From a virus, in the IMG/VR virus record IMGVR_UViG_3300037247_001038, positions 1-41,818 of that record: a DNA stretch of 41,818 nt. One strand, 5' to 3'. Below are positions 1 through 41,818 of this stretch, piece by piece. The translations under genes were made by a program, and so were the position numbers. The notes beneath the pieces were generated by a model. It had not been told where the DNA came from. It saw only the letters and a program-made list of their open reading frames with translations, and made no database searches. Position 1 is the stretch's first letter. Every line of letters begins with the position of its first letter.

Positions 1-127
1 ACCAGGACTACTACCAGGTCAAGAACATCCCGCTGGAGAACCGGAGACGGCAGAAGGACTTGATCCGCGCCGCCACGTATCCCGAGACCGTGAAGCGGGC
101 GATCCTGGCGGTGAACGAGCGGCTGAT
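1..127. repeat. Terminal direct repeat, copy 1 (genome closure)
   Basis: Bases 1-127 are identical to 41692-41818 by direct reading. The portal reading frame is the same in both copies and continues across the join. The simplest reading is a circular assembly with a k-mer-sized overlap rather than a biological terminal redundancy, because 127 is a common maximum assembly k-mer. The unique genome is therefore 41,691 bp. Confidence 0.95.
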
Positions 128-293
128 GGGGCGCCAGGCACCGGGACCCGATCTGCTGGTGCCCGCTGAAGAGGGGCTGAGCGCACCCGTGCCCGGGCCG
201 GCCATCTCGGCTCAGCCGACTCCGCCTCAGCGTGAGGACGTGGGGCTTCAGGCCGGAGGGGAGGGCGGCGTGACGCCGCTGGTGGGGGGATAG
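1..293 (+). CDS. Portal protein, C-terminal part (continues from 40143-41818)
   Basis: This is the 3' end of the portal gene whose 5' part lies at the far end of the window. Reading from base 3 gives QDYYQVKNIPLENRRRQKD in the same frame as 40143-41818 and ends at TAG 291-293. The C-terminal tail (about 55 residues) is rich in Pro, Gly and Ala and looks disordered, as is common for portal C-termini. The ATG of the next gene follows the stop immediately, so the two are co-translated. Joined length is 613 aa. The assignment rests on gene order after terminase and on the features of the N-terminal part. Confidence 0.8.
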   Translation, partial: QDYYQVKNIPLENRRRQKDLIRAATYPETVKRAILAVNERLMGRQAPGPDLLVPAEEGLSAPVPGPAISAQPTPPQREDVGLQAGGEGGVTPLVGG

Positions 294-620
294 ATGACCA
301 GCATACTAAAGACCAAGTTTCCGTCTTGGAACGATGTCGCGGCGGCAGAGTTCTGCACCTGTGGCGCAGTGATCAAGGTGGAGTTCGGGGAGGGCGGATC
401 ACTCACTCCGCTCCAACTCCAGTGCACGGGCAATGGGATACTCCGTTCCTTTCCCGCCTGCCCCTTCTGCTCTTTGCCGGAGTTTCTACCGAAGACAGGG
501 GTACTCGACCTCATCCTCCCGAAGGCACTGGCACGGGAAGCGGCGGCGGAACTGCTTGCTCGTGGGATCCTCGGCAGAGGGCGCATCATGCTTCCAAACG
601 AGGGACACGATGGCCGTTAA
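294..620 (+). CDS. Small cysteine-containing protein (zinc-ribbon-like), 108 aa
   Basis: This gene starts directly after the portal stop (TAGATG) and overlaps the next gene by 11 bases, which supports a real member of the structural operon. CTCG near residue 21 and CPFC near residue 56 form two Cys pairs compatible with a single zinc ribbon. The C-terminal half is helical and ends in a short basic tail. Its place between portal and ejection-type genes suggests a small head-associated or assembly role, but the family is not recognised. Confidence 0.6.
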   Translation: MTSILKTKFPSWNDVAAAEFCTCGAVIKVEFGEGGSLTPLQLQCTGNGILRSFPACPFCSLPEFLPKTGVLDLILPKALAREAAAELLARGILGRGRIMLPNEGHDGR

Positions 621-873
621 GCCCCGCGTCAGCGTCGGCGCGGTAGACCTGGGCGATGTCAAAGAGATCATCGAAGAGGTCGTTCAGGAGAACGAGGACT
701 TGTACGACAGGACGTTCGCCACCATGATTGACGCCTTCACCGAGCCGCTGTCGCCGCAGGAGATTCAGGACATCCTGGCTCGCCTCGACCTGGCGACGCT
801 GGCCAGCATGATAGCCGTCGACCCTGAGGGGGCGCGGGTGCTGCTCAGGCAGGCGAGGGAGGGAGCGAGCTGA
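610..873 (+). CDS. Small acidic helical protein of the head operon, 87 aa
   Basis: The start is the ATG at 610 (MAVKPRVSVG), preceded by an AGGGA-type Shine-Dalgarno site; the open frame extends further upstream but without coding character. The protein is acidic, with a helical stretch around VKEIIEEVVQENEDLY and a second one near SPQEIQDILARLDL. It overlaps the gene before by 11 bases and shares TGATG with the gene after. No family is recognised. Location suggests a virion or assembly accessory protein. Confidence 0.65.
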   Translation: MAVKPRVSVGAVDLGDVKEIIEEVVQENEDLYDRTFATMIDAFTEPLSPQEIQDILARLDLATLASMIAVDPEGARVLLRQAREGAS

Positions 874-1052
874 TGCCAGAGGAATTGGGCGGGCGATCCT
901 GGCCGCTACTTTGGTCTGTGTTCTTCTCAGGCTTGGCCGTTGTTGCAGTAGGCGTGAGTGGAGATGTCCGAGCCTTGATGGTCATCGGTGAGATCGTTCT
1001 TGTCTGCACTGCAACTGGTGCGGCTTTGGTTGCAGTGAGAAGGGAGGTCTGA
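873..1052 (+). CDS. Two-helix membrane mini-protein, 59 aa
   Basis: The ATG at 873 overlaps the preceding stop (TGATG), and the TGA stop at 1050-1052 overlaps the next ATG. After a short polar N-terminus (MPEELGGRSW), residues 11-30 (PLLWSVFFSG, then LAVVAVGVSG) and 35-54 (LMVIGEIVLV, then CTATGAALVA) are two hydrophobic helices joined by a short turn, with a basic end (RREV). It is predicted to be a membrane hairpin. Lying between portal and ejection-type genes, it could act at DNA entry or in the inner membrane; this is inference. Confidence 0.65.
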   Translation: MPEELGGRSWPLLWSVFFSGLAVVAVGVSGDVRALMVIGEIVLVCTATGAALVAVRREV

Positions 1053-1690
1053 TGCCAGGTGGACTGCCGCCACTAGGACCAGGCACGAATCCGGGCGACT
1101 GGATACAGGCCCTACAGCTACTCAATGACCCACTCGATCAGTTCGGGGATGGGCCACCAGCCTTCGGGGAAGGGCAAATCGCGCAGCAGGCCCAGGATGT
1201 GTACGAGACCCTGATAGCGCTTGGCATTCCTCCCGACGAGGCGCTGAACATGGTTAGGGAGAACATGCTTAGGAGCGTCTTGCCAGAGGAGCCGGGCGCC
1301 GCTCCTGGTAGCTCCGCCGCTGCGATGCTGTCTGCCAGTGCCTCCATGATGAACGCGCAGGAGATGCAGCGCCAGGGGGCTTTTGACCGTGTGACCGACC
1401 GGCTCAAGCTGCTACAGGCCACTGACCAACTTGTGGACGCACGCCGCGAGAACGCGATGAGCGCACTTCTCCAGGCGGCGCCGCTCATGGTCGCGCCAGG
1501 AACGGAGTTCTCACCAGGCTTCGAGCCAGGAGGGCCAGCGATGCAGCTCTCCGATCTGATCGGCGCGAACCTTCAGCCGTCGCCGATGCCCACCGCTGAA
1601 CTGCCGCTGGGTGACTTCCTGAACGAACCACGCTCCGTCACGCCGGAGATGATCGGTAGAGACCTAGGGGCTTTGTTGGGAGGCGGTTAG
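1052..1690 (+). CDS. Putative internal virion (ejection) protein, 212 aa
   Basis: A 212-aa Ala/Met/Gln/Pro-rich protein starting MPGGLPPLGPG, translationally coupled to the small membrane protein upstream. It has helical stretches around residues 45-75 (AQQAQDVYETLIALGI) and 100-150, with low-complexity Pro/Gly linkers, and no catalytic motif. The next structural gene (2297) also begins MPGG(F/L), and both precede the 1587-aa protein. Order and composition fit podoviral ejection proteins, but no family is recognised. Its stop overlaps the stop of the antisense HNH gene by 4 bases. Confidence 0.5.
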   Translation: MPGGLPPLGPGTNPGDWIQALQLLNDPLDQFGDGPPAFGEGQIAQQAQDVYETLIALGIPPDEALNMVRENMLRSVLPEEPGAAPGSSAAAMLSASASMMNAQEMQRQGAFDRVTDRLKLLQATDQLVDARRENAMSALLQAAPLMVAPGTEFSPGFEPGGPAMQLSDLIGANLQPSPMPTAELPLGDFLNEPRSVTPEMIGRDLGALLGGG

Positions 1691-2211
1691 GAAACGTGTT
1701 TCCACCTCTTTCGCTCCTTGATCAAAGAGACCGCCGAGCGGCTTGCCGCGAAGCGCTGTGCAATCTCCTCATGCGTTCCAATCGCCGCCCTGATCTTCCG
1801 CACAGCATCCTCCGTGAGCCTGGCGTGTGGGTTCCGACTACCCTGTTGAGATGGCTGCAAGCCCAAGCGAAACGAATGCTTGATGTTGCCTCTCGGTGTT
1901 TCGTATTCCAAGTTGGAAGCGCTGTTGTTCGCCTTCACGCCGTCTTTGTGGTTGACCTCGTACCCTTCTGGGCAAGGCCCAAGAAATGCAAAGGCAACAA
2001 GGCGGTGCACTCTGTAGACATGCTTTTGTGCCTGTCGGGACAGGATCACTTGAAGGTAGCCAGGACGACCGTTCGGCTGTGGCTTGAGGATACGCCCCGA
2101 CCAAGTATTCGAATCTTTTCTCTCGCGCCGCACCCGGCCGAGATTCGAGATCGAGTACCAACCTTCGTAGCTAGGTACTGGCCGCCACTCTTCGGTAAGA
2201 TGGTCTTGCAT
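1687..2211 (-). CDS. Free-standing HNH homing endonuclease (NUMOD4 + HNH_3), 174 aa
   Basis: The antisense frame encodes MQDHLTEEWRPVPSYEGWYS, a typical NUMOD4 start (EEWRPVP..EG.Y.ISN.GRVR), then an HNH_3 core: HRLVAFAFLG at about 69-78, NHKDG at 87-91, then N96 and N100-LE. A C-terminal helix-turn-helix DNA-binding region follows (RLTEDAVRKIRAAIG to about residue 170). The start at 2211 is fixed by AAAGGAG about 9 bases upstream; longer frames lack a ribosome site. Such enzymes cut DNA and spread their own genes. It sits alone against the operon direction, has its own promoter and interrupts no gene, so it is an insertion between structural genes. Confidence 0.92.
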   Translation of the reverse strand: MQDHLTEEWRPVPSYEGWYSISNLGRVRRERKDSNTWSGRILKPQPNGRPGYLQVILSRQAQKHVYRVHRLVAFAFLGPCPEGYEVNHKDGVKANNSASNLEYETPRGNIKHSFRLGLQPSQQGSRNPHARLTEDAVRKIRAAIGTHEEIAQRFAASRSAVSLIKERKRWKHVS

Positions 2212-2271
2212 CGGAAGGTTCTCCTTTCGGTGCCATGCAGCCGGATGGCATCCACCGTCGCGGCTGCTCTC

Positions 2272-2280
2272 ATTGTAGCA
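2272..2280 (-). promoter_or_regulatory. Extended -10 promoter for the HNH gene
   Basis: On the minus strand the sequence TGCTACAAT (extended -10, TGnTACAAT) lies about 60 bases upstream of the HNH start. No good -35 is visible, as expected for extended -10 promoters. It would give the antisense gene autonomous expression. Confidence 0.4.
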
Positions 2281-2296
2281 ACTGGAGGCTCTTGAC

Positions 2297-3394
2297 ATGC
2301 CTGGTGGATTCACCCTTCCCAACGTAACGGTCGGCGGAGGATCGCAGTTTACGGCCCAGCTCATGCAGCTTCTGGAAATGCTGGGTCAGCAGCGCAACGT
2401 CCGTGCTGGGCTTGGCTCCGACCTCTTCAGCAATCTCATGGGTGCGCAGCTTGAGGCCCAGCGCCGCCCCATCAGCCTAGTGGACCAGCTCCTGATGTCC
2501 GCCAAGTTCGGCAGCGTCATGCCGCTGTCGCAGGGCGGCGAAGCAGGGCGCGCCGAGTTTACCTCCCGTCCCCAGTCCAACTTGATGTCCGACCTTCAGC
2601 GCCGTCTTGAGATGTTTACCGTGGGGGCGCTGACGCCGCAGCAGCAGGTCTCCGAGGGCTTCGATCCAGCGACTGGGGTGCGGCTTTCACAGACGCAGCG
2701 CGACTTTATCAGAGCGCTTAGTGAGCAGAGTGGCCGAACTCCGGGCCAGTTCGCCGACGAGCCCCGGCGGTTGCAGTTCGGTGGCCGGCTGCGTATCGAC
2801 CCGAACCGCGCCATCTCGACGCCCTCCACTGTCGCCGGTCCAGCAAGCGTTGTAGACCGGACTGGTAGGCGCGTCGCGCTGATGGGCGAGGCGGGGCGAC
2901 CGGAGACGTTGAGCGTGAGCCCTGGCGTGCGTGGGGGCATAGCTACTACCGCTGGCGATCAGGGTGAGGCTCCAGGCCAGGAGCGACCTAACTTGAGGGC
3001 GGACCAGCAGATACGTTTCGATGAGATCACGCGCGTCCGCCCCGAACTACCGTTCGAGGTGCGGGTCGCCATCGCCCAGCGCCCTGGCCAGTTTGAGGAA
3101 TGGATAGGCGTCCAGACTGGCCCGCGCACGGCTGCGGCCCGGCTAGTCGGCGGGGCCATCGCTGCTGATCGGCGCTTCTCTCCTACGATGCTGAGTCCAC
3201 TTGCTCGTGGGCTCGCTCCTGGCCCGGAGCAAATGACGGCACGAGACTTTACCATGCTGCCACCTGACATGCAGCAGGCGCTTATGTCCGCCATCGGCCC
3301 AGACCTGTTCACACAATGGGCCTTTGAACTTAGTGGGGCGACCCCGACAGGCAGACGGACGGGGATCGCGGGGCCGGTGCGCATGGCAGCCTAG
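2297..3394 (+). CDS. Putative internal virion (ejection) protein, 365 aa
   Basis: This starts MPGGFTLPN after a GGAGG site and is followed without a gap by the 1587-aa gene (TAG-ATG). It is rich in Gln, Arg, Ala and Gly. The N-terminal 100 residues look helical (SQFTAQLMQLLEMLGQQR), the middle has Gly/Arg-rich linkers, and the C-terminal region (MLSPLARGLAPG, then PPDMQQALMSAIG) is again helical. No enzymatic motif is seen. Its position between portal and scaffold, next to a giant polyvalent protein, suggests a virion-internal or ejected protein. The family is not recognised. Confidence 0.5.
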   Translation: MPGGFTLPNVTVGGGSQFTAQLMQLLEMLGQQRNVRAGLGSDLFSNLMGAQLEAQRRPISLVDQLLMSAKFGSVMPLSQGGEAGRAEFTSRPQSNLMSDLQRRLEMFTVGALTPQQQVSEGFDPATGVRLSQTQRDFIRALSEQSGRTPGQFADEPRRLQFGGRLRIDPNRAISTPSTVAGPASVVDRTGRRVALMGEAGRPETLSVSPGVRGGIATTAGDQGEAPGQERPNLRADQQIRFDEITRVRPELPFEVRVAIAQRPGQFEEWIGVQTGPRTAAARLVGGAIAADRRFSPTMLSPLARGLAPGPEQMTARDFTMLPPDMQQALMSAIGPDLFTQWAFELSGATPTGRRTGIAGPVRMAA

Positions 3395-6300
3395 ATGGTC
3401 AGCATCCGCCGCGGCTGGACGATCCCAGCTAGGCCAGAGGAAGCCGACAGGCAGGACCGGCGGCAGCGCCGCCTCCTTGGCATGGAACTCGGTCGCTGGG
3501 CTGAGCGGGCACGAGCGCGGCCAGTACCTAAAGAGGAGGGGCCGATTCAGCTCGGTCCTCCGGGCGTCGATCTCAAGAAACTCGCTACCAGCTTTGCCGA
3601 GCCTGACGCGATGGAAGCGCAGCGTGTCGCCTTCGGGGGCGAGGTGCCTGGGGCGCGTGAGGCGGCTGCCTTCGGCGAGACGGTTAGGGCGCTGCCGGAG
3701 CAGGACCGTGTGCGGCTCAGGGCGTTGGCGCGTGAACTGGATCGACGCGGCATGAGGCCGGGGGAACTGGTCGAACTCGCCCGCGAGCAGCCCGGCGTAG
3801 CCATCGGCCCTCGCGTCGAGGCGGACATCGAAGGCTTGGCCTTGCCCCCTGGTGCCAAGAAGCGCGTCACTGAGATTGCCCTGGCGAAGAAGCCGGAGGC
3901 GCGGAGGCAGCGAACGTTTGAGGAGATCAGGCAGGCTGTCTCTGAGGACCCAGAGGTACAGGCGGCAGGCGGACTAGGGCTTCAGCCGGCACCAGGAGGT
4001 TTCCAGGAAGAGGTGCTGGAGCGTGGCGTCGAGGAGCCCGTCGAGGCCCTGCTCGGTGAAGAGCGAGTGCGCGAGATTCGGGGACGCGGCGCGCAGGAAG
4101 AACTGCTCGGCGATATCATTGCCGACTTCGTGAGCTTCGGCGGCACCGAGGTCGCAAACCGGCTGGTAGAGGGCGACATCGAAGGGGCGCTCCAGATCGC
4201 CGCCCAGGTCGGCGTGCCCGTGACAGCGCTGACCGTTGGCTCCAGGGCACTCAGGCAGGCGAGCAACCTGCGCCGCATCCGCCAACTCGCGCAAGAGGCG
4301 AGGGCGAGACCGGCTGCTAGGGGTGCGCCGCTTGAGGCTGAGGCCGTGAGGCGCCCGCCGACCATCGAGGAGCCGTTACCTGGCAGGGCTGTGCCGGAAG
4401 GCGCACGTCCGGTAGTGGCAGAGCCCCGCGCACCTCGACCTACGGGACTGTCCGAAGAGGTGGTCGACGAAGGGCGCGGCATCTTCCGTATTCGCGGCGC
4501 CGAAGGCCAGCTTGACTACCGTGTGACCCCCGAAGGTGCGCATGTCATGGACATTAACGCGCCGCCTGGCCGGGGTCAGCAGTTCCTGGATGACCTCCGT
4601 GCTCGCCATCCTGGCACCATTACCGGCGACTTGAACACGGAAGCGGGGGCGAGGTTCTTTGCTAAACAGCCAGGGGCGAGGTTCACTGAGTTTCCAAGCG
4701 GTAGGGATGTCTCGGCGGATGAGGCCATCCAGTTAGCGAGGGGTGGCAGGGGGCCACGAGTGGAGCTTCTTCCGAGAGAAGTCGCTCCCCCTGTACGGCC
4801 AGTGCCAGAGGCAGCAGCGCGGGAGCCTACCGTCCGCCAGCTAGACCTAGAAGGCCGCGAGATTGATACCTTCGCTACCGAGCGCGAACTTGCTGGTATT
4901 CGTGAGACACAAGCCCCGCTGCCGTTAGGGCCAGCGCGCCGTTCGCCCTACGACAACATCAGCCGCGATCTTGCTGAAGAGATGTCGATAGCTCGCACCG
5001 CTGCCCCAGAACGAGTAGCCCAGCTTGAACAGGAACAGGCACTCCTTCGAGTCAACGAGGGCGTTGATCCTGTAGCGGCCTTGCCCGGCTTGCGAGCGGA
5101 GATGGACGACATCGCCTTTGAACTGAGTAGGCGCGGGCTGCGCTTTGGCGGCCGCCAGGGGCTGTCTGTACGCCAAGCGGCTAAGCAGCGAGTGCGGGGC
5201 CGTGGCGTGTCGATTCAGCGGGTTCCTGGTACGCCGAGGGAGTTGCAGGCTCGCTTTGATGCGCTGGACAGCTTAGCGTCTAGGCTTGAAGCTGAGGTGC
5301 CGGCCCTGGCGGCAGAGGCCCCACTAGCGGCAGCAGGCGGCGGCGCTCCACTGACGGCTGAGCGTGTAGCTGCTCGCCAAGCGACCGAACAAACCCGCGA
5401 TCTTCTCATTGCCAACCCTGGACGCGAGGCGCGCGAGGCTTGGCGGCTCTTTGAAGGAGCGCGGGGCGAGAGTAACCTGAACCGCGCTGGTTGGGCACTG
5501 GACCGCTACGACGAGGCGAAGCAGGCAGGCGTGAAGATCGTCCGCAGGGCTGAGATCGCCCGCGCAGGGGATGAGCAGATCGAGATGATGGAGCGCATCT
5601 GGGGTGCCGTGGATGCCGATACTGGCAGGACGGCGCGTGGTGCGATAGGCCAGTTTCCGCCTGAGCAGCAGGCGCTCGTCCGGACGATCTACGACCGCAT
5701 TGACGATCTAACGACGCGGCTCATCGAGGCCGATCCTGACTTCGCCCCCCGCGCATTGCCGGAATACTTCCCTCATCTCTTCAAGACTGTCAAGGCGCGT
5801 GCGCTGAGAGTGGGAGCCCCGCGTGGCTTTACGACCCGGCCAGGCTTCAGGCGCGAGCGCAAACTCGAAGGGATGCTCGCAGAGATACTAGACAATCGCC
5901 CCGATCTCGATCTCGTGACCTGGGACCCCATCGACTTCGTGGTGCGCCATGAGGCGGCGGCTGACAACTACATCGCTAGCCTGGAAGCGATCCGCACTCT
6001 CCGTGCTCAGGGGCTAATCCGGCCCCAGACTGCCGGACTTGCCAACTGGCGCACACCCGACATATCGCCGTTCAAGTTGCGCCAGAAGCTCGATGGATGG
6101 GTCGCCGAGCCGAAGGTAGCAACTATGCTGGAGCAGATGTTTGGACGATCAGCTTTCGACCAACATGGGGTGCTCAGGACGCTCAAGGCGACTCGCACGG
6201 CCCTCTTCAAGATGAAGGTGATCGGCGGTCTCTTCCAGCAGGTCGACTACACTGCCCGGGCGCTAGGGCTGGGGACGGCAGAACTCTTCCAGGCGCGGCC

Positions 6301-8158
6301 AGGTCAAGCGGTGAGGGCGTACTTCACCCCAATCCGCGCCATCGCACGCTCCATCTCGCCCCAGGTAGATCGGGCAGCTATCAAGGCTGCCGAGAAGAGT
6401 CCGAAGCTCCGGGCTCTCTACCGAAACGGGCTTGCTGCCAATGTTGATCCCTCCATCTCTGATCAGGCAATCCGCGGACTGGGCGGCGTAGTGCCGCAGA
6501 CGGTGGCCGGTCGGCAGATTCCTGGGGCCGCGTGGACGCGCCAGGCGCTCGACTTCATCGGCGGTGACATGTACCGACGGTTTCACACCGACATGCTGGA
6601 GCAGGCGGGTCTAGTGAACTTGCAGAAGCACTTGCGGGAGGGGGTGCCGCTGGAGGAAGCTGCGCGTCTGTCCGTCGAAGAAACCAACGTCTTCTTCTCA
6701 TCGATCCCCGCCTGGCAGAGCGCGGTCAAGTCCGCCACCGGCCGCGACTTACTGCGTTTCCCCTTCTTTGCTACGGGCGAACTGGAGGGCTGGTTCCGGT
6801 TGCCGGTACAGGCTCCAGCAGGCTTCGCCGGTATTATGAGCATGACGGCGATCGCAGCCGAGATGTTCAACATTCTCTTCGTCGGGAAACCGCTTGGCCT
6901 AGAGCAGCTTCGTCCCTTCGATCTCGACCCGGCTGAGTTGAAGGAGATACGCAAGGGGCCGCAGGCTATCTTCAAGACTGGTATGCCAGGCGTCGACTAC
7001 AACACGAAGTTTCTGCGGCCAGAACTACCGTGGCGCGGGCCGGGTGGCCGTAAACTCTACCTCGACATTCTCGGCCAAGCGGACACGCCTTTTCGCTGGG
7101 CGCTCGATCCACTGTTCGCTACCCAGACTCGCCTCGGCCAGTTTCCACGCGCGGCTCTCGATGTTGCTGCCATGGCGTACGGAGAACGACCAGCCTTCGG
7201 CGAGCCAGTGGAGAGTGTGGCCGATTTCGGCACGTGGGCGCTGCAACAGATCTCGCCTATCAGTGTCTCCGGTCTAGTCGGGACTGAGCGTGGGCGCATC
7301 GGCCTCACTGGCGCTGGCGTCCAGGTCGGCGGCGTGAACGTGAGCGCTCAAGCGCTTGCTGAGCGCTTCCGTGACCTCTACGTTCAGAAGCACGGCACCG
7401 AACCTCAGCCCGACATCTCGCCCCGCCGCCTGGACCCGGAGCTGGCCGCACAGGCCGGCTTCACCGAGGAGACCGAGTTCGGGCGCGAGCGCGCCGAGAT
7501 CGTCGCTGGCGAGGAGGGGCAGCTCACCGACCTTGCCCGCATCGTCCTGCGTGGCAACCCCGACGCGATGGAGCAGTTCGGTGAGGAGCTGGGCGACTTC
7601 TTCCGCTTCCGGTCCGGCGTCACCGAGACGATGGTGCGCGACCTCAATCTGCCGGAGCAGGAGGCGTCGCTCGTCCGCGAATGGTACGACCTCGACCCCC
7701 GCGACCGCCGAGATCCCGAGACGGGCCAGCCGGACTGGGACTTCTTCGAGGATCAACGTGGTCGCGTTCTCAGTAGGCTCCGACGTGAGGGCGCATCCGG
7801 CCGCGAGGCGGCAAAGGCGCTCGAACGCGGCACCGGTATCCAGTTCGCCGAGCCCGATCTCCAGCGTGCCTACGACGCGCAGCGGGAGCTGCGGGAAGGG
7901 CTGGACGGCTACTACGACGAGGAATCCGGTGAGCCGCGGGAGCGCTACCGGAGACGCAACCCGGAGGTGGACGCCAGGCTCTTCCTGCTGGGCCGCGTGA
8001 GCCGCGTGGTGACGAGCGCCGCCCAGCGTGAGGTGCGGAGCCTGTCGCGTAGCCTGCTCGGAACCGAGGTTGAGGCTGGACGGGGTGAGCAGCGAGAGCG
8101 GCGGTTCGGCGAGCCGATCAGGATTGGGCCCGTAGAGCCTATTGCGATAGGGAGATAG
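3395..8158 (+). CDS. Giant (1587 aa) polyvalent/ejection-type virion protein
   Basis: This is the largest gene in the genome. The first 300 residues are acidic and Arg-rich. Around 360-430 a compact segment (LDYRVTPEG, HVMDINAPPGRG, RARHPGTITGDLNTEAGARFF) resembles the end of a GNAT-like acetyltransferase fold; this is a weak call. From about 670 to 1170 (PEYFPHLFKTVK near 790; LLRFPFFATGELEGWF near 1120; a hydrophobic stretch GIMSMTAIAAEMFNILFVG near 1145) it resembles the helical membrane-active region of phage large polyvalent proteins. The C-terminal 300 residues are charged and helical. Such proteins are injected with the DNA. It could also be read as a tape-measure analogue, but no long coiled coil or major tail protein is found. 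Confidence 0.6.
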   Translation: MVSIRRGWTIPARPEEADRQDRRQRRLLGMELGRWAERARARPVPKEEGPIQLGPPGVDLKKLATSFAEPDAMEAQRVAFGGEVPGAREAAAFGETVRALPEQDRVRLRALARELDRRGMRPGELVELAREQPGVAIGPRVEADIEGLALPPGAKKRVTEIALAKKPEARRQRTFEEIRQAVSEDPEVQAAGGLGLQPAPGGFQEEVLERGVEEPVEALLGEERVREIRGRGAQEELLGDIIADFVSFGGTEVANRLVEGDIEGALQIAAQVGVPVTALTVGSRALRQASNLRRIRQLAQEARARPAARGAPLEAEAVRRPPTIEEPLPGRAVPEGARPVVAEPRAPRPTGLSEEVVDEGRGIFRIRGAEGQLDYRVTPEGAHVMDINAPPGRGQQFLDDLRARHPGTITGDLNTEAGARFFAKQPGARFTEFPSGRDVSADEAIQLARGGRGPRVELLPREVAPPVRPVPEAAAREPTVRQLDLEGREIDTFATERELAGIRETQAPLPLGPARRSPYDNISRDLAEEMSIARTAAPERVAQLEQEQALLRVNEGVDPVAALPGLRAEMDDIAFELSRRGLRFGGRQGLSVRQAAKQRVRGRGVSIQRVPGTPRELQARFDALDSLASRLEAEVPALAAEAPLAAAGGGAPLTAERVAARQATEQTRDLLIANPGREAREAWRLFEGARGESNLNRAGWALDRYDEAKQAGVKIVRRAEIARAGDEQIEMMERIWGAVDADTGRTARGAIGQFPPEQQALVRTIYDRIDDLTTRLIEADPDFAPRALPEYFPHLFKTVKARALRVGAPRGFTTRPGFRRERKLEGMLAEILDNRPDLDLVTWDPIDFVVRHEAAADNYIASLEAIRTLRAQGLIRPQTAGLANWRTPDISPFKLRQKLDGWVAEPKVATMLEQMFGRSAFDQHGVLRTLKATRTALFKMKVIGGLFQQVDYTARALGLGTAELFQARPGQAVRAYFTPIRAIARSISPQVDRAAIKAAEKSPKLRALYRNGLAANVDPSISDQAIRGLGGVVPQTVAGRQIPGAAWTRQALDFIGGDMYRRFHTDMLEQAGLVNLQKHLREGVPLEEAARLSVEETNVFFSSIPAWQSAVKSATGRDLLRFPFFATGELEGWFRLPVQAPAGFAGIMSMTAIAAEMFNILFVGKPLGLEQLRPFDLDPAELKEIRKGPQAIFKTGMPGVDYNTKFLRPELPWRGPGGRKLYLDILGQADTPFRWALDPLFATQTRLGQFPRAALDVAAMAYGERPAFGEPVESVADFGTWALQQISPISVSGLVGTERGRIGLTGAGVQVGGVNVSAQALAERFRDLYVQKHGTEPQPDISPRRLDPELAAQAGFTEETEFGRERAEIVAGEEGQLTDLARIVLRGNPDAMEQFGEELGDFFRFRSGVTETMVRDLNLPEQEASLVREWYDLDPRDRRDPETGQPDWDFFEDQRGRVLSRLRREGASGREAAKALERGTGIQFAEPDLQRAYDAQRELREGLDGYYDEESGEPRERYRRRNPEVDARLFLLGRVSRVVTSAAQREVRSLSRSLLGTEVEAGRGEQRERRFGEPIRIGPVEPIAIGR

Positions 8159-8161
8159 CGG

Positions 8162-8308
8162 ATGGCAGCAGGTGAGAAATGGGAAAGGCATTGCCGCGAG
8201 GCGCATCCTCGGCGGCGGGTGCGGAAGTGTGTGCGGAACCTGATGGGAACGGCCATCATGTGCTGCATCGGCGACTGCGACTGGTCAGTTGGGGTGAAGC
8301 GTGGCTGA
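8162..8308 (+). CDS. Small cysteine-rich protein, 48 aa
   Basis: The ATG at 8162 follows the giant gene by three bases, and the end overlaps the next GTG by 8 bases. The protein (MAAGEKWERHCREAHP...) has C11 and H15 in the N-terminal half and C23, C34, C35 and C39 further on, a basic middle (RRRVRKCVR) and a short hydrophobic stretch. A Zn-binding or disulfide-linked fold is possible. The family is not recognised; support is from tight packing only. Confidence 0.45.
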   Translation: MAAGEKWERHCREAHPRRRVRKCVRNLMGTAIMCCIGDCDWSVGVKRG

Positions 8309-8576
8309 GCGCATCGTGGAGGTGCTCTGGGAGGATTCGGCCCAGGTAGGCAACTGGCACCATGAGGAAGATATCCCACCTATCGGGCCGATTCGCTCCG
8401 TGGGCCTTCTGTACCGGGAGGATGACACTGCGCTGGTGCTAATCCAGAGTCTAAATCTCACCGAGGACGGGCCGGAGGTGCGTACTGCCAAACTAGCTGG
8501 TTCGCTCGTCATCCCCCGTTCCGCCATCCGTGAAGTGAGGGAGCTTAGGCGCCATGCCACTCAAAGGACACGTTAG
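8301..8576 (+). CDS. Small beta-barrel-like protein, 91 aa
   Basis: The GTG start overlaps the preceding stop region. The sequence is mostly beta: IVEVLWED, then SVGLLYREDDTALVLIQS, a charged loop, then SLVIPRSAIREVRELR. The pattern VGxxxRExxDAxVLV...IxxxxIxE recurs in the 75-aa protein at 12292-12519, which suggests two copies of one small SH3-like or Sm-like barrel family encoded around the head genes. The function is unknown; a small virion or assembly accessory role is inferred from its position. Confidence 0.55.
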   Translation: MAERIVEVLWEDSAQVGNWHHEEDIPPIGPIRSVGLLYREDDTALVLIQSLNLTEDGPEVRTAKLAGSLVIPRSAIREVRELRRHATQRTR

Positions 8577-8694
8577 ATTCCGAACCCGCAAGGTCAAGGG
8601 AGGCAGGCAGCGCCTCGCCTTTAGGAACAACAAGGTGGTCGAGGTGAAGACGACGAAGCGGGGCAGATCGAAGACGAGGCGACCTCGGCGTTGA
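8554..8694 (+). CDS. Highly basic mini-protein, 46 aa
   Basis: The protein MPLKGHVRFRTRKVKGGRQR continues with a Lys/Arg-dense tail (TTKRGRSKTRRPRR). More than a third of the residues are Lys or Arg and none is Asp; the only acidic residue is one Glu. It overlaps the gene before by 23 bases and the next start by 4 bases. Composition suggests nucleic-acid binding, for example DNA condensation in the head. The family is not recognised. Confidence 0.5.
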   Translation: MPLKGHVRFRTRKVKGGRQRLAFRNNKVVEVKTTKRGRSKTRRPRR

Positions 8695-8900
8695 GCGAGC
8701 CAACCATCATCCACTGCCTCTGCCGGCGCGGAGCCTGGGATCGCATCCTGGCAATCATCCTGCCGGATGGTCGGTTGGAGATACGTCAGGATGGGAAGTC
8801 GAGCATCGTGTCGGGCGGGCGCGTCGAGCTCTCCTGTAGCCGCTGCGGCTTCGAGCGAGAATTGGCACTTGACAAGAGTGAGATCGCTGTTGTAGCCTAG
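8691..8900 (+). CDS. Zinc-ribbon-like small protein, 69 aa
   Basis: The TTG start overlaps the preceding stop (CGTTGAGC). The sequence contains CLC near residue 10 and CSRCGF near residue 49, a CxxC knuckle in a beta-rich context (RVELSCSRCGFERELAL). It is the last gene before the scaffold promoter, and that promoter (8869-8898) lies within its 3' end. The function is unknown. Confidence 0.55.
   Translation: MSEPTIIHCLCRRGAWDRILAIILPDGRLEIRQDGKSSIVSGGRVELSCSRCGFERELALDKSEIAVVA
8869..8898 (+). promoter_or_regulatory. Promoter for scaffold/capsid genes (TTGACA-N18-TAGCCT)
   Basis: A perfect -35 TTGACA (8869-8874) is followed after 18 bases by TAGCCT (8893-8898). The expected start near 8905 gives a leader of about 60 bases before the scaffold ATG at 8966. 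It has the same layout as the portal promoter at 40048-40077, which supports it as a phage promoter type. Confidence 0.55.
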
Positions 8901-8924
8901 AGGAAGCTGAATACACGCGGCGTT

Positions 8925-8958
8925 CGCCCTCTTTCTGGGTAGGCTGGGATGGAGGGCG
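8925..8958 (+). promoter_or_regulatory. Leader hairpin overlapping the scaffold ribosome site
   Basis: CGCCCTC (8925-8931) can pair with GAGGGCG (8952-8958) across a 20-base loop. The right arm includes the GGAGGG Shine-Dalgarno of the scaffold gene (ATG 8966). Pairing would hide the ribosome site, so translation of scaffold relative to coat could be tuned. The stem is short and this is not tested. Confidence 0.3.
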
Positions 8959-8965
8959 ATTCTAT

Positions 8966-9910
8966 ATGGCGAAACAAGAGGCAGTCGCAACAGACGCACC
9001 GCCCACTGACGCACCGCCCAGCGACGAGCCGAAGCCGGGCGAGCAGCCTGTCGGTGCTCCGGCGGAGGAGCCGAAGGCTGAAGAGCCCGGCGCAGAGGAG
9101 CCGAAGGGCGAAGGCGAGACCCCTGCCGACGCCGACACCCCATCCGCCTTCGAGAAGATGACCGAGGGCCTGACCGACCCCGATGAGATCGAGGCGGTTC
9201 GGGCGCGTCTGCTTGAGAAGCTACCGGAGGATCGACGCGAGCCCAAGCCGGAGCTCGGAGAGGCAGATACCCAGTCCACCCTCCTGGCCGAGCAGCGCCG
9301 ACAGGAAGGCAAGCGGGAGAACGAGGCGAAGCGCGAGGGCGCGCTAACCCGCCTGAACACGCATCTCAAGCAGGTCAGGCAACGCCTCGCCGCTGACGAC
9401 CCCAGCGACTCCAAGGTCGCCACGCTCCCTGACGACTACGACCCCGACCTCCTCTCCGGCGCCATCAACGAGATCGTTCAATCGGAGATTGCCCTCGCCG
9501 ACCAGGGCGCACGCGAACTCTTCTCCACCGCACTTGCCCAGCGGCTGCAACGGCATGGTGGGCCAATCGCTGACGATGAGTTCAAGCAGATCGTCAAGGA
9601 TGTGGCCGAGAACAAGGTCGAGCACGGCATCGTCGGCGCCTATCTGGACAAGTGGGGAGAGCGGCGCTATCAGGAGGGGCTCACCGAGGGGCAGACCGCC
9701 GCCAAGTCGAAGGACGAGGGCTGGCGCAAGGCCGAGTCCGCAGCCGTGCGCGCTGAACTGATGAGTGAACGTGGGTTGGAGCCGGACGCAGGGCCAGGCA
9801 AGCCCCCTATCGGAAGTCTGGCCAGCGTTAAGAACCCCCAGGAGTACATGGCATTGTCCGAAGAGGACAGAGATCGCTTACTCGTAGGCAGTGGAGGCAA
9901 TAGCAGATGA
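8966..9910 (+). CDS. Capsid scaffolding protein, 314 aa
   Basis: The N-terminal 60 residues are an acidic Pro/Glu/Ala low-complexity region (DAPPTDAPPSDEPKPGEQP). They are followed by charged helices (EIEAVRARLLEKLPEDRREP; LLAEQRRQEGKRENEAKREG) with coiled-coil character and a short C-terminal tail. Length, composition and position immediately before the major capsid gene (4-base overlap, ATGA) are those of scaffolding proteins, which guide procapsid assembly and are then released or cleaved. No protease gene is seen nearby, so exit rather than proteolysis is more likely. Confidence 0.8.
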   Translation: MAKQEAVATDAPPTDAPPSDEPKPGEQPVGAPAEEPKAEEPGAEEPKGEGETPADADTPSAFEKMTEGLTDPDEIEAVRARLLEKLPEDRREPKPELGEADTQSTLLAEQRRQEGKRENEAKREGALTRLNTHLKQVRQRLAADDPSDSKVATLPDDYDPDLLSGAINEIVQSEIALADQGARELFSTALAQRLQRHGGPIADDEFKQIVKDVAENKVEHGIVGAYLDKWGERRYQEGLTEGQTAAKSKDEGWRKAESAAVRAELMSERGLEPDAGPGKPPIGSLASVKNPQEYMALSEEDRDRLLVGSGGNSR

Positions 9911-10767
9911 CAATCGACAACGTGAATCCAGTCGCGTGGGCAGGCGAGCTCCTGCTGAACCTGAACGACAAGCATCAGTACGCGCAGGGCTTCAACCGCA
10001 ACTACGAGGGCGATATCGCCAACTTCGGCGACAGCGTGAAGATCAACTCCATCGGGCGGCCGACCGTTCAGGACTACACGAAGAACGGTTCGCTTACCGG
10101 ACCTGAGACGCTGGTTGACGCGCAGCAGACCTTGCTCATTGACCAGTCGAAGGCGCTCAACTTCGAGATCGATGACATCGACAAGCGCCAGCAAAAGCCG
10201 AAGCTGATGCGGGAGGCTACGAGCGAGGGCGCATGGTCTCTCGCCGACACGGCTGATGTGTACCTCTCCAACGTCCTGAACTCGGCAATCATCTCGGCCA
10301 ACACCCTGACGGCCGCAACGAGCGTTGGCACGGGGCCGGGCGACGATGACGCCTACGAGGTCCTGATCGACCTCGACACCATCCTGAGCGTCAACAACGT
10401 GCCGCGTAACCCAGCGTCTCGCTGGGTCTTCGTCCCGCCGTGGTACGAGGGCGAGCTTCGCAAGGACAACCGCTTCGTGTCCTTCGGCACGCAGGCCAAC
10501 CGCGAGAACCTGCGAGGCATGCCGGTCGGCGAGGCGGCGGGGTTCACGATCTACGTGTCGAACAACGTGCCAGGTACGAGGCCGGCCTATGACATCCTGG
10601 CTGGCTATACGGGAGCCGCGACGTTCGCCGAGCAGATTCCGGTCGGCTCCTTCCAGGCGTTCCGCCCGGAGGCCAGCTTCTCCGACGCGATGAAGGTCTT
10701 GCATCTGTACGGCGCGAAGGTGCTCCGGCCCTACGCGCTCGCCAAGTGCGTTGCGACCCAGGCTTAA
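9907..10767 (+). CDS. Major capsid protein (HK97 fold, P22-coat-like), 286 aa
   Basis: The N-terminal arm (PVAWAGELLLNLNDKHQYAQ) is followed by NRNYEGDIANFGDSVKINSI, TVQDYTKN, then LIDQSKALNFEIDDIDKRQQ. This is the pattern of P22-type coat proteins of the HK97 fold (E-loop entry, spine helix with IDD.D..Q). Later segments (RWVFVPPWYEGELRKDNRF; GFTIYVSNNVPG) fit the A and P domains. It forms the icosahedral shell. The gene follows the scaffold with ATGA overlap and is probably co-transcribed from the promoter at 8869. Confidence 0.92.
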   Translation: MTIDNVNPVAWAGELLLNLNDKHQYAQGFNRNYEGDIANFGDSVKINSIGRPTVQDYTKNGSLTGPETLVDAQQTLLIDQSKALNFEIDDIDKRQQKPKLMREATSEGAWSLADTADVYLSNVLNSAIISANTLTAATSVGTGPGDDDAYEVLIDLDTILSVNNVPRNPASRWVFVPPWYEGELRKDNRFVSFGTQANRENLRGMPVGEAAGFTIYVSNNVPGTRPAYDILAGYTGAATFAEQIPVGSFQAFRPEASFSDAMKVLHLYGAKVLRPYALAKCVATQA

Positions 10768-10794
10768 GCGCCGAGTGGAATAGGAGATTGAACC

Positions 10795-11181
10795 ATGGCA
10801 ACAACCCCAATCACACCAGTTGACCCGACCTTCAACACGCGGAGCGACGACCTCGTGGCACTCGGCACCGTTGCAAGCGCACCAGCCGAAGGGTGGGTGA
10901 TCGCTGCCGGCGGCAAGTGCAACGGTCGGCTCGTCCTGTTCTTCGAGGCCGACGGCTCAGGCGACACCGTGACGATCAAGGCGGGCGACCGCCCACCGGC
11001 CCAGGACGCGGACTACGGCGACGACGACATTGTCCTGGCCGCGAGTGACCTGCGAGCCTACATCCCGACGGGTCGCTTCATCCAGGATGACAGCACAATC
11101 GAAGCTGTCTGCACCGATGGTGGGACTCGCTGCTACGCGATGATCATCCCGTACGCTGGACCAGGATACCCGCTGACGTAA
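10795..11181 (+). CDS. Putative head decoration or head-stabilising protein, 128 aa
   Basis: A small beta-rich protein (NGRLVLFFEADGSGDTVTIK; DDIVLAASDLRAYIPTG) directly downstream of the coat gene, the usual place for decoration proteins. The start ATG at 10795 follows an AGGAGA site. The sequence alternates hydrophobic strands with Gly/Asp turns, and two Cys (ICTDGG and TRCYAM region) lie near the end. The function is inferred from position, length and all-beta character; no family is recognised. Confidence 0.55.
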   Translation: MATTPITPVDPTFNTRSDDLVALGTVASAPAEGWVIAAGGKCNGRLVLFFEADGSGDTVTIKAGDRPPAQDADYGDDDIVLAASDLRAYIPTGRFIQDDSTIEAVCTDGGTRCYAMIIPYAGPGYPLT

Positions 11182-11216
11182 TAGGCGAACTGTGATTCCG
11201 AGAAAGGGGATTAACA

Positions 11217-12011
11217 ATGCCTAACGGAAACTGGCTAACACGCTCTTCCTACATGCCGCTGGTGCGGAAGCATGTGAAGGGGCCAATGTGGCAGAACGAA
11301 CCCGGCACGGACTTCTGGCTTACGCCGGGCCCGACTGCCAGCGAGGCTGCCTCCACCGCCACCATTGAACAGCTCGTAGAGGGTGGCTGGACGGCTACCT
11401 CACTCGTGGATACAGAAGGCTCGGCCGCCGACTTCATGGCCTCTGCGGACAAGGGCGTGCCGAATCACTTCCTGACTAACGCTACCGCTGACCTTCTGGA
11501 ATCGCCAACGGTCTTCGGCAACTACGAGCACGCCTGGCAGGCGATGCGTTGTGCCGGCCTGAACTCGATTCCCAAGAAACTCGTTTGCGAGTTCTGGGGT
11601 GCGATGTCCGTCCACTCGGCAGATGAGCCGAGAACCGGCTGGGGGCTCATTGAGGATGGCGGTGGCGTTGCCACCGAAGCTGACCAGCTCGCGTTCATCT
11701 CGTCCGACTCGTCCAACTTCCAACTCGCTGCGAATGGCGGCGCCGGTGCGCTGACAGATGCGGGTCTCGCCGACGACGCGCTCTGGCACCTGTTCACCAT
11801 CGAGGTCGCACTCGGCCCGTCGCTCTGCTACTGGTACGTCGACGGCGCGTTGCAGGGCTCCATCGCCATCACGGAAGACCAGTGGCCGGCCAAGTTCGGC
11901 TTCCACGCCCTGACGACCAACCGGCCGTTCCTTGGCACTGTCCACATCTACTACTCGTGGTCGGGCGTGGGCTCTGACCTCGGTGCAGTACCGACGAGCG
12001 CAGCCGACTGA
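11217..12011 (+). CDS. Virion protein with LamG/concanavalin-like jelly roll, 264 aa
   Basis: After a polar N-terminal 80 residues the protein has the strand pattern of a laminin-G/concanavalin A-like lectin domain: AWQAMRCAGL, LVCEFWGAMSVH, GWGLIEDGGG, LWHLFTIEVALG, CYWYVDGALQGSI and FLGTVHIYYSW. WHxFxIxxx...YVDG is the diagnostic part. These domains bind carbohydrate or act as trimeric capsid decorations. Located after the decoration gene and before the connector, it may be an exposed head fibre or neck appendage. The ATG at 11217 has an AAAGGGG site. Confidence 0.65.
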   Translation: MPNGNWLTRSSYMPLVRKHVKGPMWQNEPGTDFWLTPGPTASEAASTATIEQLVEGGWTATSLVDTEGSAADFMASADKGVPNHFLTNATADLLESPTVFGNYEHAWQAMRCAGLNSIPKKLVCEFWGAMSVHSADEPRTGWGLIEDGGGVATEADQLAFISSDSSNFQLAANGGAGALTDAGLADDALWHLFTIEVALGPSLCYWYVDGALQGSIAITEDQWPAKFGFHALTTNRPFLGTVHIYYSWSGVGSDLGAVPTSAAD

Positions 12012-12295
12012 TGATTGAGTTCGCAGTCCGGGTGAAGGGGCTACATGCTGAGGACGACGGCCAGGCCACCTGGGTACTGGCCGTCGACCCTCAGGGCGGC
12101 GTGCTGATCGTCCACGAAGACAAGACGCTGCACTGGCATCCCCTTGCCGACTGCACCTTCGCCAAGCTCATCCCACCGGACAGGCCGCGCCCTGTCTTCG
12201 CTGTGCAGCCTGCGAAGCCTGCCAACAAGCCGGACCCCCTCGTGGTGCCCAACAGGGCTGCACTGAGGGCGCTGGAAAGGAACGGCCCGGAATGA
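12011..12295 (+). CDS. Small beta-rich protein, 94 aa
   Basis: The start overlaps the previous stop (TGATG), and the stop overlaps the next ATG. The first 60 residues are beta (FAVRVKGLH, TWVLAVDPQGGVLIVHEDKT, HWHPLADCTFAKLIPP) and look like a small SH3-like barrel; the rest is a Pro/Lys-rich tail. It may be distantly related in fold to the 8301 and 12292 proteins. The function is unknown. Confidence 0.55.
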   Translation: MIEFAVRVKGLHAEDDGQATWVLAVDPQGGVLIVHEDKTLHWHPLADCTFAKLIPPDRPRPVFAVQPAKPANKPDPLVVPNRAALRALERNGPE

Positions 12296-12519
12296 ACATC
12301 GAACTCATCGTGGAGCGAGGTTCGCGGGAGAACATCCCCTACGTTGGGTTCGTGGCCCGCGAGACCGAGGATGCGGTGGTGCTCGTCTTCCACGGCGCCC
12401 AGCGGTCTAAGCCGCCATTCTTCGCCATCAAGAAGGATCGCATTCTTGAGCGCCACGTTCTGAGGAAGGTTCAAGCCCGGATACCCAAGACTGCGGAACT
12501 CGTGGAGGCTGTTGCATGA
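12292..12519 (+). CDS. Small beta-barrel-like protein, 75 aa (similar to 8301-8576)
   Basis: Tightly coupled to both neighbours by ATGA overlaps. The core YVGFVARETEDAVVLVFHGA and FFAIKKDRILERHVLRK matches the layout of the 91-aa protein at 8301 (SVGLLYREDDTALVLIQS, SLVIPRSAIREVREL). This suggests an old duplication of one small barrel family on either side of scaffold and coat. The function is unknown. Confidence 0.55.
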   Translation: MNIELIVERGSRENIPYVGFVARETEDAVVLVFHGAQRSKPPFFAIKKDRILERHVLRKVQARIPKTAELVEAVA

Positions 12520-12923
12520 CCACGACAATTACCTATCTCTGCCCGAACTGCACGACGCCGCTGGACCTCAGCAAGTTCGTCTGCCGCTGCGGGCACTTCG
12601 TTGTCGACAGTCCTATCGGCATCGCCAGCCGTCCCGTCAACGCGAAGATCACGGGCGCGTCCGGCCCCCCGGGCCGCTACGCCTCGCTCGGCGACGGAAA
12701 CGATGTGGATGGCACAGAGACCATCGCGGACGGCGGCACCATCGATCATGGACTGGGCGCCATACCAACTCACGCAACCGTCACCGCCTCCGTCTCTGGT
12801 GAGGTCGCCTACATTACGTCGATGTCTGCAACACAGTTGACTGTCGCGATCAAGAGCGCGGCCGGGGCAGCGGGCACAACGCAGCCGATCACCTGGACGG
12901 CGGCGAACATCTTTCCTAGCTAG
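12516..12923 (+). CDS. Zinc ribbon fused to a beta-sandwich virion domain, 135 aa
   Basis: The N-terminal 30 residues form a compact zinc ribbon (LCPNCTTPLDLSK then VCRCGHF; Cys at about 9, 12, 23, 25). Residues 60-135 are a beta domain (DGGTIDHGLG, THATVTASVSGEVAYITSMS, TQLTVAIKS) of a type seen at the ends of phage fibre and appendage proteins. The fusion is unusual. The gene precedes the connector and probably encodes a small neck or appendage protein. The ATG at 12516 overlaps the previous stop. Confidence 0.6.
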   Translation: MTTTITYLCPNCTTPLDLSKFVCRCGHFVVDSPIGIASRPVNAKITGASGPPGRYASLGDGNDVDGTETIADGGTIDHGLGAIPTHATVTASVSGEVAYITSMSATQLTVAIKSAAGAAGTTQPITWTAANIFPS

Positions 12924-12941
12924 CAATCATGGAGGCCCAGC

Positions 12942-14345
12942 TTGGCCACGATCTCACGTCAGGCACTCCGCACCAAGATCGGGCGCGACCAGGCGTGGCT
13001 CCGCTTCGCTCCTGCCGCCCCTGAGACGGCCTCCGGTACTACGACCGCCCAAGGCGCCGCTGACGGCACCACCATCATAGACACCGACATCTATTCCTCT
13101 GCCATCGACCAGCTCGTCCGGCAGAGGAGCGTCATCTGCATCACGTCGGGCGACGAGCGCGGCGAGCGCCGATACGCCACCGGCCCGCCCACCACGGCGG
13201 GCGTGATCACTGTCTCGCCTGCCTTCAGTTCTCAGCAGGAGGCCAGTGTCACGTATGAAGTCTGGGACCCCGATGGGCCGCACCCCGACATCATCGACCG
13301 GATGATCGACAAGGCGCTGCTGGAAGACTGCTGGCGGTGGGTGCCGGTGCCGATCACGTATGTTCCCTACGGCGACTTCGGCGAGGAGCTGGCCGTGTCC
13401 ACGAACGATCTCGTGGATGGCGCCGTGACGGCCTGGACAGGCACGAACGCTACACCGACTATCGTATCCCAGACACCGCCGCAGGAGTTTGTCCGGCGCG
13501 TGGTGCGTATCAACGCTACTGCTGGCGCGGGCTACCTGGAGAGCCAGACAATCGACGTAGACCCCGATAATCGAGATGCGTGGCACATAGAGGCACTGGT
13601 TCGCGCCCAAGGCGCTGGCGCGGCTGTAGGGGACGCTCGTATCGTTCTATGGGACAAGACGAACGGTGCAGCTATCACGCCCACCACGGCGCTTACTTGG
13701 GTAGCTCGTGGGTGGGGGCTGATCAAGTCGGACTTCACCATCCCGGCGACTTGCTACCAGATTGCCATCCGGCTGCTGACGCAGAACAATGGCGAGGATA
13801 CCGACTGGGCCTGGGTGCAGGCTTGGCCCAAGGACCAGACGCGATTCTCGCTGCCGCAGCGGATTGTGGCGCTCAAGCACGTGGGCGCGACCTTCGTGCG
13901 CGTCGGGGACATCTTCGGCAACTTCAAGCGCGCCCCCTGGGATGGCTCCCTTGACCACCGCGACATAGGTGGCACAGGCGTTCAGCTTGAGATTGAGCCG
14001 CAAATAGGTGCCCATGCACTCTGGTTCTACGAGCGCGACAGCTTTCCGATTCTCACTACGGCTACGCCGGCGGCAACGGACGACGATAACACCACTTGGG
14101 CAGCCGAAGTCTGGCTGCGCACCGCCGTCACCTGGGAGCTCTACCGCTGGCTAGGCCAGCGGGACCGGAAGACGGAGCAGGGCGCGCCGGAGGGCGCTGA
14201 GCAGCCGATCCCACGCGGCTGGCGCGAGGCTGAGCAGGACGCACTCGAAGAGCTGCTCGCCATGCAGCAGGAATACGGCGCGGCACCCATGATCGTGGAA
14301 GATGCTGCCCACCCAGCGCACAGAGCAACCCAGCCGGTGAACTAG
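12942..14345 (+). CDS. Head-tail connector/neck protein with jelly-roll insertion, 467 aa
   Basis: The start is TTG at 12942, fixed by GGAGG seven bases upstream. N- and C-terminal parts (IIDRMIDKALLEDCWRWVP near 112-130; WLRTAVTWELYRWLGQRD near 388-405) fit a tail-tubular/adaptor type protein. Between them residues 150-290 (FVRRVVRINATAGAGYLESQ, WHIEALVRAQG, WGLIKSDFTIP, AWVQAWP) have the pattern of a carbohydrate-binding-module jelly roll. Such insertions decorate necks of podoviruses and may bind the cell surface. Order (coat, decoration, connector, hub, fibre) supports the call; homology is inferred, not computed. Confidence 0.6.
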   Translation: MATISRQALRTKIGRDQAWLRFAPAAPETASGTTTAQGAADGTTIIDTDIYSSAIDQLVRQRSVICITSGDERGERRYATGPPTTAGVITVSPAFSSQQEASVTYEVWDPDGPHPDIIDRMIDKALLEDCWRWVPVPITYVPYGDFGEELAVSTNDLVDGAVTAWTGTNATPTIVSQTPPQEFVRRVVRINATAGAGYLESQTIDVDPDNRDAWHIEALVRAQGAGAAVGDARIVLWDKTNGAAITPTTALTWVARGWGLIKSDFTIPATCYQIAIRLLTQNNGEDTDWAWVQAWPKDQTRFSLPQRIVALKHVGATFVRVGDIFGNFKRAPWDGSLDHRDIGGTGVQLEIEPQIGAHALWFYERDSFPILTTATPAATDDDNTTWAAEVWLRTAVTWELYRWLGQRDRKTEQGAPEGAEQPIPRGWREAEQDALEELLAMQQEYGAAPMIVEDAAHPAHRATQPVN

Positions 14346-14349
14346 CCTC

Positions 14350-16377
14350 ATGGCTGAGGTCGAACTGTTCCGAGGCGAAGCAGGGGGCTTCGGGGACGCG
14401 CAGCGCGATCCGCGCCGGCCGGATGGGTATGCCAGTACATTGCACGGGATCATCGCCGGCGGCGGCTTCAGCCCCTACTTCCTGGGCACGGAGGTCTCCT
14501 GGGGCGTACAGGCGGCTGAATACCGCTCCGGCGCAGACTGGCTCAACAACGCCGGCAGCCCGCTGATCCTTGTGGTCGGCGGCGAGGTGGGCGACGCTCG
14601 CTGTTTGGCGATTGATTCCGCTGGCGCTGTTAGCCTAGATCGTACCTTCACCGGCAAGACTATCGTGCCGGAGCGCACCACACTTGCCTCGGCACTCCAC
14701 TCAGACGGCTCCACAGTACCCTACTTCTTTGTTTGCTTCGGCTCATCGGGCGACATGGAGTATCGAACGAAGGCTGGGGGTTGGGCAACGGTTGCGGCTG
14801 GCGATAGGCCCAAGCAGGCGCACGGCCTCCTCTCCGAGAACGGCAACCTCTGGGCGATCCTGACCAACGGCTACCAGGTTCGCAAGTGGCCGGCGGGAAC
14901 GAATCCCGTGAGCGGGACAGCGGGCGCGGCCATTGACGTGGGCACCTCCAACTGGAAGATTCTCGGCGCGGCGGTGCTTGCGCGCTCCTACATCGTGTTC
15001 GTCAAGCCGGACGGCATCTATGTCTACGACATCGATACCAACCGCTTCGAGAACATCGCCCCCTGGCTGAAGAACAACATCCACCAGTTGACAGGCAAGG
15101 GCACGACGGAATGGGGCGGCGATGTCTATGTGCCGCTCGGCTGGGGCGGGATGCTGCGCGTGACGCAGAACCTAGAAATCCTGGACGCCAGCCCCGTGCC
15201 ACGCAACCGCCGCCCCGATGTGGAGACGCCCGGCCGCTACCGCGTCTCTGCGATGGTCGGCGATGCGCGCTACCTCTACGCCGCGCACGAGCCCTACTGG
15301 CAGCTCCTACAGGACGAGATCGACCTAGCCGTGCTCACGACGGCGAATGACGCCGCCTTTAACGACCGCACGGCCGTCTCTACGGACGGGGATGCCTTCA
15401 CGAACTTCACGCTCAACGACGTGAACCCCGGCAGCGCGACCTCGTTCATCTATGTTGGCGCGACCAGCCGCTTCCTGATGCCCATCCTCGGCATTACCGC
15501 TCCAACGGCCCTCTCGAGTACGCCGACGGTCCAATACTGGGACGGGGACTCCTGGGAGAGCGTCTCTATCAAGGACTACACCGCCCAATTCACGCGCATC
15601 GGCGGCGTGGTGCCCGATGCCCGCATTCCCGATGATTGGGCGCAGAATGCGGTGGACGGCACTACGCGCTATTGGCTACGCATCAACGTGCCCAGCAACG
15701 TACAGACCGACACGGCCATCTGGGAAGTGGTAGCTGTTCCCGACGTGGTTCCTGTCTCCGGCACGAACACCGACGAGGATGCCTTCGACCGGGCCGGCGC
15801 CCGTACGCACATCTTCCGTGGCTACTCGGTTGGGGACGAAATGCACTGGGATGATATCGGCTCGCTTGCCGACGATCACAGCTTCCTCCTCTTCTTCACT
15901 ACTCTCTGGGCCCAGAACGCAGGGCGCCACCTGATCGCTGTTGGCCCCCTGAACTACGAACTCCTGCCTCTCGGCATTTCCGGCGAACCACGGATGGTGC
16001 GCTACCCCAACTGCGTCAACGGGTTCGCTTCGATCTGGCGCGGCGGTGCCGATGACCGGATTTCACAGGAGGAGCACGCGCCGACCACGGTGAAGCAGAT
16101 CGCTGTCTTGCACGTCTACGGCAAGGACGCCAACGAGGGGGACCGCATCCAGGCGTGGGTGAAGTGGGATGACAAGGAGGCGGTGCCGGTTGGCTTCAAC
16201 TTCGGCCTGCCCTGCCGTCTCTACATCGATCCGCCCTCCGAGCGCGGCCAGGGCTATGAGTACGCCGTCTGGATCGGCGTGGAGGATGCCGTCCGTGATG
16301 AGCGGGTGCCCCTCATCACCCGCGTCGTGGCCGAGGTCATCGAAGTCACGGGCGATGCAGTAGAGGCGAGCGTGTGA
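14350..16377 (+). CDS. Tail hub/nozzle-type beta-propeller-like protein, 675 aa
   Basis: A long beta-rich protein with repeating blades in the first 330 residues (SPLILVVGGEVGDARCLAID, LLSENGNLWAILTNGYQVRK, SYIVFVKPDGIYVYDIDTNR, TTEWGGDVYVPLGWGG). A distinct insertion follows at about 365-470 (ATSFIYVGATSRF, VQYWDGDSWESVSIKDYTAQ, YWLRINVP). Size and place between connector and fibre match podoviral tail tubular B/gp10-type nozzle proteins, which form the short tail tube. The last four bases overlap the fibre start (GTGA). The insertion module resembles a common add-on of environmental phage tail proteins. Confidence 0.6.
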   Translation: MAEVELFRGEAGGFGDAQRDPRRPDGYASTLHGIIAGGGFSPYFLGTEVSWGVQAAEYRSGADWLNNAGSPLILVVGGEVGDARCLAIDSAGAVSLDRTFTGKTIVPERTTLASALHSDGSTVPYFFVCFGSSGDMEYRTKAGGWATVAAGDRPKQAHGLLSENGNLWAILTNGYQVRKWPAGTNPVSGTAGAAIDVGTSNWKILGAAVLARSYIVFVKPDGIYVYDIDTNRFENIAPWLKNNIHQLTGKGTTEWGGDVYVPLGWGGMLRVTQNLEILDASPVPRNRRPDVETPGRYRVSAMVGDARYLYAAHEPYWQLLQDEIDLAVLTTANDAAFNDRTAVSTDGDAFTNFTLNDVNPGSATSFIYVGATSRFLMPILGITAPTALSSTPTVQYWDGDSWESVSIKDYTAQFTRIGGVVPDARIPDDWAQNAVDGTTRYWLRINVPSNVQTDTAIWEVVAVPDVVPVSGTNTDEDAFDRAGARTHIFRGYSVGDEMHWDDIGSLADDHSFLLFFTTLWAQNAGRHLIAVGPLNYELLPLGISGEPRMVRYPNCVNGFASIWRGGADDRISQEEHAPTTVKQIAVLHVYGKDANEGDRIQAWVKWDDKEAVPVGFNFGLPCRLYIDPPSERGQGYEYAVWIGVEDAVRDERVPLITRVVAEVIEVTGDAVEASV

Positions 16378-19300
16378 GTGCTCCCAAGCATGGACACCGA
16401 CCACCAGGCGTCGTAGCCCTGGACGACGACGTGATCGTAGGCGGCGATGAGGGGCGGGGCCGCTGGCGCCTGCTCAACTTCCGCCGTGGCCTAGTAGCGG
16501 CGGCGGATGGCGACCGCGTAGATATCGACGTGCAAAGCGGCTTCGTAAACGTCGATTACGTCGTCGACCCTAATGGACTGGGCACCCACCTCACCCTCTC
16601 AGGGGCGGACGGGGCTTTCCAAGCAGCACTTGCCGCCGGCGGGAACAAGGTCATCTGGATGTGCTACGACGCCAGCGAGACCTTCTCTGACGAAGAGGAA
16701 GTTGGCGGCATAGATGGCGTCATCACCATTTGGGGGCCGACGACGCGGCAAGAACTAAACGGTGGCGCTATCGCCGGGGCCGCCCGTGTTGTCCTTACCG
16801 CTGCCAACGACAAGAACCTCTTCAAACAGACCTCTGCGATGACGGGCACTTTCAAGGGCGTCATCTTCAAGGGTATCGGTTTCAGCGTTCAGTCCAGTTA
16901 CGCCATCTTGCTCGTCAACACCGTCAGCGAGATCCGCTACCTTGAATTCGCTGAATGCACCTTCAGCGGGGGATACCTCCTACAGAACCCGGACGCCATC
17001 GTGGGGCTCGGCAACGTGCGCATTTTCTTGCGCAACTGCGGTGGAACACTTAACGCTCTCTGGGCCAATAACCGAGCGGCTCTAAGCACTGGCCCTGACC
17101 AGTTCTTGTCCGATGGCTCAGTCATCACCCTGACCAACTGGTTCGACAACGCGGGGACGGGTACTTCTCCCAATTTGTGGGACACGAAGAATGACTGGTG
17201 GACAGTCTCGAACGGTATGGTCATCCGAGACGCGCCCTTCTTCATGGAGGGCACCCGCGTCTACTACAGCGGTAGCGGGGCCTTGTTCTCCACGCCCGCC
17301 AGTGGGGAGGGCTCAGCCTCCCAAAAGGACTACGCCTTCACGGACATCGTCGTCCAGTTCTCTCACGTGGATGGAGTCTTTGGGGACTTCCAGAGCGCCG
17401 CCGCCAACAACCTGGAAGGGCTCTTCATTGATGGGGTTTATGGATACCCCACAACGGGAGTTACGCCCACTGGCACCTTCTTGACCATTGACGACCCGGA
17501 CTTCCTTAGCGTCTATGTGGGAGATTTCTACGGCCGGGACTTCTCCCCGCAGTACAGCGGGCCTCCATCTACACCATCCGCCCCGCTAGCTCCCGAGGAT
17601 TTCCAGTGGACCGACGACATCGAACTGACCATTTCAGGTGGGGTCATCACCGTCACCCAGACGCACCACACCATCGACACCGAGGGCGATGCGGCGACGG
17701 ACGACCTCGACACCATCAACGGCCTGGTCGCCAACCAGCTCTACTTCTTCTACCCGGCGAACGACGCCCGGACGGTCGTGTTCAAACACAACACGGGCAA
17801 CATCCTCTGCATCGGTAACGACGATATCGTCCTGGATGATGCCCACGATTTTGTGTGGGGCTTCTCGCCGGACGGGTCCAACATCTACGTTAGCGGTGCC
17901 CACAGCTCGACGGAGATCATCGACGCCGACCGGGACACCCACTGGCGGGCGGAAACGGCCGCCGACGAGGACATCCTACGTGCGACGATCGCTGGCACAG
18001 AACACTTCCGGGTAGGTGGGACTTCTCAGCTCGACTTCTTCAACGGTTCCATCTTGGAGACGACACGAATCGTCGTCTCATCTAACGGGACAACGGTCAC
18101 GCTGGCTCTGGATCAGGCGGGAGGTGGGGACCTCACCCTCGTCTTCTCAGATGGGTTCTCTACGTTCGACACGACGCCTGCGGTCAGCGTCTCTCTGACT
18201 CCCGGCAGCGACACGTCTCCGCAGACCAACTACGTCTATATCCTCCAATCGAACAAAACCCTAACCGTCAGCACGTCGGGCTGGCCTAGCGAAGAGCACG
18301 CCCCGATTGCCATCGTGATCCTACAATCGGCCGCGACCACGCAGACCGAGAACGCGCTTGTCGTCCATTTGTGGCACGACCATGTTCAGGGCAGCGATGA
18401 GCAGGGGCACTACTCGCATCTCGGGCGGTGGATACGGCAGCATTCCGCCACCTACGAGAGCGGCGTCGCGCAGACCCTCACGATCACGACGAATGCCGGT
18501 GTCCCGGATAATGTGGACTTCGCTACGACGGCGGGCGAGGTCTATCAGATGCACCTCCATGCGGTGCCCGCGTTCGACACGGCGACGGGGACGAACGTCC
18601 ATGTCGTCAACGACAGCGTGTCCCCCTACACGCCGGTCACGGATCTCGCCGATCTCCTCACCGATTCGGCCGGCGGCTCCATGTCGGGGAAGTATTTCAA
18701 CCTCGTCATCTGGGCCAGCGTCAGCGAGGAGACGGATGAGACTCACCTATTCATCAACCTCCCGTCTGGCTCCTACAACAAAGAAGGCGATGCTACTGAC
18801 GATGTGTCTGGCTTCACCGACTTCACCATCCCGGACGACTTTAAGGGCACGGCCTTCCTGATCTCGCGGCTCACCCTGCGCCATCAGGCGGCTTCTGGAG
18901 GCACCTGGACATCTATCCAGGAGACGGACCTCCGGGGACTCATTCCAAACCTTGTCGCTGGTGGTGGCACGTCGGCCATCACAACGGAGTTCGCGGATAA
19001 CGCCTTCAGGATATTCGACGAGAGTGATGTCACCAAGCTCCTCGCATTCCAGCTCAGCGGGATCACGCCGGGTAACACGCGCACGCTGACTATCCCTGAC
19101 GGGGACGGGACACTGTTGTTGGCCGAAGGATTGTCCGGCGGTCAGACGCTCATCGGCGATACGGCCAGCGGAGGAGACCTCACTCTTCAGTCCACGGCTC
19201 ATGCCACTCGCGGGAGCATCTTCCTTGGCTCTGCTTCAGAGTTCGAGCTGGACGAGACAACAGGTCAATTGAAGCTACCGACTCAGGGGAGTGGTGGGGG

Positions 19301-20162
19301 GCTGCTTGTAGGTGGAGATGTCAACCTCTACCGTGGCGCTGCTAACCAATGGAAAAGTGACGACAATATCGAGTTCGCTGGGTATATCAAGACGACGGAT
19401 GTTCTTTGGGCTTCTGGAGGGACGGCTGGAACAAGGAACGTGGCCCTGTATGAGAACTTCGATGACACACTCGGAGTAAGCGGCGTGGCTTTCCAGGTGA
19501 AGTTGTCAGGCTCACAATGGGGAGCCGTCTTATGGAACAAGAATGGTGCCTGGAACTCTGGCTCTGCAGCTGCTCTCAAGGATACTTACACCTCGTTCTC
19601 CAATTTGGTAGACGGTGCTGCTGTTGAGCAAATGCGGCTTACGGCTGCAGGTGAACTGAGCGTGGATGCCATCGTTGAACTCACCGGCGCTGCCGGCGTC
19701 ACCATAGAGTCGGTGCTGCTCAAGGACAACGGCATCACGGCAACGGGTGTGATGGATTTTGGCGGTGCGACATCCCTAGAAATCCCGAATAGCGCCACGC
19801 CGACGGTAAACGCTGACGGCGAGATCGCGCTGGACACGACAATCACAGACTTCAGCCACGGTCTCATCAGATACTATGGCGGCGAGGAGTTGGTCATCAT
19901 TGCCGTACCAGCGGCGCAGATCGACACCGCTCCCACTGATGGGCACGTTCTTGCTTACAACGCCACCAACGACGAGTTCGAGTTTGTGGCTCAGGCGGGT
20001 GGTGGCGGTGGGCACACTATTCGAGAGAATGGAGTCGACCTAACGGCGCGCACCGGGCTGAACTTCAACAGCGGCCTCATTGCAGCGGATGATGCGGGCG
20101 GCGACGAGAGCGAAGTGGACCTGGACTATGCCGCTGTCTGGGCCATGCAGATAGGAGTGTAG
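16374..20162 (+). CDS. Tail fibre/spike with beta-helix, 1262 aa
   Basis: The GTG start overlaps the hub stop. Residues 1-60 are a likely virion-attachment segment. Residues 65-390 show the short-strand, Asn/Gly-turn pattern of a right-handed beta-helix (FKGVIFKGIGFSVQSSYAIL, EIRYLEFAECTFSGGYL, VRIFLRNCGGTL), as in pectate-lyase-like depolymerase spikes. Residues 410-480 (ELTISGGVITVTQ, YFFYPANDARTVVFKHNTG), 550-640, 840-870 (FRIFDESDVTKLLAFQLSG) and 1130-1262 (HTIRENGVDLTARTGLNF) are modular fibre domains. No self-cleaving chaperone domain is seen. It is the probable receptor-binding or capsule-degrading protein. Confidence 0.75.
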   Translation: MSAPKHGHRPPGVVALDDDVIVGGDEGRGRWRLLNFRRGLVAAADGDRVDIDVQSGFVNVDYVVDPNGLGTHLTLSGADGAFQAALAAGGNKVIWMCYDASETFSDEEEVGGIDGVITIWGPTTRQELNGGAIAGAARVVLTAANDKNLFKQTSAMTGTFKGVIFKGIGFSVQSSYAILLVNTVSEIRYLEFAECTFSGGYLLQNPDAIVGLGNVRIFLRNCGGTLNALWANNRAALSTGPDQFLSDGSVITLTNWFDNAGTGTSPNLWDTKNDWWTVSNGMVIRDAPFFMEGTRVYYSGSGALFSTPASGEGSASQKDYAFTDIVVQFSHVDGVFGDFQSAAANNLEGLFIDGVYGYPTTGVTPTGTFLTIDDPDFLSVYVGDFYGRDFSPQYSGPPSTPSAPLAPEDFQWTDDIELTISGGVITVTQTHHTIDTEGDAATDDLDTINGLVANQLYFFYPANDARTVVFKHNTGNILCIGNDDIVLDDAHDFVWGFSPDGSNIYVSGAHSSTEIIDADRDTHWRAETAADEDILRATIAGTEHFRVGGTSQLDFFNGSILETTRIVVSSNGTTVTLALDQAGGGDLTLVFSDGFSTFDTTPAVSVSLTPGSDTSPQTNYVYILQSNKTLTVSTSGWPSEEHAPIAIVILQSAATTQTENALVVHLWHDHVQGSDEQGHYSHLGRWIRQHSATYESGVAQTLTITTNAGVPDNVDFATTAGEVYQMHLHAVPAFDTATGTNVHVVNDSVSPYTPVTDLADLLTDSAGGSMSGKYFNLVIWASVSEETDETHLFINLPSGSYNKEGDATDDVSGFTDFTIPDDFKGTAFLISRLTLRHQAASGGTWTSIQETDLRGLIPNLVAGGGTSAITTEFADNAFRIFDESDVTKLLAFQLSGITPGNTRTLTIPDGDGTLLLAEGLSGGQTLIGDTASGGDLTLQSTAHATRGSIFLGSASEFELDETTGQLKLPTQGSGGGLLVGGDVNLYRGAANQWKSDDNIEFAGYIKTTDVLWASGGTAGTRNVALYENFDDTLGVSGVAFQVKLSGSQWGAVLWNKNGAWNSGSAAALKDTYTSFSNLVDGAAVEQMRLTAAGELSVDAIVELTGAAGVTIESVLLKDNGITATGVMDFGGATSLEIPNSATPTVNADGEIALDTTITDFSHGLIRYYGGEELVIIAVPAAQIDTAPTDGHVLAYNATNDEFEFVAQAGGGGGHTIRENGVDLTARTGLNFNSGLIAADDAGGDESEVDLDYAAVWAMQIGV

Positions 20163-20166
20163 AGAG

Positions 20167-20529
20167 ATGGCAAGCCCTCGTTCGTTCGACCCCAAGGTAC
20201 TCGTTGACGGAACGCTGCTTCCTGCCGCCGCAGCGGTAGCTTACACCTCTCCCGTGTTCGTTGCTACTGAGCGGGGCACGCGTATCCAGGATGTGACCCT
20301 CACGAACCAAACGGTCGCCTCTGTGCTCGTCCAGGTCTGGGTTGTAGAAGTGGGTGGGGCCAGAGGTAATGCCAACCGTGTGATCAATGATGTTAGCATC
20401 CCTTCGGGTGGATTTCCCTACACCTTCTTGGAAGGCTACATCCTCGATCCAGGTGACACCATCGAATGGCTCGGGGGCGCAGCCGCTTCCGTCGCGGGAC
20501 GCATTGCGGGTTGGGAGATGACGGACTAA
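20167..20529 (+). CDS. Small tail-appendage beta protein, 120 aa
   Basis: A beta-rich 120-aa protein (VFVATERGTRIQDVTLTNQT, VLVQVWVVEVGG, YILDPGDTIEWLGGAAASVA) with the T-N-x-T and GDTIEWLGG features of small phage appendage jelly rolls. It lies 4 bases after the fibre gene with a GAGAG site and directly abuts the next gene. It is likely an accessory baseplate or fibre-tip protein. The family is not firmly recognised. Confidence 0.55.
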   Translation: MASPRSFDPKVLVDGTLLPAAAAVAYTSPVFVATERGTRIQDVTLTNQTVASVLVQVWVVEVGGARGNANRVINDVSIPSGGFPYTFLEGYILDPGDTIEWLGGAAASVAGRIAGWEMTD

Positions 20530-21480
20530 ATGCCCAGGCCATCGTACCCCTCTGCCGCGCCGTCTCCCGTTCAGTTCGCAAAACGGGACGGTGTGGAACA
20601 TTGGGAGCCCTACCATCACGCGGGGCCGGCTAGCCCGTGGTTGATTTATCCTCAACCGCCTCCCATCCTAGCCGCTTGGGTGCCGAGTCCGTATGCCGTC
20701 ATCATTGACCCCCTGGCGAACGATTTTGTCATGACCCACTGTAACATCCAGGTACTGTCCGTTCCCAGCGTCACGGGGATCAATCCGGGGGTGTTGCATC
20801 TACAGGTGGTCGAAGCTAATGCGGGCGGCGGTGGTGAAATTCCTATTCTTGAGACCGCAATTTCGTCGGTCAGTCTCGTCTCTTCTGTCGCGACTGTTAA
20901 TCTGCTCGGTAGTTCTTTCATGCTGCCATGTGCTCCACGACTGATACGAGCGGGACGCCGACTGGCCTTTCGGATTGCTCTTAGCGTACCCAACAACGTG
21001 GCTACACCGGCGCTTGCCCTCTACGCTGTCGGCTACGCAGGACATGTTCCGATGGGCTATCCGCTCTACGATTATGGACGGCGGATGCAAGCTCCGCAGT
21101 ACCCCAATAACTTCATGCGAGTCGCGCCGCTCTTTGGTACATTTAATGTCAATCTTGGGGGAGCTTGGGTTCCTTTCGCCCCATGGACTACTGTGATTGA
21201 TCCAGCCCCTACCGACCTGCTCGTCTATGGAGTTACAGATTATGGCCCATCATCAATCAATCGTGGAAGGGAGTATCTATTCGCAACAGGAGCGGCGGGT
21301 GTTGAGGTGGTACGCGCCGTCGTTCCGATGCCTGGCTATATAGTCCTCCAATTCAGCGCAGGCTGGTTGTGGAGGCCGCTACTCATTAAGCGAGGTGAAA
21401 GATTTGCCATCACCGGCGCGAAGGCCATAGCAGGGAACGATAGCATTCACCGGCAGACTGTTCACTACCAGGAAATATGA
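20530..21480 (+). CDS. Tail-associated beta protein, possible receptor-binding, 316 aa
   Basis: The gene starts immediately after the preceding stop. Two beta-rich halves are visible (about 55-180: NIQVLSVPSVTGINPG, GRRLAFRIALSVPNN; about 195-316: VVRAVVPMPGYIVLQFSAGW, LLIKRGERFAITGAKA) joined by a Tyr/Pro/Met-rich linker (MGYPLYDYGRRMQAPQYPNN). By eye, codon use is more A/T-rich than the neighbours, which hints at recent acquisition, as often seen for host-range genes. The function is inferred from position after the fibre. Confidence 0.5.
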   Translation: MPRPSYPSAAPSPVQFAKRDGVEHWEPYHHAGPASPWLIYPQPPPILAAWVPSPYAVIIDPLANDFVMTHCNIQVLSVPSVTGINPGVLHLQVVEANAGGGGEIPILETAISSVSLVSSVATVNLLGSSFMLPCAPRLIRAGRRLAFRIALSVPNNVATPALALYAVGYAGHVPMGYPLYDYGRRMQAPQYPNNFMRVAPLFGTFNVNLGGAWVPFAPWTTVIDPAPTDLLVYGVTDYGPSSINRGREYLFATGAAGVEVVRAVVPMPGYIVLQFSAGWLWRPLLIKRGERFAITGAKAIAGNDSIHRQTVHYQEI

Positions 21481-21755
21481 TGGCTACTATTGCGCTGACC
21501 GACGAGAAACGCGCCGTGATGGCCCATGCTATAGTTGGTCTCAGTATGCGCGATCCCGCTGTCTTGGAAGCACTGCAAAGCGATCTGAATCTGTCCACCA
21601 ACGAGCTAGAATTGTCTCAGGAGGATACGCGGATTCTGCTCCGCGCCGTGCGGGAATATGAATCCTCAGCAGTTGCTCTGGTGCAAGAGGCAGAACGCCA
21701 AGTTGTGGCAAGGCAGCAACTAGAGAAGGAGTTGTCTGATCAGCTTATCAGTTAA
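21477..21755 (+). CDS. Small helical protein, 92 aa
   Basis: An ATGA overlap with the gene upstream sets the start. The protein is helical and acidic, with a C-terminal coiled-coil-like helix (ILLRAVREYESSAVALVQEA then ERQVVARQQLEKEL). No family is recognised. It lies between tail-appendage and lysis genes and may be a fibre-assembly helper. Confidence 0.5.
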   Translation: MMATIALTDEKRAVMAHAIVGLSMRDPAVLEALQSDLNLSTNELELSQEDTRILLRAVREYESSAVALVQEAERQVVARQQLEKELSDQLIS

Positions 21756-21771
21756 GTAGAAAGGAGACGAC

Positions 21772-22182
21772 ATGAGCAAGCGTATCGCCAACACCGAGCT
21801 GGTTCAATCCCTTGTGGGACAGGAACCCTGGAAGCTGAACGGGCGGGAGATCCGTCCGGGGGAACTCCTGCTGTCAATCATCATGGGCATTCATCAGGTA
21901 ATGAACGCCCAGCGGGCTGAGGTGATGACGTTGGTAGACGCTCATCACAGTTCACGAGTGATCGAGCGGCTCCTCGACCCCGTCATCGAGCTGGAAGATG
22001 CCGACTACGAATGGCTCAAGACTGTAGCCCTGCCTTATGCGCCTAGAATGTTGGGTCCCAACGCCCAACTCGCCGTCCGCATCGTAGAGGGGGCGACCGA
22101 CCTGGTGCCGAAGCCCAGCCCCGATGGTTCTATCGAGCAGCCGGAGGAGGCCGTGCGTCAGGAGTCGGCTAACAAAGGATGA
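21772..22182 (+). CDS. Hypothetical protein near the lysis module, 136 aa
   Basis: It starts MSKRIANTELVQ after an AAAGGAG site. Residues 25-75 are helical (LLLSIIMGIHQVMNAQRAEV), followed by an acidic helix (LDPVIELEDADYEWLKTVAL) and a disordered tail. No transmembrane segment is convincing. Its stop overlaps the next ATG (ATGA), placing it in the lysis operon. The function is unknown. Confidence 0.5.
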   Translation: MSKRIANTELVQSLVGQEPWKLNGREIRPGELLLSIIMGIHQVMNAQRAEVMTLVDAHHSSRVIERLLDPVIELEDADYEWLKTVALPYAPRMLGPNAQLAVRIVEGATDLVPKPSPDGSIEQPEEAVRQESANKG

Positions 22183-22277
22183 CCTGGCGCGACCTCTGGA
22201 TCGCCCTGCCCCTGGCCGCCCTCGTGGCGCTCACCGTGACGCTGCTGGTAGCACTGTTGCAGGGATGCAGATTGTAA
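22179..22277 (+). CDS. Single-helix membrane mini-protein, 32 aa
   Basis: The start overlaps the previous stop. The sequence is MTWRDLW followed by one hydrophobic helix (IALPLAALVALTVTLLVALL) and the end QGCRL. LLQGC is close to a lipobox, so a tiny lipoprotein is possible, but there is hardly any mature chain. A lysis-accessory role such as pinholin partner is inferred from its place before the holin candidate. Confidence 0.5.
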   Translation: MTWRDLWIALPLAALVALTVTLLVALLQGCRL

Positions 22278-22287
22278 GGAGGTAGGG

Positions 22288-22533
22288 ATGAAGGACTGGA
22301 TTTATCACGGACTCGCCGGCAACGAGGCCCCAGAGGAACAGGTCGGCTTCAGCCGAGGAGCCGTCGCCGGTATCCTGCTGGGAGCGATCAACGCCGCGCT
22401 GTACTTCCTGCCGGTAGACGTGGACGGCAAGCTGATACTGGCGTCGTTCCTCAACCCTGCCGCCGTCTTTCTCAGCTACCTGGCCTACGCTGTGCTGGAC
22501 AAGTGGCTGAAGGCGAAGGGGCTCAAGCCATGA
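22288..22533 (+). CDS. Holin candidate with two transmembrane helices, 81 aa
   Basis: After a 22-residue polar start, two hydrophobic helices (about 25-44, AVAGILLGAINAALYFLPV; about 50-70, LILASFLNPAAVFLSYLAYA) are joined by a short acidic loop, with a basic C-terminal tail (DKWLKAKGLKP). This is the layout of small phage holins, which open the membrane so that endolysin reaches the wall. The ATG at 22288 has a GGAGGT site. It lies upstream of the endolysin with one tiny gene between. Confidence 0.7.
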   Translation: MKDWIYHGLAGNEAPEEQVGFSRGAVAGILLGAINAALYFLPVDVDGKLILASFLNPAAVFLSYLAYAVLDKWLKAKGLKP

Positions 22534-22604
22534 TCCTCTGGGCCTTCCTAGTCCTCTGGGGCCTGATGGCCGTGCAGCACTTCTTGGAGGTGATGCAGCC
22601 GTGA
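22530..22604 (+). CDS. Transmembrane mini-protein, 24 aa
   Basis: The ATG at 22530 overlaps the holin stop (ATGA), and the stop overlaps the endolysin GTG (GTGA). The whole chain is one hydrophobic helix (MILWAFLVLWGLMAVQHF) with a short polar end. Coupling on both sides argues that it is translated. It could regulate the holin or only link translation of holin and endolysin. Confidence 0.5.
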   Translation: MILWAFLVLWGLMAVQHFLEVMQP

Positions 22605-23404
22605 GCACCATCTACCTCGACCGCCGAGCCTGGGGCGCCCGCACAGACATCCCGCGCCTGGGCGGTCCCGAAGATCCCCGTGGCAACTGGGGCCTGGTCC
22701 CTCGCAGCAGACGCACACACATCATCAATCATCACACCGTCGTCATCGACCACGACGCCACGCCGAACCTCTGGGAGACGCTGGACGAGGTGAAGGCGAA
22801 GATGCGCCAGCTCCAGACCATCCGGCCTAACCTGGGGATGGATGTGCCTTACAACTTCGTCTGGTTTCTCATGACCAACCTCGACCTCATCATCTGCGAG
22901 GGGCGCGGCCATGACCGCTGGGGTGCACACACGGCCGGCCTCGATGACAACGGGGACTATAACAACGGGGCTGGCATCGGCATCGCTGGTGAGGGAAACT
23001 TCGAGACCTACGCCCGCGACATTGGGCCGTGGATACCGGTGCTGAGTGCGTTCTACGGCGAGCTTCGGGAGACCATGCTGAACCTGGGTAGTCTGCACCC
23101 CATAGGAGCCGATACCTACGGGCACCAGAACTTCGCCAACACCGCCTGCCCGGGCTGGCACATCTACACCCGGCTGCCTGAGATCAAGATTCCGCTACCA
23201 CAAGAGGAGGACACTGAGATGCAGCCCTACCTAGCATGGGACCTAGACCGCAAGCGCGTCTACTACGTCGGGCCGTGGGGTGCGTCGTGGCTCACGGACG
23301 CCAGGGATGTCGAGACGCTGAAGGAACGCCACGGGGAGATACAGGTAGCGCTTCACGAGTCCACGATCAACTCAATCAAGAGCGGCCAGCGGGCGCCCGC
23401 CTAG
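22601..23404 (+). CDS. Endolysin: N-acetylmuramoyl-L-alanine amidase (amidase_2/PGRP), 267 aa
   Basis: It carries the zinc amidase_2 signature: RRAWGAR (8-14), HIINHHTVV (40-48, zinc-binding His), YNFV (84-87), EGR and WGAHTAG (100-113), NNGAGIGIAGEGN (121-133) and the final zinc site GHQNFANTACPG (174-185, His and Cys). It cleaves the amide bond between muramic acid and the peptide stem. Residues about 205-267 (PYLAWDLDRKRVYYVGPWGA) form a small C-terminal domain, perhaps wall-binding. No signal peptide is present, so it depends on the holin. The start is GTG, coupled to the mini-protein upstream. Confidence 0.93.
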   Translation: MSTIYLDRRAWGARTDIPRLGGPEDPRGNWGLVPRSRRTHIINHHTVVIDHDATPNLWETLDEVKAKMRQLQTIRPNLGMDVPYNFVWFLMTNLDLIICEGRGHDRWGAHTAGLDDNGDYNNGAGIGIAGEGNFETYARDIGPWIPVLSAFYGELRETMLNLGSLHPIGADTYGHQNFANTACPGWHIYTRLPEIKIPLPQEEDTEMQPYLAWDLDRKRVYYVGPWGASWLTDARDVETLKERHGEIQVALHESTINSIKSGQRAPA

Positions 23405-23420
23405 CCCGCCGAGGTGGGGC

Positions 23421-23495
23421 GTGGTATGCTGAGGCCAACCACCCTTGCCGCTTCTGGTAGCAAGGAGCCGGGGGCCCCGCCCAGCGGGGCTTCCG
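23421..23495 (+). ncRNA. Candidate small RNA unit 1 (or terminator module)
   Basis: An extended -10 element TGGTATGCT (23422-23430) would start a transcript near 23437. The transcript would contain stem CCTTGC (23443-23448)/GCAAGG (23460-23465) and end at the hairpin GCCCCGC (23474-23480)/GCGGGGC (23484-23490) with a three-base loop and a short TTCC. No -35 is visible. It could equally be a terminator for the lysis operon. Confidence 0.35.
23474..23494 (+). terminator. GC-rich terminator hairpin after the endolysin, copy 1
   Basis: Seven-base-pair stem GCCCCGC/GCGGGGC with loop CCA, then TTCC. The U-tract is weak. It lies 70 bases after the endolysin stop. Confidence 0.5.
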
Positions 23496-23500
23496 CATCT

Positions 23501-23590
23501 GTGGTATGCTCATTGTGCCGCCACGGGAGTGGGGTTGACACCCAACCTCGTGCTAACGGGAGTCCCGCTCAGCGGGGCTTCTGTTCTTCC
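23501..23590 (+). ncRNA. Candidate small RNA unit 2 (or second terminator module)
   Basis: A second GTGGTATGCT (23501-23510) is followed by different internal sequence with two small stems (CCAC/GTGG at 23521-23532; GGTTG/CAACC around 23533-23547). It ends in a hairpin nearly identical to unit 1. The conserved ends with divergent interior suggest two tandem short transcription units of about 60-75 bases. Confidence 0.35.
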
Positions 23591-23600
23591 TTGATACTTT
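23562..23600 (+). terminator. Terminator hairpin, copy 2, with T-rich tract
   Basis: GTCCCGC (23562-23568) pairs with GCGGGGC (23572-23578), seven pairs including one G-U, with loop TCA. It is followed by a T-rich stretch (TTCTGTTCTTCC). This is a better intrinsic terminator than copy 1 and insulates the lysis genes from the early region. Confidence 0.6.
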
Positions 23601-23705
23601 CGCGGCCCAGAGTTGCAATTCTCGGCCCGGTTGCAACTGGAGTATCACAGCCTGGGGCGGCTAGCTTTCTCGAAACAGCAACTACGGCTTCTAAGCGGTA
23701 GGGGG

Positions 23706-23735
23706 TTGACAAAGGGTTACCCAATAGGTTACCCT
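23706..23735 (+). promoter_or_regulatory. Early promoter (TTGACA-N18-TACCCT) with tandem operator
   Basis: -35 TTGACA (23706-23711) and TACCCT (23730-23735) are 18 bases apart. Two direct copies of GGTTACCC (23715-23722 and 23727-23734), 12 bases apart, fill the spacer and the -10. A start 7 bases after the -10 falls on the ATG at 23742, so the mRNA would have no leader. Tandem sites under the promoter of a ribbon-helix-helix gene point to self-repression. Confidence 0.55.
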
Positions 23736-23741
23736 CCCTGT

Positions 23742-23927
23742 ATGGATTACAAAACCGTGATCAAGATTGGCGAAGATGTAGACCATGAACTCCGTCGGCT
23801 CAAGAAGGAGTGGCAGCTTCAGAGTCACAACAAGGTGCTGCGGCGGCTGCTTGGCCTGACGATTCCCCATTCCAAGGATGGCGAGACTGGGGGCAGGGAT
23901 GCCCCCACCGCCAGAGGTGCGGCGTGA
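23742..23927 (+). CDS. Ribbon-helix-helix (Arc/CopG-like) transcription regulator, 61 aa
   Basis: The N-terminal 40 residues fit an RHH fold: strand YKTVIKI (3-9) that would contact the DNA groove, helix A EDVDHELRRLKKEW (11-24), a turn with SHN (28-30), and helix B KVLRRLLGL (31-39). The C-terminus is a short polar tail. No Shine-Dalgarno precedes the ATG; the bases upstream are CCCTCCCTGT, and the predicted transcript starts at the ATG itself. It is the first gene of the early region, so it may control the whole early operon as well as itself. The fold call is from the pattern of residues, not from alignment. Confidence 0.7.
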   Translation: MDYKTVIKIGEDVDHELRRLKKEWQLQSHNKVLRRLLGLTIPHSKDGETGGRDAPTARGAA

Positions 23928-24232
23928 GCGCCCCCACCTCCACCACCGCTGCTGAGGCACTGCTGGCGGCGTTGCGGGGCCGGTGCGGCCACGGCTCGTC
24001 GTACACCTGCGAAGTCTGTGAGGCCCGCATAACCGCAGAGGTGCGGCTAGAAGGGAAGTTGACCGAGCGCATCCTGGCCTACGCCATCGCTGCGACGAAG
24101 GCGCTGCTGGCGGCGGAGGGCTTGGAGCATTGGACACCTGAGCACTCTTCGCAGTGGTGGGTGGAGGCAGCCGCGCCCGCCCTCGCCCTCTGGGCCGCGC
24201 TGCGCTGGGGCAAGGAGGATGGCCATGACTGA
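23924..24232 (+). CDS. Hypothetical protein with Cys/His knuckle, 102 aa
   Basis: The GTG at 23924 overlaps the regulator stop (GTGA), with AGAGG upstream. Residues 18-35 hold RCGHGSSYTCEVCEA, a C-x-H...CxxC zinc-knuckle pattern. The rest is Ala-rich helix with a Trp-rich segment (EHWTPEHSSQWWVEAAAP) like that of small accessory phage proteins. The function is unknown. Confidence 0.55.
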   Translation: MSAPTSTTAAEALLAALRGRCGHGSSYTCEVCEARITAEVRLEGKLTERILAYAIAATKALLAAEGLEHWTPEHSSQWWVEAAAPALALWAALRWGKEDGHD

Positions 24233-24599
24233 GCAGAGGGCGCAGTGGCGCGTCGAGGATAGACAGGACATCCCGGTGCTCCTTGCGCCTGATGGCCGGG
24301 AGTATGCACTTAACTTTGACGTGAGCCAGGGCATGATTGAAGCGGTAGCCCTCGCCGCAGAGCGAGCAGCGCAACTCGTCGCCGCCGTGAACCAGGCCCC
24401 GCTGGTGGAGGAGCTGGTGGGGGCGCTGGAGGCTGAGCAGCGTGCGCGGAGACGTGCCGTGGCGATGCTCGTAGATTCCGGCGCGGTAGATGGTGGCGAG
24501 CTACGTCAGGTAGGCGAGCAGACTGAGCGTGTCCTCCTCCGCGTCCGCGCCCCTACGGGCGCCCGTCCGGGCGACTACAGCAAGGAGGAGACACAATGA
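24225..24599 (+). CDS. Hypothetical protein, 124 aa
   Basis: Two in-frame ATGs exist. AAGGAGG at 24212-24218 leaves no space for 24219 but six bases for 24225, so 24225 is the start. The protein is helical and Glu/Ala/Arg-rich (ERAAQLVAAVNQAPLVEELV; LEAEQRARRRAVAMLVD). Its last residues (PTGARPGDYSKE) are encoded by repeat A, which recurs at 28650. The function is unknown. Confidence 0.55.
   Translation: MTEQRAQWRVEDRQDIPVLLAPDGREYALNFDVSQGMIEAVALAAERAAQLVAAVNQAPLVEELVGALEAEQRARRRAVAMLVDSGAVDGGELRQVGEQTERVLLRVRAPTGARPGDYSKEETQ
24551..24588 (+). repeat. Boundary repeat A, copy 1
   Basis: 38 bases starting CCCTACGGGCGCCCGT and ending GCAAGGAGG. It contains the perfect 12-base palindrome ACGGGCGCCCGT and supplies the ribosome site of the next gene. 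It recurs at 28650-28686 with one substitution and one indel, again just before an unrelated small gene. Here it is also coding for the end of the gene upstream. Confidence 0.8.
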
Positions 24600-24781
24600 A
24601 AACGCTGCTCTGTTGGCTCTTAGGCCCCCAGGTGCCCACAAGATACGAGGGTTGGCCCTTTGAACTGCGCTGCCTCCGCTGCGGCAGACAGGTTTGGTTC
24701 TCAGGCGGCTACTTCGTTCATGCAGCCTACGACTTGATACCCCGCTGTACTGGAAATGAGCATTGGAGTAGCAACAGCTAG
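24596..24781 (+). CDS. Small zinc-ribbon-like protein, 61 aa (cassette 1)
   Basis: The start overlaps the preceding stop (ATGA), with a strong AAGGAGG from repeat A. The sequence MKTLLCWLLG is followed by FELRCLRCGRQVWFSGGYF and later RCTGNEHW; C-x2-C plus a later Cys/His fit a single zinc site. The gene is bracketed by repeats A (upstream) and B (starting at its stop), the same flanks that surround the unrelated gene at 28693. Confidence 0.6.
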   Translation: MKTLLCWLLGPQVPTRYEGWPFELRCLRCGRQVWFSGGYFVHAAYDLIPRCTGNEHWSSNS

Positions 24782-24832
24782 CCCCCCGCCGGCTGAGCCC
24801 CGATGGATCGGGGGAGAGGAGGAGAGCGATGA
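24780..24832 (+). repeat. Boundary repeat B, copy 1
   Basis: 53 bases, identical to 28988-29040 except for one C/T change. It holds the hairpin CCCCGA-TGGA-TCGGGG, then GGAGAGGAGGAGAGCG as ribosome site, and the ATG of the following gene. Both copies end exactly at the start of a gene. Confidence 0.85.
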
Positions 24833-25170
24833 GGATTCTAACAGCCATACGGCGTCTCTGGAACGGTGGCGTATATGGCGATCAACACAAGCTGACCTTG
24901 GTAGAGCCTCAGGGCCTAGCCGAGTGGTTCACACGGCCGTACGGAGGCCATTCGTTCCTGTCCCCCTTCGCTGGGCGGGGTGAGATGGATGCGGTGCCTG
25001 TGTGGTTGGGCTGGCCGAAGGCCCCCTGGAATGTGAGGCAAGGCCCCTGGTCGGAGTGGTCGAGCGGCCAGCTTGCCGGCTGCATCATACGCCATCTGCG
25101 CGGCGATCATGAACCGAAGCAATTTTTGATGTGCCCGCTTTGCAAGGAGGCCCCCGATGCCTCGACCTAG
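24829..25170 (+). CDS. Hypothetical protein, 113 aa
   Basis: The ATG lies inside repeat B behind a strong purine-rich ribosome site. The protein is Trp/Pro/Gly-rich (VPVWLGWPKAPWNVRQGPWS) with a C-terminal CPLCKEA knuckle near residue 102. There may be an H-x-C-PLC zinc site (HLRGDHEPKQFLMCPLC). The family is not recognised. Confidence 0.5.
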   Translation: MRILTAIRRLWNGGVYGDQHKLTLVEPQGLAEWFTRPYGGHSFLSPFAGRGEMDAVPVWLGWPKAPWNVRQGPWSEWSSGQLAGCIIRHLRGDHEPKQFLMCPLCKEAPDAST

Positions 25171-25252
25171 TTTTCAGCACCTCGGCAGGGCGGTTTCCCC
25201 TCTTTGCCACCAGTCAGCCCGCCTCGTCGGGGTGCTGAGAATTGGGCCGTAG
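25157..25252 (+). CDS. Possible micro-gene, 31 aa
   Basis: The ATG at 25157 is preceded by AAGGAGG at optimal spacing and overlaps the previous gene's end. The frame (MPRPSFQHLGRAVSPLCHQ...) runs through a stable inverted repeat (25174-25238). It could be a real small protein or a leader whose translation affects the RNA fold. Amino-acid evidence is weak. Confidence 0.25.
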   Translation: MPRPSFQHLGRAVSPLCHQSARLVGVLRIGP

Positions 25253-25477
25253 CAACGTGGAGGCGAGGGCAGTGATTGGGGGCTCCCCGAAGATCCCACC
25301 CTTCGAGGATGCTGGCCGTGGGAACGCGGGCAGTCGCTGCCCTCACCCCTGCATTGCTGCGGGGCCTGGGGACCCGAAAGACCGTAGCGGGCAGGAGAAA
25401 GGGGTGATGCTACCGAGGATCGCGTGAATCTGGTAAAGCGGCAGGCCCCCTAGCCTTTGCGGGGCCGGGGGGCCTGC
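25174..25477 (+). ncRNA. Structured non-coding region (candidate RNA element)
   Basis: This covers a stretch of about 340 bases without a convincing gene. Pairings seen are: TCAGCACC (25174-25181)/GGTGCTGA (25231-25238); GAGGGCAG (25265-25272)/CTGCCCTC (25337-25344), enclosing GGGG/CCCC (25278-25288) and TCCCAC (25294-25299)/GTGGGA (25318-25323); GTAGC/GCTAC (25384-25413); and GCAGGCCCC (25441-25449)/GGGGCCTGC (25469-25477). A rival local stem GGGCAG (25328-25333)/CTGCCC (25337-25342) would break the long-range one. This is not an RNA family that I recognise. Confidence 0.4.
25441..25477 (+). terminator. Strong hairpin before the 25513 gene
   Basis: A nine-base-pair GC stem (GCAGGCCCC/GGGGCCTGC) encloses TAGCCTTTGCGG, a sequence that recurs almost exactly at 28572-28589 just after another small gene (repeat C). 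No T-tract follows, so it may be an RNA processing or insulating hairpin rather than a terminator. Confidence 0.35.
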
Positions 25478-25512
25478 ACAGCGACCGTTCAATACACTAG
25501 GAGTATAGCACC

Positions 25513-25782
25513 ATGAGCGACGAGATTTCAACCCACCCACCCGCCGGCGGCAGCAGGGCGGCTGGGCCGATGGGCCTAGGCAGGGCCGATGCTTGGGACG
25601 GCGAAGCGCCGTGCCTCGACTGCGGTGAGCCACTAGCCCACCATTGCGGAGCTAGCGACTGGCGCGGCATGCTAGATGGAAGGCCGTGGTGTCCTAAGTA
25701 CATCCCTTCCTGCCGCGAACACGACATGGCATTGAACGCCGACGGCCAGTGCCCGCGCTGCCAGATGGAGGCCCCGCGATGA
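25513..25782 (+). CDS. Multi-knuckle zinc protein, 89 aa
   Basis: The ATG has an AGGAG site at nine bases. CLDCG (about 34-38), C45, C60, C67 and CPRC (about 80-83) give at least two potential zinc sites; the core reads EAPCLDCGEPLAHHCG and DGQCPRCQME. The gene is followed with ATGA overlap by another Cys-rich gene. The function is unknown; it is typical of this accessory run. Confidence 0.6.
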   Translation: MSDEISTHPPAGGSRAAGPMGLGRADAWDGEAPCLDCGEPLAHHCGASDWRGMLDGRPWCPKYIPSCREHDMALNADGQCPRCQMEAPR

Positions 25783-25934
25783 TGGCCGTAGCCATCCCCC
25801 AAGTCTGCCCAGGCTGCGCCCCCCACCTACGGCACGCGGGAGTGTGCTTCGGAAACGTTCACACGGGCACAGTAGCTTGCCGCTGCCCAGAGAGGTACAG
25901 GCCAGAGGAGGGGCGAGACGATGGAACAGCCTGA
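25779..25934 (+). CDS. Cys-rich mini-protein, 51 aa
   Basis: ATG at 25779 (or the adjacent ATG at 25782) overlaps the previous stop. QVCPGCAPHLRHAGVC and VACRCPERY supply a possible four-Cys zinc site. The end overlaps the next gene by 14 bases. The function is unknown. Confidence 0.5.
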   Translation: MMAVAIPQVCPGCAPHLRHAGVCFGNVHTGTVACRCPERYRPEEGRDDGTA

Positions 25935-26304
25935 CTGCGGGAAGTGCGGACATCCTGAGGACTTTCATCATCCTGGGGCAACTGATGGCTTGCCAGTCTG
26001 TGCAACGATTACATCAACCGGCCAGGGCTGGAGTCCGCATTGCGGCTGTGACGGCTACGAGCCGATGCAAGGAGAAGGCGATGTACGACACCGTGACGAG
26101 GCTGACGCTGGCCCTGGCCGCAGCCCTGGGCGCCCTGAGCCTGACTCTACCGTGGCTCTGAGGCCCGCCTACGGCACCATGGGGTCCCTGGGCCTGCACA
26201 TGGACGAGCTAGTGGCGTGCGGGCGCCGTCTGTGGCTCTCCTGCGGCTGGAGCGACGAGGCCCTGGACCGGCTGTGGGCCGACGTGAAGGCGGCGGGGCG
26301 ATGA
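25921..26304 (+). CDS. Zinc-ribbon protein, 127 aa, with a nested ORF
   Basis: The N-terminus is a clear Cys/His module (DCGKCGHPEDFHHPG, then PVCATI, HCGCDGYEP). The C-terminal 40 residues (MDELVACGRRLWLSCGWSDE) look like a separate small domain. The middle (about residues 52-80) is low-complexity and coincides with the 26-aa membrane ORF in another frame (26081-26161), so dual coding may have shaped it. The end shares ATGA with the next gene. Confidence 0.5.
   Translation: MEQPDCGKCGHPEDFHHPGATDGLPVCATITSTGQGWSPHCGCDGYEPMQGEGDVRHRDEADAGPGRSPGRPEPDSTVALRPAYGTMGSLGLHMDELVACGRRLWLSCGWSDEALDRLWADVKAAGR
26081..26161 (+). CDS. Nested transmembrane mini-protein, 26 aa
   Basis: ATG at 26081 follows AAGGAGAAGGCG, a good ribosome site, inside the 25921-26304 gene in another frame. 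The product MYDTVTRLTLALAAALGALS ends LTLPWL, a single hydrophobic helix. Translation is plausible because of the ribosome site; there is no other evidence. Confidence 0.4.
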   Translation: MYDTVTRLTLALAAALGALSLTLPWL

Positions 26305-26525
26305 GCGGCATGGCGCTAGCACAGAGCCAGTACGACAGCCAGGGGCCGCCGGACGAGGTAGAGCCGCCCAGTGATGAGCGGGTGCGGGAGCTGGCCTACT
26401 CGTTCTACCTCCCGGGGTGGCGGGAGCGGAACATCGAGATCACGGATGACGCCCGCGTGGAGCGTGACGTGAACGGCTACTGGGTCACGGCGCGGCTCTG
26501 GGTGCCGGAGGAAGAGGTGGAGTGA
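26301..26525 (+). CDS. Small acidic protein, 74 aa
   Basis: An ATGA overlap fixes the start; the frame is open upstream but lacks a site. The second half (REYLAY-type pattern ELAYSFYLPGWRERNIEI, then GYWVTARLWVPEEEVE) is a short alpha/beta unit. It shares a base with the next start. The function is unknown. Confidence 0.5.
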   Translation: MSGMALAQSQYDSQGPPDEVEPPSDERVRELAYSFYLPGWRERNIEITDDARVERDVNGYWVTARLWVPEEEVE

Positions 26526-26689
26526 TGCGACTCATAAAGTGCGACCTATGCACGACAACCGAGGAGAAACCACACGGCGGACCGCCGGAGGGTTGGCGGT
26601 CATATTCAAAGAAGCAGGGTATTGATCTCTGCCTGAAGTGTGCTAAGGACTTGCACACTTATCTCGGCTCAAGAGGCAAGGCAAGCTAG
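26525..26689 (+). CDS. Zinc-ribbon mini-protein (CxxC-x26-CxxC), 54 aa
   Basis: TGATG coupling to the gene before and TAGTG coupling to the gene after. The sequence MRLIKCDLCTTTEEKPHGGP ends with IDLCLKCAKDLHTYL. Cys 6, 9, 36 and 39 form a classical four-Cys zinc ribbon. It lies directly upstream of the Cas4-like nuclease and could be its partner; that is inference. Confidence 0.6.
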   Translation: MRLIKCDLCTTTEEKPHGGPPEGWRSYSKKQGIDLCLKCAKDLHTYLGSRGKAS

Positions 26690-27564
26690 TGCAGGTTCAG
26701 CGCATCGAGCAACGCGAGCAGGAGATCATGGCGAAGCTGCGGAGCCGCCCGCGACTTGAGGGCCAGCACCTTACGGACGCTATCTACTGCAACGTGAAGG
26801 CGTGGGGCTTCGCCCGGCTCAGCGCGGCCGGCCAGGAGGTCCCGCACGACGACGCGACGCTGCTGCGCTTCCTGCGAGGGACGTGGCGCGAAGCGGTGCT
26901 ATCCGAAGGCGAGATGACGCAGATGCAGACCATCTCAGCCGACGACGAGAGCGTGGGCACCATCGACATCTGGCGGGGGTTCGTTGTCGAGTCGAAATCG
27001 TCGGAGTACAGCGTCAACAAGGATGTCGCCGAGATCGATCACTGGATGACGCAGATCGGCGGCTACGTGGCTCGCAACCTCAAGGACGGCGCCAAGACCG
27101 CGAAGGGCGAACTCTGGGTGATCAATGAGCACGGGGATCACGGCAAGAAGTTCTGCCCGGAGCATGGCTACCCCGAGAAGCAGCTACGCCGCAAGTACGA
27201 GGAGACGAGCGGGATGCGGGCCATCTGCTCGGAGTGCTTGGAGCGGGACGGCGTCGAGCAGTTCCTCGCCGACGGCAACCGCGACCCCACGCTTCGCTGC
27301 TACGAGATCCGCTGGACGCGCGAGGAGCTAGAGTCGCTGCACAAGATTCTTACCTGGCGGCTGGCTCAGCTCAAGGAAGACATCGAGAACCCCGCCTACG
27401 CCATCGGCAACCCGCCGGAGCAACGCCACGGTTACGAGTTCGAGTGCAAGGGCTGCCCGGTGGGGGAGCGGATTGGGTGTGCGGGGCGAGACGTAGACGA
27501 TCTGGAAGAACAGCTACAAGGGAGCGTCAGCGAATTAGAAGAAAGGATATTGGCCAAAGCATGA
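26689..27564 (+). CDS. Cas4/RecB-like PD-(D/E)XK exonuclease with Fe-S site, 291 aa
   Basis: Nuclease motifs are GTIDIW (D93), FVVESKS (E101, K103) and Q122...Y126 in QIGGYVARN, the RecB-family QxxxY. A lone N-terminal Cys (C34, AIYCNVKAW) and a C-terminal cluster C253-KG-C256 ... C264 match the four cysteines that hold the 4Fe-4S cluster in Cas4/AddB-type enzymes. Unusually, a Cys/His module (FCPEHGYPEK ... AICSECLE, residues 155-185) is inserted after the QxxxY motif. It probably resects phage DNA ends for recombination together with the next gene. The start is the coupled GTG; ATG at 26728 is an alternative. No cas1/cas2 are present, so this is not CRISPR adaptation. Confidence 0.85.
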   Translation: MQVQRIEQREQEIMAKLRSRPRLEGQHLTDAIYCNVKAWGFARLSAAGQEVPHDDATLLRFLRGTWREAVLSEGEMTQMQTISADDESVGTIDIWRGFVVESKSSEYSVNKDVAEIDHWMTQIGGYVARNLKDGAKTAKGELWVINEHGDHGKKFCPEHGYPEKQLRRKYEETSGMRAICSECLERDGVEQFLADGNRDPTLRCYEIRWTREELESLHKILTWRLAQLKEDIENPAYAIGNPPEQRHGYEFECKGCPVGERIGCAGRDVDDLEEQLQGSVSELEERILAKA

Positions 27565-28379
27565 CCCCATCAACAGCAGTAACAAAGCAATCTGAAGACA
27601 CAAAGGCACTGGCACCAGTCAATGAGCCGGGCGTCTCGGGGACCTACGATTCGGATGATTTTGTCACCCCAATCTGCTCCATTGTGCAGCCGTCAAGCGG
27701 CAGCGAGCGCGGGGAGCCGGGTAAGTTTTGGTTCCCAGATGGCTTCACGGCAGAGAAGCTCACAGAGATTATCGTCCTGGCTTTTTCCGGTACGCGCACT
27801 CTCTGGGCACCGAAAGGCGAGGGCGACAGCGTACCAGTGTGCCGGAGCCCGAATCGGCGAGACGGGATGACAACACGGCCAAGCCTCGTCATTGGTGAGA
27901 AGGAAGCGAAGGCGCAGGGCATGAAGGATGGCAGCATGGTCTACATCCCCTGCGAAGTCTGCCCGCACTTCAGGGATGACAAGTTTGGCTCAGATAACTG
28001 GCTCTGCAAGCCTGGCTACACGTTGTTGCTCTTTGAGGAAGAACGTGGTCCGTTCATGTTCTTCGTCAAGGGATCGGCAATCAATCCAGTGAAGCGCACG
28101 ATCGTCAGCCCCGCGCTGATGCGGATTCGCCAAGGCCAGCCGGCTGCGCCCTGGCGGTGGACGCACGATTTCTCCCTGCACATGACAGAGAACGACAAGG
28201 GCAAGTTCTACGTTCCTGACATCAAGCAAAGCGGTGATGTTGAGGACGCAGAAGCCTACCTGGGCATGTCGCAGGAGATGGCCGGCATCATCGAGCGCCA
28301 GATGGAGGCATCGGTGATTGACGAGGACGAGGAACTGAGGCAGGCAACGTTCGTGGAGGCCGAAGAACCCGGTGAGTGA
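27561..28379 (+). CDS. Putative recombination/ssDNA-binding protein, 272 aa
   Basis: An ATGA overlap with the nuclease shows co-translation. The protein opens with a polar tail, then DDFVTPICSIVQPSSGSERG, GKFWFPDG, CRSPN..G, IPCEVCPHF with LCKPG (a likely zinc site around residues 130-150), FMFFVKGSAINPVKR and a C-terminal acidic tail. This resembles phage proteins paired with RecB/Cas4-type exonucleases and thought to bind single strands or promote annealing. The acidic C-terminus is typical of ssDNA-binding proteins. The family name is uncertain. Confidence 0.5.
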   Translation: MTPSTAVTKQSEDTKALAPVNEPGVSGTYDSDDFVTPICSIVQPSSGSERGEPGKFWFPDGFTAEKLTEIIVLAFSGTRTLWAPKGEGDSVPVCRSPNRRDGMTTRPSLVIGEKEAKAQGMKDGSMVYIPCEVCPHFRDDKFGSDNWLCKPGYTLLLFEEERGPFMFFVKGSAINPVKRTIVSPALMRIRQGQPAAPWRWTHDFSLHMTENDKGKFYVPDIKQSGDVEDAEAYLGMSQEMAGIIERQMEASVIDEDEELRQATFVEAEEPGE

Positions 28380-28578
28380 CACCCCGGGGGAAGCGCAGCA
28401 GGAATACAAGAACAAGCGGGAGCGAGACATGGAGAAGCTGGACCAGGCCAGGCGGCGGGACATCCAGGAGACGACAAGGAAGATGGCCCGCGCTCTGGTC
28501 CACAACCTGGGCGACACGTTCACCGCGATCTGGAACGCGGGATACGAGCACGGGAAGAAGCACCCTGAAGGCCCCTAG
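28372..28578 (+). CDS. Small charged helical protein, 68 aa
   Basis: GTG start overlapping the end of the previous gene. The sequence is one long charged helix (KNKRERDMEKLDQARRRDIQ, ETTRKMARALVHNLGDT) ending in an IWNAGYEHGKKHPEGP tail, common in small phage proteins. The stop lies at the start of repeat C. Confidence 0.5.
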   Translation: MSDTPGEAQQEYKNKRERDMEKLDQARRRDIQETTRKMARALVHNLGDTFTAIWNAGYEHGKKHPEGP

Positions 28579-28589
28579 CCTTTCGCGGC
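28572..28589 (+). repeat. Boundary repeat C (partner of 25446-25463)
   Basis: CCCCTAGCCTTTCGCGG here and CCCCTAGCCTTTGCGG at about 25447-25462 differ only by one inserted base. Here it overlaps the stop of the 68-aa gene and heads a 115-base gap full of GC inverted repeats (CCGTGG/CCACGG; GGCCGAGGACGGCC). Confidence 0.5.
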
Positions 28590-28649
28590 CTGGTCCCTGG
28601 CCCGTGGAGAGACCTCCTACCACGGAGCCGGGGGCCGGGCCGAGGACGG

Positions 28650-28686
28650 CCCTACGGGCGCCCGTCTGGGCGACTACGCAAGGAGG
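28650..28686 (+). repeat. Boundary repeat A, copy 2
   Basis: 37 bases matching 24551-24588 with one substitution and one deletion, including the ACGGGCGCCCGT palindrome and the GCAAGGAGG ribosome site. In the frame that is coding at copy 1 it reads PTGARLGDYARR then a stop, but there is no start upstream. It is therefore probably a remnant of an exchanged gene end. Confidence 0.8.
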
Positions 28687-28692
28687 TAGAGG

Positions 28693-29004
28693 ATGGCGAA
28701 GCGAAAGAAGGGATGCGGCGCAATCCTACATATCGGCGGCCCGACATTCCGCATCTGTGTCAGGGGAAAGATCGAACTCTTCGAGATGTCCTCGCGCTTC
28801 GGGCCGTTGCCATGCACGCAGGTAGGCAGCGAACGCAGAGTCGGCAATCGGCACCCGTTCTGGGAGGCCGTGTCCTGGTGGCGCGAGCAAGGCTACCAAG
28901 TTGATGCCGATGGCCTATGCGTGTGGAGCGTTCCACCGCCACCGAAGGTCAGGCATCTCGGCGGAAGGCACTACGAGCTTGTCCATGAGCCCCCCGCTGG
29001 CTGA
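28693..29004 (+). CDS. Hypothetical protein, 103 aa (cassette 2)
   Basis: The ATG is preceded by AAGGAGG of repeat A. The sequence begins MAKRKKGCGAILHIGGPTFR and has a compact alpha/beta look with WEAVSWWREQGYQVDADGLC. It ends HEPPAG inside repeat B. It is unrelated to the gene in cassette 1 yet has the same flanking repeats on both sides. The function is unknown. Confidence 0.55.
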   Translation: MAKRKKGCGAILHIGGPTFRICVRGKIELFEMSSRFGPLPCTQVGSERRVGNRHPFWEAVSWWREQGYQVDADGLCVWSVPPPPKVRHLGGRHYELVHEPPAG

Positions 29005-29040
29005 GCCCCGATGGATCGGGGGAGAGGAGGAGAGCGATGA
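28988..29040 (+). repeat. Boundary repeat B, copy 2
   Basis: 53 bases, one mismatch to 24780-24832. It contains the last codons and stop of the cassette 2 gene, the CCCCGA/TCGGGG hairpin, the purine-rich ribosome site and the ATG of the following gene. Confidence 0.85.
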
Positions 29041-29264
29041 CTGAACACCAGTGGCCGAAGGGAACACACAAGGTCGATCAGGCACAGATGGCTCCCAGAC
29101 AGGAGCATCACCGTTGGTATCTTGCTGAACACGGACGGCAAGCGGAGGGTTATCTGGCCCTAATTTGGATCTGTCCCTGCGGAGCTTCTATCCGCCGCGT
29201 TATCACCGCGCCGTATCTGGACGGAACCAAAGTTCCTGATGTATCTGTACCCGAGGGGAGATAG
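29037..29264 (+). CDS. Small protein with CPCG knuckle, 75 aa
   Basis: The start lies at the end of repeat B. His-rich N-terminal part (QEHHRWYLAEHG) and a central WICPCGASIRRVI. The His and Cys residues may bind one metal. The function is unknown. Confidence 0.5.
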   Translation: MTEHQWPKGTHKVDQAQMAPRQEHHRWYLAEHGRQAEGYLALIWICPCGASIRRVITAPYLDGTKVPDVSVPEGR

Positions 29265-29267
29265 CAG

Positions 29268-29693
29268 ATGGTTGTGGACTACATGAACGACGACAAGCTG
29301 TGGGATGAAGTGGGCTTAGCCCTCCTAGAACGCATCGAATTGACGGCTATCATTCAAAGATTTCGAGAGATGCTGATGATCCAAGACCGTCTACTTGATG
29401 ATGCGTTCCACGCCCTCGACAAGTGGTCAGCAGATGGGTTCACTTCGGAAGCCTACGAAGATACGATGCGGGTATACGAGTGGCTGCGCGACAGAGATCA
29501 TGCTCGACGGGATGCGTGGCAGCGTACCAGGGGAGAGGCTGAGCGTGCCCTCGTGGCGGAGGTCCACTGCTGCGGCGTGAATCACACTGAAGATACCTGC
29601 GAGACATGCACCATCTGCGGCAGGCAGCTCGAACGGCCTGCAACCCCCGAGCCCGTAGCGGCAGGCTCTAGCGGAGAGGATGCCGTATCGTAG
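29268..29693 (+). CDS. Helical protein with C-terminal zinc motif, 141 aa
   Basis: The ATG at 29268 has a GGGGAGA site. The first 95 residues are helical and charged (LLERIELTAIIQRFREMLMI; DRDHARRDAWQRTRGEAER). Residues about 100-125 (HCCGVNHTEDTCETCTICGR) hold six Cys and one His. The function is unknown. Confidence 0.5.
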   Translation: MVVDYMNDDKLWDEVGLALLERIELTAIIQRFREMLMIQDRLLDDAFHALDKWSADGFTSEAYEDTMRVYEWLRDRDHARRDAWQRTRGEAERALVAEVHCCGVNHTEDTCETCTICGRQLERPATPEPVAAGSSGEDAVS

Positions 29694-29731
29694 TTCGCGC
29701 CGCGCTCCTCGGTCTGTGCCTGGGAGCGGCG

Positions 29732-30280
29732 GTGATAGGAGGGCAGGATGGCAAAGAGGACACCCAAGATGATTCATCTCTGCTGGCTGTGTCCGAACTG
29801 CGGGACGCAGGGGCCGTTGGGTGGGCCGTGTCCAAGGAAGGGGTGTCGGTAGATGCTAGCGCAGCTTTCGCGGCTCGCTTCGCGGTTCTGGGGGCGGACG
29901 CCAGCAAGGCTGTCCTTCCATCAGAGATTCGAGAGGGCAGCGATGGCCGCCCACGAACAAGGGCGGCATCCCCCCAAGCCAGTAGCTCCAGCATATTCGT
30001 GGTGCCCGTCGTGCGCCAGGACGCAGCAGCCCCCGACTGGCGCAGCCTCGTCTGCGGACCGGAGTGGGCCTGGCCCTGCGACTGGGCGCTAGCGACGATC
30101 CCATGCGAGAGCAGCGGGAACCCGCTAGCCTACAACACCGCCGGATACGTCGGGCTCTTCCAGGTGAGCCTGATTCACAGATGGAGTCGAGAGGAACTTG
30201 AAGATGCAGAACTCAATGCCCGCGCTGCCCACGAAATCTACCTCCGGCAAGGAACAGGAGCGTGGCCAGGGTGCCCGTGA
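29732..30280 (+). CDS. Lytic transglycosylase-like protein, 182 aa, start uncertain
   Basis: Residues about 104-182 (DWRSLVCGPEWAWPCDWALA, IPCESSGNPLAYNTAGYVGLF, QVSLIHRW, EIYLRQGTGAWPGCP) match the SLT/goose-lysozyme-like pattern, with catalytic Glu in CESSGNP and the GYVGLFQ motif. It would cleave glycan strands. The GTG at 29732 has GGGAG at five bases. Upstream in frame, without a standard start, runs a signal-like stretch (VVRAALLGLCLGAAVIGG). The first 100 residues overlap two other frames with good starts (29748-29852, 29853-30092), so the true N-terminus is open. Confidence 0.55.
   Translation: MIGGQDGKEDTQDDSSLLAVSELRDAGAVGWAVSKEGVSVDASAAFAARFAVLGADASKAVLPSEIREGSDGRPRTRAASPQASSSSIFVVPVVRQDAAAPDWRSLVCGPEWAWPCDWALATIPCESSGNPLAYNTAGYVGLFQVSLIHRWSREELEDAELNARAAHEIYLRQGTGAWPGCP
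29748..29852 (+). CDS. Zinc-knuckle micro-protein, 34 aa
   Basis: AGGAGGGCAGG-ATG is a strong ribosome site. The product MAKRTPKMIHLCWLCPNCGT ends GPCPRKGCR; four to five Cys fit a zinc ribbon. The stop abuts the ATG at 29853. It overlaps the transglycosylase frame completely. Confidence 0.5.
   Translation: MAKRTPKMIHLCWLCPNCGTQGPLGGPCPRKGCR
29853..30092 (+). CDS. Small basic protein with CPSC motif, 79 aa
   Basis: It starts directly after the micro-protein stop (TAGATG). The basic N-terminus (LSRLASRFWGRTPARLSFHQ) is followed by YSWCPSCARTQQPPTG. The last 20 residues are low-complexity and overlap the best-conserved part of the transglycosylase frame. It may be real only in its first two thirds or not at all. 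Confidence 0.35.
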   Translation: MLAQLSRLASRFWGRTPARLSFHQRFERAAMAAHEQGRHPPKPVAPAYSWCPSCARTQQPPTGAASSADRSGPGPATGR

Positions 30281-30632
30281 ATCTGATGAGACGGAAGACT
30301 GTGCTAATCTGCTGGCTTTAGCACGGATATTGCTGCCAGGCACCAATCCTCCAGATTGTCTATCAATCAATGCGCCAGCCAAGGTGGGCGGCGAATGGAC
30401 AGTATACCCTAGTGGCCACGGCACAGCCCACTACTCAGGTCAGGGCAAGACGTTACGGGCAGCCCTCGACCAGTTCGCTTGCCAACTGACTGACGCCGCC
30501 AGTGCACATCTCCATCGCATAGAGGAGGAATATGGTAAAGAGCGTGCTGAACTCAGGTGTGCACTCCGCGCAGTGGTAATGGAGCCCCAGGCACCGTCCC
30601 CTAGCGTGCAGGCCGTAGAGGAGGAGCCGTGA
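30204..30632 (+). CDS. Hypothetical protein, 142 aa
   Basis: ATG at 30204 with AGAGG nine bases upstream is preferred to the TTG at 30198. The central part (EWTVYPSGHGTAHYSGQGKT, RAALDQFACQLTDAASAHLH) is a compact alpha/beta unit seen in small accessory phage proteins; the ends are polar. The start overlaps the transglycosylase 3' end by 77 bases. The function is unknown. Confidence 0.5.
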   Translation: MQNSMPALPTKSTSGKEQERGQGARESDETEDCANLLALARILLPGTNPPDCLSINAPAKVGGEWTVYPSGHGTAHYSGQGKTLRAALDQFACQLTDAASAHLHRIEEEYGKERAELRCALRAVVMEPQAPSPSVQAVEEEP

Positions 30633-30784
30633 AGAAGCGACCTTTCAGGCTCGCGTATTGCAGCCATTGTACATGGAGTGGGGAGCTTTACAAGCGAAGC
30701 CCAATGGGTGAGGCTTCGGGCCCATGCCCACTATGCCGAGCGTGGGGACGGCTCTACTGGAGCCTGGAGGATCCCCATGCCTGA
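30629..30784 (+). CDS. Zinc-ribbon mini-protein (CSHC...CPLC), 51 aa
   Basis: GTG at 30629 overlaps the previous stop after GAGGAG. The sequence has YCSHCTWSG and GPCPLCRAWG, two CxxC pairs 19 residues apart, a clear rubredoxin-like zinc ribbon. The end overlaps the next ATG by 8 bases. The function is unknown. Confidence 0.6.
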   Translation: MKKRPFRLAYCSHCTWSGELYKRSPMGEASGPCPLCRAWGRLYWSLEDPHA

Positions 30785-31181
30785 CCCCACGCCGGAGCCG
30801 GAGCCGCCGACGGAGGAGGACTTGGTGTGGTTGGAGAACAACTGGAACATAAGTGAGCCAATGTTCCGGCAGTGGCTTGCTGGTAGCGATAGGGCACATG
30901 CGCTTGTACTTTGTGTCATCGCTGAGGTGCGCCGCCTGGGGGCCATGCTCCAGGACGCCGAGCGCGTGGACAGGGATCGCATGATGGAGAACACAAGGCT
31001 CAGGGTGGCGCTGAAACCATTTGCGGACTATGCCATTGTGGAGGACTTAAGTAGCGGACACAACGCACCGGATGAAGGGGTCTTCGCCGAGACGACTTCA
31101 CCAACGCTAACAAAGACGCTTATCATCGGGGACTTTCGCCGCGCCCGCGCCGCCCTGGAGAGCCGCAGCGATGGAGCCTGA
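30777..31181 (+). CDS. Hypothetical protein, 134 aa
   Basis: ATG at 30777 (MPDPTPEPEPPTEEDLVW). The body is helical (AHALVLCVIAEVRRLGAMLQ), then LRVALKPFADYA ... LIIGDFRRARAALES, a pattern common at the C-termini of small phage proteins of unknown role. It overlaps the next gene by 11 bases. Confidence 0.55.
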   Translation: MPDPTPEPEPPTEEDLVWLENNWNISEPMFRQWLAGSDRAHALVLCVIAEVRRLGAMLQDAERVDRDRMMENTRLRVALKPFADYAIVEDLSSGHNAPDEGVFAETTSPTLTKTLIIGDFRRARAALESRSDGA

Positions 31182-31449
31182 GCAGACCCCGGGTCAGGAG
31201 GCGGAGCGCAAAGCCTTCGTCGCCGCCGTGCATGCCTATTACTTCGACTTCGACAACGCCATGGAGGTTGCCTTCGACACTGAGATGGGCGAGGAGCTTG
31301 GCTTCGCGCTGTGGCAGGCGGGGAAGGAGTACGGAGAGGAAGCGCCGTGTCTCTGCTGTCAGCCTGAGTGCGTATTCCTCTGTCGCTGCGGCGGGGCGGG
31401 CGTAGAGCGCAAAGACACCGCTCCCGCCGCGCCGGAGGAGAAGCGATGA
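31171..31449 (+). CDS. Small acidic protein with Cys cluster, 92 aa
   Basis: An acidic helical first half (AFVAAVHAYYFDFDNAMEVA, GFALWQAGKEYGEE) is followed by CLCCQPECVFLCRCGG, six Cys within 16 residues, possibly a binuclear zinc or Fe-S site. The stop overlaps a four-codon ORF (ATG AAG AAG CTG TGA, 31446-31460) that links to the next gene. Confidence 0.5.
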   Translation: MEPEQTPGQEAERKAFVAAVHAYYFDFDNAMEVAFDTEMGEELGFALWQAGKEYGEEAPCLCCQPECVFLCRCGGAGVERKDTAPAAPEEKR

Positions 31450-31456
31450 AGAAGCT

Positions 31457-31816
31457 GTGAGTAGGAAGTTCCCTTCGATGCCTGAGTGCGATGGCTGCGG
31501 CGATTGCTGCGGCCCAGTCCAAGCTAGTACGCAGGAAACCATCAAGATCGCGGCCTTCATTGCGCGGCGAGGCCTTAGGTGGAAGGAAGACGGCAATCCG
31601 CTGACTTGTGGCTTCTTCGATAACACCGAGCAGCGATGTCGCATCTATTCAGTGCGCCCTATCTCCTGCCGTATGTACGGCGTCGTCAAAGAGATGGCCT
31701 GCCCACACTACCCGCAGGCGGTACGAGTGAGCTTCCCAGCACGGGCAGCGATACGGTGCGGCGTTGCGGGCATCCGCTCGCCGCTGCTCGCCCAGAGCTT
31801 CGGGGAGGCCCCATGA
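31457..31816 (+). CDS. YkgJ-type CxxCxxCC metal-cluster protein, 119 aa
   Basis: C11DGC14GDC17C18 is the diagnostic CxxCxxCC of the YkgJ/UPF0153 family. Further conserved parts are LTCGFFDNTEQRCRIYSVRP, ISCRMYG and a final Cys-Pro-His. Members bind a zinc or Fe-S cluster; the substrate is unknown. GTG at 31457 overlaps the stop of the MKKL mini-ORF, suggesting translation re-start; ATG at 31478 is an alternative. ATGA overlap with the DUF5131 gene suggests a joint function. Confidence 0.8.
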   Translation: MSRKFPSMPECDGCGDCCGPVQASTQETIKIAAFIARRGLRWKEDGNPLTCGFFDNTEQRCRIYSVRPISCRMYGVVKEMACPHYPQAVRVSFPARAAIRCGVAGIRSPLLAQSFGEAP

Positions 31817-32829
31817 CCCACGGCACGGCCATCCCGTGGACGCACGCGCCTGGGTATAGGGGCGAGGTGTGGAATCCCGTAGTGGGATGTACCCGAGTGA
31901 GCGCAGGCTGTGATCACTGCTTCGCCTTCGCGCTGCATGACCGGCGGTACGCGGCGAACCTTGCAGCCGCTCGCACGGCTGGCTACCCGTCGTTCGGTGG
32001 GATGCTAAGGGCAGGAGACCCGCGCAGGGGCGAGGCCCTAGCGGAGGCTCGTAGCATGGGCCTCAGCATAGCCCTTCCCTTCCCACCCCAGTACGACCAG
32101 CCCTTCAGTAAGGTGCAGCTACTCCCCGGCCGCCTGGACATTCCCCTCCACTGGCGCAAGCCCCGGATGGTGTTCGTCTGCTCCATGAGCGACTTGTTCC
32201 ATGAGGAAGTGCCGGACGAGTTCATTGAGCGCGTTCTGGCGACGGCCTGGGTAGCGCGGCTTCACACCTATCTATTCCTCACCAAGCGGGCTGAGCGAAT
32301 GCGTGCCTTCTTCAGCGAGAGTTCGAAGCGCATCTACAACATCGGCATACTCGGTGAGGAGATCGCAGGGCGAGCCATGCCCTCGATGATATGGCCCCTC
32401 CCCAACGTCTGGCTGGGCGTCTCCGTGGAGAACCAGGCTACAGTCGACGAGCGCATCCCCCTGCTGCTGGACACGCCGGCGGCGGTGCGCTTCGTGAGCG
32501 CAGAGCCGCTGCTGGGGCCGGTGGACTTGGAGCCCTACATGATCGACCTCAGAGATGTCACTGACGACCTCCTGGATGCTCCCGATGGTGCCGAGGTCGA
32601 CGGCATGGAGCGCGTTGGCTCGCAGTGGTGTAGAAACAGTGGCATCGACTGGCTCATTGTGGGCGGCGAGTCCGGTCCCCACTGGCGACCGATGGAACTG
32701 GCCTGGGTAGAAAGCCTGAGGGCCCAGTGCGAGGCTGCGCGGGTGCCAATGTTCGGCAAGCAGGCCGCAGGGCCGAGGCCCGACATCGCCCTGCCTGGCC
32801 GCCTGGGAGAGAGGAGCTGGCCGCTGTGA
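31813..32829 (+). CDS. DUF5131 / phage Gp37-Gp68 family protein, 338 aa
   Basis: The N-terminal signature WNPVVGCTRVSAGCDHCFA (20-38) with three Cys, then RRYAANL, VFVCSMSDLFHEEVP, YLFLTKRAERM, WLGVSVENQ, RFVSAEPLLGPVDL, IDWLIVGGESGPHWRPME and FGKQ are hallmarks of the DUF5131 family, found widely in phages next to DNA-modification genes. The Cys triad and TIM-barrel-like strand order resemble radical-SAM enzymes, but activity is unproven. It may act in nucleotide or DNA modification. The gene is coupled to the YkgJ gene. Confidence 0.9.
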   Translation: MTHGTAIPWTHAPGYRGEVWNPVVGCTRVSAGCDHCFAFALHDRRYAANLAAARTAGYPSFGGMLRAGDPRRGEALAEARSMGLSIALPFPPQYDQPFSKVQLLPGRLDIPLHWRKPRMVFVCSMSDLFHEEVPDEFIERVLATAWVARLHTYLFLTKRAERMRAFFSESSKRIYNIGILGEEIAGRAMPSMIWPLPNVWLGVSVENQATVDERIPLLLDTPAAVRFVSAEPLLGPVDLEPYMIDLRDVTDDLLDAPDGAEVDGMERVGSQWCRNSGIDWLIVGGESGPHWRPMELAWVESLRAQCEAARVPMFGKQAAGPRPDIALPGRLGERSWPL

Positions 32830-32869
32830 CGCGGCGAGAAAGCAGAGAAGTAGCGAAAGGAGACGGAAC

Positions 32870-33502
32870 ATGACGGAAGAGACGACAACGGCCGTAGCAG
32901 AGACAAGGCGGAAAGAGATCACCGTGCCGCCGATACGATCTCTCATCGTGCCGCCCGGCAACTTCGCTGACTACATGCGGCGACTCATCGAGACCGCCAG
33001 TGCGGCAGTCGAGGATGCTCGCCGCAAGGTTCTCAAAGCGGAGCATACTGAGGACACGGAGAATATCGCGGAGGCCAAGCGTGCCCTCGAAGCAGCGCAG
33101 CGGCTCGGAGGGCAGGAGGGCCACGACCAGCAACGGCGATGGCGCTGGGAACTCAATAGTCGAGAACGACGCAAGAAGGTCCGGCTAGCTCGCGCCAAGA
33201 GGCGGTTAACGCAGGCGACGAACATGGCGGCGGCGCTCCAGGCTGGCTACGTACCCCTACCGAGGATGCCCGCTGTGCGGATGGATTACATGTATGAGGT
33301 CATGCCACCGGACGTGCTGGATGCCTTTACTGAGGCGAAGGAGGTCGGTGTCTTCGAGGAATTTCGCGTGATCACTGGTCAAGAGACACTGGGCAATAGC
33401 GGCTTACCGGATCCTGGGCGCGGGCGACACCCAGGACGTGATCCGATCCTCGTCGGTCTGATTGGACATGAGCTGTTCGCTGTTGGATGGTGGCGCCCCT
33501 AG
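32870..33502 (+). CDS. Coiled-coil hypothetical protein, 210 aa
   Basis: ATG after an AAAGGAGACGG site. Residues 40-125 are a highly charged helix (AVEDARRKVLKAEHTEDTEN; NSRERRKKVRLARAKRRLTQ) likely to form a coiled coil. Residues 150-210 include VMPPDVLDAFTEAKEVG and DPILVGLIGHELFAVGWWRP, a C-terminal pattern shared with other phage proteins. The function is unknown. Confidence 0.55.
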   Translation: MTEETTTAVAETRRKEITVPPIRSLIVPPGNFADYMRRLIETASAAVEDARRKVLKAEHTEDTENIAEAKRALEAAQRLGGQEGHDQQRRWRWELNSRERRKKVRLARAKRRLTQATNMAAALQAGYVPLPRMPAVRMDYMYEVMPPDVLDAFTEAKEVGVFEEFRVITGQETLGNSGLPDPGRGRHPGRDPILVGLIGHELFAVGWWRP

Positions 33503-33503
33503 C

Positions 33504-33848
33504 ATGACCCAACCCGCCATCAAGCTCGCTGAGGCTGACTTCCAGCAGCAGGTGACGAACCTGGCCGATCTCCTGGGCTGGCATATCTGGCATGACCCCG
33601 ACCCTCGCCCATGCCCTCGCTGCGGCCTGACGGTGCCTGATGGCCGGGAGCCCGGCTTCTCAGACCTGATGCTGGTCCGGGGCGCGACGTTGCTGTTCGT
33701 GGAGCTCAAGGGCGACGGCGGCAAGGCGACACCGGAGCAAGAAGCCTTCATTGAGCGTATGAAGGCGGTGAAGTTCGTGGCTGCAGACATCGCCTGGCCG
33801 AAGGACTGGCCGGCGCTAGAGGACGCGTTGAGGAGGGCGGTGAGGTGA
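33504..33848 (+). CDS. VRR-NUC (PD-(D/E)XK) nuclease, 114 aa
   Basis: The VRR-NUC core is visible: EADFQQQVTNLADLLGW (10-26), PGFSDLMLV (D54), LLFVELKG (E67, K69) and Q79 in TPEQEAFI. A CPRCGL knuckle sits in the loop before the catalytic Asp. Stand-alone VRR-NUC proteins in phages are thought to be structure-specific (Holliday-junction-like) nucleases in replication or recombination. ATG at 33504 is chosen; the frame is open to a TTG at 33462. Confidence 0.85.
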   Translation: MTQPAIKLAEADFQQQVTNLADLLGWHIWHDPDPRPCPRCGLTVPDGREPGFSDLMLVRGATLLFVELKGDGGKATPEQEAFIERMKAVKFVAADIAWPKDWPALEDALRRAVR

Positions 33849-34117
33849 CGGCACCGATGCCCCGTGACGGCGTGCGGGAGTGCGGGTGCCCAGCCTGGGT
33901 GCTGCCTTGCGTTCAGTTCGGCGGCCAAGTTGTCTATGTCGTCAGTAGCAAGTTCACTGGTTGGTACGAGGTACACGGGCCTACCACGATCCTAGTGGAA
34001 TCGGAAGACCCTAAGATTCGCCGACACTCAGGTTGCGAACCCACGCATAGCCGCGACTACGCCTCCGCCGAGGCCGACTTCCACCGCCACGAGAAGGAGT
34101 TGCGTGCAGGAGGATAG
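33845..34117 (+). CDS. Small Cys-containing protein, 90 aa
   Basis: GTG at 33845 overlaps the nuclease stop. RECGCPAWVLPCV and a later HSGCEPTH supply Cys/His; the middle is beta (GGQVVYVVSSKFTGWYEVHG). It overlaps the HTH gene by 14 bases. The function is unknown. Confidence 0.5.
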   Translation: MTAPMPRDGVRECGCPAWVLPCVQFGGQVVYVVSSKFTGWYEVHGPTTILVESEDPKIRRHSGCEPTHSRDYASAEADFHRHEKELRAGG

Positions 34118-34340
34118 CCAGCTGTCGCCACACTCGCGGGTGACGCCGGAGGAACGCGATGTCGTGACTCTGCTGGGGAGGGGCTGCGAGCGCTGGACAG
34201 CCGCGGCTATCCTCGAGATCAGCGAGTCCTGCCTACGCGGCCGGCTACGCAGCGCCATGAAGCGTCTAGGCTGCGCGACGACGTACCAGCTCATGTTCCT
34301 GCTGGGCCGCGAGGCTGGGGCAGCAGGGAGGCACAGGTGA
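34104..34340 (+). CDS. LuxR/GerE-type helix-turn-helix protein, 78 aa
   Basis: The sequence VTPEERDVVTLLGRGCERWT, AAAILEISESCLRGRLRSAM then KRLGCATTYQLMFLLG follows the LuxR C-terminal (sigma-70 region 4-like) HTH: LTxxExxVLxLxxxG....IA..L.IS..TV..hl...m.KLG. It lacks a receiver domain. Probably a small DNA-binding regulator. GTG start with overlap; it lies just upstream of the methyltransferase. Confidence 0.75.
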   Translation: MQEDSQLSPHSRVTPEERDVVTLLGRGCERWTAAAILEISESCLRGRLRSAMKRLGCATTYQLMFLLGREAGAAGRHR

Positions 34341-34343
34341 GCG

Positions 34344-35207
34344 ATGCGCGTAGGCTCGCTGTTCTCAGGCATCGGCGGCATCGACTTGGGCCTACAGTGG
34401 ACAGGCATGGAGATCGTCTGGCAGGTAGAGATCGATGAGTGGTGTAGACGAGTCCTCGCCCGGCACTTCCCCGACGCTGTTCGATACGGCGATGTACGAG
34501 AGATGCATTGGGAGCGGCACCACGCCGTCAATGGAAGGCGAGATCGCCGCTGCCCCAACTGCCTCGCCCCCGTTGACCTCATCTGCGGCGGCTTCCCCTG
34601 TCAGCCCGTCTCCCACGCTGGCCGGCGACTGGGTGCCGAAGACGAACGCTGGCTCTGGCCGGAGTTCATGCGAGTCATACGCGAGGTTAGGCCCCGATGG
34701 GTGCTGGTTGAGAATGTACCAGGACTCCTTTCAATTGATGATGGACGGCTCTTTGGAGGAGTGCTTAGGGACTTGGCCGAGGGCGGGTACGATGCAGAGT
34801 GGGACTGTATACCGGCGGCAGCCCTCGGTGCCCCGCACATCAGGGATCGGGTGTTCGTCGTGGCCCACGCCCGTAGCCAACGACGACAACAAGAGTCCCG
34901 AGGCGCATATGGCGATGAAGGCTCGGATGAAGGGTGGCCCCCGACACAAGCCAACGAGCCTCAATGTAGTCGTGAAGGGCGTGGAGCGGGGGATGTGGCC
35001 GACGCCGACCACGGATCGCTATTCGGGCCTTCAGTCGCACGGCAAGAATATAATCCTTGGGCAACTGAATCCGCTGTGGGTCGAGTGGCTCATGGGGTTC
35101 CCGCCAGGGTGGACAGACTTAGGGGACTCGGCAACGCCGTCGTCCCGCAAGTCGCGGAGTACATCGGGCGGCTGATCATGGACGCGGAGCGCAGGAGGGT
35201 AGCGTGA
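34344..35207 (+). CDS. DNA (cytosine-5) methyltransferase, 287 aa
   Basis: C5-MTase motifs: I FSGIGGIDLG (7-16), IV GGFPCQPVS (82-90, catalytic C86), VI VENVPG (122-127), VIII IRDRVFVVA (166-174), and IX/X WATESAVGRVAHGVPARVDR with LRGLGNAVVPQV near the C-terminus. An RRCPNC knuckle (69-73) is inserted between motifs II and IV. At 287 aa it is short, with a small target-recognition region, typical of phage orphan enzymes that protect DNA from host restriction. Uniquely, bases 34435-35175 also encode another recognisable protein in frame +1. Confidence 0.93.
   Translation: MRVGSLFSGIGGIDLGLQWTGMEIVWQVEIDEWCRRVLARHFPDAVRYGDVREMHWERHHAVNGRRDRRCPNCLAPVDLICGGFPCQPVSHAGRRLGAEDERWLWPEFMRVIREVRPRWVLVENVPGLLSIDDGRLFGGVLRDLAEGGYDAEWDCIPAAALGAPHIRDRVFVVAHARSQRRQQESRGAYGDEGSDEGWPPTQANEPQCSREGRGAGDVADADHGSLFGPSVARQEYNPWATESAVGRVAHGVPARVDRLRGLGNAVVPQVAEYIGRLIMDAERRRVA
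34435..35175 (+). CDS. Overprinted phage protein of the WPTP/LNPxWVEWLMGFP family, 246 aa
   Basis: This lies in the +1 frame wholly inside the methyltransferase gene. Motifs in order: SYARLGPDGCWLRMYQDSFQ (81-100), LGTWPRAGTMQSGTVY (111-126), TSGIGCSSWPTP (135-146), GMWPTPTTD (187-194) and LNPLWVEWLMGFPPGWTDL (211-229). I know these as the hallmarks of a phage protein family that also occurs as separate genes near Dcm-type enzymes; its function is unknown. Residues 1-75 are low-complexity Ser/Pro/Ala. The ATG has a moderate site (GGTAGAG). The frame is open for 741 bases. Shadow conservation imposed by the other frame must be excluded. Confidence 0.55.
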   Translation: MSGVDESSPGTSPTLFDTAMYERCIGSGTTPSMEGEIAAAPTASPPLTSSAAASPVSPSPTLAGDWVPKTNAGSGRSSCESYARLGPDGCWLRMYQDSFQLMMDGSLEECLGTWPRAGTMQSGTVYRRQPSVPRTSGIGCSSWPTPVANDDNKSPEAHMAMKARMKGGPRHKPTSLNVVVKGVERGMWPTPTTDRYSGLQSHGKNIILGQLNPLWVEWLMGFPPGWTDLGDSATPSSRKSRSTSGG

Positions 35208-35395
35208 GTCCACTCACCTTGCGTCAGCAGCAGGCATGGGAGCTCAGGCAGGAGGGCCTGTTCCTCAAGGAGATCGCGTTTCGCATGGGGATCAAGACCA
35301 CCACTGTCGAAAGCCACCTGGCCCGGGTGAAGCAACGGCTAAGTGAGGAGGGCAGATGGGGGATAGCTGAAAGGAGACAGAAATGGCACGAGTGA
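35204..35395 (+). CDS. LuxR/sigma-4-type helix-turn-helix protein, 63 aa
   Basis: GTG start overlapping the methyltransferase stop. LTLRQQQAWELRQEGLFLKE then IAFRMGIKTTTVESHLARVK forms a complete GerE-type HTH with recognition helix TTTVESHLARV. It is a single-domain DNA-binding protein. Together with the 34104 gene it brackets the methyltransferase. It overlaps the next gene by 13 bases. Confidence 0.75.
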   Translation: MSPLTLRQQQAWELRQEGLFLKEIAFRMGIKTTTVESHLARVKQRLSEEGRWGIAERRQKWHE

Positions 35396-35670
35396 AAGAC
35401 GGAGGGCAGAGCAAGTTCGAGGACAAGCCACTCATGGACTCGGAGCTGGCCGACGCTTGCGAGGCACAGCTAGAGAACAAAGCGGGGGCGGTAGCGTATC
35501 GCAAGGCCAACCAAGCCATCAAGGCGCGGCTGCCAGGCTGCACAGAGCCGACGCGGTTCTGCATCGGAGAGCGGTACTTCATTGAGGTGACGCCGTACTC
35601 CGTGGATGGGCATGAGGTCTCAGGTGGAGAGCGCCAGCGGGTGCGAGTGCTCGACGCAGCGAGTTCATAG
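35383..35670 (+). CDS. Hypothetical protein, 95 aa
   Basis: ATG at 35383 with AAAGGAGACAGAA. Charged helical first half (KPLMDSELADACEAQLENKA, YRKANQAIKARLPG), then a beta hairpin (RFCIGERYFIEVTPY). The helix plus EVTPY/ERQRVRV ending resembles small phage proteins seen beside recombination nucleases. The function is unknown. Confidence 0.5.
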   Translation: MARVKDGGQSKFEDKPLMDSELADACEAQLENKAGAVAYRKANQAIKARLPGCTEPTRFCIGERYFIEVTPYSVDGHEVSGGERQRVRVLDAASS

Positions 35671-35709
35671 CAGCTGTGCGACGGGGTGGGGGAAGGTAAG
35701 GAGGCCGGG

Positions 35710-36600
35710 ATGGCGTGGGCGAGGATCGATGATCTTATGCCAGAGCATCCAAAGATACTTGCGCTGTCTGATCGATGCTTTCGTGCGTACGTCACGGCGC
35801 TCTGCTGGTGCTCTCGTAACCTCACCGACGGGTATATCCCCAATGCAGCCTTGGCGTCTATTGGGGCTGATGATGAGGCTGTTCTAGGGGAGCTATGGCG
35901 AGCTAAGTTGTGGAAACGGCAGGGAAAACGAGGCTGGCTAATACATGACTACCTTGAATACAACCCCTCCCGTGCTGAGGTGCTCGCTAAGCGCCAACAG
36001 AAGGCCGAGGCGGGAAGCAAGGGTGGGCAAGCAGCGGCTCTAGCACGTGCTACAGCAGACGCTCAAGCGGGTGCTACCCCTTCTGGTACTTCCCCCGTCC
36101 CCTCCCCTATAGATCGTTCTCTAGAGAGATCGTCATCTGCGGAAGCTACGTCGTCTAAGAAGATACCTGTCTCTAGAAAGCCGCCTACGGCGGCCTCTCT
36201 CATTGAGCAATTCTTGAAGACGACGAAGGCCAACGAACAGGTGGCGGCTCTTGTAGACCTGGCGATTCGAGTAGAGGGCATCGATGGGAATAAAGTCAGC
36301 GGCGATGCCCTGCGAGGTGTTGTCCGGCAGCACGGCCACGGCCAGAAGGTCATCGATGCGCTGCGGCAGTATGTACCCAACAAGGCCGTCGGCGAACTGC
36401 ACGAGTACATGATGGGCGTGTTGCGGGAGGGAAAGCAGCGTGAGGAAACTAACCGAGGCGGAACTTCACAAGGCAGGTATGCGCCAGTTCAAGGAGCCCT
36501 CAACCCAGCAGGGGGAAGGGACGGGATTGTCATCGGCACATCGCCGCCCCCAAAGCGTACTCCCGCTGGCTCTGGAGAGGGGCCTGAAGCCCCATCCTGA
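35710..36600 (+). CDS. DnaD-like replication initiator / replisome organiser, 296 aa
   Basis: The start is ATG at 35710, fixed by AAGGAGG six bases upstream; an in-frame GTG at 35686 has no site. The N-terminal 110 residues (MAWARIDDLMPEHPKILALS, FRAYVTALCWCSRNLTDGYI, KRGWLIHDYLEYNPSRAEV) are the winged-helix domain of phage replication initiators. A Ser/Pro/Thr-rich linker (about 120-165) leads to a helical C-terminal half (TAASLIEQFLKTTKANEQVA to VGELHEYMMGVLREGK). It would bind the origin and recruit host helicase. No phage polymerase or helicase is seen, so replication relies on the host. Confidence 0.75.
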   Translation: MAWARIDDLMPEHPKILALSDRCFRAYVTALCWCSRNLTDGYIPNAALASIGADDEAVLGELWRAKLWKRQGKRGWLIHDYLEYNPSRAEVLAKRQQKAEAGSKGGQAAALARATADAQAGATPSGTSPVPSPIDRSLERSSSAEATSSKKIPVSRKPPTAASLIEQFLKTTKANEQVAALVDLAIRVEGIDGNKVSGDALRGVVRQHGHGQKVIDALRQYVPNKAVGELHEYMMGVLREGKQREETNRGGTSQGRYAPVQGALNPAGGRDGIVIGTSPPPKRTPAGSGEGPEAPS

Positions 36601-36790
36601 GCATCAGGGCTTCTACCTGGACGAGAAGTTCCCAGACTTGATATTCGACTCACTGCTTCGGGCAGTGCCGGCACCGAGCTGCTACACCTGCCAGGACCAT
36701 CGGTTCGTGAAGCTGTCTCCACCGCCACATCGGCGCTCTGAGGGAGCCTGGGACCATGACGTGGAGCGGTGCCCGGACTGTGTGGGGTGA
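36440..36790 (+). CDS. Zinc-binding protein overlapping the initiator, 116 aa
   Basis: GTG at 36440 has a GGGAGGGAAA site and overlaps the initiator gene by 161 bases in another frame. The C-terminal half (SCYTCQDHRFVKLS ... ERCPDCVG) has CxxC...CxxC typical of small proteins that follow phage replication initiators or precede helicase loaders. The first 50 residues lie in the overlap and are basic and polar. It is possibly a loader fragment or partner; not certain. Confidence 0.55.
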   Translation: MRKLTEAELHKAGMRQFKEPSTQQGEGTGLSSAHRRPQSVLPLALERGLKPHPEHQGFYLDEKFPDLIFDSLLRAVPAPSCYTCQDHRFVKLSPPPHRRSEGAWDHDVERCPDCVG

Positions 36791-36796
36791 CTGGGC

Positions 36797-36823
36797 GGGA
36801 GGGGGCTATTCCTTCCCCCTCTC
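36797..36823. terminator. Bidirectional hairpin between convergent operons
   Basis: GAGGGGG (36799-36805) pairs with CCCCCTC (36815-36821) over a 9-base loop, just after the 36440-36790 stop and at the 3' end of the minus-strand gene. The placement between convergent genes supports a terminator, though flanking T-tracts are short. Confidence 0.5.
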
Positions 36824-36994
36824 CACCTCATAGATCGGCGTCGGCTTATTGATCTCCGTCAGCAGCCGAGCGATCAATTTGGCCATGCGCGGCCCATCCT
36901 CGAGTGTGGCTACCTCGTCATGACCCTTCCGACCGTGGATCATCGTCGGCCTCTGCTCGCCGTTCTCGTCGGTGACATACTCCCACCGTCTCAT
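36806..36994 (-). CDS. Small charged protein, 62 aa
   Basis: The minus-strand ATG at 36994 has GGAAGGAGACAGACAA in front. The sequence (MRRWEYVTDENGEQRPTMIH, then MAKLIARLLTEINKPTPIYE) is alpha/beta and acidic. It is co-oriented with the 37020-37199 gene, 25 bases away, forming a two-gene unit opposite to the terminase. The function is unknown. Confidence 0.6.
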   Translation of the reverse strand: MRRWEYVTDENGEQRPTMIHGRKGHDEVATLEDGPRMAKLIARLLTEINKPTPIYEVERGKE

Positions 36995-37019
36995 TTGTCT
37001 GTCTCCTTCCCCCGGGTCG

Positions 37020-37199
37020 CTACGCGCCTCCGTGGCAGTACCGGCAGCCCAGGACGTGGTAGGCCGAGCGGACCAACTCGTTCAGCTTCACCTTACGGGG
37101 ACAGAACGGGCATTGTGTCCGGTCGCCGACCTGTAACTCGGGCAGGACCAGCTCGATTTCCTGGTTCCCGTTCTTTCTCCCGAACAACCTGTCTAGCAT
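37020..37199 (-). CDS. Zinc-ribbon protein (CPFC...CRYC), 59 aa
   Basis: Start at 37199 (MLDRLFGRKNG), fixed by AGGAGGGTGACA; the longer open frame to 37316 has no site and would overlap the terminase promoter. TQCPFCPRKVKLNEL and LGCRYCHGG make a four-Cys zinc ribbon. It may be a small regulator, given its divergent position to the late genes. The function is unknown. Confidence 0.65.
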   Translation of the reverse strand: MLDRLFGRKNGNQEIELVLPELQVGDRTQCPFCPRKVKLNELVRSAYHVLGCRYCHGGA

Positions 37200-37254
37200 T
37201 GTCACCCTCCTGTTGTGAGTATCGGCTGCCACCACCGATCCTGAAGGGGGGCAC

Positions 37255-37283
37255 TTGCCAACGATACCGCCTGGGCGTATACT
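37255..37283 (+). promoter_or_regulatory. Promoter of the terminase genes (TTGCCA-N17-TATACT)
   Basis: TTGCCA (37255-37260) and TATACT (37278-37283) are spaced by exactly 17 bases, close to the sigma-70 consensus. Expected transcription start is about 37290, only three bases before the ATG at 37293, so the message would be leaderless or nearly so. It lies in the divergent gap to the minus-strand unit. Confidence 0.65.
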
Positions 37284-37292
37284 GGGGGCGAG

Positions 37293-37688
37293 ATGGCGAC
37301 TGCTGCTAGGAAACAAGATTGCAACAAGCCCCTACGAGATGAGCTTGGCCGGCTGCTGCCAGGGGAGACCGCCAACCGAGACGGCCGGCCCAAGAAGGAT
37401 CGCTGGTTCGTTGAGCAGGTTCAGGCTTTCCTTGAAGGAAAGGACTCCAAGACCCATCGAATCCGCCTACTCGAAATCCTCCGTGGTGGCTACGAGAAGG
37501 CGAAGGTCGGCGACACGTCCGCCGCTCGTGCCCTCAAGGAATGGGCCTACGGCAAGGAAACCACATGGCTCGGTGAGGACACCGAGGCTACCGAGCGCGA
37601 GCTGGAACGTATTGCCCAGGCGCATGGCCGGAGCGTGGAAGAGGTCCGTGAACTTGCCGAGAAGCGGGGCATCCGGCTGGTGGGCTAG
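37293..37688 (+). CDS. Small terminase subunit, 131 aa
   Basis: The N-terminus includes NRDGRPKKDRWFVEQ, the G-R-P-K-K basic motif seen in phage DNA-packaging small subunits, then a helical core (RIRLLEILRGGYEKAKVGDT, AARALKEWAYG) and an acidic C-terminal helix (ERELERIAQAHGRSVEEVRE). The gene stands immediately upstream of the large terminase (3-base gap). It would recognise the phage DNA and start packaging. The promoter sits directly in front. Confidence 0.75.
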   Translation: MATAARKQDCNKPLRDELGRLLPGETANRDGRPKKDRWFVEQVQAFLEGKDSKTHRIRLLEILRGGYEKAKVGDTSAARALKEWAYGKETTWLGEDTEATERELERIAQAHGRSVEEVRELAEKRGIRLVG

Positions 37689-37691
37689 CCG

Positions 37692-39257
37692 ATGGCGACT
37701 GCCCTTCGTCAAGAGCGCATCGCGGCGGCGCTGCCACTCGTTGAGGTAGACTTAGCCCTTCAGGAACTCGGCGCCGAAGAAGCTGCTGCACAGCCGGACG
37801 ACTGGCGCTACCATCCTGATGTCTTCGCTGATGAGGTGCTCGGCATCACGCTCTATGATCACCAGCGGGCGCCGCTCATGGCGTTGGCAAGAGCGCTCAA
37901 GCAAGAGGGAAAGCGGCGCGTCGCTGTTCGCTCCTGCAACTCTGTGGGCAAGGACTTCATGGCGGCCGTGGCGACGCTCTGGCTGCCTCGCTGCTTCGAT
38001 GACGTGCGTGTCGTCACCACGGGGCCGACGTTCGACCAGCTCCGCGACATCGTGTGGGGCCGGGAGATCCACCGACTCTACCAGGGCGCGCGGTTGCCGT
38101 TGCCTGGCCGGATGCTGGATACCGAGTGGGACATCAGCCCGACGAGGAACGCCGTCGCCCGATCGACCAACACGAAGGAGGCGCTGCTCGGCCGGCACGC
38201 GGCGGTAGTGCTCATCATCGTGGATGAGGCGTCTGCGGAAGAGATCAAGCCGGAAATCTGGCAGGCACTTGACACACTCATGGCATCTGGCGAATTCTTG
38301 CTCCTGACGCTTGGCAACCCGACCCGCAACGAGGGTGCCTTTTACGAATCGTTTACCGCCCGAGCGGACGACTACGAGACGTTCCACATCTCTGCCTTCG
38401 ACACGCCGAACCTCCAGGCTTGTGCCGAACAAGGAGACCATCAAGTCCCCCGCGAGTGCCGCATCATCCAGCCCGGCCTGATTACCCACGAGTGGGTCGA
38501 GGACATGCGCCAGCGTTACGGCGAAGACTCTGACTTCTGGCGCGTTCATGTGCTGGGCAACTTCCCTGAGGCCGGCGCTAACACCCTCATCCCCCTGCCC
38601 TGGATCGAGGCCGCGCTTACTCGACCGAGGCGTGCAGCCGGCAGCACAGCGCCCATTGTGGCCGGCTTGGATGTAGCGCGTCATGGTACGGACCGGAGCG
38701 CCCTGGCCGTCATGTGCGACGCCGACCTCCTGGCGCTTGAGGCGTGGAGCGAGCGGTCGCTGATGGCCACCGTGGGCCGGGTGCTGCGCTACATCCACGA
38801 GTGGGACATCCGCTGCCTAGCCGTGGACGACACCAACATGCACGGCGTCTCGGACCGGCTGATCGAAGTGGTGGAGACGGAGGGACTTGACCTGGTGGTG
38901 CTGCCGCTCAACTGGGCGTCCAGCGCTGACAACACCACGCTCTACCACAACAAGCCCTCGGAGATGTGGGGCAGGGTGCGTGACAACCTGAGCCCGGAGG
39001 CACCGCAGCCGCTGTCGCTGGCCGTGGGCGATGACACCGTCAGGGCGCAGCTCCAGGCCGAGCTGTCACGGGCAACCCAGAAGTACGATTCTTACGGCAT
39101 GGGCCGCATCTGGGTGGAGAAGGCCGGCGAGTCGAACGAGTCCCCCGACTTGGGCGACGCCCTGGCCCTGGCGCTCGAAGCCTGGGTGCAGCTCTACGCC
39201 GGCCGGGCGCGGTCGGAGCGTGTGATCTATCAGGACAGCTTTCTGGGGAGGCGATGA
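37692..39257 (+). CDS. Terminase large subunit, 521 aa
   Basis: ATPase: Walker A-like SCNSVGKD (81-88), Walker B VLIIVDEA (173-180) with catalytic Glu, and coupling motif LLLTLGNPTR (203-212). Nuclease: GLDVARHGTDRS (325-336, D327), AVDD (377-380) and PDLGDALALA (485-494, D486/D489) are the RNase H-fold acidic residues. It pumps and cuts DNA at the portal. The last Walker A residue is Asp rather than Ser/Thr, and there is no leading Gly; the ASCE fold is otherwise intact. ATGA overlap with the small gene downstream. Confidence 0.95.
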   Translation: MATALRQERIAAALPLVEVDLALQELGAEEAAAQPDDWRYHPDVFADEVLGITLYDHQRAPLMALARALKQEGKRRVAVRSCNSVGKDFMAAVATLWLPRCFDDVRVVTTGPTFDQLRDIVWGREIHRLYQGARLPLPGRMLDTEWDISPTRNAVARSTNTKEALLGRHAAVVLIIVDEASAEEIKPEIWQALDTLMASGEFLLLTLGNPTRNEGAFYESFTARADDYETFHISAFDTPNLQACAEQGDHQVPRECRIIQPGLITHEWVEDMRQRYGEDSDFWRVHVLGNFPEAGANTLIPLPWIEAALTRPRRAAGSTAPIVAGLDVARHGTDRSALAVMCDADLLALEAWSERSLMATVGRVLRYIHEWDIRCLAVDDTNMHGVSDRLIEVVETEGLDLVVLPLNWASSADNTTLYHNKPSEMWGRVRDNLSPEAPQPLSLAVGDDTVRAQLQAELSRATQKYDSYGMGRIWVEKAGESNESPDLGDALALALEAWVQLYAGRARSERVIYQDSFLGRR

Positions 39258-39427
39258 TGGCTGAGAAGCTAGGTGCAGCGCAGCATATTCCCTGCGCGTC
39301 TGGGGCGTTGGCGGAGGACATCCTGGCAATGCAGGAGGTCATCGACTTCGTAGCGTCCAGTTGGTGGAGGCGCTGGATCATCAGGCTTGTCAGTGGTGGG
39401 AAGGTACGGTTTCAGAAGCATGCCTAA
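39257..39427 (+). CDS. Small protein after terminase, 56 aa
   Basis: Two tandem ATGs (39254, 39257); GGGGAGG spacing favours the second. The protein (MAEKLGAAQHIPCASGALAE ... WWRRWIIRLVSGGKVRFQKH) has a C-terminal amphipathic Trp/Arg segment. It overlaps the next start by 8 bases. The function is unknown. Confidence 0.5.
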   Translation: MAEKLGAAQHIPCASGALAEDILAMQEVIDFVASSWWRRWIIRLVSGGKVRFQKHA

Positions 39428-39707
39428 GCACACCTGGTCCGAGCGCATCCCTGCGGCGATAGCGAAGGCGGAGAGGCGCATGGGTAGCGGCTCTGGCAGC
39501 ATTCACTACTTCCTCTCGACTCAGGGGCCAGATGGTGCCATCACCGCCTCCGAGGTGGCGCTGGCGAAGGCGCTGTGGGAGACAGAGTCTGATGCTACGG
39601 AATTGCTAGCTGAGTTAGACTTACGTGAGAAATTGCTACTAGGAGCCATCATCGCTGATAACCGTCCCGCCCTCCGTGCGTTCTGCGAGAAGGTGGAGGC
39701 GCTGTGA
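39420..39707 (+). CDS. Hypothetical protein, 95 aa
   Basis: ATG at 39420 inside the end of the previous gene (MPKHTWSERIPAAIAKAERR). Helical and acidic in the C-terminal half (ALAKALWETESDATELLAEL, RAFCEKVEAL). It ends 13 bases from the convergent minus-strand gene. The function is unknown. Confidence 0.5.
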   Translation: MPKHTWSERIPAAIAKAERRMGSGSGSIHYFLSTQGPDGAITASEVALAKALWETESDATELLAELDLREKLLLGAIIADNRPALRAFCEKVEAL

Positions 39708-39720
39708 CGCCGCCAGCTAC

Positions 39721-40017
39721 TTACGTCGTCCGTCCTATCTCCACTCGGGCCTCACGGACGATTGGGTGCGTACCCAGCCGCGGCCTTGCCTGGCCGCCAC
39801 GCCTGCCCTGGGTGGCCTGCTCTAAGGCGTCAGCGGTGTTCTTCAAGCTCTCTACCAACTGCTGCCGCTGGGCCTTCAGGGTCGCCACTTGGCGCCGCAA
39901 GCTAGTCGCCTCGTTCTGTACCGTGGCGGTACGCTCCAGCGCCCGGGCGATTCTCTCCAACACGTCTAGGAGGCGCTGCGCGTCGGTCTTGTCTTCTTGG
40001 GGCTGTTCATTCACCAT
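39721..40017 (-). CDS. Coiled-coil protein, 98 aa
   Basis: A long charged helix (QRLLDVLERIARALERTATV, LRRQVATLKAQRQQLVESLK) with heptad-like Leu/Val spacing, then a basic Gly/Arg tail. There is no good Shine-Dalgarno; the predicted promoter places the transcription start about two bases before the ATG, so it may be leaderless. It stands alone against the late operon between terminase and portal. The function is unknown. Confidence 0.65.
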   Translation of the reverse strand: MVNEQPQEDKTDAQRLLDVLERIARALERTATVQNEATSLRRQVATLKAQRQQLVESLKNTADALEQATQGRRGGQARPRLGTHPIVREARVEIGRTT

Positions 40018-40025
40018 CTGCCCAT

Positions 40026-40054
40026 AGGGTATACGATGTTCGGGTCATTGACAA
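40026..40054 (-). promoter_or_regulatory. Minus-strand promoter (TTGTCA-N17-TACCCT)
   Basis: On the minus strand TTGTCA (40054-40049) and TACCCT (40031-40026) are 17 bases apart. The predicted start near 40019 is two bases from the ATG at 40017. Its -35 overlaps the -35 of the plus-strand portal promoter, so the two may exclude each other. Confidence 0.45.
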
Positions 40055-40077
40055 CCCGCCCGCACCAGCGGTAGGCT
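40048..40077 (+). promoter_or_regulatory. Portal-operon promoter (TTGACA-N18-TAGGCT)
   Basis: TTGACA (40048-40053) and TAGGCT (40072-40077) are 18 bases apart. The predicted start near 40084 gives a leader of about 59 bases before the portal ATG at 40143, nearly equal to the scaffold leader. Confidence 0.5.
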
Positions 40078-40142
40078 AGAAGCGACAACTTGCCCGTGCG
40101 TCCTGCCATCGGGACAGGGGCCAAGCGGAGGCACGCTGCCCG

Positions 40143-41818
40143 ATGGCCCAGATGACCCCCAGCCAGGCGCTCAAGGCGGCGAGAGAACTCAAGTCCGACT
40201 TCGGCGGTCACGCGAATCAGCGCCTGCGCCGCGACATCAGGCAGCGCAAGCTCCCCGTCGACTGGAAGGCTCTGGGCATCGAGGAGCGGGTCAAGGACAT
40301 CGCCCCCTTCCAGTCCGATACGCCCAACCAGGAGGCTCAGCGCTACGCGAACGCCATCGCCTCGGCGGAGCCGGAGGTCGCCGTCTTCGTCGCGGAGTCC
40401 GAGAAGACCACGCGGCAGAAGATCGGCGAGCGGTTGGAGGGCTTCTACGACGCGGCCGTAACGCTGCTGCTGGGCGACGACTACCAGCGCTGCCTCTGGA
40501 TGGCGGGTGAGGGCGTGGGCGCCGGCCGGCTAGACCTCAAGCCGGAGTTCTGGAAGGGCATACCAAAGCGCGGTGGCCTCGACGGGGAAGAGTTCAACCA
40601 GAGCGTGGACGCCCAGCGCCGGGCCATCGGCCTACCCTTCGAGTTCGTGGACGTTGACCCGCTTACCCTCTACTACGAGGAGAACAAGAAGCGCGAGATC
40701 GTCGTCGCGACTGAGTGGGGCAGGCGCAAGCGCTCGGCCATCGACGCGGTCTACCAGAAGAGCAAGAATGGCAGCAGCCCTGAGACCTTCTTGGGTCCCA
40801 CCGTGCCCGAGGGCTCCGCGCAATCAAGCAACATGGTGGAGTTCGTCGTCATCAGGACGCCGGACATCATCTACCACGCTACCATCGGCGCGAGCGAGCG
40901 CGAGGACAAGGTGCTCTGGGAGGGGGAGAACCTCTTTGCGCCGTCCACCGGCTACATCCTGTGGCGCGGCCTGCCGTCCGGCTTCTCCGACCTGGACGAG
41001 CGCTACTTGCCCTTCATCATGAATACCCTGAACGTCGCCCAGCACTGGAACCTCTTCATGAGCATCCAGGCGAACATGGGCATCCGGTCGTTGCGCGAGT
41101 GGACGGAAGAGGATGTATCCAAACAGGCCACCGCTCAACTGCGCCAGGTGAGCGCGGAGGCGAAGGGAACAGGGAAGACCAAGAAGAGCGTGCACGGCTC
41201 GGTTGTCGCCGACCTGGAGGCTGGCCGGACGCTCAGGTGGCGCGAGATCTCAGGTGACCTCAAGGAGGTGCTGGCACGCCTCGACCTGGAGGAAGAACGC
41301 TACCGCTTCCCTGAGCCCCTGGCGCCGGAGAGCTCGAGCGGCGAGAGCGGCCGCGACACCATCCGCCGACAGGAGGCGTCGTCGCGGCTGCTGCGGCAGG
41401 GCTTCGAGGCGCGGAAGCAGGCGGTGGAAGAGCTGGTGCGCGTCGTGCGCCGGACGCTGTTCGGCCACAAGGACTTCCTGGCCGATGGGCGCATGATCTA
41501 CCTGCCCCACCTAGTCGAGGGCCTGGGACCCGAGGGTACGCTGCGTAAGCAGGACGTGCTCTCCATCAGCGAAGAGGACAACATCCCTCATCAGGTGCAG
41601 ATCACCGTAGCCACCATGACGCAGGCAGCCCAGCTCGCCCTGAACGAAGAGGGGATCAGGATGGAGGGCAAGCTGAGCCGTGACACCATCGACCAGGACT
41701 ACTACCAGGTCAAGAACATCCCGCTGGAGAACCGGAGACGGCAGAAGGACTTGATCCGCGCCGCCACGTATCCCGAGACCGTGAAGCGGGCGATCCTGGC
41801 GGTGAACGAGCGGCTGAT
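40143..41818 (+). CDS. Portal protein, N-terminal part (continues at 1-293)
   Basis: ATG at 40143 follows GGAGG eleven bases upstream; an in-frame stop at 40077-40079 limits the gene. The frame stays open to the window end and continues at base 3, total 613 aa. Features: a charged helical N-terminus, RYANAIASAEPEVAVFVAES, PFEFVDVDPLTLYYEENKKR, DLDERYLPFIMNTLNVAQHW, and SSSGESGRDTIRRQEASSRL before the long stem helix. Size, acidic composition and place after the terminase fit a podovirus-type portal ring, through which DNA enters and leaves the head. There is no protease or muF-like domain. Confidence 0.8.
   Translation, partial: MAQMTPSQALKAARELKSDFGGHANQRLRRDIRQRKLPVDWKALGIEERVKDIAPFQSDTPNQEAQRYANAIASAEPEVAVFVAESEKTTRQKIGERLEGFYDAAVTLLLGDDYQRCLWMAGEGVGAGRLDLKPEFWKGIPKRGGLDGEEFNQSVDAQRRAIGLPFEFVDVDPLTLYYEENKKREIVVATEWGRRKRSAIDAVYQKSKNGSSPETFLGPTVPEGSAQSSNMVEFVVIRTPDIIYHATIGASEREDKVLWEGENLFAPSTGYILWRGLPSGFSDLDERYLPFIMNTLNVAQHWNLFMSIQANMGIRSLREWTEEDVSKQATAQLRQVSAEAKGTGKTKKSVHGSVVADLEAGRTLRWREISGDLKEVLARLDLEEERYRFPEPLAPESSSGESGRDTIRRQEASSRLLRQGFEARKQAVEELVRVVRRTLFGHKDFLADGRMIYLPHLVEGLGPEGTLRKQDVLSISEEDNIPHQVQITVATMTQAAQLALNEEGIRMEGKLSRDTIDQDYYQVKNIPLENRRRQKDLIRAATYPETVKRAILAVNERL
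41692..41818. repeat. Terminal direct repeat, copy 2 (genome closure)
   Basis: Identical to bases 1-127; see copy 1. It lies inside the portal gene, so it is not a separate functional end. Confidence 0.95.

Follow-up and report, generated by a model that had tools for sequence, protein, structure and literature searches.

C5-cytosine methyltransferases carry motifs I-VIII and X in a large domain and the TRD and motif IX in a small domain (PMC3404938). Two described enzymes distribute these elements over two polypeptides: in M.EcoHK31I, motifs I-VIII and X and the TRD belong to the large polypeptide and motif IX to the small one, and M.AquI is divided after motif VIII, the distal motifs IX and X belonging to the small subunit (PMC3404938). 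M.EcoHK31I, a two-polypeptide C5-methyltransferase, has the target YGGCCR. Its beta polypeptide lies in another frame within alpha. Two E. coli loci (L265 and L266) have a small frame of 176 aa in the +1 register inside a large frame of 309 aa, a layout shared with the window (here meaning the whole stretch of DNA analysed, a 41,818-base IMG/VR virus record); 309 and 176 aa are the sizes of M.EcoHK31I alpha and beta, and the two E. coli loci are presumably homologues. In both E. coli records, RefSeq gives only the 309-aa frame of this EcoHK31I-like methyltransferase gene, and the 176-aa +1 frame with motif IX (2775-3302 in L265 and 2775-3302 in L266) is unannotated. Both loci have a convergent neighbour gene, which the L266 record labels a NotI-family endonuclease. 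Matches occur in 87 of 5,426 E. coli genomes.

Overlapping methylases with both frames annotated are found in Paenibacillus phage Bloom and Escherichia phages K1G and K1ind2, the annotations in this group being either 'DNA cytosine methyltransferase' twice or 'C-specific methylase' with 'Mte8-like'. These annotations are isolated, with neither a family-wide pattern nor motif IX described in the literature searched. In the PHROG collection, the larger frame of the window locus (A) belongs to phrog_363 and the +1 frame inside it (B) to phrog_1008, under names that are silent on both being frames of the same DNA. The ShiLan-type HNH in an alternate frame (PMC11855218) was considered and set aside as a different insertion element. 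No published account of a phage-wide overlapping clade was found in the literature searched, and earlier notice elsewhere or in REBASE is possible. Two-polypeptide C5-methyltransferases were already known; the phage-wide overlapping clade is what appears to be new here.

Layout of the locus

The methyltransferase locus occupies positions 34344-35207 of the plus strand, with ORF B nested entirely within ORF A (overlap 741 bp). Its features are as follows.

34344..35207, +: ORF A, 287 aa, C5-cytosine methyltransferase large domain with motifs I-VIII and X (Pfam, PHROG, AF2)
34362..34379, +: motif I FSGIGG in A, 5' of the overlap (translation)
34423..34426, +: Shine-Dalgarno-like AGGT, 8 nt 5' of the B start (sequence; enrichment of start plus Shine-Dalgarno site in the family)
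34435..35175, +: ORF B, 246 aa, ATG start, +1 frame in A, proposed small-domain (recognition and motif IX) subunit (phrog_1008, null tests, codon-position test on relatives)
34596..34607, +: motif IV PCQP in A (translation; PCQ invariant in the 60-row A alignment)
34710..34718, +: motif VI ENV in A (translation; invariant in the 60-row A alignment)
34842..34850, +: RDR, the core of motif VIII, in A (translation; R167 and R169 invariant in the 60-row A alignment)
34861..34872, +: WPTP module 1 of B, VAHA in the A reading (in the 116-row B alignment, T145 is invariant, P146 nearly so)
34884..35108, +: A linker between motifs VIII and X, residues 181-255, apparently overprinted on the C-terminal part of B (AF2 pLDDT about 45-55, without secondary structure)
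34996..35007, +: WPTP module 2 of B, VADA in the A reading (translation)
35065..35121, +: motif IX LNPLWVEWLMGFPPGWTDL in frame B (hhalign against single-chain C5-methyltransferases; same motif in relatives)
35124..35150, +: motif X GLGNAVVPQ in A (translation; G263, N264 and P268 invariant in the 60-row A alignment; AF2 helix 268-286 confident)

The initial annotation reported a 741-bp double-open stretch, which is real and exceeds chance by synonymous shuffles, and motif pairs coinciding base for base, which were recovered as VAHA with WPTP at 34860-34872 and WATESAVGRVAHGVPARVDRL over LNPLWVEWLMGFPPGWTDL at 35065-35121. It also placed all C5-methyltransferase motifs, beginning with FSGIGG, in frame 0 of that stretch; this had to be corrected, as FSGIGG lies upstream of the overlap and motif IX is missing from frame 0 and present in +1. 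The methyltransferase pair is directly flanked by small HTH proteins resembling LuxR/GerE or sigma-70 region 4, at 34104-34340 and 35204-35395, and a DUF5131 / phrog_2045 protein of 397 aa is encoded at 31636-32829.

Probable division of one methyltransferase between two frames

ORF A matched Pfam PF00145 at 5e-46, within residues 1-182 only, and phrog_363 at 1e-83. In its AF2 model, residues 1-176 have a pLDDT of about 95 and the motif X helix (268-286) is confident, and the 75-residue linker (181-255) is disordered where a small domain is expected. The best Foldseek matches of the model were M.HhaI and M.HaeIII over about 177 columns, with 1.5 A rmsd to M.HhaI for the best-fitting matches. 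Motifs I, IV, VI, VIII and X, invariant among 60 relatives, and the large-domain fold identify A as a C5-methyltransferase, and neither motif IX nor a folded small domain was found in chain A by frame typing and AF2.

ORF B matched phrog_1008, 'DNA methyltransferase', at 7e-28, and 116/116 relatives also match this family. When the 116 B proteins were aligned by hhalign with single-chain relatives, the end of B, LNPLWVEWLMGFPPGWTDL, aligned with the canonical motif IX, VRRLTPKECEGVMGFPNGWT, at E 1.3e-4; the match to single-chain C5-methyltransferases (prob 54, 31 columns) covered the motif IX segment only. Motif IX lies just 5' of motif X in single-chain and AquI-like relatives, the same order as that of B and A. 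It is found ahead of X in the B frame of L157, L087 and L264, in frame 0 together with X in L261 and in L158 (RLHPAFVEWMMGLPAGW...GNGVVPQQA), and as the canonical RRLTPKECEGVMGFPNGWT in L160. Searches of PDB sequences and Pfam with B returned nothing relevant. AF2 modelling of B alone gave a pLDDT of 60 and a pTM of 0.26, too low for the model to be used in a fold search, and a joining of A to B by a four-letter word for AF2 was dropped, as the B alignment rows landed on A.

From the presence in B of the motif IX that A lacks, B can with high probability be identified as the small-domain subunit that completes this C5-methyltransferase, rather than as a phage protein unrelated to it. The WPTP modules and the disordered A linker suggest that the TRD of the window's enzyme probably also resides in B. 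Since the large domain consists of motifs I-VIII and X and the small domain of TRD and IX, the two frames cut the enzyme at its domain boundary.

M.EcoHK31I resembles the window in its partition of motifs I-VIII and X from motif IX, which is also that of 80/80 viral loci selected by A. In contrast, enzymes of the EcoHK31I type have a canonical TRD, SIQHASIGRKATAGPQAKGYRNDGETYTLDSRG, in A (seen in L265), where the window has a disordered linker, and the window's B is larger than the EcoHK31I-type small frame (246 aa, 741-nt overlap, WPTP modules). M.AquI differs from the window in that motif X is in its small subunit, whereas the window's motif X stays in A; the M.AquI layout is shared by the nested relatives Firecracker, Koreni and Parafrankia.

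The initial annotation assigned B to a phage protein family distinct from the methyltransferase, with free-standing members. A protein of that kind, such as a regulator or an anti-restriction factor that originated by overprinting of dcm, would fit the N-terminal half of B, which is necessarily overprinted and has no relatives outside the +1 frame of methyltransferases. However, B carries the enzyme's own motif IX, and no free-standing B was found in the 92 loci fetched for B (80 from IMG/VR and 12 annotated phage or plasmid records), every one of which has an overlapping A. Moreover, the relatives from Firecracker, Koreni and Parafrankia, whose B frame continues into both IX and X, look like split methyltransferases. 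A separate protein is therefore a highly improbable identity for B. What stood of this part of the initial annotation is that two recognisable families share one DNA segment with both frames alive, in a state that is old and conserved.

Annotation of relatives

Firecracker gp5/gp6 and Koreni gp77/gp78 are annotated as split genes, and for Rctr197k_201 and FoX4 gp11 only the B frame is annotated; in all of them the B frame extends back into A, so these annotations reflect choices of gene callers. In GenBank, the B frame is given in place of A as '(conserved) hypothetical protein' in Virus Rctr197k (L091, 1213-1893) and in Xanthomonas phage FoX4 (L092, 1303-2028). Dual coding of about 440-850 nt is found repeatedly, in phages as well as in prophage-like loci from many phyla, but the arrangement seldom appears in annotations. 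Several loci depart from the common layout. The actinobacterial loci L158, L164 and L261 have IX and X in frame 0, and a B-like +1 frame with PTP modules persists, which may be an echo or a distinct state. L051 has a CACACA repeat (about 1870-1890) at a frame switch between motifs I and IV, due to either phase variation or sequencing error. L153 and L156 have motif IX in the A frame and X in a third frame, as if by one indel between TRD and IX, and are probably decayed genes.

Chance, codon echo and selection

If A alone were the enzyme, the +1 frame might owe its openness merely to base composition together with biased codon use where the codons of A are conserved. The null model kept the A protein fixed and permuted synonymous codons inside each gene. 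In the window, the 246 codons of B stay open in only 0.055% of 20,000 shuffles, with 5.4 stops expected, and the +2 frame has 16 stops. Over 161 loci, which had been picked for a complete B, there are 0 stops in +1 against 659 expected, and 1,545 in +2.

A B profile was trained on half of the loci and scored on the held-out half (81 loci), where the B frames reached a median of 208 bits versus a shuffle mean of 76, and 81/81 beat all of their own shuffles. The window's B scored 240 bits on the family profile versus at most 113.6 for its shuffles. The 76-bit shuffle score is an echo of conserved A codons, which speaks for the sufficiency of A alone, as does the prob of 93 obtained by hhalign for +1 translations of single-chain genes versus the N-terminal half of B. 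Against it, B exceeds the similarity dictated by frame 0 codons in every held-out locus; the +1 stops are absent, albeit in loci picked for an open B; and A has neither motif IX nor a folded small domain. An enzyme consisting of A alone is accordingly most unlikely. Because echoes score on the B profile, matches to it were not taken by themselves as proof; the frames of motifs IX and X were typed instead, in an unbiased sample drawn with the A profile only. Among these A-selected loci, all viral ones (80/80) and 61/80 genome loci place IX in +1 and keep X in frame 0.

Selection was assessed in 22 independent pairs of relatives (72-97% identity), using the coincidence of A third positions with B second positions. 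The A third-position share of differences is 64% before B and 62% after B (bootstrap CI 0.61-0.67), 55% over motifs I-VIII (CI 0.52-0.58) and 40% over the distal overlap (CI 0.35-0.44), these shares resting on relatives, as the window's one close relative (L007/L174, a single sequence) gives too few differences for this comparison. The bootstrap intervals of the shares (outside, I-VIII, distal overlap) are separate and do not touch. The suppression of A-frame third-position change that the initial annotation proposed to look for is thus present in the overlap of these relatives, and both frames are under selection. A shuffle test of the A linker with B fixed was rejected as confounded by the overlap of motif X with the tail of B.

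Start of B

In-frame starts with a Shine-Dalgarno site were sought in the open stretch before the B core, with expectations from A-synonymous shuffles. A site of at least 4 nt with an in-frame start occurs in 134 of 161 loci versus 72.9 expected, and one of at least 5 nt in 75 loci versus 22.9 expected. This enrichment within A favours internal initiation. The window's own site, AGGT-8 nt-ATG, is weak (4 nt).

Alternatively, programmed ribosomal frameshifting could join A (motifs I-VIII) to distal B, making one chain with motif IX and leaving plain A as a by-product; on this hypothetical reading, one +1 step near 34872 would suffice to supply I-VIII plus IX. However, starts with Shine-Dalgarno sites are enriched inside A, the N-terminal half of B is constrained even though the fusion would not use it (the 55% share over motifs I-VIII), and the fusion would be without motif X, which is kept in frame 0 in 80/80 viral loci. 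Frameshifting is therefore improbable as the source of the enzyme.

Origin of the overlap

In a tree built on motifs I-VIII, the window's clade (98/99) comprises WPTP-type loci of phages and of genomes belonging to several phyla, and nested in it are AquI-like variants and single-frame actinobacterial ones. A second clade (99/92), which includes E. coli L265, carries canonical forms of the TRD in A and of motif IX in +1; this EcoHK31I-type clade is sister to single-chain enzymes (100/99) and not to the window's clade. The +1 state requires two changes on the best tree, and a single clade of all +1 loci, with a p-AU of 0.114, is not rejected. Similarity between N-terminal B and the E. coli-type small subunit (hhalign prob 95.6) was rejected as evidence of homology, being an echo of A: +1 translations of single-chain genes, which contain stops, give prob 93.

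The proposal of the initial annotation that B arose by overprinting of dcm holds for the N-terminal half, which appears to have been overprinted on motifs I-VIII, and fails for B as a whole, as motif IX appears to descend from a single-chain enzyme. The A linker joining motifs VIII and X seems instead to have been overprinted on the TRD and motif IX, reversing part of that proposal; VAHA, VADA and GRVAHGVPARVDRL in A would then be largely the -1 reading of the WPTP modules and motif IX. It is possible, and is suggested here tentatively, that a frame-overlap cut at the domain boundary arose at least twice, in the EcoHK31I type and in the ancestor of the window's clade, and was followed by reciprocal overprinting.

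Proposed enzyme and significance

The locus in all likelihood encodes one phage C5-cytosine methyltransferase as two polypeptides from overlapping frames, its expression, assembly, activity and role being predicted from sequence. A would supply the large catalytic domain, in which the motif X helix closes off motifs I-VIII for SAM binding and catalysis. B, presumably started at its own ATG (34435) behind the weak Shine-Dalgarno site, would supply the small domain, comprising motif IX and, probably in the WPTP modules, the region that recognises the target. The two would assemble into an active enzyme that presumably shields phage DNA from host restriction. The known biochemical precedent makes the overlap directly testable.

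Gene callers drop one subunit of such pairs, as where only the large frame is given for the two E. coli records in RefSeq. A methyltransferase of this clade annotated and expressed as one protein would be without motif IX and probably without target recognition. Most long overlaps on one strand are young, confined to a lineage or unproven. The present family offers reciprocal overprinting as it occurs in nature, and a single tree holds its single-chain, AquI-like and overlapping relatives; if two origins and reciprocal overprinting are true, these overlaps would be among the oldest and most widespread long gene overlaps known, both cellular and phage.
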